DNA from: Bacteroidota bacterium
Lineage (GTDB): Bacteria > Bacteroidota > Ignavibacteria > Ignavibacteriales > Ignavibacteriaceae
Length of the DNA: 64,000 nucleotides
NCBI GenBank assembly: GCA_022564295.1
Contig: JADFLR010000010.1
Coordinates: forward strand, 62,001-126,000
Direction of reading: 5' to 3'
The notes beneath the pieces are model-generated. The model worked only from the letters and a program-made list of their open reading frames with translations, was not told where the DNA came from and searched no databases. The translations under genes and the position numbers were made by a program. Below, in pieces: positions 1 through 64,000 of the stretch (positions are counted from its first letter, which is position 1; every line of letters begins with the position of its first letter).

Positions 1-1
1 A

Positions 2-2491
2 AAATACTCCATATTTTTTATTTCAATACAAACACTTGCTTATTTCTTTTTTGATTATCTGCCGGAACCGTTAATTACTTACCCGATGGTTTTTTTATTC
101 ATCAGTTTAATTTTATTGCTTCTGTACTTTACATATTATAAAAGGCAAAGTTTTTCTCAATTGCTGTTGTATGGAACGATAATATCTTCCGTTATAATTG
201 TGATTCTTATGAACTATTTTAATCTGCAATTGGAGAGGCAATCATTAAAAACAGTTGCGTTCGAAATAATTAGGGCAAATGAAAACTTATTGCATTATAT
301 GAGCGATGAAACATTAAACAAAGCTTTAAAAGATGATGAGTTAATGAATAGCTTTTTCAGATCAAATATTAATTATGATGCGGAAGCATTTAGAGTTTGG
401 AGCAACAGCCCCATGCAGAGGGAATCGATAAGTTCCGGAATATTTCTTTACGATATGGATAAAAGGGAGATTGGAAGTTTTTTAGTTGATTTAGAAAAGC
501 AATACAACATATTCAATTACTTCGATGATATTGAATTAAGCGTAGTAAATATTATGGAGATTTCCGATTCAATTGGCAGAGATGTAATTACCTACGTAGG
601 GCTTATTCCTGTGGTGAGGAGAGATTTCGTTTCAGGTTATATTGCTGCAGTTATTGAATTTAATATTCGTAATATTGGCTCAATAAATATTCCTGATTTT
701 CTCAAATCAAATAAAGCATTATTAGGAGCTGCTATTGATGCATCTTTACTTAAGATCTTTGAATTTACTAACGGACGGCTTACACAGGTTTATGGCGATA
801 TATATCCTTCGCGTGAACAAATGATACCTATTTACAATGCAGACTATTCGGAGTTTAATGATGCATGGATAAACTTTTCAATTTATGATGAAAACTATGT
901 CGCTTATGTCATCAAGCTTTATGAATACGGGGATGAAAGAGTTATTACCGTTGCTGCGAAGGAAAAAGAAATAACTTGGAACCTTTTTAATTTCTTTAAG
1001 ATATTTTTGCTTCATACAATATTTATACTATTGCTGTTTGTTTTTCTTAAAGTTACAAAATTGCTTAAAGTTCATTCATCTTTTAGAATAAGATTGTTGT
1101 ATGCATTTCTTCTTGTATCTATTGTGCCGTTAGCTTTGCTTGCAGTTTATAACAGGGAAGTAGTATCGGAAAGAAGTGAGAAAGCGATATTTACAGAACT
1201 AAGCAAGCGTTCGGATTATTTGGAAAATCATATTACTTCCCAGTTAGCAAAACATGAAGATAGGGAACTTACAACTGCTTTCCGCAACGCAGGAAAGGAG
1301 TTGGATATATCATTCGCCGTATATCAGAATACAGATTTGCTATACAGTTCTCGTGATGAACTTTACCGCATCGGTTTGTTCGACTATAAATTAAATTCGA
1401 AGGCACATTATAGTTTAAACTATCTTAGTTATAGAGAGTATCTTACTAACGAAAACATCGATAAGTACACATTTGATGCATATTACAGAAAAATAAATGT
1501 AAATAATGTTCCGCTTATTATAGGAGTAAATGATGCTTTCAATAAAATTAAACCGGCGTTTTCATCCGCCGATATTGATGTAATTTTATTCGGAATTTAT
1601 TCTTTTGCTTTAATTATTATTATAATTATAAGCACCATGCTTGCTAATCAAATTTCTGCACCTATAAGACGATTAACAAAAGCCACAGAAGCAGTTGCGA
1701 AAGGGGATCTGGATGTTGAGTTGGAAAATAATGAGAAGGGCGAGATGAGAGACCTTTACAAAGGTTTTAATTTGATGACAAAAGAATTGCGGAAAAATCA
1801 GATTGAACTTGCAGAACTTGAGAGAGAAGGTGCATGGAAAGAAATGGCAAAACAGGTTGCGCACGAAATTAAGAATCCTCTAACGCCAATAAAATTAGCT
1901 ATTCAACAGCTCATCGCTTCTTACAATGATAAGAGTAAAAATTTTGATAAAATATTTAAGAACGTAACAAAAACAACATTAAATCAAATTGATAATCTTG
2001 GGCAGATTGCTTCAGAGTTTTCGAGTTTTGCAAAAATGCCAAGCATAAAACTTGAAAAATTAGATATTGTACCCGTAATAAAGGATACAACCAATCTTTT
2101 TATTGATGATAAAATTAATATTGATTTTGAAAGCGAAGCTTCGGAAGCAATTGTTGAAGCAGATACTTCGCAATTAAGAAGAATGTTGATCAATATGATA
2201 AGAAATTCTATTCAAGCCAATGCGACCGATATTGCAATAAGATTAACAATAAAAGCTGATAATATTTCATTAATTATTGTAGATAATGGAAAGGGAATTA
2301 GTGATGAAATTAAAGAAAAAATATTTGAAACTAATTTTACTACAAAAGAAAAAGGCATGGGTTTAGGTTTAAAATTAGCAAGAAGATTTCTTGAAGGAGT
2401 AAATGGCAAAATACATTTGGTGGAATCAGATTCTTCAGGAACAACTTTTGAAATTACTATTCCCAAGTACAATTTTTCTGATAATGTTTAG
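2..2491 (+). CDS. NtrY-like membrane sensor histidine kinase, 5' end outside window
   Basis: Membrane sensor kinase that autophosphorylates a histidine and passes phosphate to a response regulator; no regulator lies next to it here. The frame is open to the left edge. The first ATG is at 86, but sense codons continue upstream, so the true start probably lies outside. Counting from 86 (801 residues): two N-terminal membrane segments, a long extracytoplasmic region, a membrane segment near 310-325, further segments near 340 and 515, and a HAMP linker after it. The H-box has His593 in AHEIKNP, the N-box is MLINMIRNS (about 700-708), G1 is VDNGKGI (732) and G2 is GMGLGLKLA (757). This HAMP plus HisKA/HATPase layout with a multipass N-terminus is typical of NtrY-type kinases. 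The stop overlaps the possible GTG start of the next gene by one base, so they are probably cotranscribed. Confidence 0.9.
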   Translation, partial: KYSIFFISIQTLAYFFFDYLPEPLITYPMVFLFISLILLLLYFTYYKRQSFSQLLLYGTIISSVIIVILMNYFNLQLERQSLKTVAFEIIRANENLLHYMSDETLNKALKDDELMNSFFRSNINYDAEAFRVWSNSPMQRESISSGIFLYDMDKREIGSFLVDLEKQYNIFNYFDDIELSVVNIMEISDSIGRDVITYVGLIPVVRRDFVSGYIAAVIEFNIRNIGSINIPDFLKSNKALLGAAIDASLLKIFEFTNGRLTQVYGDIYPSREQMIPIYNADYSEFNDAWINFSIYDENYVAYVIKLYEYGDERVITVAAKEKEITWNLFNFFKIFLLHTIFILLLFVFLKVTKLLKVHSSFRIRLLYAFLLVSIVPLALLAVYNREVVSERSEKAIFTELSKRSDYLENHITSQLAKHEDRELTTAFRNAGKELDISFAVYQNTDLLYSSRDELYRIGLFDYKLNSKAHYSLNYLSYREYLTNENIDKYTFDAYYRKINVNNVPLIIGVNDAFNKIKPAFSSADIDVILFGIYSFALIIIIIISTMLANQISAPIRRLTKATEAVAKGDLDVELENNEKGEMRDLYKGFNLMTKELRKNQIELAELEREGAWKEMAKQVAHEIKNPLTPIKLAIQQLIASYNDKSKNFDKIFKNVTKTTLNQIDNLGQIASEFSSFAKMPSIKLEKLDIVPVIKDTTNLFIDDKINIDFESEASEAIVEADTSQLRRMLINMIRNSIQANATDIAIRLTIKADNISLIIVDNGKGISDEIKEKIFETNFTTKEKGMGLGLKLARRFLEGVNGKIHLVESDSSGTTFEITIPKYNFSDNV

Positions 2492-5400
2492 TGAATAAAA
2501 TGTTTACTGATCTTACTCCCCAACAAATTAAGGCACTTGATTTTAAACATTCAATTTCATTAAAAGCAAATGCAGGTTCGGGAAAAACTTTTGTACTTTC
2601 AAAAAGGTATTTGCAAATAGCAATTAAAGGAGCTGTGCCGTTACAGAATATTGCAGCAATTACTTTTACAGATAAAGCTGCAGGGGAACTTTATAAACGA
2701 ATTGCTGAGGAAATTGAAAAACAGATTTGTTTATCCGCTGATAATTCTGAAAGAATAAAACTTGAAAAAATAAGGCGCCAACTTGTTTCGGCAAATATCT
2801 CAACCATTCATTCGTTTTGTATCAACATACTAAGGGAGTTTCCGGTTGATGCGGAACTAGATGCAAACTTCACTCCTATTGATGCAAACGAATCGTATGA
2901 GTTGTTAGAATTATCTATAGAAGAAACCCTAAAAGAGAAGTTTGAAGATACAAGCAATGAAGAAATTAAATATTTGATAAGATTGTTTGGATCAAAAGTA
3001 AATTTAGTAAAGCAGTTACGCACCTTGATAGATAACCGGAAGAGTGTACTAAAATTAAAAAATAATATTTATAGTGAAGATGTTGAAAAGATAGCCGGAT
3101 ATTTTAGAGAATCATTTAATAAATATTTTCAAATTATCTACTTACCTCAAATAAAGTCTTTAATAAAAGATTTAACAACGATAAATAATAAAGTTATTGA
3201 TGAAGACCCTGATAATGAGCTGTCGAATGATGCAGTTTATTCAATAAAAGAATTAACTGAGAACTCAAAACCTGAAGAAGTAATAAAAATTATTCATCGA
3301 ATAATTGAAATTATTTGTATAAAAGATAATAAGATTAGAAAAGCAAATTACTTAATTGCTGGTTTGAGGGAGGGTTTTGAAGAGGAAATTAATAATGTTG
3401 AAAATGTATTGAATGATTTAAGCAAAATCGAATTTAATAAGAGCACAAAAAGTATTGAACATCAATTAGCGTTAGCAGGTAAATATTTAATTAATCTATT
3501 TGATGACACATTGTTTTTATATGATCAGAAAAAGAGAGAGTTAGGTTACCTCGATTACGAAGACATATTAATTAACACAAGAACTCTTCTTCAATCTGAA
3601 AATGTTTCAAAATATTTATCAGATAAATTCAAATATCTAATGGTGGATGAATACCAGGATACTAACGAAATACAATACGAAATATTTATGCCCATTCTCG
3701 ATTATCTGAAAAAAGGGAACCTGTTTATAGTTGGTGATGAGAAGCAAAGTATATATAGATTCAGAGAAGCTGAACTCGAAGTATTTAATAAAACGAATTT
3801 AGATATTTCAAATAAAGATGGCAGCGAATACTTAATAACACTTCCCGATAGTTTTAGGATGGAACCTGATATTTGTTTGTTCACAAACGTCCTCTTTAAA
3901 AAGCTTTTTCATAATCCTGATAAACTTTACAATGAAGTCGAACACTCGGAACTTATTTGTGCAAAATCTGATAATACAGGTGGAAAGGTTTCTATACTGA
4001 TTGCAGAAGATAATTCTGATATAATTGAAGCTGAATTGATTTCCAGACAAATATTAAAATTGCTAAATGAAAATCCTAAAATTGATTGGAATGATATTGC
4101 AATACTTGTACGCAAAAGAAATGCGTTTAAAGGATTAGAAAAACAATTTGTAAAATTTAAAATACCTTACAAAATAATTGGCGGAAGAGGATTTTTCCAT
4201 AGACAAAGCATTTATGATATTTATAATTATTTTTCTTTTCTTCTCGATACAAACAATGATGCTGCATTAATTGGAATATTACGTTCACCGTTTTTTTCAA
4301 TGAGTGATCTTAAAATATTTGAGGTATCGTTGAAATATGGTCATTCTTTTTGGGAAAAAATGCTCGAATCAAAATCAGAAGATGAGCAAGTAGATGCTGC
4401 GGTTAAACAACTAAGACAATATCTGCAATTAGCAGGTAAAAAAGATTTTAACACACTTCTAACTGAAATATTTGAAACGACAAATTTTTTAACAGTGCTT
4501 GCTTCCCGTTTTGATGGTGAGCAGGAATTGGCAAACATCGAAAAGCTGCAGAGAATCTCCAACACTTTTTCAAATCAAGGATTCAAAACTCTTTACGATT
4601 ATGTTAATTTTCTTAAAGATGCAATTACTAAACTTGATGAAGAAGCACAGGCAGGTTTGGCTTCTCAATCAAATGCAGTGAGTATCTTAACGCTGCACCA
4701 GGCAAAGGGGTTGGAGTTCCCCGTTGTATTTCTTTACAAGTGTAATGAAGTTTCACAAAAGAATACGGTCAGATCGAAATATATTTCTGTTGATAAAAAA
4801 TTTGGATTGCTGACTAAAATTCCGGTTAATGGAGATTATTTCAGTGATTATAAATCTATTCCATTAATATCAATAAGGGATTATATTGAAACAAAAAAAG
4901 AGTTGGCAGAGATAAAAAGACTGTTTTATGTCGGGGTTACAAGAGCTAAACAATATCTTTTCTTATCAGCAACATTAAGGAAAAACAATAAATTTAATCC
5001 ATCAAGCTTTATGAGATTACTGATTGACGGATTGAATATTAATTTAGATTTAAATGAATTTATAATTGAAGATGATTTGAAATTATTAAGAAAAGAAAAT
5101 AACGGCTATAAAAATATTAAGAAGTTATATAAAACAATTATTCCCATCATAAAAGAAGTTGAATTACCGGAAGTAACAGAAAGCAAAACCGATGAACAAA
5201 TTAGAACAAAAAGCTTTTTGTTGAGAAAAATAGAAGACACAAGCAAGGGAGAAATTATATCAGCTACAAAAGTTGCTTCTTACAGCCAGTGTCCGTTAAA
5301 GTATAAATTTATTTATAAATATGGTTACACCGATCTATACAATAATTTTAGGTCGTTTAGAAATAAAGTTTTTTACAAAAATTATTTTGAAGATGATGCT

Positions 5401-6078
5401 GGTAAAGAAGATATTCGGAATGTAGATGTAGCTGAATCCCCCCTATTAAAGAATGCTTCAAGTATAAAAGGACAACTAATTCATAAAGCACTTCAAAAAG
5501 AAATTAGCAATGATAATTTGAAAAAATTTATTTATGATGAATTTGCTGCTACTTATCCGAATTTCTTCGAATTACAGGAAACCAAAGAAATATTTATAAA
5601 AAATATCCTGAATATGTTAAATGGTTTTTATCAATCCGGTGAGCATAAATATCTAAACAAATATTCTAAGTATAAAAATGAATCTGAAATTTACTTGAAT
5701 GAAAAGGACTACTATCTATACGGAATAATTGATAAATTAATAATTACTGACGATAAATATATTATCGTAGATTATAAGACAGATGATATTGAGAAGGAAA
5801 TAATTGATAATAGAATAAAATATTATTTAAATCAACTTAACTTTTATGTATATATTGTTAGTAAATTGCATATGGAATTTGATGAAATAGAAATACGTTT
5901 AATATTTTTAAAGTTTCCTGATAGCCCATTCGTAATAAATTATAACCGTAAAAATATTGAGGATATAAGAAAAGATATTTTAAAAATAATAAAGGGAATT
6001 TTAAGGGAAAAATATCCTAAAAATCTTTCGCATTGTTACGAATGTAATTTTTCAATAAATAATAAATGTATAATTTAA
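2491..6078 (+). CDS. UvrD/RecB-like (AddA-type) helicase-nuclease
   Basis: ATP-dependent superfamily 1 helicase fused to a RecB-family nuclease, expected to process double-strand DNA ends for recombination. From GTG 2491 (1195 residues): Walker A AGSGKT (28-33), motif II VDEYQDT (385-391), motif III GDEKQSIYRFRE, motif V LTLHQAKGLEFP and motif VI LFYVGVTRAKQ. The C-terminal nuclease has Asp1081 in GIIDK and the D-x-K core VDYKTD (1093-1098). Cys934 before the nuclease and Cys1182, Cys1185 and Cys1193 at the extreme C-terminus match the layout of iron-sulfur RecB/AddB/Cas4-type nucleases. An ATG at 2500, in frame, is an alternative start; neither has a clear ribosome site. No AddB or RecC/RecD partner is visible, though the region left of the window is unseen. 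Confidence 0.93.
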   Translation: MNKMFTDLTPQQIKALDFKHSISLKANAGSGKTFVLSKRYLQIAIKGAVPLQNIAAITFTDKAAGELYKRIAEEIEKQICLSADNSERIKLEKIRRQLVSANISTIHSFCINILREFPVDAELDANFTPIDANESYELLELSIEETLKEKFEDTSNEEIKYLIRLFGSKVNLVKQLRTLIDNRKSVLKLKNNIYSEDVEKIAGYFRESFNKYFQIIYLPQIKSLIKDLTTINNKVIDEDPDNELSNDAVYSIKELTENSKPEEVIKIIHRIIEIICIKDNKIRKANYLIAGLREGFEEEINNVENVLNDLSKIEFNKSTKSIEHQLALAGKYLINLFDDTLFLYDQKKRELGYLDYEDILINTRTLLQSENVSKYLSDKFKYLMVDEYQDTNEIQYEIFMPILDYLKKGNLFIVGDEKQSIYRFREAELEVFNKTNLDISNKDGSEYLITLPDSFRMEPDICLFTNVLFKKLFHNPDKLYNEVEHSELICAKSDNTGGKVSILIAEDNSDIIEAELISRQILKLLNENPKIDWNDIAILVRKRNAFKGLEKQFVKFKIPYKIIGGRGFFHRQSIYDIYNYFSFLLDTNNDAALIGILRSPFFSMSDLKIFEVSLKYGHSFWEKMLESKSEDEQVDAAVKQLRQYLQLAGKKDFNTLLTEIFETTNFLTVLASRFDGEQELANIEKLQRISNTFSNQGFKTLYDYVNFLKDAITKLDEEAQAGLASQSNAVSILTLHQAKGLEFPVVFLYKCNEVSQKNTVRSKYISVDKKFGLLTKIPVNGDYFSDYKSIPLISIRDYIETKKELAEIKRLFYVGVTRAKQYLFLSATLRKNNKFNPSSFMRLLIDGLNINLDLNEFIIEDDLKLLRKENNGYKNIKKLYKTIIPIIKEVELPEVTESKTDEQIRTKSFLLRKIEDTSKGEIISATKVASYSQCPLKYKFIYKYGYTDLYNNFRSFRNKVFYKNYFEDDAGKEDIRNVDVAESPLLKNASSIKGQLIHKALQKEISNDNLKKFIYDEFAATYPNFFELQETKEIFIKNILNMLNGFYQSGEHKYLNKYSKYKNESEIYLNEKDYYLYGIIDKLIITDDKYIIVDYKTDDIEKEIIDNRIKYYLNQLNFYVYIVSKLHMEFDEIEIRLIFLKFPDSPFVINYNRKNIEDIRKDILKIIKGILREKYPKNLSHCYECNFSINNKCII

Positions 6079-6092
6079 CCTGATAAATTTTA

Positions 6093-6554
6093 ATGCAGAT
6101 AAAAGTTAAAACCATAAGAAACCTCGAAGTTATCGAGAAGGAATTAAACTCAATTTCTTCCGGCGTTATGGTATTATCTTTGGAAGAAGATTTTGAACAG
6201 ATTGCAACAAATTTTGTTTATCATGACAAAAATATTTACGTGTTTATTCAAAATAAAGAGTTGTATAAAAACTTAAAACTCGAGTCAATAGCAAAATTTA
6301 CTGCAATAAAAGAAACTACGCGCGGAAAGAAAAATAAAAACGATAAAGAAAACATTTACAATTTATTTTATATCTCGGTCAGTGGAATTGTAAAAAATGT
6401 GCGTGAGAAAAAACTTATAAACAATATCAAACAAAGCTTTATACAGAAATATTCCGGTAGTTTTATTGAGTCCGATAGCAGATCAAAATCTTTTTCAAGA
6501 CTTATTTGTATAGACACTGAGGAATTAACCGCAACCGAAGAAACGGGAGTGTAA
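6093..6554 (+). CDS. Putative pyridoxamine-phosphate-oxidase-fold (flavin/split-barrel) protein
   Basis: A 153-residue soluble protein starting 14 bases after the helicase gene, on the same strand. The N-terminal half (an I-SSGVMVLSL strand, then a segment ending NIYVFIQNKELYKNL, then SIAKFTAI) resembles the split-barrel core of pyridoxamine 5'-phosphate oxidase-related flavoproteins, where such lines precede a comparison of small-molecule binding strands. I recognise the fold pattern only; no catalytic motif is diagnostic. It has no signal peptide or membrane segment. Position suggests cotranscription with the helicase, but a functional link is not implied. It could also be an unrelated small alpha/beta protein. 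Confidence 0.55.
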   Translation: MQIKVKTIRNLEVIEKELNSISSGVMVLSLEEDFEQIATNFVYHDKNIYVFIQNKELYKNLKLESIAKFTAIKETTRGKKNKNDKENIYNLFYISVSGIVKNVREKKLINNIKQSFIQKYSGSFIESDSRSKSFSRLICIDTEELTATEETGV

Positions 6555-6614
6555 ACTAAGTACTCTCTAAATGGTTTAATCGAAGAGTTACAACATCAAT
6601 AAAGGAGCAACTTT

Positions 6615-8249
6615 TTGCTAAACTATATCTGGCTTTCATTAATAGTTTTAGGGATAGCTTCTGCGCTGTATATTGATCTTTCCGATATTTCCTCCAATAA
6701 ATATCACAACAATGAACCGGTAACTTTAATATTGGAATTTCCCTCTCCTGTGTTAAAAGATACTAATGCCGTTCATGAAGGCGTTGCTATAATTGGTGCA
6801 AAAGATTACAATTCTGTATATGGTGATTCTCTAAAAAAAGATTTTAGTGTACCTGTAATTTTAACTGCAAACGAAAAAGATAAAAAATCAAGCATTATAT
6901 TAAAGATAAATGATTCTACTCCGGCTCTTTGGAAAGAGATGGCGAAAGCCTCAGGTAATGAAGATGAACTGCTTGCAGATATAAATTTTATACATACAGA
7001 TAATCCATACAAGCTTAAAGCTTCAATCATTGTTGCGCCGGTTAGTTTTATAATGATGAAGAATGTGACCAATGAAGCTATCGGTAAAGCCGGTGTTGCT
7101 GTTAAAATAGCTTTGGGATTAATTGGAATAATGGCTTTATGGTTAGGTGTAATGAAGGTTGCTGAGGATGCCGGATTGATCGCAAAACTTTCTAACATGA
7201 TCAAACCAATAACAAAAAAATTGTTTCCTGAAATTCCGTCCGACCATCCTGCAATTGGAGCTATGTTAATGAATATATCTGCCAATATGTTGGGGCTTGG
7301 TAATGCAGCAACACCTTTCGGGCTTAAAGCAATGGATGAATTGGATAAACTGAATCCGGAAAAGGGAACTGCAACAAATGCAATGGTAACTTTTCTTGCA
7401 ATCAATACTGCGGGACTAACTTTAATTCCCGTCACGGCAATAGCCGTAAGAGCTGCACAAGGCAGTGCAGATCCCGCTATCATAATCGGCACTTCAATAT
7501 TCGGGGCATCATGTGCAACAGTAACAGGAATTGTTGCAGCAAAACTATTTGAAAAATTTCCAATCACTAAAGGAGAGTTTGGTAATTGGTTTAGAGAAAA
7601 CTGGAAACTGCCTGCTGCAATTCTTCTGATTATACTTTTCTTCCTTATTGGTTCGGTTGCAGGATTGCTAAGTGCTATTGCGTCTGCTTTCTCATTTATT
7701 AATCCTGAAATGTTAAAAGATGTAATTCAGATATTATCTACTGTTGCCATTCCTTTTCTAATTTTATTTTTTATCGGTTACGGCGCCATAAAAAGAGTTA
7801 AAGTTTATGAGCAATTTGTTGAAGGTGCAAAAGACGGATTCAATATTGCGATCAAAATTATACCTTATCTTGTTGCTATGCTTGTAGCAATAGGAATTTT
7901 TAGAGCAGGAGGAGCATTAGATAATTTACTCATTCCGGTTATGAGAATTGTTACTGATTTAATTGGAATGCCTCCAGAAGCCCTCCCTATGGCACTTATC
8001 CGACCTCTCTCCGGCAGCGGTTCGTTAGGTGTTATGGCTGAAACTATGTCCGTTTATGGTCCCGATTCATTTATCGGTGTGCTTGTCTCCACTTTTTTCG
8101 GAAGTACGGAAACAACATTTTATGTTCTGGCAGTTTACTTTGGTGCGGTTAGTATTCGAAAAACACGCCACGCTGTTGTTGTTGGTCTTTTAGCGGATGT
8201 TGCAGGAATTCTTGGTGCTTTGTTTATTGTTAAACTTATGTTTAGCTGA
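6615..8249 (+). CDS. SpmA-SpmB fusion, nucleoside-recognition (Gate) membrane protein
   Basis: Polytopic inner-membrane protein of 544 residues. The start is TTG 6615, supported by AAAGGAG at 6601-6607 seven bases upstream; no ATG is near. Residues about 150-340 match spore maturation protein A (conserved stretches such as NMLGLGNAATPFGLKAM and SIFGASCATVTGI), and about 370-544 match spore maturation protein B (RPLSGSGSLGVMAE, FFGSTETTFYVLAVYFG). Between the first membrane segment and the SpmA part lies an extra domain of roughly 130 residues, predicted outside the membrane. The family carries Gate domains and is found in many non-sporulating bacteria as a putative transporter with unknown substrate. 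Nothing in the window suggests sporulation. Confidence 0.9.
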   Translation: MLNYIWLSLIVLGIASALYIDLSDISSNKYHNNEPVTLILEFPSPVLKDTNAVHEGVAIIGAKDYNSVYGDSLKKDFSVPVILTANEKDKKSSIILKINDSTPALWKEMAKASGNEDELLADINFIHTDNPYKLKASIIVAPVSFIMMKNVTNEAIGKAGVAVKIALGLIGIMALWLGVMKVAEDAGLIAKLSNMIKPITKKLFPEIPSDHPAIGAMLMNISANMLGLGNAATPFGLKAMDELDKLNPEKGTATNAMVTFLAINTAGLTLIPVTAIAVRAAQGSADPAIIIGTSIFGASCATVTGIVAAKLFEKFPITKGEFGNWFRENWKLPAAILLIILFFLIGSVAGLLSAIASAFSFINPEMLKDVIQILSTVAIPFLILFFIGYGAIKRVKVYEQFVEGAKDGFNIAIKIIPYLVAMLVAIGIFRAGGALDNLLIPVMRIVTDLIGMPPEALPMALIRPLSGSGSLGVMAETMSVYGPDSFIGVLVSTFFGSTETTFYVLAVYFGAVSIRKTRHAVVVGLLADVAGILGALFIVKLMFS

Positions 8250-8488
8250 GAGTACAAGATTTTCATCCTCATCTCTTGTTCATAATGAATCCTGTTATAC
8301 TTATGTAGGTCATTTCTGTAAGTGTTTACAATTATGTTCACAATATCAATTGTTATAAATATTTTAACACGTTAAATTATATCTTACTTGTTGAATATAT
8401 AAAGTGTATTAGGTAGTTTTAAAAACAAGAAAGAAAGAGTAAATGAGAATTGGAAAACTTAATGAAACCCTCGTGAAAGAAAAATATT
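8250..8488 (+). other. Intergenic stretch before the CoA-transferase remnant
   Basis: AT-rich DNA between the SpmA-SpmB gene and the CoA-transferase fragment. I find no further recognisable piece of the missing CoA-transferase N-terminus in any frame. A weak ACAAGA/TCTTGT inverted repeat lies just after the upstream stop codon but lacks a clear T-run. Confidence 0.4.
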
Positions 8489-8674
8489 TTGGTTCTTGCG
8501 ACTGCAGGCGTTGTAACCTCATATGGAGATGTTCATTATGTAATTACTGAATATGACGTTTCTCTTCTATTTGGAAAAAGTATTAAGGAAAGAGCGCGTG
8601 AGTTAATTATAATTTCTCATCTCAAGTTCAGGGATGAATTAACTAAGTATGCAAAAGACGCTTACAAAATTTAA
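8489..8674 (+). pseudogene. C-terminal remnant of an acetyl-CoA hydrolase/4-hydroxybutyrate CoA-transferase
   Basis: About 58 codons whose translation (GVVTSYGDVHYVITEYDV, then LFGKSIKERARELI, then HLKFRDEL) matches the conserved C-terminal end of the acetyl-CoA hydrolase/CoA-transferase family, normally over 400 residues. The fragment opens with TTG, has no ribosome site, and nothing upstream supplies the CoA-binding domains. The reading frame itself is intact to its stop, so loss may be fairly recent or the deletion clean. It ends 11 bases before the metallophosphatase gene. I take it as a gene relic rather than a functional small protein. Confidence 0.75.
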
Positions 8675-8685
8675 TCTATCTTAAA

Positions 8686-9375
8686 ATGATTGCTGTTATC
8701 GGGGACATCCATGGTTGTTACCATACTTTAATAAGAGTATATGAGGAAATCAAAACGAAGCATCCTGATATACCGGTTTATTCTGTGGGTGATCTTGTGG
8801 ATAGAGGTAATTTCAGTTATGAAGTTTTGGAATTCATAAAACAGAATAAGATAAAGTTTACTGCCGGCAATCACGATTTAATGTTTTACTATTATGTAAC
8901 CCAGCCAACTAACCCTATCGGTAAACCCTGGATATACAATGGCTCAGAATCTACAATGGAATCTTACAGAAATCATATGCCTGCTATGAGAGAACATTTT
9001 GTAATTATTAAAAAAGCTCCTTTGTTTTTTAATCTAAAAGATTGTTTTATTTCTCACGCAGGTATTTCCAGCTACTATCAAAAAAATTTTAAGAAGGATA
9101 TTTTTTCCGATAACGCTAAAATTAAAAAATTATTAGAGCAGGAATTAAGCAGTTCTCATGGTGTTATCTGGACAAGAGATGAACTTATAAATTTAGGTAA
9201 ACTGCAGATTGTTGGGCATACAATAGTGAAGAATATGTACCATAATAAAAAAAGTGATACTCTTTACATCGATACTTCTGCTTTTGCGGGCAACAAATTA
9301 ACTGCAGTGATAATTGATGATAATAAACTTATCGATTCTATTTCCTTAAATACAGTACAGATTGATATAGCTTAA
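8686..9375 (+). CDS. Metallophosphatase of the Ser/Thr protein phosphatase family
   Basis: Cytoplasmic calcineurin-like phosphoesterase, 229 residues. It shows the full dinuclear-metal motif series: GDIHG (6-10), GDLVDRG, GNHD, then the histidines in the SHAG and VGHT segments. This arrangement is closest to bacterial Ser/Thr protein phosphatases of the PrpA/PrpB type and to ApaH-like diadenosine tetraphosphatases. Substrate cannot be decided from sequence. There is no signal peptide. It stands alone, with a pseudogene upstream and the groEL terminator converging from downstream. Confidence 0.88.
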   Translation: MIAVIGDIHGCYHTLIRVYEEIKTKHPDIPVYSVGDLVDRGNFSYEVLEFIKQNKIKFTAGNHDLMFYYYVTQPTNPIGKPWIYNGSESTMESYRNHMPAMREHFVIIKKAPLFFNLKDCFISHAGISSYYQKNFKKDIFSDNAKIKKLLEQELSSSHGVIWTRDELINLGKLQIVGHTIVKNMYHNKKSDTLYIDTSAFAGNKLTAVIIDDNKLIDSISLNTVQIDIA

Positions 9376-9470
9376 TTATATGAGTATAAGATTCTCAAAA
9401 ACAGTGTTGTAACTGATCATTCAAGAAACAAACTTATAATGGTGTGGATAGTTTAATGAGATTTTTAAAA

Positions 9471-9499
9471 TAAAAAAGACGAGCACAAAAGTACTCGCC
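9471..9499 (-). terminator. Rho-independent terminator of groES-groEL
   Basis: Read on the minus strand: a nine-pair stem, GGCGAGTAC against GTGCTCGTC with two G-U wobbles, a TTTT loop, then a run of six T. It lies 46 bases beyond the groEL stop codon. Confidence 0.85.
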
Positions 9500-9544
9500 T
9501 TTAATCCTTCGTCAAACTCAGGATAAGTTTCTGGGAAGGGAATA

Positions 9545-11191
<1,647 letters not shown>

Positions 11192-11219
11192 TCAGTTTTT
11201 ATTTTTGTTATTTAGGTTA

Positions 11220-11513
11220 TTATACAATTGCGAAAATGTCACTTTCTCTCATTATCAAATACTCTTCACCGTCTATGGTTACCTCTGTACCGCTGTATTT
11301 TCCGTAAAGAACTTTATCGCCAACTTTCACTTCCATTTCTACAATCTTACCATCATCAGATTTTCTACCCGGTCCGGCAGCCATAATGGATCCTTCAACC
11401 GGTTTTTCTTTGGCTGTATCCGGTAAGATTATTCCTCCTTTTGTTTTTTCTTCAGCTTCCATTGGTTTAACTACAATTCTGTCGCCCAATGGATTTATGT
11501 TTAATTTGCTCAT
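11220..11513 (-). CDS. groES: Co-chaperonin GroES (10 kDa)
   Basis: Heptameric lid of the GroEL chamber, 97 residues. It opens [12 protein letters not shown] and contains the mobile loop [16 protein letters not shown] and the conserved [14 protein letters not shown] segment, ending in IFAIV. A clear AGGAGA ribosome site precedes the ATG. It is the first gene of the groES-groEL operon, directly behind a sigma70-like promoter with an overlapping CIRCE. Confidence 0.99.
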
Positions 11514-11547
11514 AACTATCTCCTGATGTTTTTTGTTTAATAAATTG

Positions 11548-11574
11548 TTAGCACTCTTAAAAGGTGAGTGCTAA
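11548..11574 (-). promoter_or_regulatory. CIRCE operator (HrcA binding site)
   Basis: Perfect consensus inverted repeat TTAGCACTC, nine-base spacer, GAGTGCTAA. It sits 35 bases before the groES start codon and overlaps the last bases of the -10 box, which is the classic arrangement for HrcA repression. The hrcA gene itself is not in the window. Confidence 0.97.
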
Positions 11575-11601
11575 TATAATATCGGCAAATGATTTTGTCA
11601 A
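11573..11601 (-). promoter_or_regulatory. Sigma70-type promoter of groES-groEL
   Basis: On the minus strand, TTGACA (11601-11596), a 17-base spacer and TATATT (11578-11573). Transcription should begin near 11566, inside the CIRCE element. The match suggests that the housekeeping sigma factor of this organism reads ordinary -35/-10 boxes. Confidence 0.85.
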
Positions 11602-11709
11602 CTGCATAAATCACATCTTTTTGTTAAAAATGTAAAAATTTTGCAAATAGTAGCTATTAGATTATATATTTACATTTTAGATTCATCTGTTTATAATTGT
11701 TTGTTTTTT

Positions 11710-11749
11710 GTCCCGATGAATCGGGAAACTCATCACGATTCATCGGGAC
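11710..11749. repeat. 14-bp perfect inverted repeat, hairpin element
   Basis: GTCCCGATGAATCG (11710-11723) and its exact reverse complement (11736-11749) are separated by 12 bases. The left arm also starts a nested palindrome, CCCGATGAATCGGG. It lies between divergent groES and the CPBP-like gene. No T-run follows on either strand, so it is more likely a dispersed palindromic element than a terminator. Confidence 0.75.
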
Positions 11750-11779
11750 TCGTTTCCGAAAAGATTAAAAAAGATTTGA

Positions 11780-12577
11780 ATGAGTGATAAAAAATTAAGT
11801 ATAAAAAGAGAACTGCAAAATCTTAAAGAGATTATTTTGGGGATGAATAGAAAAGTTGTAGTGATTTTTCTTTCAGTTGCGGTTCTTCAAACAATTTCCT
11901 GGTACATCACTTCGCGCAGGTTTTTCCGTGTTAATATTTTGCCTTCCTACCAATTTGAACCGGATATTTATCTAATTGAATACCTCTTTTGGTTTATCGG
12001 TGATTTTGTTACGTTTTTTATTCTGCCGTTTTTTATTATCGGTTTTTTCTTAAAAGAAAAGATTTCAGCTTTTGGTCTGAAGCTTGGTGATTGGCGGGTT
12101 GGATTAAAAATATCTTTACTTTTCTTTTTAATAATGCTTCCGCTTATTTGGATTGTATCGGCATCTCCTTCATTTACTGTAAAGTACCCTCATCTTCTTT
12201 CGTTAAGGGAAGTGTGGAGTAAATTTTTTATATACGAAGTTGGGATGTTAATTTATATGTTTGCATGGGAGTTTATTTGGCGTGGGTACATGTTATTTGG
12301 TTTGAAAGAGAAGTTTGGATATTATTCGGTGCTAATTCAAATGATTCCTTTTTTAATTTTACACAATGGAAAACCGTTGCCTGAAACTTTCGGGGCTATT
12401 TTTGGAGGGATTGCATTAGGAATTTTAGCATTCAGAACACGATCATTTATTTACGGTGTAATTGTTCATATGGGTATTATGTTTTCGATTGACTTTATCT
12501 GTACATTAAGATTTCGTGTAAACGATTATGGTTTGGGGATTAACTCTTTTATAAATCTTATTAAAGGAATTTTTTAA
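11780..12577 (+). CDS. CPBP-family (CAAX protease-like) membrane protein
   Basis: Integral membrane protein of 265 residues with about seven hydrophobic segments. The second half carries remnants of the CPBP/Rce1 glutamic intramembrane protease signature: WEFIWRG, where the family has E-E-x-x-x-R, then FLILH, matching F-x-x-x-H, and a later VIVHMG histidine. The first glutamate of the pair is Trp here, so proteolytic activity is uncertain. CPBP proteins cleave prenylated substrates in eukaryotes; most bacterial members have unknown roles. It ends 11 bases before pdxJ and is probably cotranscribed with it. Confidence 0.8.
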   Translation: MSDKKLSIKRELQNLKEIILGMNRKVVVIFLSVAVLQTISWYITSRRFFRVNILPSYQFEPDIYLIEYLFWFIGDFVTFFILPFFIIGFFLKEKISAFGLKLGDWRVGLKISLLFFLIMLPLIWIVSASPSFTVKYPHLLSLREVWSKFFIYEVGMLIYMFAWEFIWRGYMLFGLKEKFGYYSVLIQMIPFLILHNGKPLPETFGAIFGGIALGILAFRTRSFIYGVIVHMGIMFSIDFICTLRFRVNDYGLGINSFINLIKGIF

Positions 12578-12588
12578 GGAAGAATAAT

Positions 12589-13299
12589 ATGAGACTTACA
12601 TTAAATGTAGATCACATTGCAACATTAAGGAATGCAAGGGGAGAGGAGCAGCCCGATCCTGTTACAACAGCATTAATTGCTGAAGAAGTCGGTGTGGATG
12701 GTGTGGTTGTACATCTAAGAGAAGATAGAAGACACATAAACGAACGCGATGTACGATTACTGAGAGAACTTATAAAAACAAAACTTGATCTCGAGATGGC
12801 TGCGAACGAAGAAATAATTAAAATTGCGTGCGATGTTGGTCCGGAATTAGCAACTTTAGTTCCTGAAAAAAGACAGGAACTTACCACCGAAGGCGGATTA
12901 AATGTTATCGATAATGTTTCTTTAATTAAGAATACGATTACTGAACTGCATAATTCAGATATTGAAGTTTCCCTTTTCATCGAACCTGAACTAACCCAAA
13001 TTGATAGCGCTGCAGAAATTGATGCAGATATTATTGAGATACATACAGGAATTTTTGCTAACGCCGTTAGTGAAGAAGAGCAATTAGATGAACTTGAAAG
13101 AATTAGAGCTGCAGTTATTCATGCAAAAAAATTAGGACTGGGTGTAAATGCGGGTCATGGTTTGAATTATCAAAACATAAAAATATTCAGGGAAGTGCCT
13201 GATATTGATGAAGTAAGTATCGGTCATTCAATTATTGCAAGAGCAGTAATTGTTGGAATAAAAGAAGCTGTTCAAGAAATGATACGGCTTATAAAATAG
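12589..13299 (+). CDS. pdxJ: Pyridoxine 5'-phosphate synthase PdxJ
   Basis: Condenses 3-amino-2-oxopropyl phosphate (from PdxA) with 1-deoxyxylulose 5-phosphate to make pyridoxine 5'-phosphate, the last ring-closing step of vitamin B6 synthesis. At 236 residues it has the usual TIM-barrel length. Family landmarks are LNVDHIATLRNARG at the N-terminus, the HLREDRRHI block, SLFIEPE, EIHTG and the C-terminal VNAGHGLNY and GHSIIARA segments. An AAGGA ribosome site lies before the ATG. pdxA is not in the window. Confidence 0.98.
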   Translation: MRLTLNVDHIATLRNARGEEQPDPVTTALIAEEVGVDGVVVHLREDRRHINERDVRLLRELIKTKLDLEMAANEEIIKIACDVGPELATLVPEKRQELTTEGGLNVIDNVSLIKNTITELHNSDIEVSLFIEPELTQIDSAAEIDADIIEIHTGIFANAVSEEEQLDELERIRAAVIHAKKLGLGVNAGHGLNYQNIKIFREVPDIDEVSIGHSIIARAVIVGIKEAVQEMIRLIK

Positions 13300-13317
13300 A
13301 TGATAAGCCGATCAGAT

Positions 13318-14712
13318 TTATACCTCTTTAAAATGTATAAGATGCGGTTTTCCAATGGGATAGACGTTGAATCCAATTTCAAAAAGTTTTTGATGATCTA
13401 AAATATTTCTTCCGTCAAAAATAAAAGCTGGCTTTTCCATCTCCTTATAAATTTTTTCGTAATCCAATTCCCTGTATAAATCCCATTCTGTTAACACTGC
13501 AATTGCGTGCGATTTATGTGCAGCTTTATAGGGGTCTTCTTCATACTCGATTAAATCATTAAAACCTTTTAAATCCATCTTCGCATTTTTTAATGCTTTT
13601 GGATCAGAAATAACAACGTGGGCTTTTTCTTCCATTAATTTTTTTGTTACGTAAAAAGCCGGAGATTCTCTTGTATCACTTGTGTTAGCTTTAAATGCAA
13701 AACCGAAGAGTGCAATTCGTTTATTTGTAACAGTGTTGAACAATGCACTATTAATTGTTTGCACAAATCTGTTTTGCTGGTAATCATTCATTTTCACAAC
13801 ACTCTCCCAGTAAGCAGCAACTTCATATAAACCAAAGGTCTCACAAAGGTAAACGAGGTTAAGAATATCTTTTTTAAAACAGGAGCCGCCGAAACCAACA
13901 CTTGCGTTAAGAAATCTATTACCTATTCTTGAATCCTTTCCAATCGCAAATGCGACTTCACTTACATCGGCATCTACTTTTTCACAAAGTGCGGAGATGC
14001 TGTTAATAGATGATATTCTTTGTGCAAGAAATGAATTTGCAACAAGTTTGGATAATTCGGCACTCATCAAATTACTTGTGATCAATCTATCACGAGGAAT
14101 CCAGTTCGCGAAAATTTCAACTATACTTTCTCTTGCTTTTAATCCGCTTTCAGTTTCTTTAGAGCCAATTAAAACACGGTCAGGATTTTCAAGATCTCTT
14201 ATCGCAGTTCCTTCTGCTAAAAATTCAGGATTAGATACAATATCAAAATGCAAACCTTTATCATTCTCACTTAAAATTCTTTCCATAGCAATAGCAGTTT
14301 TTACTGGAAGCGTGCTCTTCTCAACAATAATTTTATCCGATTCGGCAGATCCTCGTATATCTCTTGCACATTTTTCCCAATATTGAAGATCGGCACTTTT
14401 CCCCGCGCCTTCGCCAAATGTTTTTGTAGGTGTGTTAACCGATACAAAAATTATTTCCGATTCTTTAATATTTTTTTCTAATTCGGTTGAGAAGAAAAGA
14501 TTTCTTCCGCGTGCTTGTTTTACTACCTCTAATAAACCGGGTTCGTAGATAGGAAGTTCATCACTTTTCCATGCATTAATTTTATCTTCATTAATATCAA
14601 CAACCGTTACTTTATACTTAGGGCATTTTGCCGCAATCATCGCCATGGTTGGTCCGCCAACATACCCCGCACCGATACACAATATTCTTTTAGTAAATTT
14701 TTCTTCAGACAT
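13318..14712 (-). CDS. UDP-glucose 6-dehydrogenase
   Basis: Oxidises UDP-glucose to UDP-glucuronate with two NAD, supplying precursors for capsule or lipopolysaccharide sugars. The ATG at 14712 is chosen because GGAG lies nine bases upstream; an in-frame TTG at 14727 would place the ribosome site inside the gene. From this start (464 residues): the Rossmann motif GAGYVGGP (15-22), TPTKTFGEG-type substrate segment, EKSTLPVKTA, NPEFLAEGTA and the catalytic Cys278 in GFGGSCFKKD. The length and the KTFG/Q-R-I-S-S segments are closer to animal-type UGDH than to the shorter E. coli Ugd. It converges with pdxJ 18 bases away. Confidence 0.96.
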   Translation of the reverse strand: MSEEKFTKRILCIGAGYVGGPTMAMIAAKCPKYKVTVVDINEDKINAWKSDELPIYEPGLLEVVKQARGRNLFFSTELEKNIKESEIIFVSVNTPTKTFGEGAGKSADLQYWEKCARDIRGSAESDKIIVEKSTLPVKTAIAMERILSENDKGLHFDIVSNPEFLAEGTAIRDLENPDRVLIGSKETESGLKARESIVEIFANWIPRDRLITSNLMSAELSKLVANSFLAQRISSINSISALCEKVDADVSEVAFAIGKDSRIGNRFLNASVGFGGSCFKKDILNLVYLCETFGLYEVAAYWESVVKMNDYQQNRFVQTINSALFNTVTNKRIALFGFAFKANTSDTRESPAFYVTKKLMEEKAHVVISDPKALKNAKMDLKGFNDLIEYEEDPYKAAHKSHAIAVLTEWDLYRELDYEKIYKEMEKPAFIFDGRNILDHQKLFEIGFNVYPIGKPHLIHFKEV

Positions 14713-15115
14713 TAAGGTTTTCTCCAAAAAAGTGGTAATTCAAAATTAGAAAGCATATTCGTCCAAAATTATGCCGATTACTATCCAAATTTTACAGAGA
14801 TTTTTTGTTAATTAAAAATTTTTAAGTTGATAGATATTAATTATAGGATACTTTTCCTCCTCCCGGTAAATTATATTAGTTGGAATAATTTTTGCCATAT
14901 TGTGGTTCTCTAATAAACAATATTGAGAGAATAATATAAAATCGTACAATACTGAAATTATTCGGATAATATTGACGACGTATTTGTCGACAGCGTTGTA
15001 ATTAAATGTTTGTATTTTATGATTACTAAGTTGCAATCTTATCAAAAGGGTTTGCGAGGTTGTGTTTAAAAGATTAATTACATTCATAGTTACTAAAATT
15101 AAGGAGGAAACATAA
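14713..15115. other. Intergenic region between divergent genes
   Basis: About 400 bases upstream of both UDP-glucose dehydrogenase and the secreted phosphatase. A 91-codon open frame on the minus strand (14812-15087) has no recognisable domain and I do not accept it. The only clear signal is the AAGGAGG ribosome site just before 15116. Confidence 0.5.
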
Positions 15116-16276
15116 ATGCATAATTTTTTAAATAAGCAGTTGTTTTATCGAATTCTTATATTAATTATTGTCTTATTCTATATTCCCAACAATGCACAAA
15201 CGAGTACTCGTTTTGCGGTTATTGGGGATTATGGATTAGCAGGAACTGCAGAAGAGGATGTAGCAAATCTTGTTAACAGTTGGAATGTTGACTTCATAAT
15301 AACTCTTGGCGATAACAATTATCCTGATGGTAAAGCCTCAACTATCGATGAAAATATTGGTCAATATTATCATCAATATATTTACCCATATGTTGGATCC
15401 TACGGTGAGGGATCGAATGTGAATAGATTTTTCCCCTCCCTTGGTAATCATGATTGGCGTTCTAACCCACCACAACCTTACTATAATTATTTTGAATTAC
15501 CTGATAATGAAAGATATTATGATTTTGTCTGGGGAGACGTACATTTCTTCGCCCTAGATAGTGATACAGATGAGCCAGACGGAGTTTCTGAAAATTCAGT
15601 TCAGGGGCAATGGTTACAAAATGCTTTATCAACATCAATATTCACTTGGAATGTAGTTTACTTCCATCATCCACCATATTCTTCCTCATCCAATCATGGT
15701 TCACAGGGATATATGCAATGGCCATTTAAAAATTGGGGTGCAACAACCGTAATAGCAGGGCACGATCATACTTATGAAAGATTAATTGTTGATGATTTGC
15801 TCTATTTTGTAAACGGTTTGGGAGGTAAAAGCAAATATTCTTTCTCAAACCCAATCCCTGGCAGCCAGGTAAGATATAACAGTGACTATGGAGCTATGCT
15901 GGTTGAAGCTAATCAAGATAGTATAACATTTAAATTTTATTCAAGAGCAAATGATCTTATTGATACCTATACATTACTTAATAATCTTTCCGGTGTTGAA
16001 TCACTACCAACAAATACCTTTAAATTAGATCAGAATTTTCCAAATCCGTTTAATCCATCAACCAAAATACGCTTTCAGATTCGGGAAAATAGTTTTGTAA
16101 AACTAATTATGTATGATGTTTTCGGGAATGAAGTTAGTACCATCGTGAATGAAAATAGACCTGCCGGTATTTATGAGGAAGATTTTAATGCAAGTAATTT
16201 ACCGAGTGGAATATATATGTATACTCTTACTGTAGGTAATTATTCTGATTCAAAAAAGATGGTTCTCTTAAAGTAA
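15116..16276 (+). CDS. Secreted metallophosphoesterase with T9SS sorting domain
   Basis: Extracellular phosphatase of 386 residues. A strong AAGGAGG precedes the ATG. An N-terminal hydrophobic segment (about 10-25, ending NNAQT) is a signal peptide. The calcineurin-like domain shows GDYG, TLGDNNYPDG, LGNHDW, the histidines in YFHHPPY, and AGHDHTYERL, as in purple-acid-phosphatase and alkaline-phosphatase-like families. The last 80 residues (LDQNFPNPFNPSTKIRF to KKMVLLK) are a type A T9SS sorting domain, so the enzyme is expected to be secreted through the outer membrane or anchored there. The next gene is a phytase-like secreted protein, which suggests joint phosphate scavenging; that link is inference. 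Confidence 0.93.
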   Translation: MHNFLNKQLFYRILILIIVLFYIPNNAQTSTRFAVIGDYGLAGTAEEDVANLVNSWNVDFIITLGDNNYPDGKASTIDENIGQYYHQYIYPYVGSYGEGSNVNRFFPSLGNHDWRSNPPQPYYNYFELPDNERYYDFVWGDVHFFALDSDTDEPDGVSENSVQGQWLQNALSTSIFTWNVVYFHHPPYSSSSNHGSQGYMQWPFKNWGATTVIAGHDHTYERLIVDDLLYFVNGLGGKSKYSFSNPIPGSQVRYNSDYGAMLVEANQDSITFKFYSRANDLIDTYTLLNNLSGVESLPTNTFKLDQNFPNPFNPSTKIRFQIRENSFVKLIMYDVFGNEVSTIVNENRPAGIYEEDFNASNLPSGIYMYTLTVGNYSDSKKMVLLK

Positions 16277-16319
16277 TTTCATAATTATTATTATTAATTA
16301 ACTAATTACATTGAATAAA

Positions 16320-17663
16320 ATGAAAAAATTTATAGAAGTGCGGTTAGCATTATTAGCTCTTTTCGTATATATTCTAACATGCAATACAGCACTTGCCCAA
16401 TCATACCCTAATTGTCAATTACCTCAATTCGGTACGATCACAGTCGATTCTGATATTGAAGTAAATGGTGCCGGACAAAATATTGATACAATCGAATTCT
16501 GGAAGGCACCGGACAGCACCGAAACTTTGATGTTTGTAACAGCAAAGGGTAATTCTTTAGTAGAAATCTGGAAATATCCTTTTGAAGGAAATGAGCAAAC
16601 ACCACTCATACATTCTACGTTTAGTAATGATCAAGTTAACGGTATAGTAGTAGATCAGGAAGCAGATTTATTATATATATCAATAGGAAGTTCCTCTAGC
16701 ACAGTTTCAGTTTTTTCATTACCGGAATTAAATTTCATTATGAATTTCAGCAAGGACGGAGCAAATTATCATTCTGAACCCAATCTTGCTTTATTGAATT
16801 TAAACAACGGCAATAAAAATTTATATGTTTCAGCAGACTTTCTGGTTTACATTCACAATGCTGAAACAGGCGAATTTCTTAATGAGTTTACACCGGAACG
16901 GGGATTAGAGACAATGGCTGGTGATGACTTCTATCAGCGGATTTACATACCTGATGAAAATAATCATACGGGAGTTTATGTGTATAACCCTGATGGAACA
17001 CCTTATACAAATAACGGTTCTAATCAATTTGGTGAAAATGTATTTGATGCTGATGCTGAAGGAATAATTATATACAAATGTCCTCTCACCAATCCTGTAG
17101 ATAATGGAGAAGGGTTTATCGTTGTTTCCGATCAAAGATCAAGTCAAACTGAGTTTGAATTTTTTGATAGAATTACCTGGGAACATTTGGGTACGTTGAA
17201 AATAACGGGAGTATCAAACACAGACGGAATTGCCTCTTATCCATATCCTTTCCCGGATTATCCTTTAGGAGTTTTTGCTGCATTAGATGATGATCATGCA
17301 GTTGTAATTGTTGGATGGGATAAAATTTTTGAAGAAATTTTTACTGCAACAGGAGTAGAAGATGAGAGTTTGACTCCCGAAAATATTGAACTTTTCCAGA
17401 ATTATCCCAACCCGTTCAATCCATCCACAAAAATTAAATTTTCCATTCCTATCGGCACACTGAATTCCGTTTCCTTAAAGGTGTATGATGTTTTAGGAAA
17501 TGAAGTAGCAACTCTCGTTAATAAAGAACTCTCAGCAGGAAATTATGAGTTGGAATTCGATGCATCTGATTTAACAAGCGGTATTTATTTCTATAAGTTA
17601 AAGGTGGGTTCCCCGGAGGGACAGGCATTTAACCGAACATATAAAATGGTCCTCCTTCGTTAA
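16320..17663 (+). CDS. Secreted 3-phytase-like beta-propeller protein with T9SS sorting domain
   Basis: About 447 residues from ATG 16320; an in-frame TTG at 16311 is an alternative, and neither has a good ribosome site. It has a signal peptide ending near NTALAQS. The body resembles beta-propeller phytases: a DAEGIIIY segment, GEGFIVVSDQ, an FDR motif, SNTDGIAS, then PLGVFAALDDD and GWDKIF. Members release phosphate from phytate using calcium, though I cannot confirm every ligand residue. The C-terminal 85 residues carry QNYPNPFNPSTKI and end in YKMVLLR, a T9SS sorting domain. It lies 43 bases downstream of the secreted phosphatase, and probably in the same transcript. Confidence 0.82.
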   Translation: MKKFIEVRLALLALFVYILTCNTALAQSYPNCQLPQFGTITVDSDIEVNGAGQNIDTIEFWKAPDSTETLMFVTAKGNSLVEIWKYPFEGNEQTPLIHSTFSNDQVNGIVVDQEADLLYISIGSSSSTVSVFSLPELNFIMNFSKDGANYHSEPNLALLNLNNGNKNLYVSADFLVYIHNAETGEFLNEFTPERGLETMAGDDFYQRIYIPDENNHTGVYVYNPDGTPYTNNGSNQFGENVFDADAEGIIIYKCPLTNPVDNGEGFIVVSDQRSSQTEFEFFDRITWEHLGTLKITGVSNTDGIASYPYPFPDYPLGVFAALDDDHAVVIVGWDKIFEEIFTATGVEDESLTPENIELFQNYPNPFNPSTKIKFSIPIGTLNSVSLKVYDVLGNEVATLVNKELSAGNYELEFDASDLTSGIYFYKLKVGSPEGQAFNRTYKMVLLR

Positions 17664-17764
17664 ATTTATTAGCGTATATGTAAACGTGCCTGCCAAAGCA
17701 AAACAGGGTTAAGGTTTTGATGAATTATTCAGATAAGTTCTCACACTTAGAAATTACATCATCA

Positions 17765-19837
17765 CTAATCTAAATTCCTCAAAACATTAATATTCTTTAT
17801 CTCACCTGCAATAACTAAAGTATCACCGTCTTTAATTACATAATCGGGGCTTGGTATTGCTTTTATCGTCTCCCCTCTTTTTTCTTTTGTTTTAATTGAG
17901 AGCACATCAACACCATATCTTGCTCTTATATTTAAATCTCTAATAGACCGCCCGATAAAAGATTTTGGTGGAGCAATTTCGTTTATGGAATATCCTTCCA
18001 TAAAATGTACCTGTGGTTCTTCTTCTTTCATTGAAATGCTGCTGGCTAGACTCGAAGTTATCTCCTTCCTTTCAATTGCTTTGTGGTATGCATCCAATAT
18101 TTCTTTTCGACGTATAAAACCGATGATTTTATCAGAGCCTTTACTTTCAATTACAGGCAATCCTTCATACCTGGAGTAACGCAGTTTTTCCATAGCTGTA
18201 CCACAATTATCATCCGGAGTGACTGTATCAAAATTTGTATTTGAAATATCGCCGGCTATTAATAGGTTTTGTAATGAATCCTTTTCAAACAAATAATCTT
18301 TTATATCATTAAGTGAAATTATTCCGAGAATTCTTCCATCTTCAGTTAACACAGGGAAATCAAATTCTTTACCGCTTATTACTTTATTTACCACCTGGCT
18401 GAAATTATCCGTAGCATTTATCGATTCAAAATCAGTGCTGTAAACATCCTTTACATCAATGGAATCCATTACATTTGTTTCGACACCTTCTTTAATTCCG
18501 ATATTTCTTAAAAGCAATTTTAAAGTATAAATAGATTCTCTTGAGAAGCGTGCAGAAAGTATTGTGCTGATTATACATGTTATCATAAGAGGTAGGATGA
18601 TGTGATAATCATTCGTTAGCTCGAAGACGATAATTATAGCTGTTATAGGTGCACGGGTTGTACCTGCAACTAAACCGCCCATCGCAACAAGCGCATAAGC
18701 ACCCGGTGATGCACTGATATCTGGAAAGTACTGATGCACAAAAGAACCGAAGAAATAACCAAGCATTGCACCCATAAATAATGAAGGTGCAAAAATACCG
18801 CCCGAACCGCCGGAGCCAAGAGTAAGAGAGGTTGCAAGAATTTTTGTAAACACTAACGCAAGTGCAATATACCATATCATATTTCCGAACAACGCATTAT
18901 TGATCGTATCGTAACCGACTCCCATTATCTGCGGAAAAATAAGAGCAATAATACCAACACCCAATCCGCCGAGAACGGGTTTTAAGTAATCAGGAAACTT
19001 TAATTTATTATCAAAATAATCTTCGGAAAAATATAATGCTTTTATAAACAGGTACGATACAATTCCACTTAGAGCACCGAGTATAAAATAAAATCCAATT
19101 TCATACGGTGATATTAATTCATACTTTGGAACAATGAATGCTGCAAAATCTCCTTCAAAACTTCTGGAAATTACTGTTGCCATTACAGATGAAATAACGA
19201 TTGGTGAGAATTGTGCAACAGCAAAATCCATCAGAATAATTTCAACAGCAAACAAAGCACCGGCAATAGGTGCATTAAACGCAGCAGCAATTCCTGCAGC
19301 GGCACCACATGCAACTAAGGTCTTCAATCTTCTGCTCGGAACCCGAAAGAACTGTCCTACAATTGAGCCAAGACTTGATCCAATTTGGATGATTGGTCCT
19401 TCCCTCCCAACCGAACCTCCTGTTCCAATTGTAATTGCAGATGCAATAGTTTTTACAAAAGCCACTCTTCCGCGAATTACTCCACCCTTTAATAATATTG
19501 CCTGCATAACTTCCGGAACACCGTGTCCTTTTGCTTCGGGAGCGAAGAAGTGAATAATAGGACCAACGATCAACCCGCCTATTATTGGAATTATAATTAT
19601 CCAATACCAGGAAGTGCTCATTATGTTTTCTAAAAGATTTCCTTCACCCGTAAAAGAAATATTTGAGATTACCTGAATTAAAGCTCGAATGCCAATGGCG
19701 GCCAATCCTGCAAGCACACCTATGACAATAGCAATTATTATCATAAAAGTATGCTCGGTTAAGCGCAATCTCTCTAACAATGCAAGAGTTTTATTTGAGA
19801 TCAGGTTAAAAGATTTCTGTATTGATAGTTTTACCAC
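17765..19837 (-). CDS. CLC-family chloride channel/transporter with CBS and TrkA-C domains
   Basis: Integral membrane anion channel or exchanger of 690 residues. The CLC pore motifs are GHGVP (104-108), GREGP with gating Glu146 (144-148) and GIFAP (347-351). In E. coli ClcA the proton pathway uses Glu203; the aligned segment here is FAVEI (196-200), where that position appears to be Ile200, next to a conserved Glu. This raises the possibility of channel-like rather than strict exchange behaviour, as an inference. Residues about 455-600 form a CBS pair, likely nucleotide sensing, and about 620-690 resemble a TrkA-C (RCK_C) domain. It is the first gene of its strand and has no clear partner. 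Confidence 0.95.
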   Translation of the reverse strand: MVKLSIQKSFNLISNKTLALLERLRLTEHTFMIIIAIVIGVLAGLAAIGIRALIQVISNISFTGEGNLLENIMSTSWYWIIIIPIIGGLIVGPIIHFFAPEAKGHGVPEVMQAILLKGGVIRGRVAFVKTIASAITIGTGGSVGREGPIIQIGSSLGSIVGQFFRVPSRRLKTLVACGAAAGIAAAFNAPIAGALFAVEIILMDFAVAQFSPIVISSVMATVISRSFEGDFAAFIVPKYELISPYEIGFYFILGALSGIVSYLFIKALYFSEDYFDNKLKFPDYLKPVLGGLGVGIIALIFPQIMGVGYDTINNALFGNMIWYIALALVFTKILATSLTLGSGGSGGIFAPSLFMGAMLGYFFGSFVHQYFPDISASPGAYALVAMGGLVAGTTRAPITAIIIVFELTNDYHIILPLMITCIISTILSARFSRESIYTLKLLLRNIGIKEGVETNVMDSIDVKDVYSTDFESINATDNFSQVVNKVISGKEFDFPVLTEDGRILGIISLNDIKDYLFEKDSLQNLLIAGDISNTNFDTVTPDDNCGTAMEKLRYSRYEGLPVIESKGSDKIIGFIRRKEILDAYHKAIERKEITSSLASSISMKEEEPQVHFMEGYSINEIAPPKSFIGRSIRDLNIRARYGVDVLSIKTKEKRGETIKAIPSPDYVIKDGDTLVIAGEIKNINVLRNLD

Positions 19838-19887
19838 TATAAGATGTCGTGTTTAATTTATTATATAGTTGGAATATGTTTTAAGTT

Positions 19888-21363
19888 TCATTCGGTATAA
19901 GAATTAATCACTTTCACAATTGCACTCTCGCATACTTTGCAGAAAGGTTTATCACCTTTTGCAAACATAATGCAATCAAGCGTTGGTCTGTACAATCCCT
20001 CTGCAACATAACCCGCACCTTCAAATGCTCCGACTATTCCAAAATATTTACTGTTTTGCAAATATGAATCAACTTTATCGGCGTGCAATTTATCTTTAAG
20101 CTCATACTCCTGTTCTGTCTCAATTATTTCTTTCATAGGAGCATGATTCTTCTTTAGTTCTGCAATTTTATCGTTTAATTCTCTGCGCTCTTTCTGCCAT
20201 TTATAATCCATCGAATCATAATCTGATTTTTCCCAAGGTGTGGGAATTTCTTTTCCATCGTTTACAAGCTCTTTCCATTTTATGTTTTGTGGATCAAGTA
20301 GAGCGGTTATATTTGCTTCAACCGGTTCAATCCCCTGAGGGTAAAAATCGTTATAAGCTGTGCTAGAAGTATAATATTCATCTGCGAGTCCTGCAAATGA
20401 ATGACCGAACTCGTGAAGGAAAAGATAATCCTTCCATTGGTTTTCGGAAGTAAAAGTACAGAAGAAATTATAAATTCCGCCGCCTCCGTATCTTTTGTGA
20501 TTTACTATGATGTAGATTGCATCATAAGGAACATTTGCGGCGATGTCTCTTAATGATTTGTTATCTTCTGTTAATAAATATCTTTCTGAACCAAGTGAAT
20601 TAAAAGTACAGTTTAATACCGTATTCTTAAATATGCCCGCTCTCGGTTCATCAACACCGCTCTCGGCTGAAGGTTTGAAGACACCATAAATATTAAAATT
20701 ATCTTCGTTTGATTTATATGGCTCCTGACTGAAAAAAACATCCTGAAAGTATGCAAGGTCTGCTAAAAACCCATCCTTATCTAATCTTGTATATCCTTCG
20801 GCAATAATAGCTACATCAACTCTTTTGTGAGGATCACCGTTCTTATCGGTTTCAAAAACCATAACTGTCAGATCAACCAGGTCATCCTTTCTTATATCAA
20901 CATCATCGGGATCAATTTCCCGGCGGAAGAATTCAATTAATTTGTTTTCTTTGTTTCTTCTTTCAAGTGTAAAAATTATTTTTTCTTTAGGATATGGAAT
21001 TAGAGCAGATTCATGAAATGTTTTTTTAATTCCATCGAGTGCCGCCTTGCTGGTTTGATATTCGCCAAAATAACTGTCGAATCCTTTCGAATAGACCAAC
21101 TCTTCAGATTTCTCATCGTAAATTTTAACATAATATCTTCCGACATTAAATTTATCAATCAAATGCACTCTGCTGCCAGCCCAGATACCGTACTTATAAA
21201 TTTGATCGGTGGTTATAATTTCTGTTTTGGCATCGCCAATGTGGAAGTAGTCAATCCTCATCGTTTTATCGATGAAGAAGTCATCAAATTTAGCAAAATC
21301 CTGTGCGGATAAACTCGATTTACAAATTACAATAATTAGTAAAATTAGTGCAGTAATTCTCAT
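19888..21363 (-). CDS. Secreted M64-family metallopeptidase
   Basis: Zinc peptidase of the IgA-peptidase M64 family, 491 residues. The ATG at 21363 is preferred because AAAGGAG lies nine bases upstream; a start at 21402 would add 13 residues before the signal peptide. The N-terminus is a signal peptide ending SLSAQ. The active site is HEFGHSFAGLADEY, with His317 as the first ligand, matching the HExxHxxxGxxDE pattern of M64. An N-terminal beta-rich domain precedes the catalytic part. No T9SS tail is present, so a periplasmic or outer-membrane location is likely. Confidence 0.93.
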   Translation of the reverse strand: MRITALILLIIVICKSSLSAQDFAKFDDFFIDKTMRIDYFHIGDAKTEIITTDQIYKYGIWAGSRVHLIDKFNVGRYYVKIYDEKSEELVYSKGFDSYFGEYQTSKAALDGIKKTFHESALIPYPKEKIIFTLERRNKENKLIEFFRREIDPDDVDIRKDDLVDLTVMVFETDKNGDPHKRVDVAIIAEGYTRLDKDGFLADLAYFQDVFFSQEPYKSNEDNFNIYGVFKPSAESGVDEPRAGIFKNTVLNCTFNSLGSERYLLTEDNKSLRDIAANVPYDAIYIIVNHKRYGGGGIYNFFCTFTSENQWKDYLFLHEFGHSFAGLADEYYTSSTAYNDFYPQGIEPVEANITALLDPQNIKWKELVNDGKEIPTPWEKSDYDSMDYKWQKERRELNDKIAELKKNHAPMKEIIETEQEYELKDKLHADKVDSYLQNSKYFGIVGAFEGAGYVAEGLYRPTLDCIMFAKGDKPFCKVCESAIVKVINSYTE

Positions 21364-21662
21364 TTCAATATCTCCTTTTATGTAAAGAAAAGTTTTACAC
21401 AATCGTAAATCTAAATTAACGATAGAATTTTTATTTAATACTATTTCTTATCATAAAAAATAATTATTCATTTATTTCATTTTATATTTTTTATATAAGA
21501 ATTGTGAATCTCCACTTCTGATATTCGAAGTACAATCAACCTAAAATATTTTCTCCCGATAAGTTTTTCTAATTTAAAACCCCTAATTTTGAATCTTAAA
21601 TTTAAAAGAATATTTAACAAAAATGATTTATACTAATCACCCGAAATAAAGGAGATGTTTTT

Positions 21663-22985
21663 ATGGCTCGAAAGAATGTCTTAATAATGGGAGCAGCAGG
21701 TAGAGACTTCCACAATTTTAATGTTTTCTATAGAGATAATAAAGATTACAATGTAGTCGCATTTACTGCCACACAAATTCCTGATATCGATGGAAGAGTT
21801 TATCCAAAGCAATTAGCCGGCAAGATTTATCCAAAAGGAATAAAAATATATGAAGAAAAAGAACTGGAAAAATTAATTAAAAAGTTAAAAGTAGATGAGG
21901 TTGTTTTCTCATATTCCGATGTTCAGTTTGAATATGTGATGACAAAAGCTTCAATCGTTAATGCTCTAGGTATTTCTTTCCGATTGCTTGGTGCTGATGA
22001 AACACAGATTAAAAGTACGAAACCGGTTATTTCGGTTCTTGCTGTAAGAACTGGCTGCGGTAAGTCTCAAACTTCAAGAAAAATTGTTGAAGTTCTAACT
22101 GCCGCAGGAATGAAAGTAGTTGCAATTCGTCATCCAATGCCTTATGGAGATCTTGTTAAACAAAAAGTTCAGCGCTTTGCTACTTATGCCGATCTTAAAA
22201 AACATAAATGTACTATAGAAGAGATAGAAGAGTACGAGCCGCATATTGAACGCGGCGGAGTTATTTATGCTGGTATTGATTACGAAGCAATACTAAGAGA
22301 AGCCGAAAAAGAAGCTGATGTAATTCTTTGGGATGGCGGAAACAATGATTTTTCATTTTATAAATCCGATGTTACGTTTACTGTAGTTGATCCTCACAGA
22401 CCGGGACACGAAATGTATTATTATCCCGGCAACACTTCACTTAGAATGGCAGATGCGGTAATAATAAATAAAATTGATTCTGCAGATTCGGAAGATATTT
22501 TAGATGTAATTGATAACGTGCGGAAAGTTAACCCCAATGCTACCATTATTGAAGGTGCATCTCCTGTTACTGTTGAGAAACCAAACTTAATAAGAGGCAA
22601 GCGAGTTCTTGTGGTTGAAGACGGTCCGACATTAACTCACGGAGAAATGAAGTACGGTGCTGGAACTGTTGCTGCACAGAAACTCGGTGCAAAAGAAATT
22701 GTTGATCCGCGTCCTTATACAGTTAAATCAATTGCAGCTACTTTTGAAAAATATCCGAACATAGGTGTTTTGCTTCCTGCAATGGGTTACGGCAAAGCAC
22801 AGATGAAAGACCTTGAGACAACTATCAACAGGACAAAGTGTGATTCGGTTGTAATCGGTACACCGATAGATCTCGGAAGATACATCAAAATTAACAAACC
22901 TCACACTAGAGTAAAATATGATCTTCAGGAAATCGGTGCTATAACTGTTGAAACAGTTTTGAGAGAAAAGAAAATCATAAAATAA
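21663..22985 (+). CDS. Cyclic 2,3-diphosphoglycerate synthase-like GTPase
   Basis: Cytoplasmic P-loop protein of 440 residues with a strong AAGGAGA ribosome site. It opens MARKNVLIMGAAGRDFHNFN, a signature of the family named after the archaeal cyclic 2,3-diphosphoglycerate synthetase. The nucleotide-binding loop is GCGKSQT (131-137). Further family landmarks are RHPMPYGDL, WDGGNNDFSF, DPHRPGHE and the KID-type NKID guanine motif. In methanogens the product is a thermoprotectant solute; in bacteria the family is widespread but its reaction has not been settled. A terminator follows. Confidence 0.88.
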   Translation: MARKNVLIMGAAGRDFHNFNVFYRDNKDYNVVAFTATQIPDIDGRVYPKQLAGKIYPKGIKIYEEKELEKLIKKLKVDEVVFSYSDVQFEYVMTKASIVNALGISFRLLGADETQIKSTKPVISVLAVRTGCGKSQTSRKIVEVLTAAGMKVVAIRHPMPYGDLVKQKVQRFATYADLKKHKCTIEEIEEYEPHIERGGVIYAGIDYEAILREAEKEADVILWDGGNNDFSFYKSDVTFTVVDPHRPGHEMYYYPGNTSLRMADAVIINKIDSADSEDILDVIDNVRKVNPNATIIEGASPVTVEKPNLIRGKRVLVVEDGPTLTHGEMKYGAGTVAAQKLGAKEIVDPRPYTVKSIAATFEKYPNIGVLLPAMGYGKAQMKDLETTINRTKCDSVVIGTPIDLGRYIKINKPHTRVKYDLQEIGAITVETVLREKKIIK

Positions 22986-23011
22986 ATCTCTTCTACATTC
23001 CCGTTTATAAT

Positions 23012-23040
23012 GAGTTATCACAAAGGTGTTAACTCTTTTA
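23012..23040 (+). terminator. Terminator after the cDPGS-like gene
   Basis: GAGTTATCAC and GTGTTAACTC pair with a single T-T mismatch around an AAAG loop, followed by TTTTA. It is 27 bases beyond the stop codon and very similar to the terminator at 23657. Confidence 0.8.
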
Positions 23041-23166
23041 TTGTTACAAATTGTTAACGATTATGTACAGGAAAACTCATTCCATGCACATTTTCCCTTG
23101 CTTCCAACGTATTGCTGATGTTATATTGGAACCAGTATTTGGTAAATAAAAAAAAGGAGGCAAGTA

Positions 23167-23622
23167 ATGAGAAAATTTTTATTTTCAAATCTGGTGTTGG
23201 TCGTATTCATAATCAGCGGTTTAATTTCCTCATCCAATATCACTTACGCGCAGGAAGAATCAGAATCTAGTATCCGGATGGCTAAAATGATGGCGGATTG
23301 GATGGATACTATTTGGGATCAGGAACCGGAAGAAGGTTTAGCAAATATCAAGATATTGATGACAAAGGATGGTGAACCCTTTGCCGGTAAAGTTTCTATT
23401 ATGGGAGAATTCTCTTTTCGTGCGGTGGGCGAGTATACGAATACAACCGGGTTTAATCCAAACAGCAATGGGAGATGGGTTTATGAAGGTCTTGATCCGG
23501 GAACTTTTAACATATTTATTGAAGGCACAGATAAATTTAAAGGCTGGCATTGGAGTAAAGAAGGTGTTACAATTAAAGCTGGTGATTCACCATTGTTTGA
23601 GATTGATTTGAGTAAGCAGTAA
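23167..23622 (+). CDS. Small secreted protein of unknown function
   Basis: A 151-residue protein with an AAAGGAGG ribosome site and a clear signal peptide ending ITYAQE. The mature part begins with a short acidic helix rich in Met and Trp and continues with a beta-sandwich-like segment (GKVSIMGEFSF, GRWVYEGLDPGTFNIFIEG), which resembles the carboxypeptidase-regulatory or PEGA-like fold that often displays on secreted proteins. There is no sorting tail. It is a single-gene transcript between two near-identical terminators. I do not recognise a specific function. Confidence 0.75.
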   Translation: MRKFLFSNLVLVVFIISGLISSSNITYAQEESESSIRMAKMMADWMDTIWDQEPEEGLANIKILMTKDGEPFAGKVSIMGEFSFRAVGEYTNTTGFNPNSNGRWVYEGLDPGTFNIFIEGTDKFKGWHWSKEGVTIKAGDSPLFEIDLSKQ

Positions 23623-23656
23623 TTATTATTTTTAATTAATAGTTAATTGAAGAGCT

Positions 23657-23685
23657 GAGTTATCACAATATTGGTAACTCTTTTA
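23657..23685 (+). terminator. Terminator after the small secreted protein
   Basis: GAGTTATC and GGTAACTC form an eight-pair stem with one G-U wobble and an eight-base loop, followed by TTTTA. Confidence 0.82.
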
Positions 23686-23752
23686 TATTTTAAATTAATT
23701 ATTTTTATGATAGTAGTGCTAAAATAATTTTTCATCAACAATCAATTCATTT

Positions 23753-23920
23753 ATGCAAAAGTTAACAATATTTTTCTTGCTTATTCTATGCAACATCCGT
23801 CATTCACAAGATTTTGATAAACTCGCTAATGCGGTTATTGATAAAGATGGAATTCTTGTCCTTACAGGGAAGTTAGATAATAGAAAGAGCGAATTTATTC
23901 AGTATGAAAGAAAAATATGA
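23753..23920 (+). CDS. Short secreted peptide or truncated gene overlapping threonine synthase
   Basis: A 55-codon frame from ATG 23753. It begins MQKLTIFFLLILCNIRHSQ, a plausible signal peptide, followed by about 36 residues (DFDKLANAVIDKDGILVLTG and a charged end). Its TGA overlaps the ATG of the threonine synthase gene in an ATGA junction, a typical translational-coupling arrangement. No clear ribosome site precedes it. It may be a real small leader gene, or the stub of a longer secreted protein. I recognise no family. Confidence 0.4.
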   Translation: MQKLTIFFLLILCNIRHSQDFDKLANAVIDKDGILVLTGKLDNRKSEFIQYERKI

Positions 23921-25089
23921 ATTTCTTTTCTCATCTTGAATGCGGCTACTGCGCAAAAACTTATGAAGCCGACAAACTTTGGAACCTTTGTACTGAATGC
24001 AGTAAACCTCTTCTTGCCAGGTATGATTTATTATCTGCAAAAGAAAAATTATCGAAGGATGAATTAAAAAACAGGGAACCAAATCTCTGGCGATATAATG
24101 AACTGCTTCCCGTAAGGGATAAAAAATTTATACTCTCTTTGGGTGAAGGTTTTTCGCCTCTCTTTAAGGCAGCACGATTAGGCAAAGAATTAGGTTTTTC
24201 AAATCTTTATATAAAAGATGAAGGATTAAATCCTACTACTTCGTTTAAAGCAAGAGGATTGTCTGTAGCTATATCACGTGCTTACGAATTAGGCGTAAAA
24301 GAAGTATCAATTCCATCTGCAGGAAATGCAGCCGGAGCTATGAGCGCTTACGCAGCATTGGCGGGAATGAAATCCTACGTGTTTATGCCTAAGGATGTTC
24401 CAAGTCCTTTCATCTCTGAATGTAAAGCACTCGGTGCCGAAGTTACTTTAATTGATGGTTTGATTACCGATTGCGGAAAAGCTGCCGCAGAGGGTGTTAA
24501 GAAATATGGAAGATTTGATATTTCAACTTTAAAAGAACCGTATAGAATTGAAGGTAAGAAAACAATGGGATATGAACTTGCTGAACAATTTGATTGGAAC
24601 TTACCCGATGTAATTATTTATCCAACCGGTGGCGGTACGGGTTTGATTGGAATGTGGAAAGCGTTTGATGAAATGGAACAACTTGGTTGGATCGATTCAA
24701 AAAGACCGCGAATGGTTACGGTGCAATCAACCGGCTGTGCACCAATTGTTAAAGCTTTTGAAGATAACACTGAATTTGCAGAACTATGGAATGACGCTCA
24801 CACAATTGCTGATGGTTTAAGAGTCCCTGCAGCAGTGGGAGATTTTTTAATGTTACGATCTCTCCGTGAAAGTAATGGGATAGCTATAGCCGTATCTGAT
24901 GAAAAAATGTTGGATTCAGCAAACTTGATTGGAAGAACACAGGGAATCTTCACCTCTCCCGAAGGAGGAGCGACTTTGGCTGCATTTCTTAAATTAAGGG
25001 AAATAAAATGGATTAAGGAAACCGAAACAGTTGTTTTGTTTAATACAGGAAGTGGACATAAATATTCTCATCTGTGGGAAAGTGATTAA
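23917..25089 (+). CDS. thrC: Threonine synthase (zinc-ribbon type)
   Basis: PLP enzyme converting O-phosphohomoserine to threonine, 390 residues. An N-terminal zinc ribbon (Cys9, Cys12, Cys25, Cys28) is followed by the fold-type II core with Lys111 in TTSFKARG as the expected PLP Schiff-base lysine, then SAGNAAGAM and the phosphate loop GGGTGL. These features match the archaeal/bacterial long-branch threonine synthases. No thrA or thrB is nearby. A threonine dehydratase-like function cannot be fully excluded, but the ribbon plus SAGNAAGA segment favours ThrC. It starts inside an ATGA overlap with the small upstream frame. Confidence 0.9.
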   Translation: MNFFSHLECGYCAKTYEADKLWNLCTECSKPLLARYDLLSAKEKLSKDELKNREPNLWRYNELLPVRDKKFILSLGEGFSPLFKAARLGKELGFSNLYIKDEGLNPTTSFKARGLSVAISRAYELGVKEVSIPSAGNAAGAMSAYAALAGMKSYVFMPKDVPSPFISECKALGAEVTLIDGLITDCGKAAAEGVKKYGRFDISTLKEPYRIEGKKTMGYELAEQFDWNLPDVIIYPTGGGTGLIGMWKAFDEMEQLGWIDSKRPRMVTVQSTGCAPIVKAFEDNTEFAELWNDAHTIADGLRVPAAVGDFLMLRSLRESNGIAIAVSDEKMLDSANLIGRTQGIFTSPEGGATLAAFLKLREIKWIKETETVVLFNTGSGHKYSHLWESD

Positions 25090-25317
25090 ATCCAATTACT
25101 ATGCAATATTACCACTTTTTCAAAACAGTGATACATTTGCTATTTCCTTAACAATGCTTAATGAGGTTGAGAGGGGATTTTTATCAAACTGTTATTGCCA
25201 ATGATGTTGAAAGTTAATTGGCGATCATATAATATGAAGTTAAAGAATGAGTTGTTAGTTATCCCTTATGTTATTTAGCTAAAATGCTATGCTGAACATA
25301 TATTCTTGTTTACCCAA

Positions 25318-26211
25318 TCATGTCGTTGCTGTGAGTAATTCATCAAATAGTTCTTTTTTTATTCCAAGAGGTTGATCAACTAAGGGACCATTAAGCAGAA
25401 CTGGTTCAGTATCTTCGTAAGTTGGTTTTTCTATTTTATACATTAAACCAATAGGAATCCGGGATCCAAATTCCATAGCTTTGGTCATAGCATAGGAAAA
25501 GTCAGTGATATCAGCGTCCGGCTCTTCGTCTTCAAGTTTGTATACCCGTTCTTTAAACCAGGAGTAGGTATTGATTTTATTGTATGTAACACATGGACTG
25601 AATACATCTATTAATGCAAAACCCTTGTGCGCAATACCTTGCTCAATCAATGAAGTTAACTGTGCTGGTTGACCCGCAAAACCCCGGGCAACAAATGTAG
25701 CTCCGGTGGAGATTGCCAATGCGAGCGGATTAATCGGCATCTCAACGTTACCCCTGGGAGTTGTTTTTGTTTTGTGTCCTTCAGCTGTAGTCGGCGAAGC
25801 CTGTCCGGTTGTTAATCCATAAATTTCGTTATCCATTACAATATAAGTTAAATCCAGATTCCGACGCATTGCATGGATGAAATGCCCTATTCCAATACCA
25901 TATCCATCGCCATCACCCCCGGTAATCACAACTTTCAAATTATGGTTAGCCAATTTGGCGCCGGTAGCAACAGGCAACGCCCTGCCATGCAAGCTATGAA
26001 CACCGTAAGCGTAAATGAATCCCACAAGGTTTGAGGAACAACCGATCCCGGATATAAGCAGCATCTGATGAGGTTTCAATTCCTTATCAGTAGTTGCTTT
26101 TTTTAGTGACCGTAATACACCGAAGTCTCCGCAACCTGCACACCAGTCAGGGTCTACAACTACTTCACGGGTTTTGCTTTCTTTTTCTAAAGTTGAATCC
26201 ATAGTACTCAT
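25318..26211 (-). CDS. korB: 2-oxoacid:ferredoxin oxidoreductase, beta subunit
   Basis: Thiamine-diphosphate subunit of the enzyme that interconverts a 2-oxoacid plus CoA with acyl-CoA, CO2 and reduced ferredoxin. It is 297 residues. Cys residues in WCAGCGD, IGCSSN and FSPCVTYN fit the four-Cys set for the proximal [4Fe-4S] cluster. The TPP-binding motif is GDGDGYGIG followed by the conserved MDNEIYGLTTGQ. It lies 46 bases behind the alpha/gamma gene in the same operon. Length and the absence of extra ferredoxin domains point to the 2-oxoglutarate (Kor) type, but pyruvate is not excluded. Confidence 0.93.
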   Translation of the reverse strand: MSTMDSTLEKESKTREVVVDPDWCAGCGDFGVLRSLKKATTDKELKPHQMLLISGIGCSSNLVGFIYAYGVHSLHGRALPVATGAKLANHNLKVVITGGDGDGYGIGIGHFIHAMRRNLDLTYIVMDNEIYGLTTGQASPTTAEGHKTKTTPRGNVEMPINPLALAISTGATFVARGFAGQPAQLTSLIEQGIAHKGFALIDVFSPCVTYNKINTYSWFKERVYKLEDEEPDADITDFSYAMTKAMEFGSRIPIGLMYKIEKPTYEDTEPVLLNGPLVDQPLGIKKELFDELLTATT

Positions 26212-26257
26212 AATTAAAATCCTTCAATATAAAAAAGATTAAAGTTCAATTCATTGG

Positions 26258-28294
26258 TTAACTAAATTCATCCCATTTGTGTGTTGAACCTGTTTCCACT
26301 CCAACTGTAAGTTGACCTTTTAGGTCACCACTGGTTCGATCAACCAGGTCCAAAACCCACACAGGCTCACTGTAGCCATTTTTAGAATTCTGTACGACTT
26401 GCACTGGACGAAGCTTATCCTTGAGATGTACGCGAATATAATGGTAAGCAATATCACGGGCTTCTTTTTCGGTTACCCTTAGGTCTAGAGGTTCTTTACT
26501 GAGAATACTTTTTGTTCGATTTGTAATCATCCTTGGCTCGAATGGTTCACCGTCGTACTTTAAAATAGTTTCTGTGCAGGAAAAACCTGTTTCGGCTCGG
26601 AGATGTCTTGCAAACTGTCCGGTAGAGTTGAGTTCAACAACGATCGTGGTTTTGCATTTATTTAGAATCTCAAGCGCTTCCTTTGTGTGGAAAGGCAATA
26701 GATATTTGAAGTGCAATTGATTTACAGCAACACCTCCTTCTCGTAACTGCTCCACCGCTTCACGTATGACCCCCCAGGTTGAACCCCAGCCAATCAAAGT
26801 AACTTCAGCATCTGCCGGACCCTCTAAAGCAGGCGGTTCTAACTCTTTGAGTACGCCATCCATCTTGAGCATTCTTTTTTCGTTTATCTTTCGCCGAACG
26901 GCAGTGTTTGTGAAAACGTCGCTAATAAGAACACCGTCTTCATCATGATCATCGGTGGCTGCCACGTAAACCATCCCCTCACTGCCAATAACTGGTCTGG
27001 GTGATACACCTGATGATGTGAAGAGATAACGTTTAAATCCATCTTTCTTTTCCATGGATTCAGGAACTTCGCGGATAAGCTCTCCGCGTTTGATTTCAAC
27101 ATCGTGAGACCAGGAGCCCGGCTCGATGGTTTCGTAATTTTCGCCTAACAATAAATCAGATAGGATAATAACCGGGAGTTGAAATTGCTCGGCAATATTA
27201 AGCGCTTCACCTGCAATATGAAAACAATCTGTTGTGCTTTTGGCTGCCATAATTACCCGCGGAAAATCACCTTGTGAAGCACCCATAGCTTGATTTAAAT
27301 CTCCCTGTTCAGTTTTGGTTGGTAGTCCTGTGGATGGACCTCCACGCATAACGTTAACAATTACAACTGGTGTTTCCAGCATCGCTGCTTCACCTACTGC
27401 TTCCGTCATAAGTGCAAATCCGCCGCCCGATGTTGCACACATGGATCGAACCCCTGCATACCCTGCTCCAATAGCTATATTCACCACTGCTATTTCATCT
27501 TCTGCCTGTTTAACCAGGACGCCACATTTTTCACTGTGTTGGACCAACCAATGCAATATATTAGATGCGGGACTCATAGGATAGGCTGCGTACAATTTTA
27601 ACCCTCCTGCAACTGCTCCCAGAGCAAGAGCGGTGTTACCTGAGTAAAAGGGTTTAGCGATTCGAGTAAACTTCCAGGAGATATCGATTTTTGCGGAATT
27701 AAAATTTTGCTTAGCATAGTTATACCCGGCTTCTGCAACTTTGATATTCTGTTCAATAACTTTTTCCCCTTTATGTTTGAAAATATCTGCGAGAACATTA
27801 TTTAAGGTTTCAAGCTCAATGTTTGCTACATACAATAATGCACCTAATGCCATGGTATTTTGCATAATAGGAAGAAGATTGCCCATGCCAGCGGTTACTT
27901 CGTTAAATGGCAGAGCTACTGCACGTACATTTTCTTGTAAAAGTGATTGATCACAGGAAATTTTGTTTGAATTAAAAATTACTATACCGTTCGGTTCTAC
28001 TTCCGGTGCGTGCCTCTCTATGCTATCCTGATTCATCGCAAGCAAAACATTGAAATGATCTCCAAAGCACGCCTCCTTCCTTTCACTGATCCGGAGTTTT
28101 AACATTGTATACCCTCCACGTATAAGCGACTGGTAACTGTTGTAAGAAATGGCATACAAACCCAGACGATTGATCACTTTAGCCAGAGTATTTCCGGATT
28201 TATCAATACCATCACCCGCAGCTCCTCCGAAACCAACCGTTATCTCATTTGTCCTTTTTGGAGTTCTAACGGCATTTTTTTCCTGGATTTCCAT
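26258..28294 (-). CDS. korA: 2-oxoacid:ferredoxin oxidoreductase, fused gamma-alpha subunit
   Basis: A 678-residue protein joining the gamma (CoA-side) domain at about 1-190 (GFGGAAGDGIDKSGN, then YNSYQSLIRGGY) to the alpha pyrimidine-binding domain (YPMSPASNILHW, QAEDEIAVVNIAIGAGYAG, MRGGPSTGLPTKTEQGDL). The C-terminal part includes a transketolase-like linker domain (WGSTWGVI). With korB it forms the common two-gene Kor arrangement used in anaerobic 2-oxoglutarate oxidation or in reductive TCA carbon fixation. It is the first gene of the operon, divergent from the 28789 sensor. Confidence 0.95.
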   Translation of the reverse strand: MEIQEKNAVRTPKRTNEITVGFGGAAGDGIDKSGNTLAKVINRLGLYAISYNSYQSLIRGGYTMLKLRISERKEACFGDHFNVLLAMNQDSIERHAPEVEPNGIVIFNSNKISCDQSLLQENVRAVALPFNEVTAGMGNLLPIMQNTMALGALLYVANIELETLNNVLADIFKHKGEKVIEQNIKVAEAGYNYAKQNFNSAKIDISWKFTRIAKPFYSGNTALALGAVAGGLKLYAAYPMSPASNILHWLVQHSEKCGVLVKQAEDEIAVVNIAIGAGYAGVRSMCATSGGGFALMTEAVGEAAMLETPVVIVNVMRGGPSTGLPTKTEQGDLNQAMGASQGDFPRVIMAAKSTTDCFHIAGEALNIAEQFQLPVIILSDLLLGENYETIEPGSWSHDVEIKRGELIREVPESMEKKDGFKRYLFTSSGVSPRPVIGSEGMVYVAATDDHDEDGVLISDVFTNTAVRRKINEKRMLKMDGVLKELEPPALEGPADAEVTLIGWGSTWGVIREAVEQLREGGVAVNQLHFKYLLPFHTKEALEILNKCKTTIVVELNSTGQFARHLRAETGFSCTETILKYDGEPFEPRMITNRTKSILSKEPLDLRVTEKEARDIAYHYIRVHLKDKLRPVQVVQNSKNGYSEPVWVLDLVDRTSGDLKGQLTVGVETGSTHKWDEFS

Positions 28295-28788
28295 AAAATG
28301 ACCTCTATTATTTTATATTACAACTTAAAGTTCGTTACAAAACAAAATATAGTTTGCAGAAAAGCAGTTACACAGAATGAATTGTTAAGAACAAGCTGCT
28401 CATATTGTAAACAAGCGTCAACAACAATTTCTGAATTAAAGTAAAGTTACAAAAAAAGTAAAAGTCAAACAAGGACTGTCCATTAATCTTAAGGTTTTCA
28501 ACCCTTCTCGTCAACGGTGTATTATCTGCTTCTTCCAACTTCAAGCAAATGACTTTATCCCAAACAAAAAAATGATATTTCCAAAACAAAACCAAAATTT
28601 CATCATCAATTTATCCTCGTTCATAATCTTTCATCTTCACTCATCATTCTTTTCAACAAGTAAGGATAATTCAATTTTTTTTATAGATTTATATTGATAT
28701 TTTCTTATTTAGAAAACAATGATTAGCAACTGACGCTTAACATTAGAATTATTTAATTTTATATTGAAAACGAATTAGAATTGAGAGA
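28295..28788. other. Divergent intergenic region korA / propeller sensor
   Basis: About 490 bases, very AT-rich. A 75-codon minus-strand frame (28368-28595) shows no domain and is rejected. It must carry the korBA promoter and the upstream region of the 28789 gene, but I cannot name a convincing -35/-10 pair. Confidence 0.5.
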
Positions 28789-31700
28789 ATGCTGTTACAA
28801 AACATTTATAAATATTTTTTATTTCTCCTTTTAGTTAGTATAACTATTTCGGGAATAATTGCACAGCCGACCGATACAAAATTTGAACGTATATCGTTAG
28901 AACAAGGGCTGTCTCAAAGCAGCATAAGTACTATTATGAAAGACAGCAAAGGATTTATGTGGTTCGGAACCGAATCGGGTTTAAATAAATATGATGGTTA
29001 CGAATTCGTTATCTATAAAAACAATCCTTTCGATTCAACTTCTATATCCAATAATCAAATACAGTCTACTTTTGAAGATGATGAAGGATTTATCTGGATT
29101 GGAACCGGGAGTGGTGGATTAAATAAATTTAACAGGGAAACTGAAACATTTTCTTACTACCGTCATGATCCGCAAAATCCTAATAGCATTAGTGGTGATT
29201 TTGTTGGATTTGCATTTGAAGACAAATCGAATGCTATATGGGTTTTTACAAATGCCGGTGGAATAGATCTTTTTAATAAGGAAACTGAAAAGTTTGAACA
29301 CTTCAAATATAATCCGGATGTTTCCAAAAGCCTGTGTAGTAATAATATAAGGTGGATTTATGAGGATATCAACGGTAATGTATGGTTAGGTACTGCCAAC
29401 GGATTGAATAAATTCAATCGGGGAAAAAGAAATTTTGAGAGATTTTTAGTCGGTACATTTATTTCAACTATTTATGAATCCAAAAATGACCCCGGGATTT
29501 TTTGGCTCACTACTGGTAACATTCAAGAACTAACTGATGGAAAAGGATTAATACGGTTCGATACAGAAAATAATTCTTATACACATTATAAGCATAGCTC
29601 ATCCATTCCGAACTCAATCAGCAGCAATATTGCCAATCGGATCCATGAATCAAGAAACGGAACATTTTGGATTGCAACCGCTTATGGGCTGAACAAATTT
29701 GATCCTTCTACCAATAAATTTAAAACTTATCTTCCGAATCCAGCAAAATCCAGCGGAAGATATAATGTGATTCTTGGATTTACGGAAAATATGTTTGGTA
29801 AGATTTTAGTTGTTACCGGCGAACGGGATGGAGGATATGAGTTCAACCCTGAAACCGAATCATTTACACATTTTGAATACGATCCTTCTGATCCTAACAC
29901 TTTAAGTCATAACTTTATCACACGTGTTTATGAAGATACGACAGGTGTATTCTGGATTGGAACTGCTACCGGTGGGTTAAATAAGGTTGATCACTATGCA
30001 AAAAAGTTTATCTCTTATGTTTACAATCCTGATGACCCCAATAGTTTAAATGCTCAAAGTGTAAGAGGAATTCACCTCGATAAAAACGGTGAATTATGGG
30101 TAGGGCTTATAAACGGTGGTTTAGATAGGTTTAGTAAAGATAGAAAAAAAGTAACCCACTATACTCATGATCCTCAAAATCCTAAAAGTATTTCTGCAGA
30201 CGATGTGTGGACAATATATGAAGATAAAGAGGGAAATCTTTGGGTAGGAACGTTTGGTGGCGGGTTGGATAAATTTGATAGGAAAACCGAAACATTCAAA
30301 CATTACAGTTTCGATGAAAGTGATATTAACAGTATCAGCAATGATTTTATTCGTGAAATATATGAGGACAGTAATGGCAGATTGTGGATAGGAACAGATT
30401 TTGGAGGATTGAATTTATTTGATAGAGATACAGGATCATTTTACAGAATTCAGCATGATCCAAATAATCCTAACAGCTTACCCTTTAATTCAGTTAGATC
30501 CATTGTTGAGGATAAAGCAGGTAATTTATGGTTGGGAACAACTGGCGGGGGTTTAAGCAAACTTGTTCTTAATCCTGAAGATATTAAAAAAGAACGCAGC
30601 GAAGTTTTTAATTTTGGTGGAAATACTTTTACAAATTATAGATACAATCCAGCTGACTCTAACAGTTTAAGCAGCGATTTAATTCAATCAGTTTTTATTG
30701 ATGATGAGGGGATTATCTGGATAGGAACTTTTGGCGGCGGTTTAAACAGATTTGATCCAGGAACTGAAACGTTTATACATTTCACTGATCAAAACAGTGA
30801 TCTTCCGAACAATGTTATTTACTCTGTTTTAGGTGATGAAAAAGGAAACATCTGGATGAGCAGTAACAGAGGTATTATAAAATATGATCCGGTAAAAAGT
30901 ATTTTTACAAATTATGATATGGATGACGGTTTGCAAAGCAGAGAATTTAACGGGCAGGCAGAATTTTACAGCTCAACAGGAGAAATGTTTTTTGGTGGAA
31001 TTAATGGATTTAATTCATTCTTTCCCGATAGTTTAAAGAATAATCCTCATCCACCAAGAGTTGCGATTACAGAATTCAAACTTTTCAATAAACCGGTTTC
31101 CATTGGGAATGATTCCCCATTAAAAATGCATATTTCGGAAACCCATGAGATTAAACTTTCTCACTGGCAGAATGATATTTCATTTGAATTTGTTGCATTG
31201 CACTTCAATAAACCTGAAGAAAACAAATATGCTTATATGCTTGAGAATTATGATCCGAACTGGATAAAAACTGATAAACAAAGATGGGCAACGTACACAA
31301 ATCTGGATCCGGGAGAATATATATTTAAAGTTATTGCTTCAAACAATGATGGTGTCTGGAATTATGAAGGAGCGAGTATAAAACTTATTATTACTCCGCC
31401 GTGGTGGCAAACCGGTTGGGCTTATGTATTGTACTTTTTAATTATAGTCGGAGTTGTTTACTCAATTCATTTATTTCAGCAAGCACGTCTGGTAAAACGG
31501 GAAAGGCAGAAAGCACAAATAAGAGAAGCTGAACTCCGCGCACAAACAGCCGAAGCACAGGCAAGAGCTATCAAGGCAGAGAATGAACGAAAAACCCATG
31601 AGCTCGAAGAGGCACGTAAACTTCAGTTATCAATGCTGCCAAAGGAACTTCCCGAAGTTTCAAATCTTGATATTGCAGTTCATATGCAAACAGCTACTGA

Positions 31701-32316
31701 AGTGGGTGGCGATTATTATGATTTTTATAAAGATGGAAACGATTCTCTTACAATTGTTGTTGGCGATGCTACCGGGCACGGACTTAAAGCCGGTACTATG
31801 GTCTCGGTTATAAAAGGATTGTTTATTTCAAGTGCAGCCGATACAGATACAAAAACATTTTTTGAAAAATGTACACAAACTATTAAACAATTTCATCTTG
31901 GAAATTTGTATATGGCATTATCATTCGTAAAAATTGAGAAAAATGAACTCTTTGCTTCCATTGCAGGAATGCCTCCAATATATATTTACAGAAACGAAAC
32001 CAAAACTGTTGACCAAATTTTACTCAAAGGGATGCCTCTGGGAGCTTTTGATAATTTTGAATATAAGGATGCAAAAGTAAAACTTAGCAATGGTGATACT
32101 ATTTTATTATTCAGTGATGGATTGGCAGAATTATTTAACGATAAAAAAGAAATGTACGATTATGAGAGGATCAAATCTACTTTTAAAAAAATTGGTCATA
32201 AAAGTTCACAACTAATTATTGATGACCTTGTTGAAGAAGTTGATAAATGGCGAAATGGTAATTCACCAAATGATGATGTAACTTTGGTAGTGTTAAAAGT
32301 TAAAAATTCTAAATAA
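28789..32316 (+). CDS. Two-component-regulator-propeller sensor with SpoIIE/PP2C phosphatase output
   Basis: Membrane sensor of 1175 residues. A signal peptide (ending SGIIAQ) is followed by a long periplasmic region with over a dozen propeller blades, each with a WIGT/WVGT..GGLNKF(D) core, spanning about 30-740. Next come a Y_Y_Y-type domain (about 790-865), one membrane helix (about 872-895), a coiled coil rich in Ala/Glu/Arg (about 900-950), and a SpoIIE-type PP2C phosphatase (about 955-1170) with GGDYYDFY near 972 and GDATGHGLKAG. Most propeller sensors end in a histidine kinase; here the output is a phosphatase, so signalling probably runs through anti-sigma factor antagonists. No such partner gene is adjacent. 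Confidence 0.95.
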   Translation: MLLQNIYKYFLFLLLVSITISGIIAQPTDTKFERISLEQGLSQSSISTIMKDSKGFMWFGTESGLNKYDGYEFVIYKNNPFDSTSISNNQIQSTFEDDEGFIWIGTGSGGLNKFNRETETFSYYRHDPQNPNSISGDFVGFAFEDKSNAIWVFTNAGGIDLFNKETEKFEHFKYNPDVSKSLCSNNIRWIYEDINGNVWLGTANGLNKFNRGKRNFERFLVGTFISTIYESKNDPGIFWLTTGNIQELTDGKGLIRFDTENNSYTHYKHSSSIPNSISSNIANRIHESRNGTFWIATAYGLNKFDPSTNKFKTYLPNPAKSSGRYNVILGFTENMFGKILVVTGERDGGYEFNPETESFTHFEYDPSDPNTLSHNFITRVYEDTTGVFWIGTATGGLNKVDHYAKKFISYVYNPDDPNSLNAQSVRGIHLDKNGELWVGLINGGLDRFSKDRKKVTHYTHDPQNPKSISADDVWTIYEDKEGNLWVGTFGGGLDKFDRKTETFKHYSFDESDINSISNDFIREIYEDSNGRLWIGTDFGGLNLFDRDTGSFYRIQHDPNNPNSLPFNSVRSIVEDKAGNLWLGTTGGGLSKLVLNPEDIKKERSEVFNFGGNTFTNYRYNPADSNSLSSDLIQSVFIDDEGIIWIGTFGGGLNRFDPGTETFIHFTDQNSDLPNNVIYSVLGDEKGNIWMSSNRGIIKYDPVKSIFTNYDMDDGLQSREFNGQAEFYSSTGEMFFGGINGFNSFFPDSLKNNPHPPRVAITEFKLFNKPVSIGNDSPLKMHISETHEIKLSHWQNDISFEFVALHFNKPEENKYAYMLENYDPNWIKTDKQRWATYTNLDPGEYIFKVIASNNDGVWNYEGASIKLIITPPWWQTGWAYVLYFLIIVGVVYSIHLFQQARLVKRERQKAQIREAELRAQTAEAQARAIKAENERKTHELEEARKLQLSMLPKELPEVSNLDIAVHMQTATEVGGDYYDFYKDGNDSLTIVVGDATGHGLKAGTMVSVIKGLFISSAADTDTKTFFEKCTQTIKQFHLGNLYMALSFVKIEKNELFASIAGMPPIYIYRNETKTVDQILLKGMPLGAFDNFEYKDAKVKLSNGDTILLFSDGLAELFNDKKEMYDYERIKSTFKKIGHKSSQLIIDDLVEEVDKWRNGNSPNDDVTLVVLKVKNSK

Positions 32317-32622
32317 ATCTTTTTTGGTCCTATCAGTGTATTTGATGAAAACGATCCCCAAAAATTTTTATGAAAAACTCATCATCCATGCTACGGAAAA
32401 AATATTTAGAAAAATGTTTTGCCCTTCTGAATAATGATCACTCCAATATTGTTGAAAATATTCTTATAACCTGCACTCGCTGCTAACATCAAATACTAAT
32501 CGTAATATTTTTGTTTGTTAGAACACAGTATTTTGATATATTTATTCTCAGATTATTTGTAACTGTTCTTTTGTGTTTTATGAATGTACTAATTTATTTC
32601 ACTAACTATTTTAGGAGATGTT
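32317..32622. other. Intergenic region with no recognisable gene
   Basis: Just over 300 bases, AT-rich, with stops in all frames. The only clear element is the AGGAGA ribosome site of the next gene at its right end. Confidence 0.5.
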
Positions 32623-33198
32623 ATGTTTAAATCAATTTTTGCACTATTAACCTTTTCATTGTTAATTTTTTCTGCCGCACTATATGCACAGGATGAAGTG
32701 TCTGCTGATCAAAAAGCATGGATGGACTACATGACACCAGGTCCTATGCACGAAATGATGGCAGGAAGCGTTGGCGAATGGAAATCAAAAAATACATTCT
32801 GGATGGATCCTGCCGGAGAACCGATGGTGAGCGAAGGGACAGTCAAATTCGAAATGATAATGGGCGGTAGATATATGAAATCAACTCATGCAGGCACAGT
32901 TATGGGAATGCCTTTTACGGGAATGATGTTGCAAGCTTATGATAATGCAACGAAAGAATTTATAGCAGTCTGGATCGATAATTTGGGTACAGGGATGTCC
33001 GTCTCTAAAGGAACGTATGATGAAGATACAAAAACTCTAAACTCTACAGGAACAATGATTGACCCGGTGAGCGGAAAAGAGTTGAACTACAGGCAAACTG
33101 TTCAGCTAATTGATGATAACCACCAGGTAGTTGAAATGTTTATGCAAGAGGATGGTAAGGAATATAAAAATATGGTAGTCGAACTTACAAAAGAATAA
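32623..33198 (+). CDS. Secreted DUF1579 family protein
   Basis: A 191-residue exported protein. AGGAGA precedes the ATG, and the signal peptide ends ALYAQDE. The mature region has the DUF1579 pattern: an N-terminal helix with GSVGEWKSKNTFW, then repeated strands with MIMGGRYMKS, a GMPFTGMMLQAYDN segment, DNLGTGMSVSKGTYD and a final YRQTVQLIDDNHQVVEMF. The fold is predicted as a lipocalin-like barrel. Function in this family is unknown. It has its own ribosome site and lies 47 bases upstream of a GNAT gene, so cotranscription is possible. Confidence 0.85.
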   Translation: MFKSIFALLTFSLLIFSAALYAQDEVSADQKAWMDYMTPGPMHEMMAGSVGEWKSKNTFWMDPAGEPMVSEGTVKFEMIMGGRYMKSTHAGTVMGMPFTGMMLQAYDNATKEFIAVWIDNLGTGMSVSKGTYDEDTKTLNSTGTMIDPVSGKELNYRQTVQLIDDNHQVVEMFMQEDGKEYKNMVVELTKE

Positions 33199-33245
33199 TA
33201 ATTTGATTTAGAATATGATCAGGCATCTTTTATATAAATACTAGA

Positions 33246-33830
33246 ATGGATCAAATAAAGATCAGATCTAAGTATAATTTCTTTCCAGTAACAAACGAGA
33301 GATGGAAAGATTTCGAAGTACTATTTGGTAAAAAAGGTGCCTGTGCCGGCTGCTGGTGTATGTATTGGAGATTGAAGCAATCTGTTTTGGATGCACAAAA
33401 AGGAAACGGTAATAAGCGAGCAATGAAAAAGATTATTGGATCAGGCAATATTCCCGGTATACTTGCTTATGCAGATGGCGAGCCGATTGGATGGTGCTCA
33501 ATAGCACCAAGAGAAGAATTCTCGAAATTAGACAATTCTAGAATTCTAAAACCAGTTGATGAAAAATCCGTTTGGTCAGTTGTATGTTTTTTCATTCATA
33601 AGAAACATAGAAATAAGGGATTAAGTATTGCTTTATTAAACGCCGCAAAAAAATTTGTAAAAGTCAGCGGAGGAAAAATACTTGAAGGCTATCCAATAGA
33701 ACCGAAGAAAGATAAAATGCCGGATGTGTTTGCTTGGACTGGAATCTCTGCCGCTTTTCAATCAGCCGGATTTAAAGAAGTTGCACGCCGTTCTGAAACT
33801 CGCCCAATTATGAGGTTTTATTTCAAGTAA
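33246..33830 (+). CDS. GNAT family N-acetyltransferase
   Basis: Cytoplasmic protein of 194 residues. It shows an N-terminal Cys-rich motif ACAGCWCMYW, characteristic of one acetyltransferase subgroup, then the GNAT core: DGEPIGWCSIAPR strand, VVCFFIHKKHRNKGLS (acetyl-CoA binding loop of the R/Q-x-x-G-x-G/A kind) and ALLNAAKKF helix. The C-terminal segment ends GFKEVARRSETRPIMRF, typical of this group. Substrate unknown. The four cysteines could bind metal, but that is inference. Confidence 0.88.
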   Translation: MDQIKIRSKYNFFPVTNERWKDFEVLFGKKGACAGCWCMYWRLKQSVLDAQKGNGNKRAMKKIIGSGNIPGILAYADGEPIGWCSIAPREEFSKLDNSRILKPVDEKSVWSVVCFFIHKKHRNKGLSIALLNAAKKFVKVSGGKILEGYPIEPKKDKMPDVFAWTGISAAFQSAGFKEVARRSETRPIMRFYFK

Positions 33831-33855
33831 CCGTTCTCTCCTCAGTTCTTGAAGT

Positions 33856-34971
33856 TTATTTCATCAAAATCATTTTCCTAGTTTGAATAAATGATCCTGC
33901 TTTAAGTTGATAGAAATAAATCCCGCTGCTAAGTGACAGAATACTATTCTGTCCTACAGAAAATTCAACTTCATAACTGCCCGCAGGTTTTTCTTCATTA
34001 ATAAGCGTTGCAATTTCATTTCCCAAAACATCGTAAACCTTTAAAGTCACAAATTGCCTCTTACTTACTGCATACTGAATACTTGTGCTTGGATTAAATG
34101 GGTTTGGGTAGTTTTGTTCTAAAGAAAATTTTGTTGTTAATCTTTCTTCGGTTTCAATTGAAACTGGATAAGTTATTGTAAAAACAGAATCTGATATATC
34201 GTACCTGCATGGAAAATCTCCAATTCTGATTAAACAATTTTCAGAATTGATAAAAGGAACTTGCCATTCATAACTATTTATTTGATATATCCAGAGATCC
34301 TTTACGATGTAACTCCAGGTTGCTCCGGAGTCAGATGAAAACTCAATATCCATCCATAAACCAAGTTCATTATCCCACCAGTTAACATTATAAATTTCTC
34401 CTGCTTCAAGAATTTCACCTCCGTTTGGCGTGAGCACCTCATATTCTTCCCAGGAAAGAGTTCCATTGTATGTTGTCCAAATCTTAATTTTATCAAGCGA
34501 TGGCGGTATAATAAAATGTGATGAATCAGAAAACCAACTATACGAAGCAATGGTTTGACCGGTATAGGGATTAATAAACCTAATATCGTATAGCCCAAAA
34601 ATTAGCAAAGAGTCCCATTCCCAAACTACAGATATTGATGAAGAACCCGTTTGGTAAATTAAATCTATAAGATGTTCGTGCCCCGTTGCCCAGTAGCAAC
34701 CGAACCGAATATCTTTAATTGTTGTGATACTGGTATCCGGTGGAAGTTGAAACCTCACCCCAAACTCACCGGGAGGAACCTGCGGAATGAATTCTTCACC
34801 AAAAAGTGTATCAATTCCATCTGTACCGAATGGATCTTTTCCTAAAATCAGAACCTGCGAATTATTGAGTTCATCCGAAAAAGTAAAATTATATTGATAC
34901 TCTGCACTTATCTGTGCAGAAGAAATTGTGGGAAGTAGAAAGCAAAACAATAATATTTTAATTTTCATCAT
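33856..34971 (-). CDS. Secreted protein with T9SS sorting domain
   Basis: A 371-residue exported protein. The signal peptide is MMKIKILLFCFLLPTISSAQ. The body is beta-rich with no enzyme motif; a PNGGEILEAGEIYNVNWW segment resembles a Ser-Thr-rich/GPI-anchored-type Ig-like repeat found in many secreted proteins of this lineage. The last 90 residues contain QNYPNPFNPSTSIQY, KVYDVLGNEIATLINEEKPAGSYEVEF and end RKMILMK, a T9SS sorting domain. The DNA of this tail (34007-34136) is almost identical to that of the next gene. Both lie on the minus strand 115 bases apart. Confidence 0.88.
   Translation of the reverse strand: MMKIKILLFCFLLPTISSAQISAEYQYNFTFSDELNNSQVLILGKDPFGTDGIDTLFGEEFIPQVPPGEFGVRFQLPPDTSITTIKDIRFGCYWATGHEHLIDLIYQTGSSSISVVWEWDSLLIFGLYDIRFINPYTGQTIASYSWFSDSSHFIIPPSLDKIKIWTTYNGTLSWEEYEVLTPNGGEILEAGEIYNVNWWDNELGLWMDIEFSSDSGATWSYIVKDLWIYQINSYEWQVPFINSENCLIRIGDFPCRYDISDSVFTITYPVSIETEERLTTKFSLEQNYPNPFNPSTSIQYAVSKRQFVTLKVYDVLGNEIATLINEEKPAGSYEVEFSVGQNSILSLSSGIYFYQLKAGSFIQTRKMILMK
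34007..34136 (-). repeat. Near-identical T9SS tail DNA, copy 1
   Basis: 130 bases matching 35238-35367 with only three differences (34082, 34100, 34131). It encodes part of the T9SS sorting domain of the 33856 gene. Synonymous positions are conserved too, so recent duplication or gene conversion is likely. Confidence 0.95.
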
Positions 34972-35086
34972 CTTACCCTTTGCAGGAATTTATCTTTTGG
35001 AATTAAACGAATTTTGGATTCAATAGCAAGAAAATCGATAATTTTTTTATAGAGAATTACTTCATCAACACTTGTCCGCCGGAGAT

Positions 35087-36871
35087 TTATCGTAGGAGGA
35101 TCATTTTTTTAGTTTCTACAAAACTTCCTGCTTTTAACTGGTAGAAATATATGCCACTAGTGAGGGTTTGATGAATCAAACCCATACTATTAAACTCAAC
35201 CTCATAACTCCCTGCAAGTTTGTGTTCGTTAACAAGTGTTGCAATTTCATTTCCCAAAACATCGTAAACCTTTAAAGTCACAAATTGCCTCTTACTTACT
35301 GCATACTGAATAGTTGTGCTTGGATTAAACGGGTTTGGGTAGTTTTGTTCTAAAGAAAATTCTGTTGGCAGACCAACTTCCAATTCAACAATATCAGAGT
35401 ATTCAAATGTGCCGTCATAATCAATTTGTTTTAATCTGTATTGATATTTTCCTGAAGAAACAGATTCATCAATAAAAGAATAGTTTTGTTGTTCTGTAGT
35501 TGTACCGTGTCCGAAAACAAAACCAATTTTAACCCATCTTTTTGGTCCCCCTCCTGGGAGGGGATTTAGTGGTGGGTTGAGTTTTTGAATCTCAAACCCT
35601 GAATTATTCAATTCAGTTGCAGTACTCCAGTTTAGATGAACATCGGTTCCAATTAAGGAAGCAGCGAATGATATTAACTCTACAGGTATTGGTGGGGTAG
35701 TAACTGTAGCTTCATTGCTATATCTCCACCATTCGAACATTGGTATCTCAAAAATGCCAATTTTATAGGTATAAATGGTTTCATCATTTACTGTACCATC
35801 ATCATAAATACTTGTATTAATATCTACTTCTGCAATATTAAAGTACATATACTGGCTATATTCATTCCCGAATTTTCTTTTAATCCTATGCCCAGTGGCC
35901 ACACCACCACCTGGAGACCAGTTCAATTCAACCCATACAGAATCAGTTGTGAGATCGGAATAGCCAATTGCTATTAAATTTGATGCGGGTGGCGGAGGGG
36001 AAAGAATATCAGAACCTATTACGTAAAAATTATCTATAGCCCACCACGATTCAGAACTACTTTGCACTGTTCTCAATCTAAACAAAAGAGGAAAAGGATT
36101 ATCCCGATATATTTCTGTAATATCTACAATGACTTGATTTTTACGGTTGCTAACCCCCTCTCTTTGCCAGATTATGATCCAACTTAAACCGTTATCATAG
36201 CTCATCTCAACAAGTGCAATATCAGAGGAATCGGTTGTGTACCAATCATTATCCCAATGCACAGATACTTCTGAGGAGTAATCTAAATCTATTGGATTTA
36301 TTAAAGTAGCCGTTGATGATATTGTGTTACCTGACCCACAAGAGGAACCATCTGCTGAAAATATAAACCCATCAGCGGTGACAGGCAAATCATAATTCGA
36401 GTCATCTATATGTATTGTATCCCAAATACAGTCGCCACCTTCGTTAGATATATTCCAGTTACTTGTTCCAGTATGAAAGCTATCTATAAATGAATATGGT
36501 TCATCCGGATGAAATAAATGCCACGTCGTAAAAAGCCAAACATCACCTTCGGTCACACCTGATGAGTCCATTGTATTCACTTTCCAGAAATAAGTTTTTT
36601 TATATTTCAATGGTGAAGGAATCTGAATTGATGTAATAGCAGAACCAGAGTATATATGCGTTAAATAATCAGGATGAATTCCAATCCAGACGTCATTTGA
36701 ATTAGTACCCGGTGGATTATTCCAGGCAACTTCTTGTATATGCATAGAAATTTGAACTGAACTATCCGGTGGATTTGGATTGGAAGTTTTACCAGGTCCT
36801 TGCGCAAACATTGAATAACTAATAATCAGAGCTAAAAAGAAACTCGGTAAAATATATTTTAGAGTTTCCAT
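35087..36871 (-). CDS. Large secreted protein with fibronectin-like regions and T9SS sorting domain
   Basis: A 594-residue exported protein. The signal peptide ends YSMFAQG. The body has an N-terminal fibronectin-III-like domain, a region with paired Trp/Asp strands (WWAIDNFYVIGSD) resembling MAM/jelly-roll domains of surface proteins, and a VELISFAASLIGTDVHLNWSTATELNNSGFEIQ segment widespread in T9SS substrates. Residues about 430-442 (PPLNPLPGGG and flanks) come from a palindromic repeat inserted in frame. The last 80 residues are a T9SS sorting domain (PFNPSTTIQY to KKMILLR). No enzyme active site is visible; a surface or adhesive role is likely. After the stop, a tail at about 35052-35086 reads like the end of another sorting domain. 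Confidence 0.87.
   Translation of the reverse strand: METLKYILPSFFLALIISYSMFAQGPGKTSNPNPPDSSVQISMHIQEVAWNNPPGTNSNDVWIGIHPDYLTHIYSGSAITSIQIPSPLKYKKTYFWKVNTMDSSGVTEGDVWLFTTWHLFHPDEPYSFIDSFHTGTSNWNISNEGGDCIWDTIHIDDSNYDLPVTADGFIFSADGSSCGSGNTISSTATLINPIDLDYSSEVSVHWDNDWYTTDSSDIALVEMSYDNGLSWIIIWQREGVSNRKNQVIVDITEIYRDNPFPLLFRLRTVQSSSESWWAIDNFYVIGSDILSPPPPASNLIAIGYSDLTTDSVWVELNWSPGGGVATGHRIKRKFGNEYSQYMYFNIAEVDINTSIYDDGTVNDETIYTYKIGIFEIPMFEWWRYSNEATVTTPPIPVELISFAASLIGTDVHLNWSTATELNNSGFEIQKLNPPLNPLPGGGPKRWVKIGFVFGHGTTTEQQNYSFIDESVSSGKYQYRLKQIDYDGTFEYSDIVELEVGLPTEFSLEQNYPNPFNPSTTIQYAVSKRQFVTLKVYDVLGNEIATLVNEHKLAGSYEVEFNSMGLIHQTLTSGIYFYQLKAGSFVETKKMILLR
35238..35367 (-). repeat. Near-identical T9SS tail DNA, copy 2
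   Basis: 130 bases, 127 identical to 34007-34136. It encodes the sorting-domain segment of the 35087 gene. The rest of the two proteins is not similar, so only the tail is duplicated. Confidence 0.95.
35546..35580. repeat. REP-like palindromic element inside a coding sequence
   Basis: A CCCCTCC..GGAGGGG palindrome (35549-35564) with a GTGGTGGGTT flank lies inside the 35087 gene, read in frame as a PPLNPLPGGG peptide. Its base composition (G/C-rich) stands out from the AT-rich gene. Similar short palindromes with AACCCACC flanks are dispersed in related genomes and are known to be translated as such peptides; that comparison is from memory. Confidence 0.6.
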
Positions 36872-37018
36872 ATTTTCTTTCCTTCTAACTAAAAACTCGA
36901 ATTTAAAAGAAAGAATATTTTACTCCAATGTCAAGCAGGATAATACAAAATCATCAATTTTTCTTTCCATAATTCTTTAAGTAAATTTGAATTAAATTCT
37001 AGGAAATCATAGTTCAAA

Positions 37019-37792
37019 ATGAAAACAAAATTAGAAATAGCAAAAAACTGGCTGCCGCGCTACACCGGAACTCAGATAGATGAGTTTGGTGATTACATGC
37101 TTCTTACAAATTTTCACAGTTATGTAAATGATTTCAGTAAAAAGTTTAACTGCGAAATAAAGGGTGCAGGACACCCAATGCAAACATCAACAAATGCGGA
37201 TGGATTATCAATTATAAATTTTGGTATCGGTTCGGCAAATGCCGCAACAATTATGGATCTTCTTGCAGCGCGGAGCCCTAAAGGTGTACTCTTCCTCGGT
37301 AAATGCGGTGGCTTAAAACGTTCTGCAGAAATCGGGCATTTTATTCTTCCCACAGCGGCAATACGCGGTGAAGGTACAAGCAACGATTATAAACCACCGG
37401 AGGTTCCTGCTTTACCATCTTTTAAACTGCATAAATTTGTTTCCGATAAAATTGCTGACAGAAATCTTGAATACAGAACGGGTGTGGTTTACACAACAAA
37501 CAGGAGAGTTTGGGAATGGGATGAAAAATTTAAAGCGTATTTAAAGACACTCTCAACCATTGCAATCGATATGGAAACGGCAACGCTTTTTATTGTTGGT
37601 TTGGTGAACGAGATACCGCGAGGTGCTTTGTTAATGGTTTCGGATACACCGATGATTCCCGAAGGTGTTAAAACGGAAGAATCGGATAGAGTTGTAACGG
37701 AAAAGTATGCACGGCTTCATTTGGCTATTGGAATTGAAGCAATGACAGAGATAGGGGAAAAAGGAGAACCTATTAAGCATTTTACGTATTGA
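37019..37792 (+). CDS. amn: AMP nucleosidase
   Basis: Cytoplasmic enzyme hydrolysing AMP to adenine and ribose 5-phosphate, 257 residues. The shorter length is typical of the Bacteroidota type rather than the 480-residue E. coli Amn. Family landmarks are NWLPRYTGTQIDEFGDYMLLTNF, GIGSANAATIMDLL, FLGKCGGLK, TAAIRGEGTSNDY, AIDMETATLF and the MVSDTPMIPEG segment, all of the nucleoside phosphorylase fold. Its role is AMP-level control and adenine salvage. It stands alone, divergent from the upstream T9SS pair. Confidence 0.93.
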   Translation: MKTKLEIAKNWLPRYTGTQIDEFGDYMLLTNFHSYVNDFSKKFNCEIKGAGHPMQTSTNADGLSIINFGIGSANAATIMDLLAARSPKGVLFLGKCGGLKRSAEIGHFILPTAAIRGEGTSNDYKPPEVPALPSFKLHKFVSDKIADRNLEYRTGVVYTTNRRVWEWDEKFKAYLKTLSTIAIDMETATLFIVGLVNEIPRGALLMVSDTPMIPEGVKTEESDRVVTEKYARLHLAIGIEAMTEIGEKGEPIKHFTY

Positions 37793-37802
37793 ATTTTTTT
37801 AA

Positions 37803-37850
37803 GTCATTTCGATGAGTCTCTGTTTGATAGTGCAGCGAAGAGAAATCCCC
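37803..37850. repeat. Dispersed intergenic repeat of the GTCATTTCGA...GAGAAATC type
   Basis: GTCATTTCGATGAGTCTC, a short middle, then GCAGCGAAGAGAAATCCC. I recall this pattern as a common intergenic repeat in Bacteroidota genomes; the outer ATTTC and GAAAT are complementary. It directly precedes a decayed reading frame. Confidence 0.5.
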
Positions 37851-37865
37851 ACTAATTTATCTTTT

Positions 37866-37949
37866 AAGATTATTCATCCTACCGAAATTGTATTACATAA
37901 ACGTTTTGGATTTGAAGAGATAATTGAAGAAAGGATGAATTTTTATTAA
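37866..37949 (+). pseudogene. Short coding remnant, perhaps the end of a GNAT acetyltransferase
   Basis: A frame of 27 codons ending in TAA reads IIHPTEIVLHKRFGFEE and a charged tail. The HKRFGFEE piece resembles the YEKLGFE end of many acetyltransferases. There is no start codon or ribosome site, and the frame follows directly from the dispersed repeat at 37803. It is too short for a firm family call. Confidence 0.3.
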
Positions 37950-37961
37950 TGAGTTAATTAA

Positions 37962-38681
37962 TTAGACATCCCACTTATAATGTACTTTAAAAAATCTTTC
38001 TATCAACCAGCAGCAGGTAAGCCATATTATAGCTAAAGACCATCCTGCTAAAACTTCTGTTAAATTATGTTGAGCACCTAAAATTCTGCTTATTCCAATT
38101 AGAAAAATAATAATGGAAGTAAAAACAAAAGTATAAACTCTAACCTCACTTCTTCTTTGCTTTCGTGTGAGGAAAACAGCAATCGTTAAATAAAATAACG
38201 TTGACATAAATGCGTGTCCGCTTGGATATGTTGCTACACTGCTTACTAATAAATCTATTGGTTCGTAAAGAACATCTTTTGCAAAAAACATTTTTATGAC
38301 CAATAATAAAAAGGAACCGCCGATAATCACTGTCGAAAACTTCCACAATAATTTATATTCTTTACGGATTGTGTAATAAACTACTGTAAAAGTAGTAGCT
38401 ATAAAAAGAAGTACCTTGCCGCCCAATGCAGCTAAATCTTTTAATGTATGAACAAATAATGATGAACCGTAAGTCTTGCTCCACTTATTTGTGTAGCCAA
38501 GATTGTCTAATAAGAAATAATCAATCCATTCGGAAACACCGTTTGTTACTCCAATCAAAGTAAGTAAAAAAACAACGCTTGCTGTTGAAAGCAGATAGTA
38601 AGCTAATTTTAGTTTTCGTCTGTCCTTCTCGTAAGAATAAACCATTCCGTGGTATTGACTTTGAGGTTCAGAATTGTGCAT
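37962..38681 (-). CDS. PAP2-family membrane phosphatase
   Basis: Integral membrane protein of 239 residues with about six helices. The PAP2/phosphatidic acid phosphatase motifs are YPSGHAF (motif 2) and SRILGAQHNLTEVLAGW (motif 3, SR-x5-H). Motif 1 is degenerate: the expected K-x6-RP reads as KMFFAKDVLYEP. The usual Asp after the motif 3 histidine is Glu here. Likely substrates are undecaprenyl pyrophosphate or phosphatidylglycerol phosphate, but the degenerate first motif leaves activity uncertain. Single gene, no clear partner. Confidence 0.88.
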   Translation of the reverse strand: MHNSEPQSQYHGMVYSYEKDRRKLKLAYYLLSTASVVFLLTLIGVTNGVSEWIDYFLLDNLGYTNKWSKTYGSSLFVHTLKDLAALGGKVLLFIATTFTVVYYTIRKEYKLLWKFSTVIIGGSFLLLVIKMFFAKDVLYEPIDLLVSSVATYPSGHAFMSTLFYLTIAVFLTRKQRRSEVRVYTFVFTSIIIFLIGISRILGAQHNLTEVLAGWSLAIIWLTCCWLIERFFKVHYKWDV

Positions 38682-38790
38682 AGAAATAATTAAATAAATA
38701 TTTAACTGGTAGTAACTTTAATTTGATGATAAAGATAAGAAAAAATAAGGAAAGAGAATTATTTTACTTACTAAGAGAATACTTAGGCAT

Positions 38791-38820
38791 AAAAAAAGCG
38801 CCCTAGTGTTTAAGGGCGCT
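38791..38820 (-). terminator. Terminator of the acidic secreted protein gene
   Basis: On the minus strand AGCGCCCT and AGGGCGCT form a perfect eight-pair stem around an eight-base loop, followed by six T. It lies 20 bases beyond the stop codon at 38840. Confidence 0.92.
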
Positions 38821-38839
38821 ATCTTCTTGGAGGTGCACA

Positions 38840-39457
38840 CTATTTATCGTTTTTATCTTTAATCACTTTTTTTTCGATGATTATTTTTTTCATCTTTTTA
38901 TGATTGCCGTCTTCATCAATTTCGAATAGTATTTCGTGTCCGTGTTCCGATTTCATATTATCAAGATATTCTTCAGCTTCTTCTCCCTCAAAGATTTCTG
39001 TTTTTTCCTCTCCGTTCTCTTTAGTGGTTACGGTTACCTTCTTATTGCCGTCTTCGATTTTTATAATTATTTCTTTATCCAAATTATGCAGGAATTTATC
39101 ATCACTAAACCAAATGGCATGGTCACCTATATGTGACTTAAATTCGAAAACTTCCCCAAAGTCGCCATCACATTTAATAATTATATTCTTTGTCCCTTCT
39201 CTTCCTTCTTCATCTATTTTGATTACAAAAGTATCTATTCTTTTTCTATTGAAATGCATTTTTTCAAACAGCTTTTCTGCTTCTTCTCCTTCAAATGTAA
39301 ATTCCTCTCCACCCGCGCTGATGGTTATCTTGTCGATATGACCTTCTATCTCGCTTAATTTATCTTTAAGATTTTCCTGGGCAAAACCAGGTGAGCTTAG
39401 CATAAAAATAATTATTGCCGGGAGAATGATCTTTACGGAAGTTTTTAATTCAAACAT
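38840..39457 (-). CDS. Acidic secreted protein with internal duplication
   Basis: A 205-residue exported protein with AAAGGAG before the ATG. The signal peptide ends SPGFAQE. The mature protein is highly charged (many Glu/Asp and Lys) and appears to contain two copies of one unit: EEFTFEGEEAEKLFEKM near 50-66, and EEKTEIFEGEEAEEYLDNM near 150-168, each followed by a basic/acidic beta stretch. No known domain is recognised. It is divergent from the kinase/regulator pair at 39671, and four phased repeats lie between them, so it may be a target of that regulator. It could be a periplasmic stress or metal-buffering protein; that is speculation. Confidence 0.75.
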   Translation of the reverse strand: MFELKTSVKIILPAIIIFMLSSPGFAQENLKDKLSEIEGHIDKITISAGGEEFTFEGEEAEKLFEKMHFNRKRIDTFVIKIDEEGREGTKNIIIKCDGDFGEVFEFKSHIGDHAIWFSDDKFLHNLDKEIIIKIEDGNKKVTVTTKENGEEKTEIFEGEEAEEYLDNMKSEHGHEILFEIDEDGNHKKMKKIIIEKKVIKDKNDK

Positions 39458-39521
39458 TTAATACTCCTTTAATTTTGTTTATTATTATATATCTAATTTA
39501 GTATTATGACGATTAAGAATG

Positions 39522-39560
39522 TGTTAAAATGCTGTTAATTAATGTTAAAAAATGTTAAAA
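39522..39560. promoter_or_regulatory. Four phased TGTTAA direct repeats, likely response-regulator binding sites
   Basis: TGTTAAAA at 39522, TGTTAATT at 39533, TGTTAAAA at 39543 and TGTTAAAA at 39553, spaced 11, 10 and 10 bases, i.e. one helical turn apart. A weaker GATTAAGAA lies one more turn upstream at 39511. OmpR/PhoB-family regulators bind exactly this type of tandem direct repeat, and such a regulator is encoded at 41232. The cluster is 65-104 bases from the acidic protein start and 111-149 from the kinase start. Confidence 0.65.
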
Positions 39561-39670
39561 TAGAAGTAAAGTTACTTTATATACCTTATTTTTAATGTTA
39601 TGAAATGAGTCCTGCTTGAAGGGGACGAGTTTTCCAATATATAGGGATAAAAATAAAAAATTATAAACAG

Positions 39671-41242
39671 ATGAAAGAGAAAAACTTAAAAATAATTATT
39701 GGGTTGATGAGTGTTGCTCTGCTTGGTTTAATAGCAGTACAGATCTATTGGATAAAGAATGCAATTGAACTTGAGGAGAAACTGTTCGATTACAATGTTA
39801 ATGATGCAATGCACTCCGTTGTAAAAAAAATCAGCCGGCATGAATCAGCAGCTTATGTTATAAATAAGCTGATTAAACCGGACGCAGATGATGTATTTGT
39901 TATTAAGAGTGATTTATTGAATAATGAAGACTTTGTTCTTAGGAAAAAAAGAATGTGGGTTAGCAGCTATAATTATGATGTTTGTGATTCTGATATTGTA
40001 ATTAGATTGGAAGCACGTAAAAATGTTGACAGTTCAAAAGTTATAGTTGAGATCAATACAATCAAAGAGGGACATAAAATTGGCATAACGCAAAAAAGAA
40101 TAATATCATCTGTACAAATTGATTCCATTAAAGTATATAAAGAAAAATTTGTAAGCGAAGTTGTGGAAGAATTAATACTTATTGGTGAAACACAAAATGT
40201 TGAAGAGAGAATAAACGAAAGAGAACTGAATAATTATATTAAGATTAATCTAATTAATAATGGAATCTCTGCTGATTTTATATTTGGAGTTAAATCTGAA
40301 AGAAGAGACACTATACTATTTTTGAAAAATGCTGATCAAATTAGTGAATTAAAAGAATCATTGTACAGAGCGCAGCTTTTTCCCGAAGAACTATTTAGAC
40401 CTGCCAACTATTTGGTACTCTCGTTCCCGAACAGGACAGGATACCTGCTTCGTTCAATTTCCACTGTGTTGCTGATTTCTGCATTATTCATCTTTTCAAT
40501 CATTTTTCTTTATTATAAAACTGTTCAAATCCTCATCAGGCAAAAGAAAGTAGCTGAAATTAAAAATGATCTTATTAATAATATCACTCACGAATTTAAA
40601 ACTCCGATCGCTACAATTACACTTGCCGCTGAAGCACTGAAGGAACCTGAATTAAATAAAGATAGAGTTGCGATAGAAAAATACTCAACTATGATTGGAG
40701 AGGAGAGCAATCGGTTGAAGCATATGGTTGATTCTCTGCTTAATACTGCTTTAATCGAAAATGGAGAGTATAGCCTGGAAAAAAGTGAAATAGATATTCA
40801 CTTTCTTATTGAAAATATAGTTAACAGGAATAATCTCAGATTGGAAACAGCTAACGGTGAAATTGTATTAGAACTACTTGCTGATGATCATCAAGTATTT
40901 GCTGATCAACATCACATCACTAACATATTAAATAACATTGTTGATAATGCTATAAAATATTCTCGATTTAAACCACTAATAAAAATTAGTTCCGTTAACA
41001 AGGGTGACGGTATATCAATTTCAATATCCGATAATGGAATTGGAATAGATAAACATCAGCAGAAAAAAATATTCGACACATTTTACCGCGTGCCCACAGG
41101 AAATATTCAGGATGTAAGAGGTTACGGAATTGGATTAAGTTATGTGAAAAAACTGGTTGAAGCACATGGTGGAATAATCACAGTTGAAAGTAAACTTAAT
41201 AAGGGAACAACATTCAATTTGTTTTTACCACATGGCAGATAA
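39671..41242 (+). CDS. Sensor histidine kinase of the OmpR-partner type
   Basis: Membrane kinase of 523 residues. A membrane helix at about 8-28 and another at about 262-285 flank a 230-residue periplasmic sensor with no recognised domain. There is no HAMP. The H-box is THEFKTP with His307, then the N-box ILNNIVDNAIKYS, G1 ISDNGIGID, an F-box DTFYRVP and G2 GYGIGLSYVKKL, ending FNLFLPHGR. It overlaps the start of the response regulator gene by 11 bases, so the two form a cognate pair. Divergent to the acidic secreted protein gene. Confidence 0.95.
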   Translation: MKEKNLKIIIGLMSVALLGLIAVQIYWIKNAIELEEKLFDYNVNDAMHSVVKKISRHESAAYVINKLIKPDADDVFVIKSDLLNNEDFVLRKKRMWVSSYNYDVCDSDIVIRLEARKNVDSSKVIVEINTIKEGHKIGITQKRIISSVQIDSIKVYKEKFVSEVVEELILIGETQNVEERINERELNNYIKINLINNGISADFIFGVKSERRDTILFLKNADQISELKESLYRAQLFPEELFRPANYLVLSFPNRTGYLLRSISTVLLISALFIFSIIFLYYKTVQILIRQKKVAEIKNDLINNITHEFKTPIATITLAAEALKEPELNKDRVAIEKYSTMIGEESNRLKHMVDSLLNTALIENGEYSLEKSEIDIHFLIENIVNRNNLRLETANGEIVLELLADDHQVFADQHHITNILNNIVDNAIKYSRFKPLIKISSVNKGDGISISISDNGIGIDKHQQKKIFDTFYRVPTGNIQDVRGYGIGLSYVKKLVEAHGGIITVESKLNKGTTFNLFLPHGR

Positions 41243-41930
41243 TAAAAAGAAAATATTATTGGTTGAGGACGATATTAATCTTGGAACAATTTTAAAAGAT
41301 TTTCTTATAATTAAAAACTATGATGTAGATCATGTTCTCGACGGTGTTGAAGGTTTGAATGCATATTATAACGGTTCGTATGATCTACTAATTTTAGATA
41401 TTATGATGCCGAAGAAAGATGGATTTACACTTGCAACGGAAGTAAGAAAGTTAGATAAGAAAACGCCTATTATTTTTCTTACGGCTAAATCATTGGTGGA
41501 TGACAGAATAAAAGGGTTAAAACTTGGAGGCGATGATTATTTAACTAAGCCATTTAGCAGCGAAGAATTATTTCTTAGAATTGAAAATATTTTTAAGCGA
41601 GTCTTTTTATCCACGCATAAGAAAACAATAGTCGATCCCTTACCAATCGGAAAATACATATTTGATTATTCCAGAAGAACTCTACAAATAAACAGCAATG
41701 TGCGAAAACTCACCTCGAAAGAATCTGAACTATTACTAATGCTTGCAATTAGTAAGAATGATGTGGTTGATAGATCTGTTGCACTTGAGGAAATATGGCG
41801 CGACAACACTTATTTTACCTCCAGGAGCATGGATGTTTACATTACCAAACTGAGATCGTATCTAAAGGAAGATCCCACTGTGGAGATAGTGAATATACAT
41901 GGAACGGGTTTCAAACTGCTGGGTCAGTAA
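41232..41930 (+). CDS. OmpR-family response regulator
   Basis: DNA-binding regulator of 232 residues. The ATG at 41232 is preferred; an in-frame start at 41184 would lie far inside the kinase gene and add 16 unrelated residues before MADNKKKILLVEDD. The receiver shows the acidic pocket VEDD (11-14), phospho-acceptor Asp56 in LILDIMMP, Thr in IIFLTAKS, and the switch Lys in LTKPFS. The C-terminal winged-helix domain includes LTSKESELLLMLA and SRSMDVYITKLRSYL. Translationally coupled to the upstream kinase. Confidence 0.96.
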   Translation: MADNKKKILLVEDDINLGTILKDFLIIKNYDVDHVLDGVEGLNAYYNGSYDLLILDIMMPKKDGFTLATEVRKLDKKTPIIFLTAKSLVDDRIKGLKLGGDDYLTKPFSSEELFLRIENIFKRVFLSTHKKTIVDPLPIGKYIFDYSRRTLQINSNVRKLTSKESELLLMLAISKNDVVDRSVALEEIWRDNTYFTSRSMDVYITKLRSYLKEDPTVEIVNIHGTGFKLLGQ

Positions 41931-42019
41931 ATAATCCACTCATCATAATTCAACTGATTTTTATAAAATCTATCCTTATTTTTATACGCTTTTTAATGAA
42001 ATTTAAAAAAGGGCATAAA

Positions 42020-43918
42020 ATGAAATTAGTATTTAATTATTCCGTTCTCACAGTATTAGTTACTGTATTGTTAATATCTTGCTCAACTGAGGAACATTTT
42101 GACGGCAGTTTTTATTACTCACCGGATATAATAAAACCCGGAGAGGATATAACTGTAAAATACAATCCTGATAGCAGTAATCTTGAAGGTAAAGATGATA
42201 TCCGGCTCGTAGCATATCTTTATGGTAATAAACTCAACAATGCTTTAGATATTCCCTTAACTAAAAATGGAAGTATTTATTCAGGTAATGTAAGAACAGA
42301 GGAGAATACACTCGGAGTTTTATTTAAATTTGCATCGGGTGAAGAGATTGATAACAATAACAAAGAAGGTTATGTAGTTTTTCTTTCAAATGACAAGGGT
42401 GATAGAATCGCAGGAAGTCTTGCTGGTTATGGAGAAGCACTCAGTCGTTGGGGTGCTTATTATAGTGACCTGGACCTGGATAGGGAAAAAGCTTATAAAT
42501 TAATTAAAGAAGATTTTGAAAAGAACCCTGAGATAAAAACACGTTTCCTCGATTCATATTTAAAAGTTGTATCCACAGTTAAACCTGAAAAGAAAGATAA
42601 AATAATTAAAAAAGAATTAGAAATACTTGCCGAATCTAATCCATCCAATGAAGAAGATCTTACAGTTTTAGCAGATTGGTATGGTCGAATTGGACCGGAA
42701 GACGAAGCAGATAAATATAAAAGTATTATTTTAGAAAAATATCCAAATAGTGAATTTGCAGAATCTGTTAAAATAAAAGAGTTTAAAAAAGAAGAAGATT
42801 TAAATAAGAAAATAAAAATTGCTGCAGAATTTCAAAAGCAATTCTCTAAGAATGAACATTCGGAGTATTTATACGATCTTATTGCGAATGAATACCGGAA
42901 TAAAAAAGAATATGAAATGGCGCTTAAATTTTTAGAAGAGAATATTGATAAACCAAGTTCATACCGTTTTTATTCAGTTGTTAATAGAATGCTTGACGAA
43001 GATGCCGATATGAATCTTGCACTTAAAATTGCTGATTTAGGCGTTGATAGATCACGGGGTGAATTGAGTAACCCTTCCTTAGAAAAACCATATTATTTAA
43101 CAGCAATTGAATGGAAAAAAGAAAGAGAATATTATCTTGGGCTTAACTTATTTGGAAAGGGTAAAGTACTTAATAGTTTAAATAGAAAAGAGGAAACGCT
43201 TAATATTCTGGAAGAAGCAGCAAAGTTAACCAAAGAAGAGGATGAATTAATTAACGAACTATACGCCAAAGCGTTGATCGAAAATGGAAAGTATGATTTT
43301 GCGATGTCGAAAATTTCGCAGTTTATAAAAACCGGGCATAACACATCTCAGATGAAAACTTATCTGAAAGAAGCATATCTGAATGAAAAAGGAACCGAAG
43401 ATGGATTTGATGCTTATACCTCTCAGTTTGAAGATGCAGCAAAGGAAAAACTGATTGAAAAACTAAAAAACGAAATGATACTCGAGCCTGCATCGTCTTT
43501 TACTTTGTTTGATATTGATGGTAATAAAGTTTCGTTTGATGATTATAAAGGTAAAATAATTATTATAGATTTTTGGGCAACCTGGTGTGGTCCGTGTCTT
43601 GCTTCTTTCCCCGGGATGAAAAAAGTTGTTGAAAAATATGAAAATGATAGTTGGGTTAAATTTTTATTCATCAACACATGGGAACGGGTGGAAGAAAAAA
43701 CTAAAAATGCTGCGGATTTTATCGCGAAGAATGACTATCCTTTTCACGTTTTAATGGATGAAGATAATAAAATCATAGAAAAATATAAAGTGTCGGGAAT
43801 ACCAACTAAGTTTATAATCGATTCTGAAGGGAATATCAGGTTTAAAAGTATTGGCTTTGCAGGCTCGGATGATAAATTGGTTGAAGAATTATCTACAATG
43901 GTAAGTTTAATTAAGTAG
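42020..43918 (+). CDS. Lipoprotein with TPR-like region and C-terminal thioredoxin (TlpA-like) domain
   Basis: About 632 residues from ATG 42020, chosen because it starts a lipoprotein signal (MKLVFNYSVLTVLVTVLLISCS, with the lipobox LISC); the open frame runs further upstream through the regulator gene. After an N-terminal Ig-like domain (about 25-115), a long helical TPR-like region spans about 150-470. The C-terminal thioredoxin fold (about 485-630) has the catalytic FWATWCGPC motif, then GIPTKFIID with the cis-Pro. It probably reduces or isomerises disulfides of exported proteins at the periplasmic face. It is 89 bases after the response regulator, so possibly part of the same regulon. 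Confidence 0.9.
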   Translation: MKLVFNYSVLTVLVTVLLISCSTEEHFDGSFYYSPDIIKPGEDITVKYNPDSSNLEGKDDIRLVAYLYGNKLNNALDIPLTKNGSIYSGNVRTEENTLGVLFKFASGEEIDNNNKEGYVVFLSNDKGDRIAGSLAGYGEALSRWGAYYSDLDLDREKAYKLIKEDFEKNPEIKTRFLDSYLKVVSTVKPEKKDKIIKKELEILAESNPSNEEDLTVLADWYGRIGPEDEADKYKSIILEKYPNSEFAESVKIKEFKKEEDLNKKIKIAAEFQKQFSKNEHSEYLYDLIANEYRNKKEYEMALKFLEENIDKPSSYRFYSVVNRMLDEDADMNLALKIADLGVDRSRGELSNPSLEKPYYLTAIEWKKEREYYLGLNLFGKGKVLNSLNRKEETLNILEEAAKLTKEEDELINELYAKALIENGKYDFAMSKISQFIKTGHNTSQMKTYLKEAYLNEKGTEDGFDAYTSQFEDAAKEKLIEKLKNEMILEPASSFTLFDIDGNKVSFDDYKGKIIIIDFWATWCGPCLASFPGMKKVVEKYENDSWVKFLFINTWERVEEKTKNAADFIAKNDYPFHVLMDEDNKIIEKYKVSGIPTKFIIDSEGNIRFKSIGFAGSDDKLVEELSTMVSLIK

Positions 43919-44133
43919 AAAAATTTATGATGTATTTTACTCCCATTTGTTGAGTCAGTTGCACAACCTGAAAATATCACCAGGAAATTGTTTCAGGGGT
44001 CTCAAAACTAATTGATTTTAGATGCTGATCCCGATTAGCTATCTGGATATGATGACAAATATTAATTCTGCAACAAACTCTTGTTTACAAGTATTAGGTG
44101 GGTAGAGAATCGTATTATATTTTTAGTATACGC

Positions 44134-45546
44134 TTATTTTATCAACTGTTTATATTGCTCATACCTTTCTAAAATTTCTTTAACATATTTTACTGTTTCC
44201 TTTCCACGGGCATATCCTCTTTTAACTACTTCATCATTATAATATTTGGGTTTCGATTTTAACTTTAGATAAACTTCAACATTATCGAACCAAATATCTG
44301 GGTCTCCTTCGTACTTTTCTGTTAGATTTCTCGCATCAGTAATATGACCGGGACCTACATTGTAAGAAGCGAGTACAAACTTTATTCTTTCAGTTGAATC
44401 GGTTATTGATTCTTTCCAGAGGTTATCGAGATAAGTTAAATATTTAAATCCACCATTAATATTTTGTTCGGGATTTTTGAGATTCGTAATACCAAATTGT
44501 TTTGCTGTGTTTGGCATAAGCTGCATCAAACCAACTGCACCTGCCCATGATTTTGTATTAGGGTTGAACTGAGATTCCTGATAAACCAAAGAAGCACTTA
44601 ACCGCCAATCCCATCCAACTAACTCTGAATATTTTTTTATCAAGTCATCGTATTTAGAAATTCCGCCGCCAGTGTTGGAAAAATATTCGCTAGTAATTCT
44701 TTTTTTGAATGCGTAACGATTTGTAAAATACTTTTTGTAGATAACTGCAAAATCCACTGTTGCTTTCATGCTATCCAGCCACTTATTAACAGCCGATTCA
44801 AACACATCCGAATCTTTTTCTACTGCCCAGGCAATTCTTTGCGAAAGAGAAATATCTGTTTCAGCATCGATATTTCTGTAGTAAACACTATTTAAATGTG
44901 CAATATTATCGTCTGAAATAGTGTAATCAATCTCTCCCGAAGATACTTGCGCAATCAGGTCTTCCGTTGTTAATTCCCGTTCTGCTTTTACAACATTAAT
45001 GTCTCCGCCAATCTCATCTGAAAGATTTATCAATCTTTGTACATAAGCAGAGTTACTTCGTACAAAAACAGTTTTACCAATTAACTCTGCGGGATCACGA
45101 ATCAACTGTTTCTCAATTTCGTGAAGTTTCATCTTTTCCCAGTTTTCAGGTTTTCGCTGCACCAACACTTGTTTTATGGTATTAATTGATTTTGTAAAGT
45201 CAACTTTTTCCAGGCGTTCTTTAGTAATTGTTAAATTGAATGCTATGAGATCACCCTTACCGGAGTTCAACATCTCAAACATCTCTTCAATATTATTAAC
45301 TATTTTTACTTCCAAATCAACATTAAAATACTTTGCAAGTTTTTTAACAAGCTCGTATTCAAATCCCATCGGCTGCCCCTTATAGATGAAGTAGCTGTAA
45401 GCGTTGTAGCCGGTAATTGCAACTAGTTTATTATCCCGCAAGTTTTCTATCTTTACTTCTTCCTCATCTTTTGGGGAACAAGATTGAAGTAAAATAAATA
45501 GAAGACTTAATAAAACAACTGCAAATATGTAACTATGTTTTTTCAA
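44134..45546 (-). CDS. mltF: MltF-like membrane-bound lytic murein transglycosylase
   Basis: Peptidoglycan lytic transglycosylase of 470 residues, cleaving the MurNAc-GlcNAc bond to 1,6-anhydro products. A lipoprotein signal has its lipobox at LLQSC with Cys23. Residues 38-275 form a family 3 solute-binding domain (FEYELVKKLAKYF, DLIAFNLTITKER), and 300-470 the SLT domain with catalytic Glu324 in YQESQFNP, GLMQLMP (339-345) and ASYNVGPGH (393-401). This two-domain order defines MltF. It stands alone on its strand. Confidence 0.95.
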   Translation of the reverse strand: MKKHSYIFAVVLLSLLFILLQSCSPKDEEEVKIENLRDNKLVAITGYNAYSYFIYKGQPMGFEYELVKKLAKYFNVDLEVKIVNNIEEMFEMLNSGKGDLIAFNLTITKERLEKVDFTKSINTIKQVLVQRKPENWEKMKLHEIEKQLIRDPAELIGKTVFVRSNSAYVQRLINLSDEIGGDINVVKAERELTTEDLIAQVSSGEIDYTISDDNIAHLNSVYYRNIDAETDISLSQRIAWAVEKDSDVFESAVNKWLDSMKATVDFAVIYKKYFTNRYAFKKRITSEYFSNTGGGISKYDDLIKKYSELVGWDWRLSASLVYQESQFNPNTKSWAGAVGLMQLMPNTAKQFGITNLKNPEQNINGGFKYLTYLDNLWKESITDSTERIKFVLASYNVGPGHITDARNLTEKYEGDPDIWFDNVEVYLKLKSKPKYYNDEVVKRGYARGKETVKYVKEILERYEQYKQLIK

Positions 45547-45648
45547 TTAAATTATTCAATGAATTGTAATTCTATAATAAATTACAAAATCAGAGGTAAT
45601 ACATCAAACAGAATGATATAATAATATGTGAATAATAGTCTGATAATA

Positions 45649-46404
45649 TTATTTGAGAATGTTTACTTTCACATTTTCAATATTTATATCGGATAATTTT
45701 TTTAGATCACCATTCTCAAATAATTGTTTATAATCCTCAATATTTTTAATTATTTCATCAGATGTGAAATTTTCCTGATCTCCGAATACAATACCCTCAA
45801 TCCACCTAACATTATGCACTCTTCTGAATCGTGAACCCCCTCCGTTTACGTGAAAATAGTAAGCAAAAAAATCCATAGAATAATCATCCTTGTTTATCCA
45901 GTAAACATAACTGTCTTCAAAATCACTTCCACCACTTTCTTGTTTAAAAGTAACTTCAATTAAATAGTATGGATTATTATTGATATTGCTTATACCAAGA
46001 TATTTTTTGATTACGGCCTTATCATTAAGCGAATATGGAAGTGTAAAAAAATAAATAACCGAATTAATTGATTCTTTAATACTGTTAGATTTTGTAGTTG
46101 TTAAATCAATCGTTTGGGTGTTAATTTTTTTAAATACTGATTTATTATCAAATCCTTCATGAATGTTTCCAGATGAATCAGAGTAGAATCGTTCGTATAA
46201 AAAGTTACCATTCTTTCTGAATACTTTGTAATGTCTGTCTCTAAAATCGAACTCAATCAGTGCATTTTTGTAAGCGGTACCGCCATATTTTTCAATGGTT
46301 TTATCAATAATATTTTGAGGATCATATTCGGATTGTGCTATCCCTATGATTGTAAATAATAGAAACATTATAATATGATAAATAATAGAGATTGGGTTTT
46401 TCAT
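45649..46404 (-). CDS. Exported protein, probably DUF6503 family
   Basis: A 251-residue protein with a signal peptide ending IIGIAQSE. The mature part begins DPQNIIDKTIEKYGG, a motif I associate with the Bacteroidota DUF6503/outer-membrane lipoprotein-carrier-like family, and has alternating strands including DFRDRHYKVFRKNG, PYSLNDKAV and YVYWINKDDYSMDFFAYYFH. The fold is probably LolA/LolB-like, which would bind a hydrophobic ligand, but that is inference. The name of the DUF is from memory. Independent gene, 64 bases from the YitT-type gene. Confidence 0.7.
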   Translation of the reverse strand: MKNPISIIYHIIMFLLFTIIGIAQSEYDPQNIIDKTIEKYGGTAYKNALIEFDFRDRHYKVFRKNGNFLYERFYSDSSGNIHEGFDNKSVFKKINTQTIDLTTTKSNSIKESINSVIYFFTLPYSLNDKAVIKKYLGISNINNNPYYLIEVTFKQESGGSDFEDSYVYWINKDDYSMDFFAYYFHVNGGGSRFRRVHNVRWIEGIVFGDQENFTSDEIIKNIEDYKQLFENGDLKKLSDINIENVKVNILK

Positions 46405-46467
46405 AATAAATCTATATTTATTTTATATTGCATCCAATTAAAGGAATAATTGAAGAATAACCAATAT

Positions 46468-47403
46468 CTAAATTCGTTTTCTAAATCCTTCACCCAAAAC
46501 TTCGTGAACGTTATGAACTGTAACAAAAGCATCCGGATCTATATCTTTTATGAGATGTATAAGTTTTCCTAATTCCTTTAATGTAACTACAGTGACAATA
46601 ATTTCTCTTTCAATATTTTTATATAAACCTCTTCCTTTAAGTGCCGTTGCACCACGGCTTAATTCATCCATAATTGCTTCTGCAATTTTTTCTGGTTTAT
46701 CTGAAATTATATAAGCAGTTCGTGCATAATCAAAACCATCTATAATTGCATCAACAAATCTGCTCGAAACAAAAAGTAGGAAGAAAGCATAGAGCGTTAA
46801 AGTCATTGCTGATCTTTCCCCGGCAAGGTCTTTAAATTCTATCATTAATCCGGCAACTGATATAACAAAAAAATCTATAATCATAATTGCAGTACCGGGT
46901 TTAATTCCAAATTTCTTTTGCATTATAGCTGCAACAATATCTGTTCCTGCTGTTGAACCGCGAAATTTAAAGACAATTCCTAATCCTACACCTATTAGAG
47001 CTGCTCCTATTATTATCAGGAAAAGAAAATCGTATTGACGAAGATGCATAATTGTTTCAGTATCCTGAAGACGAATGAATCTAAAGCCGGGGATGTCGCC
47101 CCTGAAGAGATCAATAAAAAATGAATTGAGTGTTAAACCATAAAATGTTCGAATCCCGAATTGTTTACCCAATTCTTTCACTCCCCAAATGTAAAGAGGT
47201 ACGTTAAAAACCCAAATCATCAAACCAATGGGAACCGTACCGCCGGTTAGATAGTAAAAAGCCATGGATAAGCCGCTTACTCCTCCGGGAACAACTTTGG
47301 CATCAACAAGAAAAACGCCAAATCCTATTGCCATAATTGCGGCACCTAATGCAATGGCTATGTAATCTATAAAAGGTATTCGCTTTGAATATAATTTAGA
47401 CAT
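46468..47403 (-). CDS. YitT-family membrane protein (DUF161/DUF2179)
   Basis: Integral membrane protein of 311 residues. About five helices at 10-235 form the DUF161 (YitT) part, with the GFGVFLVDAKVVPGGVSGLSMA segment and GIVFKFRGSTAGTDIVAAIM. Residues about 235-310 are the soluble DUF2179 domain (AYIISDKPEKIAEAIMDEL, GATALKGRGLY, DPDAFVTVHNVHEVLGEGF). The family is widespread and its substrate unknown. It precedes no obvious operon partner. Confidence 0.92.
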   Translation of the reverse strand: MSKLYSKRIPFIDYIAIALGAAIMAIGFGVFLVDAKVVPGGVSGLSMAFYYLTGGTVPIGLMIWVFNVPLYIWGVKELGKQFGIRTFYGLTLNSFFIDLFRGDIPGFRFIRLQDTETIMHLRQYDFLFLIIIGAALIGVGLGIVFKFRGSTAGTDIVAAIMQKKFGIKPGTAIMIIDFFVISVAGLMIEFKDLAGERSAMTLTLYAFFLLFVSSRFVDAIIDGFDYARTAYIISDKPEKIAEAIMDELSRGATALKGRGLYKNIEREIIVTVVTLKELGKLIHLIKDIDPDAFVTVHNVHEVLGEGFRKRI

Positions 47404-47578
47404 CTTTTTTCCGGATTATATTTTGTAAAAAATCTTTAATCCTTAATTGAATCATCATTAAGGAAAAAGTTTATGATTTTTGACTTCAAAATTATGTAGA
47501 TTTTAGACTAACAAAAACTGGGTTATATCCTAATAGAAAATAATAAATACTTTATCAAACAATTAAGGAAAGCGAAAA

Positions 47579-48961
47579 ATGAAACCAAAATATGTCTTCA
47601 CAGTTGCACTCTTAATGTTGCTCCCGAATATTTTATTATGCCAGAGCATTGAGCACAAATCACTTTCGGTAACAGTTTATAACCAAAACCTTGGCGTTAT
47701 AAAAGATGTTAGAGAGATTGAAATCTCTTCCGGCAGCTCCGAAATAAAAATAACAGGTGTTGCACAGCAGATTGATCCAACGAGTGTTCATATAAAATTA
47801 GATGGGGAAGTTATCGAACAAAATTATCGATACGACCTTGTTAGTCTTGATAAAATTCTGAGGAAATTTGTTAATCAAAACATACGGCTTATAAGTGAAA
47901 CAAATGAAATTGTAGAGGGGAAATTACTTTCTGCAATGGGCGGTCAAATAGTATTAGAAAAACCGGAAGGAGGCCTGGTGATGCTACCAAATGTTAACAA
48001 ATATCGTTTCTCTGTAGATTATCTGCCCGAAGGATTAATCACTCAACCAACTTTGGTTTGGCAGGTTATCTCAAATTCTTCCGGCAAACAGGATGTGGAA
48101 TTGTCTTATCAAACCCGCGGAATGAACTGGCATGCAGAGTATGTTGTTGTGTTGAATGAAGATGATACGAAACTCGATCTAAATTCCTGGGTTAGCGTTG
48201 ATAATCAATCGGGTGCGACTTATAAAAATGCTAAACTAAAACTTGTTGCCGGTGATGTTAATCTTATTCAGGATATCATTACTCGGGGTGGAAGAGATAA
48301 TATGTATATGATGGAAAAATCATCTGTTGATGTTCAGCAGTTTGAAGAGAAATCATTCTTCGAATATCATATTTATAATCTCCAAAGACCAACGACAATT
48401 TCTAATAACGAAACGAAGCAAATATCATTATTTGAAGCAAGTAATGTTGCAGCGAATAAAAAATTCTTTTACGGAAGTATAAGCAATAGATGGTATTGGA
48501 ACCAACAAGGACAGAAAAAGATTGCCGTAATTATTGAATTCGAAAACAGTGAAGAATATGGATTAGGGGTTCCAATGCCGAAGGGTAAAGTAAGAGTTTA
48601 TAAATCTGATGGCGAATCACTTGAATTTGTTGGCGAAGATATGATCGATCATACAACAACAAAGGAAAAAGTTAAATTAAAAATTGGTGATGCTTTTGAT
48701 ATTGTTGCCGATGAAGTTCAAACAGAAAACATACAGATATCTTCCAAAGTTTGGGAACAGGTATTTGAGATAACTTTTAAAAACAGGAAAAAAGAAGATG
48801 TGGTAATTGAGGTTGAAAGAAATCTTGGAACTAATTGGGAGATCTTAAAATCTTCATTCGACTATAAAAAGAAAGATGCTTTTAGAGTAACTTTTAGTGT
48901 TCCAGTAAAAGCAGATGGAGAATCGAAATTAACATTTAAAATTAGGTACAGATATTTTTAA
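47579..48961 (+). CDS. DUF4139 domain-containing exported protein
   Basis: A 460-residue protein with a signal peptide ending NILLCQS. The body matches the DUF4139 family: an N-terminal LSVTVYNQNLGVIKDVREI segment, PTSVHIKL, WQVISNSSGKQDVELSYQTRGMNWHAEY, and a C-terminal LGVPMPKGKVRVYKSDG followed by IGDAFDIVADE. The protein is all beta. Family function is unknown; members are periplasmic or surface proteins. Monocistronic, ended by the terminator at 48994. Confidence 0.92.
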   Translation: MKPKYVFTVALLMLLPNILLCQSIEHKSLSVTVYNQNLGVIKDVREIEISSGSSEIKITGVAQQIDPTSVHIKLDGEVIEQNYRYDLVSLDKILRKFVNQNIRLISETNEIVEGKLLSAMGGQIVLEKPEGGLVMLPNVNKYRFSVDYLPEGLITQPTLVWQVISNSSGKQDVELSYQTRGMNWHAEYVVVLNEDDTKLDLNSWVSVDNQSGATYKNAKLKLVAGDVNLIQDIITRGGRDNMYMMEKSSVDVQQFEEKSFFEYHIYNLQRPTTISNNETKQISLFEASNVAANKKFFYGSISNRWYWNQQGQKKIAVIIEFENSEEYGLGVPMPKGKVRVYKSDGESLEFVGEDMIDHTTTKEKVKLKIGDAFDIVADEVQTENIQISSKVWEQVFEITFKNRKKEDVVIEVERNLGTNWEILKSSFDYKKKDAFRVTFSVPVKADGESKLTFKIRYRYF

Positions 48962-48993
48962 TTAATCTGTAATATTTTATGAGAAGATAAATC

Positions 48994-49035
48994 GAAAGTC
49001 ACGGTAAAAAAAATAATCTGTGACTTTCACTTTTA
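48994..49035 (+). terminator. Terminator after the DUF4139 gene
   Basis: GAAAGTCAC (48994-49002) and GTGACTTTC (49020-49028) are perfect complements with a 17-base A-rich loop, followed by ACTTTTATA. Position and strand fit the end of the 47579 transcript. Confidence 0.75.
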
Positions 49036-49092
49036 TATAAATTACTTGCTGTCCTTCCAGGTGTGATATAATTTTAACAAACTGTTGGTTTC

Positions 49093-49614
49093 TTATAGGT
49101 CGTCTTGCACAACAGTTTTAATGTAAATCTCATCTGCATCCGATTGCCATATAATAACAGGGAAGTCTTTTTCTTCACCCAAATAATTTCCATTCGATTC
49201 TGAATAAGTTTCTCCGAAATCGCCCATGTAATACATCAACGGGCTGCAATCACAATCTTCCGACTTAAAGAATCCAATGTCCCTGATATTAGTGAAGGAG
49301 AATTCCACCCTACCGACAAGTATGCTGTCCTTTTCCGATAGTTCTTTATTTGTAACCAGGTAATTCGGGTTATCATTTTCAAAATTTGTTCCTTAAATAT
49401 AATCTGAAACTAATTTTCCAAAATCTTTAAAGGAAACATCTTTTTCATCATCTTCAACCGAAACGAGGTTATAGAATATTATTTCACCTTCACCCGAACC
49501 ATCAGATTTAATTTCAAAAATGCACTCTTTATATTCTGCAGAAAGGCATCCGGTTAAATTTATCACAATTAACAAAAGTATTATTAACATGCTTATTCTT
49601 AAGAAAGACTTCAC
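49093..49614 (-). pseudogene. Lipoprotein gene interrupted by an in-frame TAA
   Basis: One continuous frame from ATG 49614 to the stop before 49093, broken only by TAA at 49393-49395. The first part (73 codons) begins with a lipoprotein signal, lipobox NLTGC, then FEIKSDGSGEGEIIFYNLVS. Directly after the stop, in the same frame, the sequence continues GTNFENDNPNYLVTNKEL, RVEFSFTNIRDIGFF, then CDCSPLMYY. The two halves read as one protein of about 173 residues. The gap has no second start with a ribosome site. This is a nonsense mutation, a sequencing error or recoding; the first is simplest. No known domain recognised. Confidence 0.8.
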
Positions 49615-49694
49615 TTTGTTTTCCCCAATTTGTAAATGATTGAATTTTTATTAGGTAATTTAAGAGAAAGATGTGAAATAATAATTATTGAAAA

Positions 49695-50858
49695 TCAAAA
49701 ATAAATTCCATACCAAATACCGGTTGGAGTGAGTCGTACAGTAGGCATCGGTAACCTAATAAAATTCAACTCACTTTTGAAAAATTTGAAAAGATCACTT
49801 TCATTTCCAAAATCAATTTTCCTGAGATCGAGATCCAGTCCAACAAACCATTGTGGTCTGCCAAATTGAGGCGTAGCGGCAATTCCTTCTGCACCGTATC
49901 CAATTGCAACACCAAGCGGAGCCAACCATTTAGGATAATCTCTCTTCCAGGAATCAGGAAAGTAATGATGAGGATTGATTGCCAGCCAAAAAGTCATTCC
50001 TTCATAATCATCAATAAATGATTTAGGATTTTTTGTATAAGTTTTATTCCGCCATGCATCAGAAACATGATAACTGAATTTTGGATGAAGCCCGCCAAGC
50101 ACTTCCGGAAAATATTGTTGAAGAACAAAAAATCCGGATCCAAGCGTATTAGCAGAAAGATCGAGCCAACTAAATCCCCAATCTGCAAATAAGCCATCGG
50201 ATATTTCCATTTCCAGCATCCAGACCCATCCTGTTAAGGCGCCAAACCAAACCGAACTCTCCCCTGAAAGTCCTGACCAGCGATAGAGTTTTGAGGTTAG
50301 ATCACTAACAAAATATGCATCGGTAAAATGTCCAAGCTTATCCATTCTTTGATAGTTATGAACATCTATCCACCAATTAATGGAATGTAATCCTGTTATT
50401 TCATTCTGATCCCAGACACCACGTTGGTACTGATATATTGCAAGGTTGATAGTTAACATTGTTCCAAGTAATGGGAATAATCTTGAATAGTTTATCTCAG
50501 ATTGTTCTCTCCAATATGTACCATCAATCATCTGATATTGATATTCATCTTCTGAATTTTCCTCGTATTTTATATCTTGATTGAGAGAAACGGGTATATA
50601 AGTTTTTCTTCCCTCAATAAATTGCTCAACCGTTAGATTATTATTTTTGAATGCAAGTGAGTGGAATGGTGCCTTGGTTCTATTTTGCTCTTTTGGTTTT
50701 GATGCATCGTCTGTTATTGTGTTATCAATATTTGTTCGGTAATAATAGACGGCAGTGTCAGCAGGAACATTGTTAAGGAATGCAATATTCTGTGCTTTAC
50801 TAACACAGACAAATAGTACTAAAGTTATTAATAATAATCGGTAACAATATAACATCAT
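49695..50858 (-). CDS. DUF2279 (YfiM-like) exported protein
   Basis: A 387-residue protein with a signal peptide ending VCVSKAQN. The conserved core of DUF2279 is visible: YQRMDKLGHFTDAYFVSDLT, then FGALTGWVWMLEMEISDGLFADWGFSWLDLSANTLG, PKFSYHVSDAW and DDYEGMTFWLAINPH. The D-K-x-G-H motif and the D-x-x-A-N-x-x-G segment suggest a membrane-inserted or beta-barrel region near the outer membrane. Function unknown. A single gene on its strand; downstream (on the minus strand) lies the broken lipoprotein. Confidence 0.85.
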   Translation of the reverse strand: MMLYCYRLLLITLVLFVCVSKAQNIAFLNNVPADTAVYYYRTNIDNTITDDASKPKEQNRTKAPFHSLAFKNNNLTVEQFIEGRKTYIPVSLNQDIKYEENSEDEYQYQMIDGTYWREQSEINYSRLFPLLGTMLTINLAIYQYQRGVWDQNEITGLHSINWWIDVHNYQRMDKLGHFTDAYFVSDLTSKLYRWSGLSGESSVWFGALTGWVWMLEMEISDGLFADWGFSWLDLSANTLGSGFFVLQQYFPEVLGGLHPKFSYHVSDAWRNKTYTKNPKSFIDDYEGMTFWLAINPHHYFPDSWKRDYPKWLAPLGVAIGYGAEGIAATPQFGRPQWFVGLDLDLRKIDFGNESDLFKFFKSELNFIRLPMPTVRLTPTGIWYGIYF

Positions 50859-51060
50859 AAATTCTTCTTCAATCCAAATATATCGCTTTAATTTGTATTA
50901 TCTGGATAAATCAACAATTGCTATACCAAAAGTTTAATTTCATTAATCGAAAACTTACTCCAAAATGATAGTGTTAATTGATAATTTCTTTAAATTTTGG
51001 ATAATAATAGAGATGAATTAAGTTTAGACAATTACTGTGTTGATATTAATGTTATTTTTA
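50859..51060. other. Intergenic stretch left of the gene graveyard
   Basis: About 200 AT-rich bases between the DUF2279 gene and the cytochrome remnant. I see no feature. Confidence 0.4.
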
Positions 51061-51210
51061 CATGGTAATTCTTTCCCTAAAGTCTATTTTGATAAGATAG
51101 AAGGACCATTCGAAACAGCCCTGGGGAAGTAACTAAAACCTGCCTAAAGTGCCACGATGAAGATGGTAAGCAGGTGAACCTTGAATTTTATAGAAATGTT
51201 GGTTTTTTAG
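51061..51210 (+). pseudogene. Remnant of a multiheme c-type cytochrome (tetrathionate-reductase-like)
   Basis: Reading 51061 onward gives HGNSFPKVYFDKIEGPFETALG, then after a one-base frame change GEVTKTCLKCHDEDGKQV. The CLKCH is a heme c-binding CxxCH motif, and the GPFET..EVTK..CLKCH order is typical of the N-terminus of octaheme tetrathionate reductase-type cytochromes. Only about 40-50 residues remain of a protein normally over 400 long. The frame then runs on without family similarity to the terminator at 51216. Confidence 0.5.
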
Positions 51211-51215
51211 AAAAG

Positions 51216-51241
51216 GAACATCTGAGACAGATGTTCTTTTT
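51216..51241 (+). terminator. Rho-independent terminator
   Basis: GAACATCT and AGATGTTC form a perfect eight-pair stem with a GAGAC loop, followed by TTTTT. The flanking AAAA extends pairing. It sits between the cytochrome remnant and the BNR/T9SS remnant, possibly a leftover of a deleted gene. Confidence 0.85.
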
Positions 51242-51289
51242 ACTCGTTCAACCGCTGGCGAGGACACATAGTCCGAGTCTTTATGAGTT

Positions 51290-51900
51290 ACTGATGATAA
51301 TACAAATCGCCATCAGATTTTTCCCTGGCTGACGATCGATCAAACTACACGAAATATTTAGGAAATATTTTGTGATAGAAAAAATAGTTCGGGCTCCGCC
51401 GCAGAAGTTTTTATTGTTAAATCAATTGATGGCGGTGAATCATTTGAGAACTCTTAAGTAAGTGAATCTTCCTTCACATCCAAATCATCAGTTTTTCTGA
51501 GGCTATATAAACATTTCTGCATGGCATAAAAAAATATATCCTATTTGGATGAAATTACAAAGTTGGCAGCTAAGTGTTTGGACTGCACCTTTAATTGATA
51601 CAACTTCAGTTACTATCGTTAGAAGTGAATCCTTTGAACTGAAAGAATATTTTTTTCAGAATTATCCCAACCCGTTCAATCCATCTTCACTATCAGTTAC
51701 CAAATACCGAAAGCTCAATTTGTAACTGCTAAGATTTTTGACGCAAGTAGTAATTAGGTTAAAACAATTGTAAAAGAAACTAATGCTTCCGGTGTTCATG
51801 AAGTAAATTTTATGCATCTAATTTAAGCAGCGGCATATACTTGTAAAGAAATGATACAGGAACGTTTCATCATAGTAAAAAGATGCTCTTAGTAAAATAA
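51290..51900 (+). pseudogene. Decayed sialidase/BNR-repeat secreted protein with T9SS tail
   Basis: A disrupted gene on the plus strand. Pieces readable in different frames include TNRHQIFPWLTIDQTTRNI, a stop, then SSGSAAEVFIVKSIDGGESFEN, a stop, SESSFTSKSSVFL, a frame change, GYINISAWHKKIYPIWMKLQ, LSVWTAPLIDTTSVT, QNYPNPFNPSS and, after more damage, a C-terminal KKMLLVK stop at 51900. The DGG and Asp-box-like segments and the order match secreted BNR/sialidase-like proteins of this lineage that end in T9SS sorting domains. At least two stops and three frame changes make it a clear pseudogene. Its 5' part is missing. Confidence 0.85.
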
Positions 51901-51951
51901 ATTTTGAATAGAATATTTTTAATAAAATTGTAATTATTAATGAAAAAAGTA

Positions 51952-51980
51952 TTGTTTTTATTTTATAGAATTATTAATAT
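51952..51980 (+). promoter_or_regulatory. Sigma70-like promoter before the candidate small RNA
   Basis: TTGTTT (51952-51957), 17-base spacer, TAATAT (51975-51980). The predicted start, about seven bases on, falls at 51986-51988, exactly the first base of the hairpin set. The boxes are only partly consensus in an AT-rich region, so chance occurrence is possible. Confidence 0.4.
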
Positions 51981-51985
51981 TGCAA

Positions 51986-52065
51986 CGGCTCTTCTGAAGG
52001 TTATCCCCCAAACCTTTAGAATATAAGAGTCGAGTCCGGCAGGCGCCCGCCTGCTGGACTTTTTT
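51986..52065 (+). ncRNA. Candidate small structured RNA ending in a terminator
   Basis: Three nested or stacked stems: stem 1 pairs 51986-51993 with 52025-52032; stem 2, inside it, pairs 51994-52002 with 52011-52019 around a C-rich loop (ATCCCCCA); stem 3 pairs 52033-52044 with 52049-52060 and is followed by TTTTT. Each stem has one non-Watson-Crick pair, and in all three it is a G-U wobble in the plus-strand RNA, a pattern that would be C-A on the other strand. A sigma70-like promoter ends just upstream. It may instead be an elaborate terminator of the decayed gene. I recognise no known RNA family. Confidence 0.5.
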
Positions 52066-52096
52066 ATTTCAAATCTTTTTTATTGAATAAATAATT

Positions 52097-53224
52097 TTAT
52101 ACTGCAGTGCGTTTGATAATAGCAATAGTAAGATCATCATGGATCTTTGTTTTCCCGATAAAGGTGCTGATTTCGGCAAGTATTTTCCCTCCTAAAGATT
52201 CCGATGATTGGTTTGAATTTTCAGTGAGTATTTCCACTAATTTATTTTCTCCAAAAAAGTTCCCTTCTTCATTTAGGGCTTCAGTCAATCCATCAGAATA
52301 GATAATGAGATATTCCCCAGTGTGTAATTCGGCAGTTTGTTCATTAAATAATGTATCAGGAATCAGACCAAGAGCCGGTGAAGTTATTTTAAGTTTCTCA
52401 ATTATATCATTCCGGATTATTAGTGGAGGAAGATGACCAGCATTCAATATCTTAATTTTACCCGAAGTAACATCGAGTTCAATATAAACTAATGAAGCAA
52501 AAAGTTTGGGGAGACTATCACGGCAAAATATCCTGTTAATTTTTTCTCCAAGCGCCATTAAGGAATTATAATCGGGCACTATTGCCCGGATTGTTGACTG
52601 AAGCTTTGCCATTAATAAAGCAGCACTTAAACCTTTACCTGCAACATCACCGACTGATATACAAACTTTATCTTCAGATAGTTTTAAGAAATCAAGCAGA
52701 TCGCCGCCAACATCATTTGCGGGTTTTGTATAAAGCCAGATGTCCCAACCTGCTACTTCAGGATTAGCTTCCGGCATAAGAGCTTTTTGCACAGCTCTGC
52801 CTTCTGCCAATTCAGTTCTTGCAAGTAATTTATCCTTCAATTCAAGCGCAAGAATAAAAAGAAGAATTAACCCCCCTATCATTGCAGTGCCTACGAGATT
52901 AATACTAACATTATCAGAACTTATTTTATTATCTCCAGCCATCATAATAAGAACGATTGCAATTAAAAGAAGTATTCTTCTAAATGGAGTTAGTTTGAAG
53001 AAGAGTGCTTTTAGGAGCCACCAGGGAATGATGAAAAACCTTTTAAACTTTCCCATCGACTCAAGTTTTTTCTTTCTCTCCTCTGTGAGGTAATATTCTT
53101 TTAAACTCCTGTACTCTGTCCCAAAATCCTCTTTCATTTTTATTTGATGAATATCATCCCGGAGGGTTTTCCCAATGCGGGGTTCATTGTTCTTAGAAGA
53201 ATTATTATCGCTCATTTTTCCCAT
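52097..53224 (-). CDS. Membrane-linked SpoIIE/RsbU-type PP2C phosphatase
   Basis: A 375-residue protein. The N-terminal cytoplasmic part (about 1-65) is followed by two or three membrane segments (about 68-128), then a SpoIIE-type PP2C domain with VGGDLLDF near 170, SVGDVAGKGLSAALLMAKL, NAGHLPPLI and IYSDGLTEALN, the metal-binding Asp set of the family. Such phosphatases dephosphorylate anti-anti-sigma factors. An ATG three codons later (53215) is an alternative start. No antagonist gene is adjacent. It is the second PP2C regulator in the window, with the propeller protein at 28789. Confidence 0.93.
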   Translation of the reverse strand: MGKMSDNNSSKNNEPRIGKTLRDDIHQIKMKEDFGTEYRSLKEYYLTEERKKKLESMGKFKRFFIIPWWLLKALFFKLTPFRRILLLIAIVLIMMAGDNKISSDNVSINLVGTAMIGGLILLFILALELKDKLLARTELAEGRAVQKALMPEANPEVAGWDIWLYTKPANDVGGDLLDFLKLSEDKVCISVGDVAGKGLSAALLMAKLQSTIRAIVPDYNSLMALGEKINRIFCRDSLPKLFASLVYIELDVTSGKIKILNAGHLPPLIIRNDIIEKLKITSPALGLIPDTLFNEQTAELHTGEYLIIYSDGLTEALNEEGNFFGENKLVEILTENSNQSSESLGGKILAEISTFIGKTKIHDDLTIAIIKRTAV

Positions 53225-53352
53225 TAAAAAGATGGAATAGTAAAATAATTTCTTTGCATTAAAAATAATAGATTTTATTAACTGGGTAAATAATAACTAT
53301 TCAAAAAGCATAATAGAAGGATGAGTGGTAAAAATTTATGCTATTTGCAGTT

Positions 53353-53793
53353 TTACAGTAACCCGAATTGTGATATGTGATGAGTAAAATGCTTTTTATG
53401 AAAGATGTTCCATTCTTCTTCATCCAATTCACCGAAAGTTACGTTAACCAGATTTGCACCGGGATTATTTTCAAAAAATAATAAATAATCATCAATCTCT
53501 TTTTTTAATTTCTCCACTGCATTTATAAGTGATGAATATTCCAACGGGCGAAGGTCTTTACCTATAACAGGGTTTACAAAGAGTTTGGGCATTGGTCTGC
53601 TGCTCATTAAAAACCTTTTTAACGTAGGAATATTTTCAGGTAGATTAAAACAATCCAGTTTTAATTTACCGTTACTCATTTGCACAGCAAGAATCAGATG
53701 CTCTACCATATGTCGCGGTGTCATTTTGCCCCAGAGAGGTTTTTGTTGTGGATCAAGTTTGTTCAATAACATTAAATAATTATCTGTCAACAT
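53353..53793 (-). CDS. DinB-like (DUF1569-type) protein
   Basis: A 146-residue soluble protein. The TPRHMVEHLILAVQ helix and the C-terminal FHKKHFTHHISQFGL segment give the histidines of a DinB/YfiT four-helix bundle; the N-terminal WGKMTPRHM is characteristic of the subgroup often listed as DUF1569 and sometimes mislabelled oxepin-CoA hydrolase. The family probably binds a metal and catalyses thiol transfer, but the substrate is unknown. It has no signal peptide and its own minus-strand transcript. Confidence 0.8.
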   Translation of the reverse strand: MLTDNYLMLLNKLDPQQKPLWGKMTPRHMVEHLILAVQMSNGKLKLDCFNLPENIPTLKRFLMSSRPMPKLFVNPVIGKDLRPLEYSSLINAVEKLKKEIDDYLLFFENNPGANLVNVTFGELDEEEWNIFHKKHFTHHISQFGLL

Positions 53794-54050
53794 GTTTATT
53801 AGATTAATTCCTCATATTTTTTTTGAGACCTTTACCGATAACATTTTCCCAGTATTTTTGTTTGTAATATATAAATTGTTTTCTTAAAGCATTAACGTTG
53901 TAAAATTGTGATTTCATCATAATCATTTTTGTTATTGACTTAAATGAGATTATTAACAAAATTAAGATTGAAAAAACAGGATTTGTAAAAATCAAGTGTT
54001 AGCATTTCCTGTTAAGTAAAAGTTAGGCATTAAAAAAGGGAGGTGGGAAA

Positions 54051-54452
54051 ATGAAATTGTTAAAATATTTATTAGTAATATTTGTTGTATTGTTACATTA
54101 CTCTTGCACAACCGAACCAGAAAATGATTATATCAATTTCAAGATTAAAGTTGATAAATTAACTCGTCCAGACACTATCTCTGTAAATGATTCATTAACA
54201 ATAATATTTGATGGCTTTGTGGGCTCTGACGGATGTCATAGATTCACACACTTTGAAGTAAATGAAAAAGTAAATGAACTAGAGATAACAGTTTGGGGAT
54301 CCAGGCCAAATTTTGATACAGTTTGTCCAACAGTTATGGTTAATTTAGATGGAAAAGAATACAAGATATTGTTGAAACAAACAGGCATTTTCAGAATTGT
54401 GATTCATCAACCGAATAATAGTTTGTTAATAGATTCAGTTTTTGTACAATAA
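54051..54452 (+). CDS. Small lipoprotein of unknown function
   Basis: A 133-residue protein with AGGGAGG before the ATG and a lipoprotein signal, lipobox LHYSC, then TTEPENDY. The mature part is beta-rich, with SVNDSLTIIFDGFVGSDGCHRFTHF and two cysteines (in DGCHRF and TVCPTV) that could form a disulfide. I recognise no specific domain. It has no linked neighbour. Confidence 0.75.
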   Translation: MKLLKYLLVIFVVLLHYSCTTEPENDYINFKIKVDKLTRPDTISVNDSLTIIFDGFVGSDGCHRFTHFEVNEKVNELEITVWGSRPNFDTVCPTVMVNLDGKEYKILLKQTGIFRIVIHQPNNSLLIDSVFVQ

Positions 54453-54677
54453 GTTTTTATAACTTCCTGCCACGCAACTCTCCGAAGAAGTCTTTTGCCG
54501 TAGGCATTGAGACTGTGTAAAAAGTAATAATGACAGGTTAGCTAATGAGGTTTTTAGAGTGAACTCATTAATTGAATTGTTAACTATCTGTGATTTTGAA
54601 ATAGTCTATATTTCACTCACTAATTTTTAGATTAAATTAATTATTAAAGAATTATTCAAAAGTATTATTAAAAGTAA

Positions 54678-55454
54678 ATGTTGCTAAAACAAAAATTAGA
54701 ATATCATTATAAAGCATTCGATAAAACAAAAATTGAACCCGATCCGCTGCAGTTCCCTCATAAATATACAGATAAAAAAGATATTGAAACGATAGCTTTT
54801 ATTGCATCGGTATTTGCATACGGAAATGTTAAGCAGATTATTAATACTTTAAACAAAGTTGTCAATCTGATGAACAACAAACCTTACGAGTTTATTATAA
54901 ATCATAATATCAAAGCCTGTTCAAATTCATTAAAAGGATTAAAGCACAGATTTTATACTGAAAAGGATATTGCCGGATTATTTCACGTTATGAATCTTGT
55001 TTACAACGAATTTGCATCTCTTAAAAATTTATTCTTATCCGGTTTTAATGTAAATGATGCAAACATAAAAGGCGGCATATCAACATTTTCAAATTATTTC
55101 AATCATCTTTACAGGAATAGATTTGGTAAAGAGAGCAGGGGAGTAAAGTTTATGTTCCCAATACCGGAAAAAGGAAGTGCATGTAAAAGAATGAATTTGT
55201 TTTTAAGATGGATGATACGGAAAGATGAGCTTGACTTTGGATTGTGGAATGAAATACCGGCAAGTAAACTAATAATTCCGGTTGATACACATGTTGCGTC
55301 AATCTGCGCAGAGCTAAAACTAACAACAAGAAAAAACGTAAGCTGGAAGATGGCAGAAGAGATAACGGAAAACTTAAAAAAGTTTGATCCCGATGATCCT
55401 GTAAAATATGATTTTGCAATTTGTCATATCGGAATGAGGAAATTGAAGTTTTAA
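54678..55454 (+). CDS. TIGR02757 family protein
   Basis: A 258-residue soluble protein of the conserved TIGR02757 family, common in Bacteroidota and relatives. Landmarks are PDPLQFPHKYTDKKDIETIAFIASVFAYGNVKQI near the N-terminus, KGLKHRFYTEKDI, PEKGSACKRMNLFLRWMIRKDELDFGLW, and the C-terminal IPVDTHVASICAELKLTTRKNVSWKMAEEIT. The last part recalls the helix-hairpin-helix region of DNA glycosylases, so a DNA-repair role is possible, but the family has no established function. Confidence 0.93.
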   Translation: MLLKQKLEYHYKAFDKTKIEPDPLQFPHKYTDKKDIETIAFIASVFAYGNVKQIINTLNKVVNLMNNKPYEFIINHNIKACSNSLKGLKHRFYTEKDIAGLFHVMNLVYNEFASLKNLFLSGFNVNDANIKGGISTFSNYFNHLYRNRFGKESRGVKFMFPIPEKGSACKRMNLFLRWMIRKDELDFGLWNEIPASKLIIPVDTHVASICAELKLTTRKNVSWKMAEEITENLKKFDPDDPVKYDFAICHIGMRKLKF

Positions 55455-55616
55455 CTTGTGTAAAGGTTAAAAAAAGAGTAGCTATTTTTGGTATTTGTTG
55501 ATGCGTCGCAAAAAGAAATATTAAAAGAATATTATTTACATCATTCAAGATTAGATTAATAAGTTTTGTTTTGTCTCAGCAACGGCTTTAAAGTCTCAAT
55601 AATTATTAGAATTGAT

Positions 55617-56186
55617 TTATTTCATTCCTAATTTTTGTTTAGTCTTTAATAGTTTCAACGCCTCCTTGGCTCTTTTCTCTTTGGTTTCCACTTTTTTGGC
55701 GCTGGCAATCCATCCAATGAATTGTTTTTGATGAGAAGGAGATAATTCATTAAAAAATTCCCTTGCTTTTTTATTAACAGATAATAACCGTGTGAGCTCT
55801 GAAGGCATTATAAAGTCTTTTATTGCTTCAGCAGTTTTATACCATTTACCGTTCTTTTTAGCAGCTTTAACTTTTTCCATGCCATGTTTCGTCATTTTCC
55901 CCTGATTTATCATTTTTGCAACTCGTTTTTTATTATGCTCTGACCAGATGCTTTTAAGATTTCGCGGGGTAAATTTTTGGCAATATCTCTCATCGTCTAT
56001 AGTTTTAACTATGCTGTCAATCCAGCCAAAACATAACGCTTCTTCTACAGCATCATCGTATGGAATTCGTGGTTTACCAGTGTGTTTTTTATAATAGATA
56101 AGCCAGACTTCCCTAACAATACTATGGTTTCCCTTCAGCCATTTACGCCATTCTTTTCTGTTTGAAATGTAGAGTTTTAAAGACAT
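55617..56186 (-). CDS. YdeI/OmpD-associated family protein
   Basis: A 189-residue cytoplasmic protein. The N-terminus (EWRKWLKGNHSIVREVWLIYYKKHTGKPRIPYDDAVEEALCFGWIDS) and the following TPRNLKSIWSEHNKKRVAKM are hallmarks of the YdeI/OmpD-associated (bacteriocin-protection) family. The C-terminal lysine-rich helix (KVETKEKRAKEALKLLK) is also typical. Function is poorly known. It lies on the minus strand 14 bases downstream of the MurU-like gene, so possibly in the same transcript. Confidence 0.92.
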   Translation of the reverse strand: MSLKLYISNRKEWRKWLKGNHSIVREVWLIYYKKHTGKPRIPYDDAVEEALCFGWIDSIVKTIDDERYCQKFTPRNLKSIWSEHNKKRVAKMINQGKMTKHGMEKVKAAKKNGKWYKTAEAIKDFIMPSELTRLLSVNKKAREFFNELSPSHQKQFIGWIASAKKVETKEKRAKEALKLLKTKQKLGMK

Positions 56187-56200
56187 AAAACAGTAGTTTT

Positions 56201-56929
56201 TTAAGGTTTGTTTATTAGATGAAAATTTTCTTCAGCAATCTTTAAGCTTTCAGTTTTTCCAACATCCAGCCAAAAGGAGTCGTTATCAATGTGAGCAATG
56301 ATTTTATTATCTTTCATAATATCTAAATATAAATCAATCATCGAAAACACATCATCATCCGGCATTAACGAAAATATTTTCGGATTGATAATATGAATTC
56401 CGCTGAAGGCAAATTCGTCTAACAAATCAATGTTGCAGGAACTAATTAGCTCTCCTGTTTTTGTGTTCTTCCAACCGCACAAAATATTTTCTGAATTGAA
56501 CAATAAATATCTACCCGATTCTCTTTTCCTAACTGTAAGTGTTGCAAGGGAGTTAGATTTTATATTAGCTTGATACAAAGTTTTAAGATTTAAATTTGAA
56601 ATAATATCAACATTATAAAGAAGGAATGGTTTGCCATCACTGAAGAACCGGGAAGCTTTCTTTAATCCTCCGCCTGTATCAAGCAATTTATCACGTTCAT
56701 CAGAAATTGTAATATCTGCATCAAAATTATTTTGCCCGATGAAATTAATTACCTGCTCAGCAAAATGATGAACATTAATTATTATTTTATCGAACCCGTT
56801 TCTAACGAGGTTGTTAATTGCAATTTCAATTAATGTTTTATCTCGTATTTTTACCAATGCTTTGGGCAGGTTATCAGTAAGCGGCTGCAAACGAGTTCCC
56901 AATCCCGCTGCAAGAATCATTGCTCTCAT
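56201..56929 (-). CDS. murU: Sugar nucleotidyltransferase, MurU-like
   Basis: Nucleotidyltransferase of 242 residues with the LAAGLGTRLQPLTDNLPKALV signature of the GlmU/RmlA-type fold, the VHHFAEQV helix, then a D-T-G-G-G-L substrate segment and the C-terminal FWLDVGKTESL end. MurU makes UDP-MurNAc from MurNAc 1-phosphate in cell-wall recycling; a manno- or glucose-1-phosphate role is also possible by sequence alone. The next gene encodes an AmgK-like sugar kinase and overlaps by four bases (ATGA), which is the known AmgK-MurU pairing and supports the MurU call. Confidence 0.85.
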   Translation of the reverse strand: MRAMILAAGLGTRLQPLTDNLPKALVKIRDKTLIEIAINNLVRNGFDKIIINVHHFAEQVINFIGQNNFDADITISDERDKLLDTGGGLKKASRFFSDGKPFLLYNVDIISNLNLKTLYQANIKSNSLATLTVRKRESGRYLLFNSENILCGWKNTKTGELISSCNIDLLDEFAFSGIHIINPKIFSLMPDDDVFSMIDLYLDIMKDNKIIAHIDNDSFWLDVGKTESLKIAEENFHLINKP

Positions 56930-58362
56930 TTGAGCATGTCCTTTTTTTCTAATTCAGTGTGTTGTAAAATTACATTAGCATCAAAAAATTTATCTAAATA
57001 TTCAGCTAATCTTTCAGCACAAAATACGGAACGATGCTGACCACCTGTACATCCGAAATTTATCATCAGATGTGAGAATCCTCTTTGTGTATAATTATTA
57101 ATTGCACGTTCAATTATTGAAGTTATATCGGTTAAAAATTCATTCACATCACTTTGTTTGTTTAGAAACTCAATTACTGCTTCATCTTTGCCGGTTAACA
57201 TTTTAAACTCATCGTATCTGCCGGGGTTATGTAAACTTCTGCAATCGAAAACAAAACCACCGCCGTTTCCTGATAGATCAACAGGAATGCTAGATTTATA
57301 AGAAAAACTATTTATCGAAACTGTAAGCTTTTCTGAGTCTTCAATTGATTCAAATTTTCTTAATGAGGTGTTTTTTAAGATATGATTCAATGCAGAGTTT
57401 AACTCATTCAATCCGTGTGGTAAGAGATTATTTGAAAGCAGATATTCAATATTATTAACTGCATAGGGAATGCTTTTAAGAAAATGTGCTTTCTTTTCAT
57501 GAATTCCTCTGAAGCCGTAGGCGCCAATTGCCTGTAATATTCTAATAAGAACATAACCGTTATAAAAATTTTTAAAATCATCGCTGTCAACTTTTATTTT
57601 TTGATTAAGAGTTAAAAGATAATGCTCTAACAGCTCATCCCTAATTTGCTGAGGAATATCAGCTTTAGCATCATAAAGTAAAGATGCAACATCATATTGC
57701 AGCGCACCTTTTCTGCCTCCCTGGTAATCAATAAAATAAAGCTCATCATTTTTAAGCATAATATTTCGCGACTGAAAATCTCTGTACATAAAAAAATCAA
57801 TATTTGTTGATAGAAGAAAATCAATCAAAGTTGTGAAATCATCTTCAATTTTTTGTTCATCAAAAGGAGTTTGTGTCAGTTTTAGAAAGTAATACTTAAA
57901 GTAATGCAGATCCCATAGCATAGATTGTTTATCGAAACTGCTGCGCGGGTAGCAAACGGAAAGATCTAACTCTTCAAATGCATCTATTTGAAACCTGATC
58001 AATTCTGTAAGCGCAGTTTTATAATGTTCTTTAATTTTATTCGGAAACTCTTTGCCTGTTCTGTTTTTTGTTATGAATGAAAAAATAGTTTCATTACCGA
58101 GGTCTTCAATCAGGTAAACATTTTTTTCAATATCATATTCGTATAAATGAGGTACTTTCAGATTGTGTTTTAGAAAATGTTGGGTAAATGTGATAAAGGC
58201 ATGATTCTCACTACTATCAGGATTGAAAACACCTATTGCCTGATGATTAGCACTTATCATCCTAAAGTATTGTCGGTATGAACCGGATTGTGGAAGGGGA
58301 GTGGTTGACACAAGATTTTCTCCCGACCATTGTTCAAATAAATATTTTAGTTGTTCGGTCAT
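56926..58362 (-). CDS. amgK: AmgK-like sugar kinase fused to a RapZ C-terminal domain
   Basis: About 478 residues from ATG 58362; a TTG start at 58389 would overlap the upstream GNAT gene. The N-terminal part (to about 340) is an aminoglycoside-phosphotransferase-fold kinase with the catalytic loop YRDFQSRNIML and the metal-binding FIDYQGGRKG, as in the MurNAc/GlcNAc anomeric kinase AmgK. The C-terminal part (about 350-478) matches the RapZ C-terminal domain: FVFDCRSLHNPGRYDEF, then RGFSHLMINFGCTGGQHRSV. RapZ senses glucosamine 6-phosphate and guides RNase to the glmZ sRNA in enterobacteria. The fusion suggests amino-sugar sensing or routing. It overlaps murU by ATGA. Confidence 0.9.
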   Translation of the reverse strand: MTEQLKYLFEQWSGENLVSTTPLPQSGSYRQYFRMISANHQAIGVFNPDSSENHAFITFTQHFLKHNLKVPHLYEYDIEKNVYLIEDLGNETIFSFITKNRTGKEFPNKIKEHYKTALTELIRFQIDAFEELDLSVCYPRSSFDKQSMLWDLHYFKYYFLKLTQTPFDEQKIEDDFTTLIDFLLSTNIDFFMYRDFQSRNIMLKNDELYFIDYQGGRKGALQYDVASLLYDAKADIPQQIRDELLEHYLLTLNQKIKVDSDDFKNFYNGYVLIRILQAIGAYGFRGIHEKKAHFLKSIPYAVNNIEYLLSNNLLPHGLNELNSALNHILKNTSLRKFESIEDSEKLTVSINSFSYKSSIPVDLSGNGGGFVFDCRSLHNPGRYDEFKMLTGKDEAVIEFLNKQSDVNEFLTDITSIIERAINNYTQRGFSHLMINFGCTGGQHRSVFCAERLAEYLDKFFDANVILQHTELEKKDMLK

Positions 58363-58378
58363 TTTACTATATAAATAA

Positions 58379-58909
58379 TTATTGTTCAAGCAAGTCTTCT
58401 TTTAAAATTGAGTACATCAATTGATCTTTAAAACGATTATCCTTATAAACAGCATTGCGTAATCTTCCTTCAAGTTTGAACCCCGATTTTTCCAAAACGC
58501 GCATCGATGCTCCATTACCCTCAAATGCTCCCGCAAAAATTCTGTTTAAATCGAATTGATTAAATGCATATTTGGTTAATGCAACAAGAGCAATTGAAGC
58601 AATTCCCTTTCCCCAAAATGGTTCAGCTATCCAATAACCTATTTCGGCAGAAAACCTGTAAACGTCTGACTGAAGCATTAATCCTATTCCGCCGATCAAT
58701 TCATTGCTATTTGCAATTACAAAATTAAGTTCAGGAATTTGAATTATTGCCGCAGTAATCCACGCCTGTGCTTCTCTTTCGGTATAAGGATAGGGAAAAG
58801 AATCTCTTAAGTTTTTTGAAATATTATTATTATTCGCATACTTAATTAGAGCGTTTTTGTCGTTCATTTTATAACTTCTTATTTGATATATGCCTAATTG
58901 AATATTCAT
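58379..58909 (-). CDS. GNAT N-acetyltransferase, RimJ/RimL type
   Basis: A 176-residue protein from ATG 58909; a TTG at 58918 is in frame upstream. The GNAT core is clear: FVIANSNELIGGIGLML, YWIAEPFWGKGIASIALVAL (acetyl-CoA loop), NRIFAGAFEGNGASMRVLEKSGFKLEGRLRNA. This ending is typical of RimJ/RimL ribosomal-protein-like acetyltransferases. It is 16 bases before the AmgK-RapZ gene, so it is the first gene of the GNAT-amgK-murU run. Substrate unknown; an amino-sugar target is not implied. Confidence 0.9.
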   Translation of the reverse strand: MNIQLGIYQIRSYKMNDKNALIKYANNNNISKNLRDSFPYPYTEREAQAWITAAIIQIPELNFVIANSNELIGGIGLMLQSDVYRFSAEIGYWIAEPFWGKGIASIALVALTKYAFNQFDLNRIFAGAFEGNGASMRVLEKSGFKLEGRLRNAVYKDNRFKDQLMYSILKEDLLEQ

Positions 58910-59138
58910 CTTTAACAAAAATTTCTTAAAATCGTCCTTAAAGTTAAATGTTGATTTTCGAATAAAATAAAACTTAGTCGCTAAAATTGTAATCTAAAGA
59001 ATAAAAACAAATCAAATAAAAGAATTTATTTTAATTTCATCATTATAATTTTGGTGAAGTAATTTAATGTGAAAGAATTTGCATGGCAGGGTTGAATACT
59101 TTAGAGGGTAGTTACATAAATGATTGTAGTAGTTATCC

Positions 59139-60101
59139 TCACCAATCTCCCAATGGTCCGCCAAAAGCTCCCTGGTCATTGCGAGTTCCGTTAACATCGT
59201 TGTATTCGGGTGTAGGATTCCCTTCATTTATGCAGGGAGAAGCTGATAAAAGATGAAGATCATCATTTGAAATAAACAGGGGATTCATAGAACCAAAGGC
59301 AAGATAATTGTATTGTTCGTTTATATTTGATGAATCACCGGTAAGGATTGAAATTCTGTTATCACCGGTAAACGAGATATTGTTGAAGAAAATATTGTTT
59401 TGAATTTCCGTAGTTAAAGGATCCTGCAAAACAACTCCGCCGCCATAATTAAAACAAGTATTTTTGTAAATGGTATTGTTGATTATTACAACATTGGAAT
59501 TCTGTAAAAACATAGCCCCGCCGTAAACCTCGGCATCATTATCTCTGAAAATATTATTTTTAATAACTGCACCGGAACTTAAGATGAATAATCCTCCGCC
59601 GTAAATACAGCTATTTACATTAAACACGCAATTCTCCACCACAACATTTGAATTGTTTATCGCAATTGCACCACTCGTTAGCGGATCATCATTTTGTTGA
59701 AATACTTCCCGTACTATGCAGAACTTAAATTTTGATGTATCCGTTTGATTTGTAATACTTATACCCAGCCAGCCGGAAAGAAAAGAAGTGAAAATAATCG
59801 GTTTTAGCGTTGTGCCCTCAGCTATTATAACTCCAGTCGAATTCAATTTGGTATCTTTTTCAAAAAACAATGTAACTCCGGCATCAATCTTTAATGTGTC
59901 TTGTGCCGAAACAGAAATATCGTTAACTACCAGAAACGGAGCATCGTTAAATGCAAGTGTACCGGAAATGTTACCTTGAATTTCCGTATAAACTCCTCCA
60001 AGAGTCGGATCAATAATGTTGTTGGCCGAATCAATATTTTCTCTGCAAGAATAAATAAACATTAAAAAAATTATCGATATTAGAGTTATTCTTATTTTCA
60101 T
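59139..60101 (-). CDS. Right-handed beta-helix lipoprotein
   Basis: A 320-residue protein with a lipoprotein signal, lipobox FIYSC. The body carries the repeating strands of a parallel beta-helix, with SNVVVENCVFNVNSCIYGGGLFILSS, KNNIFRDNDAEVYGGAMF and NNTIYKNTCFNYGGGVV, the characteristic right-handed helix coil pattern (PbH1). It ends with a C-terminal GAFGGPLGDW. Such proteins bind or cut polysaccharides, but no catalytic triad is identifiable. It has no linked neighbour. Confidence 0.85.
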   Translation of the reverse strand: MKIRITLISIIFLMFIYSCRENIDSANNIIDPTLGGVYTEIQGNISGTLAFNDAPFLVVNDISVSAQDTLKIDAGVTLFFEKDTKLNSTGVIIAEGTTLKPIIFTSFLSGWLGISITNQTDTSKFKFCIVREVFQQNDDPLTSGAIAINNSNVVVENCVFNVNSCIYGGGLFILSSGAVIKNNIFRDNDAEVYGGAMFLQNSNVVIINNTIYKNTCFNYGGGVVLQDPLTTEIQNNIFFNNISFTGDNRISILTGDSSNINEQYNYLAFGSMNPLFISNDDLHLLSASPCINEGNPTPEYNDVNGTRNDQGAFGGPLGDW

Positions 60102-60509
60102 ACAGATAAAATATAAAATGAAAATTAATTATGCAGTGCAAAAATGATTCGTAACTTTTTTTAGTTTATTTTTGGCAATAATATTTATTTGCTATCAAGA
60201 AATACAGACAAATGAAATCAAAAACTTTATCGCTGTTTTTAATTATTTGTTTTTCCGTTGAGAGTTGATATGATGGATTGGAGAATTTACTCCAATAAAG
60301 CATTGATGCAATGCTTTCTGCATTAAAAAGAAAGGATATTCTGAAGTTTATGAACTCTTTTGGTACAAAGTATCAGGTGCCAAACATATTGAAAGTGATT
60401 GGGTTGAAAAACTTGTCGTTCTCCTATTTTTATGTTTGGTAATAAAAACTTATATCAATATATTCAGTTAAATTAATTTGAATAAAAAACAAAATGAGTT
60501 GAATGCAAC
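60102..60509. other. Intergenic region containing a decayed frame
   Basis: About 400 bases, AT-rich. Apart from the broken reading frame at 60212-60442 and the start region of the MBL gene I see no feature. Confidence 0.4.
60212..60442 (+). pseudogene. Possible decayed exported protein
   Basis: One frame from ATG 60212 starts with a signal-like MKSKTLSLFLIICFSVES, reaches TGA (60266-60268), continues YDGLENLLQ, another stop, then SIDAMLSALKRKDILKFMNS and a further stop at 60440. The SIDAMLSALKRKD piece looks like the start of a common exported-protein domain. Two stops in a consistent frame suggest a pseudogene, but the similarity is too thin to name a family. Confidence 0.3.
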
Positions 60510-61421
60510 ATGAAATCCAACAGACGATCATTTATCAAGTCATCATCGTTATTAATTGGGGGGTTACTCTATCCGCGTAGAAATATTTTTGGTGCGATAA
60601 ACTTTTTTAGCCCTGAAGGAATTAAAGAAATTAGACCTAACATCGGAATATTTACCGAGAAAGGCGGAACTATCGGTTGGTATGTTTCTGATGATGCGGT
60701 TGTGGTGGTTGATTCTCAATTCCCGGATTCCGCAAAACATTTTGTTGAAGAATTAAAAAAGAAAACAAAACGTAAAATAGATATTTTGTTCAACACGCAT
60801 CACCATGGCGATCATACTTCCGGAAACTATTATATGAAGGATTTCGTGGAAAAGATAGTTGCACAGGAAAATTGTGTTAAACTCCAAAAGAAGTTTTACG
60901 GAAAAGGGGAGAGAAAAGAAAAACAGGTTTATGCCAATACAACGTTTAAGGATGAATGGGAATTGGATTTGGGAAAGGAAAAAATTAAAGCGTCATATTT
61001 TGGGAACGCTCACACATCTGGTGATGCAGTTCTCCATTTTCAAAATGCAAATGTTGTTCACATTGGTGATCTTGTTTTCAATCACACTTATCCGTATATG
61101 GATCGACCTGCGGGTTGTACTGCTTCCGGTTCAATAAAGGTTTTGGAAAAAGCCGCTTCAGTTTTTGATAAAGATACAAAATTTATTTGCGGGCATGCTG
61201 ACACAGATGAAAATGTAACATTTTCAATTGATGTTTTAAGTGTGATGAGAGATTATTTTTCTGCCTTGCTTGAATTTGTTGGTAAAGAAATGAAAGCAGG
61301 AAAAACGTTATCTGAAATACAAAAAGCTGCAGGTGTACCTGGTTTCGAAAAATTAACTGAAAGATGGGAGGGGGCAAAGGAGATGAATCTAAAAGCAGCA
61401 TACGAGGAATTGAGCACTTAG
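60510..61421 (+). CDS. MBL-fold metallo-hydrolase with twin-arginine-like signal
   Basis: A 303-residue metallo-beta-lactamase-fold hydrolase. The N-terminus MKSNRRSFIKSS followed by a hydrophobic stretch fits a twin-arginine (Tat) export signal. The metal site is NTHHHGDHTSGN (H97-x-H99-x-D101-H102), then histidines in GNAHTSGDA and the CGHADTDE segment. This is the glyoxalase II-like or lactamase-like type of MBL protein; substrate unknown. It is probably periplasmic. Independent gene, converging with the 61514 peptidase gene. Confidence 0.9.
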   Translation: MKSNRRSFIKSSSLLIGGLLYPRRNIFGAINFFSPEGIKEIRPNIGIFTEKGGTIGWYVSDDAVVVVDSQFPDSAKHFVEELKKKTKRKIDILFNTHHHGDHTSGNYYMKDFVEKIVAQENCVKLQKKFYGKGERKEKQVYANTTFKDEWELDLGKEKIKASYFGNAHTSGDAVLHFQNANVVHIGDLVFNHTYPYMDRPAGCTASGSIKVLEKAASVFDKDTKFICGHADTDENVTFSIDVLSVMRDYFSALLEFVGKEMKAGKTLSEIQKAAGVPGFEKLTERWEGAKEMNLKAAYEELST

Positions 61422-61437
61422 AAATAAGTTGTGATTT

Positions 61438-61502
61438 TTAGTGCATCCCGTCTACCGTGCGGGCTGGTTCATAGCAGAAATAAGGCCCTTAATTAGCACT
61501 AA
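61438..61502. repeat. Inverted repeat flanking a GC-rich stretch
   Basis: TTAGTGC (61438-61444) and GCACTAA (61496-61502) enclose 51 bases that hold further short complements (CCCG..CGGG, GGGC..GCCC). It lies between convergent genes. It could fold as a structured element; no T-run follows, so a terminator is unproven. Confidence 0.5.
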
Positions 61503-61513
61503 TTTCAACATAA

Positions 61514-62203
61514 TCATTTTATTATCTTCTGGAAGTGCTGATAATCTTTCAAGCTTTTCCAGTCGCCGCCCCAGGTCCATCCCTTTTCTTTAAATACTTT
61601 AACTATCTTAGAATCAGGTTCAATTGTTCCCATATTTTTCAATTTGTATTCTGAACCGGCTGGAATACTTGTTCCGTTTTTTACATAAGGATTTTGTTTG
61701 GGATTAATATCAATTGCCAAACCATTGGCATGCATCGATAAAATTCTGGAGCCGGAAATGAATCTGTAATTGAATGATGAGGTATTATTATCATTCATCG
61801 ATTTTTCATCGGACCAATTATACTCTACAATAGGTACAACTTTTTCAACAGGAAATTTTATCTTTTCAATCACTTTAAATATATCTACAATATCATTCGC
61901 AATTTCTTTATTAACAATAATTTGTCCCTGGTGTAATTTTCCGTCAAATCCATAATACTTTACACTTACCAAATCAAGTTTATTCTTTACTGAAGAAGGG
62001 ATGCTGCTTCCTCTTAAAGCTTCATCAAATGTATAATCAGCATCAATCATAATTTTTTGAACAGCCACTGATTGCTCTTTATCAGACGAATATATTGTAA
62101 GCTGTTGATTTTGCTGTGCGTTGATAAATGTTGTCAAAAAAAGGAAAATAGTTAAAGATGAATTTTTAAACAATCTCTGATAAAACATTATTGGAAGTTT
62201 CAT
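61514..62203 (-). CDS. Exported M15-like peptidase (D-Ala-D-Ala or L-Ala-D-Glu type)
   Basis: A 229-residue exported protein; the signal peptide ends FINAQQN. The C-terminal half carries the M15C/VanY-like zinc-peptidase motifs: SMHANGLAIDINPKQNPY with the H-x6-D ligands, and the C-terminal KGWTWGGDW and YQHFQKI histidine. These enzymes trim peptidoglycan peptides. The N-terminal third is unassigned. No linked neighbour. Confidence 0.85.
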   Translation of the reverse strand: MKLPIMFYQRLFKNSSLTIFLFLTTFINAQQNQQLTIYSSDKEQSVAVQKIMIDADYTFDEALRGSSIPSSVKNKLDLVSVKYYGFDGKLHQGQIIVNKEIANDIVDIFKVIEKIKFPVEKVVPIVEYNWSDEKSMNDNNTSSFNYRFISGSRILSMHANGLAIDINPKQNPYVKNGTSIPAGSEYKLKNMGTIEPDSKIVKVFKEKGWTWGGDWKSLKDYQHFQKIIK

Positions 62204-62366
62204 TTACTGTGTACATACTGAATAAGTGATTGAAAATTATTTATATACTAAACATATAAAATGTAATAAGCTTTATATTAAAAAAATAGTGTAAAAATGA
62301 TGGGTACAGATATGAATAATTGAATTTATTGGATATATTTGCGCCTTAAATTTTATAAAGGAAAAT

Positions 62367-63200
62367 ATGAAAAAGTTATATTTATTTTTTATTACCGTTT
62401 TTGCAGTTGCTGCGTTTACCGGTTGTTCAAATGATAGTGAAATTAAAACTACCGGTTCGGGACTTAAATATTTTGATGAAACAGTTGGTGAAGGAAAAGA
62501 TGCGGAAATTGGTGATTTATTATCAATTCATTTTAAAGGTTGGATAGTTATGGACAGCACAAACCTATTTTCTGATTGGACCAAAGATTCAACACGTTTG
62601 CCATACTTGATTGGCGATAGTTACAGACAAGGGCAAGTTGTAAAATTTGTTCTGGGCGAAGATGCTTTCATTAGAGGAACCGATGAAGGAATTATTGGTA
62701 TGAAACCGAATGGGAAAAGAATGATTGTTATTCCTTCAGAGCTTGCTTATGGCGAACAGGGAATGGGTCCTGTTCCACCGAACGCCGATTTGAAAGTTTT
62801 AATAGAATTACTTGATGTAAAAGATCCTATTGTGGCAGAAATGTGGGATGTTGACAAATCAAAAATAAAAACAACTGAAAGCGGGCTGATGTATGTAATC
62901 ATTGAAGAAGGTGAAGGTGATTTTGCCACGGCTGGTAATGTAGTAACAGTTCATTATTCAGGTTATTTGGAAGATAGTACTAAATTCGACAGCTCGGTTG
63001 AAAAAGATGAACCATTTTCTTTTGTTATTGGTAACAAACAGGTAATTGCCGGCTGGGATGAAGGATTAAGATTTCTGAAAAAAGGGGGTAAAGCAAGATT
63101 TGTCATTCCCCCTTCATTAGGGTACGGTGATATTACTGCCGGAAAAATACCTCCGAACTCAACGCTAATTTTTGATGTTGAATTGCTTGATGTAAAGTAA
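62367..63200 (+). CDS. Lipoprotein with two FKBP-type prolyl isomerase domains
   Basis: A 277-residue protein. A lipoprotein signal (MKKLYLFFITVFAVAAFTGC, lipobox FTGC) is followed by two FKBP domains. The first (about 28-150) has GDLLSIHFKGW, FVLGEDAFIRGTDEGIIGMKPNGKRMIVIP and YGEQGMGPVPPNADLKVLIELLDV. The second (about 160-277) has GNVVTVHYSGYLED, VIAGWDEGLRFLKKGG and GYGDITAGKIPPNSTLIFDVELLDV. It folds prolines in periplasmic or outer-membrane proteins. An AAAGGA site precedes the ATG. Monocistronic. Confidence 0.96.
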   Translation: MKKLYLFFITVFAVAAFTGCSNDSEIKTTGSGLKYFDETVGEGKDAEIGDLLSIHFKGWIVMDSTNLFSDWTKDSTRLPYLIGDSYRQGQVVKFVLGEDAFIRGTDEGIIGMKPNGKRMIVIPSELAYGEQGMGPVPPNADLKVLIELLDVKDPIVAEMWDVDKSKIKTTESGLMYVIIEEGEGDFATAGNVVTVHYSGYLEDSTKFDSSVEKDEPFSFVIGNKQVIAGWDEGLRFLKKGGKARFVIPPSLGYGDITAGKIPPNSTLIFDVELLDVK

Positions 63201-63213
63201 TTAATATTTTTAC

Positions 63214-63241
63214 GTGGCTCAGGACAATTGTCCTGAGCTAC
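63214..63241. repeat. 28-base near-perfect palindrome between convergent genes
   Basis: The core 63217-63238 (GCTCAGGACAA and its exact complement) is a perfect 22-base palindrome; the full 28 bases pair with one G-T. No T-run follows on either strand, and the flanking genes converge, so it may be a dispersed palindrome that also terminates both, though that is inference. Confidence 0.8.
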
Positions 63242-63243
63242 TA

Positions 63244-63999
63244 TTAAATGTAATAACTAATCAAACTCATCGCTTGAGAATAGTAACCTCCGCCAAACAG
63301 GTTGAGATGATTTAATACATGGTAGAATTTATAAATATTTTCTCTGTATTCATATCCAGCAGTTAAGGGAAAAGCTTCATTATAAGCACCATAAAACCTA
63401 GAATCAAAACCACCAAAAAGTTTTGTCATTGCCAGATCAGCTTCGCGGTTACCGTAATAAACAGCAGGATCAATTAAGCAAGCAAACCCTTTGTTGTTAA
63501 TTAAGTAGTTGCCGCCCCAGAGGTCGCCGTGCAGTAGAGATGGCTTCTCTCCATCATCAACAACAATTTCATCTATTTTATTTTCTAATACAGCTATTGA
63601 TTTTCGCAATTCGGAAGTTGAATTACCTCTTCCTTCAGCTAAATGTAATTGAAAGAGAATCCTTTTGTTAAAATAAAATTTTGTCCAATCGTGTTTTTCG
63701 TCTTCTTCTGGAATATTTATCTGTGGATTTGAACCAATATAATTGTCTTCATAAAATCCATAAAATTCGCTTGTAAATTTGTGCAGAAGTGCAAATTTTC
63801 TACCAAAGTCTTCAGAAAAATTTTTCTGTTTATTTCCTGCTTCTATTTGTTCGAGTAATATGTAATCTTCATCATAACAAATTACATCCGGAATTTTAAT
63901 CACACCGGCTTTATTTAATTCCTGCAAACCATGTACTTCCTTTATAAACATATTATTGTTTACAGTGGAATTATATTTTAGGAAGTAAATTTTCCCCAC
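63244..63999 (-). CDS. Fructosamine-kinase-family protein, N-terminus outside window
   Basis: A kinase of the fructosamine-3-kinase/APH-like family. The visible 251 residues begin at a GTG (63999) that is probably an internal Val, since the usual N-terminal ATP-binding loop is missing; the start lies to the right of the window. Landmarks are KYNSTVNNNMFIKEVHGLQEL, the catalytic LLHGDLWGGNYLI, then IDPAVYYGNREADLAM and LFGGF. Such kinases phosphorylate fructosamines or ribulosamines to undo protein glycation, or small sugars. Typical length is about 290 residues. Confidence 0.9.
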   Translation of the reverse strand: MGKIYFLKYNSTVNNNMFIKEVHGLQELNKAGVIKIPDVICYDEDYILLEQIEAGNKQKNFSEDFGRKFALLHKFTSEFYGFYEDNYIGSNPQINIPEEDEKHDWTKFYFNKRILFQLHLAEGRGNSTSELRKSIAVLENKIDEIVVDDGEKPSLLHGDLWGGNYLINNKGFACLIDPAVYYGNREADLAMTKLFGGFDSRFYGAYNEAFPLTAGYEYRENIYKFYHVLNHLNLFGGGYYSQAMSLISYYI

Positions 64000-64000
64000 G

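Follow-up and report, generated by a model that had tools for sequence, protein, structure and literature searches.

A tandem array of four TGTTAA repeats is located between a gene encoding an exported charge-rich protein and a divergent kinase-regulator operon. It very probably serves as operator for the RprXY-type two-component system next to it, and is predicted from sequence comparison to act both on the operon of this system and on the exported-protein gene. The window is the whole stretch of DNA that was analysed (64,000 nucleotides); all coordinates refer to it.

In the proposed mechanism, the kinase would phosphorylate the regulator, dimers of which would line up head to tail on the direct repeats, along a single DNA face, so that the four boxes would hold two dimers. 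The bound regulator would then control the promoter of the kinase-regulator operon (autoregulation), whose predicted -7 element is found 28 nt from box 4, and the promoter of the exported-protein gene, with a predicted -7 element at 21 nt from box 1. Boxes of this kind would, in relatives, also recruit the regulator to a small number of other promoters, namely those of MoxR/Bat genes, of envelope peptidase genes and of other exported-protein genes. The RprY-like regulator is the presumed binding protein, the net effect would be an activation, as judged from the position of the array beside the -33 region, and the stimulus presumably concerns the envelope.

The array in the window

The four in-register repeats reported by the first-pass annotation (starts at 39522, 39533, 39543 and 39553, + strand; spacings of 11, 10 and 10 bp) are all exact copies of TGTTAA. 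They are flanked, as it described, by the divergent exported-protein gene and by the kinase/regulator pair, whose ORFs and domains agree with the description (Table 1). A weaker fifth repeat that had been placed at 39511 was rejected: the sequence is GATTAA (4/6 matches) and lies outside the block conserved in relatives. This fifth box is unsupported because the conserved columns end at the fourth box.

Table 1. Features of the locus

Feature a	Position	Strand	Characteristics
Gene of the exported charge-rich protein (divergent)	38840..39457	-	ORF; signal-peptide-like N-terminus; two beta-beta-alpha repeats (low-confidence fold)
Predicted -7 element, exported-protein gene b	39493..39500	-	TAAATTAG; 21 nt from box 1
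TGTTAA box 1	39522..39527	+	Exact match; conserved column block in relatives
TGTTAA box 2	39533..39538	+	11 bp from box 1; exact match; conserved block, most variable of the four
TGTTAA box 3	39543..39548	+	10 bp from box 2; exact match; strongly conserved
TGTTAA box 4 (kinase-proximal)	39553..39558	+	10 bp from box 3; exact match; strongly conserved
Predicted -7 element, kinase-regulator operon b	39587..39594	+	TATTTTTA; 7/8 matches to TAnnTTTG; 28 nt past box 4
RprX-like membrane histidine kinase	39671..41242	+	HisKA and HATPase_c (Pfam); full-length relatives across Bacteroidota
RprY-like response regulator (OmpR/PhoB family)	41232..41930	+	Overlaps the kinase stop; Response_reg (PF00072) and Trans_reg_C (PF00486)

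a The features are sorted according to their position in the window. b TAnnTTTG is the -7 promoter element of Bacteroidota.

The repeats could be a chance or mutational tandem repeat devoid of any regulatory role, since the region is A+T-rich and single TGTTAA copies are somewhat over-represented in the 64-kb window (106 found vs 75.7 expected). In 300 dinucleotide-preserving shuffles of the window, however, the longest chain at 10 or 11 bp contained two boxes (27/300) or otherwise one, against four in the real sequence. Furthermore, the phase of the boxes and their distance to the promoter are conserved across the phylum while the surrounding sequence diverges. A chance origin is therefore extremely improbable.

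In the whole genome (4.07 Mb), a pattern search for GTTAA-N5-GTTAA-N5-GTTAA found one exact site, which is the array itself. No GTTAA pair at 10 or 11 bp was found at any of 19 other histidine-kinase loci retrieved from this genome (about 70 kb scanned). A search for RNA elements at the locus gave no Rfam match at the gathering thresholds.

Products of the flanking genes

The similarity of the kinase to RprX extends over the whole protein. Its full-length relatives are found throughout Bacteroidota, including in named Bacteroides species, and an RprY-type regulator gene is located beside it, as the next gene, in the window and in most loci of the relatives. The best NCBIfam model for the regulator of the window is RprY (NF051850) with 285 bits, compared with 164 bits for the Bacteroidota PhoB model and 100 bits for the ArcA model. 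The score falls short of the equivalog cut-off (370 bits), hence the term RprY-like. The 49 regulators that were aligned all match the RprY model, no other model giving a better E-value, and the RSMDV segment of their predicted recognition helix is invariant.

The exported protein (205 aa) has an acidic mature part (47 D/E vs 30 K/R; pI 4.9). In most orthologous loci, the gene divergent to the kinase encodes a relative of this protein. The protein of the window matches no Pfam or NCBIfam family above cut-off, and membership of the CpxP/Spy family (Spy/LTXXQ) was not found. Its AlphaFold2 model (mean pLDDT of 58) gave no significant PDB match. When it was compared by hhalign with the exported proteins encoded at the divergent position in other Bacteroidota, the alignment covered 33 columns only, around the signal peptide and the first strand (78% probability).

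A gene encoding a TlpA-type thioredoxin-like lipoprotein (42020-43918) is located directly downstream of the regulator gene. It still adjoins the exported-protein gene in two genomes (G002 and G034) after loss of the kinase and regulator genes. The C-terminus of another product of the window (35087-36871) resembles, by eye, a type IX secretion sorting domain, which suggests that the organism has type IX secretion.

Conservation at orthologous kinase loci

The comparison loci were gathered according to the kinase protein, blind to the DNA. The presence of the repeats at orthologous kinase loci, on which the first-pass annotation had staked its interpretation, is borne out at both depths of comparison. 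Within the same order, chains of two or more GTTAA boxes at 10 or 11 bp are found upstream of 24/24 kinase orthologs (shuffle mean 0.1), including four whose protein match started within the gene and for which the upstream stretch was set by hand at the kinase start. Nine of these orthologs have three or four chained boxes; no shuffle gave three. In the phylum set (Bacteroidota and neighbours), chained GTTAA boxes are found upstream of 59/78 RprX-type kinases (shuffle mean 0.2), the 19 others having no chained array within 250 nt.

The boxes are direct repeats, about 10-11 bp apart and on one strand, as in operators of the OmpR/PhoB type; such a GTTAA pair was found on the opposite strand at one locus only in each set. 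The distances between boxes in relatives peak at 10, 11, 20-21, 30-31 and 40-41, with further peaks at 14, 17 and 27 that are ascribed to the Bacteroides arrangement. The intergenic sequence outside the boxes is little conserved in relatives. Also as for this type of operator, the array adjoins the gene of a regulator carrying a winged-helix Trans_reg_C domain.

One locus (L271; G088, C6:1-5000) harbours a tandem duplication of the exported-protein gene, the array and the 5′ end of the kinase gene. The duplication leaves a second array, identical to the first, followed by a kinase fragment of 133 aa.

Promoter geometry

The 68 sequences in which an array and an exact TAnnTTTG occur together were used to measure how far the last box ends from the kinase -7 element. 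The gap is 26-29 nt in 57 of them, whereas permutation of the partners gives a mean of 15 and a maximum of 23; such a fixed promoter position is a further feature of OmpR/PhoB-type operators. On the other side, an exact divergent TAnnTTTG is found 21 nt from the position of box 1 in five relatives (L029, L032, L034, L042 and L053); other relatives have a near-match. As predicted from these elements, a single array faces two divergent promoters at set distances, beside the -33 region.

A site beside the -33 region is at the usual position of an activator in the OmpR/PhoB family. As this is where the array sits, activation is preferred over repression. The regulator might nevertheless bind the array and repress both divergent genes until signalling relieves the repression (negative autoregulation), given that RprY of P. 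gingivalis has been proposed to repress chaperone genes (PMC3646045). Such repression is rather unlikely: the array ends 27-28 nt upstream of the -7 element, which it leaves uncovered, and on both sides it occupies the position typical of activators according to what is known of the family.

In relatives, the ATG of the kinase gene is found 39-41 nt after the array. In the window, this position is occupied by a mini-ORF (ATG AAA TGA, 39600-39608) and the kinase gene starts 71 nt further, as if a leader had been inserted. In most of the loci L029-L047, the -7 element (27-28 nt from the array) nearly abuts the ATG (about 40 nt from the array). The kinase mRNA of these relatives is therefore probably leaderless.

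Similarities to and differences from known systems

In the CpxP-CpxRA system of E. coli, a regulator-kinase operon is divergent from the gene of an exported protein and the operator lies between them. The window has a similar layout, i.e. a two-component operon divergent from an exported-protein gene with an operator that would be shared between them. It differs in the repeat sequence and in the exported protein, for which no sequence or fold relation was found.

The pho box bound by PhoB consists of direct repeats one helical turn apart, beside the -35 region. The array shares the direct repeats, and the GTTAA triples at phosphate genes of Bacteroidota (see below) suggest a similar half-site. 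The regulator, however, scores higher on the RprY than on the PhoB model (285 vs 164 bits) and there is no phosphate gene at the window locus.

Direct-repeat operators with units one helical turn apart are characteristic of OmpR, PhoB and ArcA regulators, and the repeat unit of ArcA closely resembles GTTAA. ArcA boxes of E. coli are made up of direct repeats, two to five in number, spaced by 11 bp and bound cooperatively by dimers (PMC3798270). As ArcA, a member of the OmpR/PhoB family, uses direct repeats about one helical turn apart likewise, the architecture of the array is of a known kind. The array nevertheless differs from ArcA boxes in its spacing (mostly 10 bp, 11 bp for ArcA), in its regulator (100 bits on the ArcA model) and in its location beside the -33 region of divergent promoters, ArcA being typically a repressor.

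RprX/RprY of B. fragilis and RprY of P. gingivalis are also close to the system of the window. Its kinase-regulator gene order is shared by full-length relatives, including those of named Bacteroides species, and arrays are found before rprX in Bacteroides. Unlike the window, the RprXY loci of Bacteroides have no divergent exported protein and include box spacings of 14 and 17; the regulator of the window, for its part, remains under the RprY equivalog cut-off. In EMSA, P. gingivalis RprY bound the promoter of its own gene as well as those of groES, clpB and dnaK, but not the htpG and sod fragments (PMC3646045), and rprX/rprY is the only two-component regulator reported to be essential in Bacteroides fragilis (PMC4072883). 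No RprY binding motif was found in PMC3646045 and PMC6032018, nor in the passages of PMC5706477 that were searched. The novelty of the motif is provisional, the literature search having covered papers outside subscription.

Association of the array with the kinase and the exported protein

No array is found at the exported-protein homologs of eight genomes without the kinase. In one genome that has the kinase (G062; 4.5 Mb), the homolog is located on another contig yet keeps the array; the exact pair is found only three times in this genome (kinase, exported-protein homolog and inside a gene). The interpretation of the first-pass annotation, in which the repeats are a binding site for the OmpR/PhoB-type regulator within an envelope-sensing module, is supported in part. 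Its operator reading is strongly supported by the comparison with relatives; a shared control of the exported-protein gene is supported by the second -7 element at 21 nt and by this unlinked homolog with its array.

In a same-genus genome (G002; L059, C84), a deletion has joined a truncated exported-protein gene to the final codons of the regulator gene, the kinase, the array and the signal peptide having been lost together. This fusion indicates that the module was ancestrally present and then lost as a block.

At RprX loci of the phylum set, a divergent charge-rich exported protein is found in 17/78 cases, all 17 with an array. Ten divergent exported proteins were scanned: nine have a type IX secretion sorting domain, two have a PDZ domain and one has both. 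As other RprX loci carry the array without such a neighbour, what accompanies the kinase consistently is the array rather than the exported protein. The description of the locus as a self-contained module is not supported, since arrays are also found at MoxR/Bat and peptidase promoters and many Bacteroidota carry the array at the kinase with no divergent exported gene. The envelope-sensing role that went with it is suggested by the gene content.

Other sites and putative regulon

Genome-wide scans were done by pattern search, with the reversed motif as a control. A large regulon of exact motifs in the genome of the window was considered and rejected: TGTTAA pairs with gaps of 3-6 nt are found 23 times (20 for the reversed control), with one exact triple. 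Few other sites of this genome are convincing and none is at MoxR.

In kinase-plus genomes, exact TGTTAA-N4-TGTTAA pairs are found outside the kinase locus upstream of genes encoding a MoxR/Bat ATPase (7 genomes), an M16-type peptidase (4), an efflux-like membrane-fusion protein (3) and a small exported family (3). This last family is itself encoded divergently to the kinase in G070 and G007. The labels other than MoxR and BatA result from a reading of the sequences by eye; the Pfam scan of the regulon proteins, in which all but MoxR were represented by their 70 N-terminal residues, mostly gave little information.

Arrays are found at MoxR promoters in 11/26 kinase-plus genomes and 1/34 kinase-minus genomes (Fisher p = 2e-4, phylogeny not corrected). 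When the seven promoters of the discovery set are removed, the figures are 4/19 and 1/34. The sole kinase-minus exception (G085) belongs to the same genus as a kinase-plus genome (G067), and its exported-protein homolog carries a seemingly decayed array. Genome-wide, exact pairs and reversed controls number 99:76 in kinase-plus genomes and 39:66 in kinase-minus genomes (p = 0.002).

The 40 genomes of the phylum set that were scanned contain 66 GTTAA triples in total; the reversed control gave 23. Besides RprX loci, they are located at RprX-paralogue-like kinase genes, at an HtrA-like gene (one genome) and at phosphate-transport genes. Because of the triples at phosphate genes and at RprX-paralogue-like kinase genes, several regulators of the family seem to share the half-site. 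It does not seem unique to the RprY-like regulator, and a different binder or cross-talk is possible.

The same triples would fit an array that is the operator of another OmpR/PhoB-family regulator (PhoB or a paralogue) controlling the RprXY-like operon, i.e. a cascade instead of autoregulation. Several observations make such a cascade quite improbable, slightly more so than repression by the adjacent regulator. Arrays are found at all kinase orthologs of the order and are largely missing at exported-protein and MoxR genes in genomes without the kinase; none of 19 other kinase loci retrieved from the genome has an array; and the binding of P. gingivalis RprY to its own promoter (PMC3646045) favours control by the adjacent regulator.

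If the array is indeed the operator of the adjacent RprXY-type system, its conservation and its fixed promoter geometry would make the RprXY regulon predictable from Bacteroidota genome sequences. The candidate targets (MoxR/Bat, M16-type and other peptidases, an HtrA-like gene and exported proteins) point to envelope quality control. A broader proposal is made tentatively and, with all its parts taken jointly, is rather doubtful. GTTAA arrays at 10/11 bp would be the ancestral RprXY operator of Bacteroidota and neighbouring phyla, kept at 27-28 nt from the -7 element. They would, in several lineages, also drive an exported protein encoded on the other side, in many cases a type IX secretion cargo or a PDZ protein. 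This protein may be a sentinel whose misfolding or failed export is sensed by RprX, and RprXY would monitor how well the envelope exports and folds proteins.

In three loci (L363, L368 and L377), GTTAA triples, mostly with an 11-bp spacing, are found upstream of genes encoding PiT-like phosphate transporters or of a PhoU-like gene. These triples possibly correspond to a Bacteroidota pho box. In eight others (L340, L341, L351, L352, L366, L370, L375 and L383), they are located between RprX-paralogue-like kinase genes and divergent genes encoding small exported proteins, which are, by eye, either Lys/Cys-rich or GLPGLI-like. This suggests that a triple between an RprX-paralogue-like kinase gene and a divergent exported-protein gene is a recurring layout in Bacteroidota.
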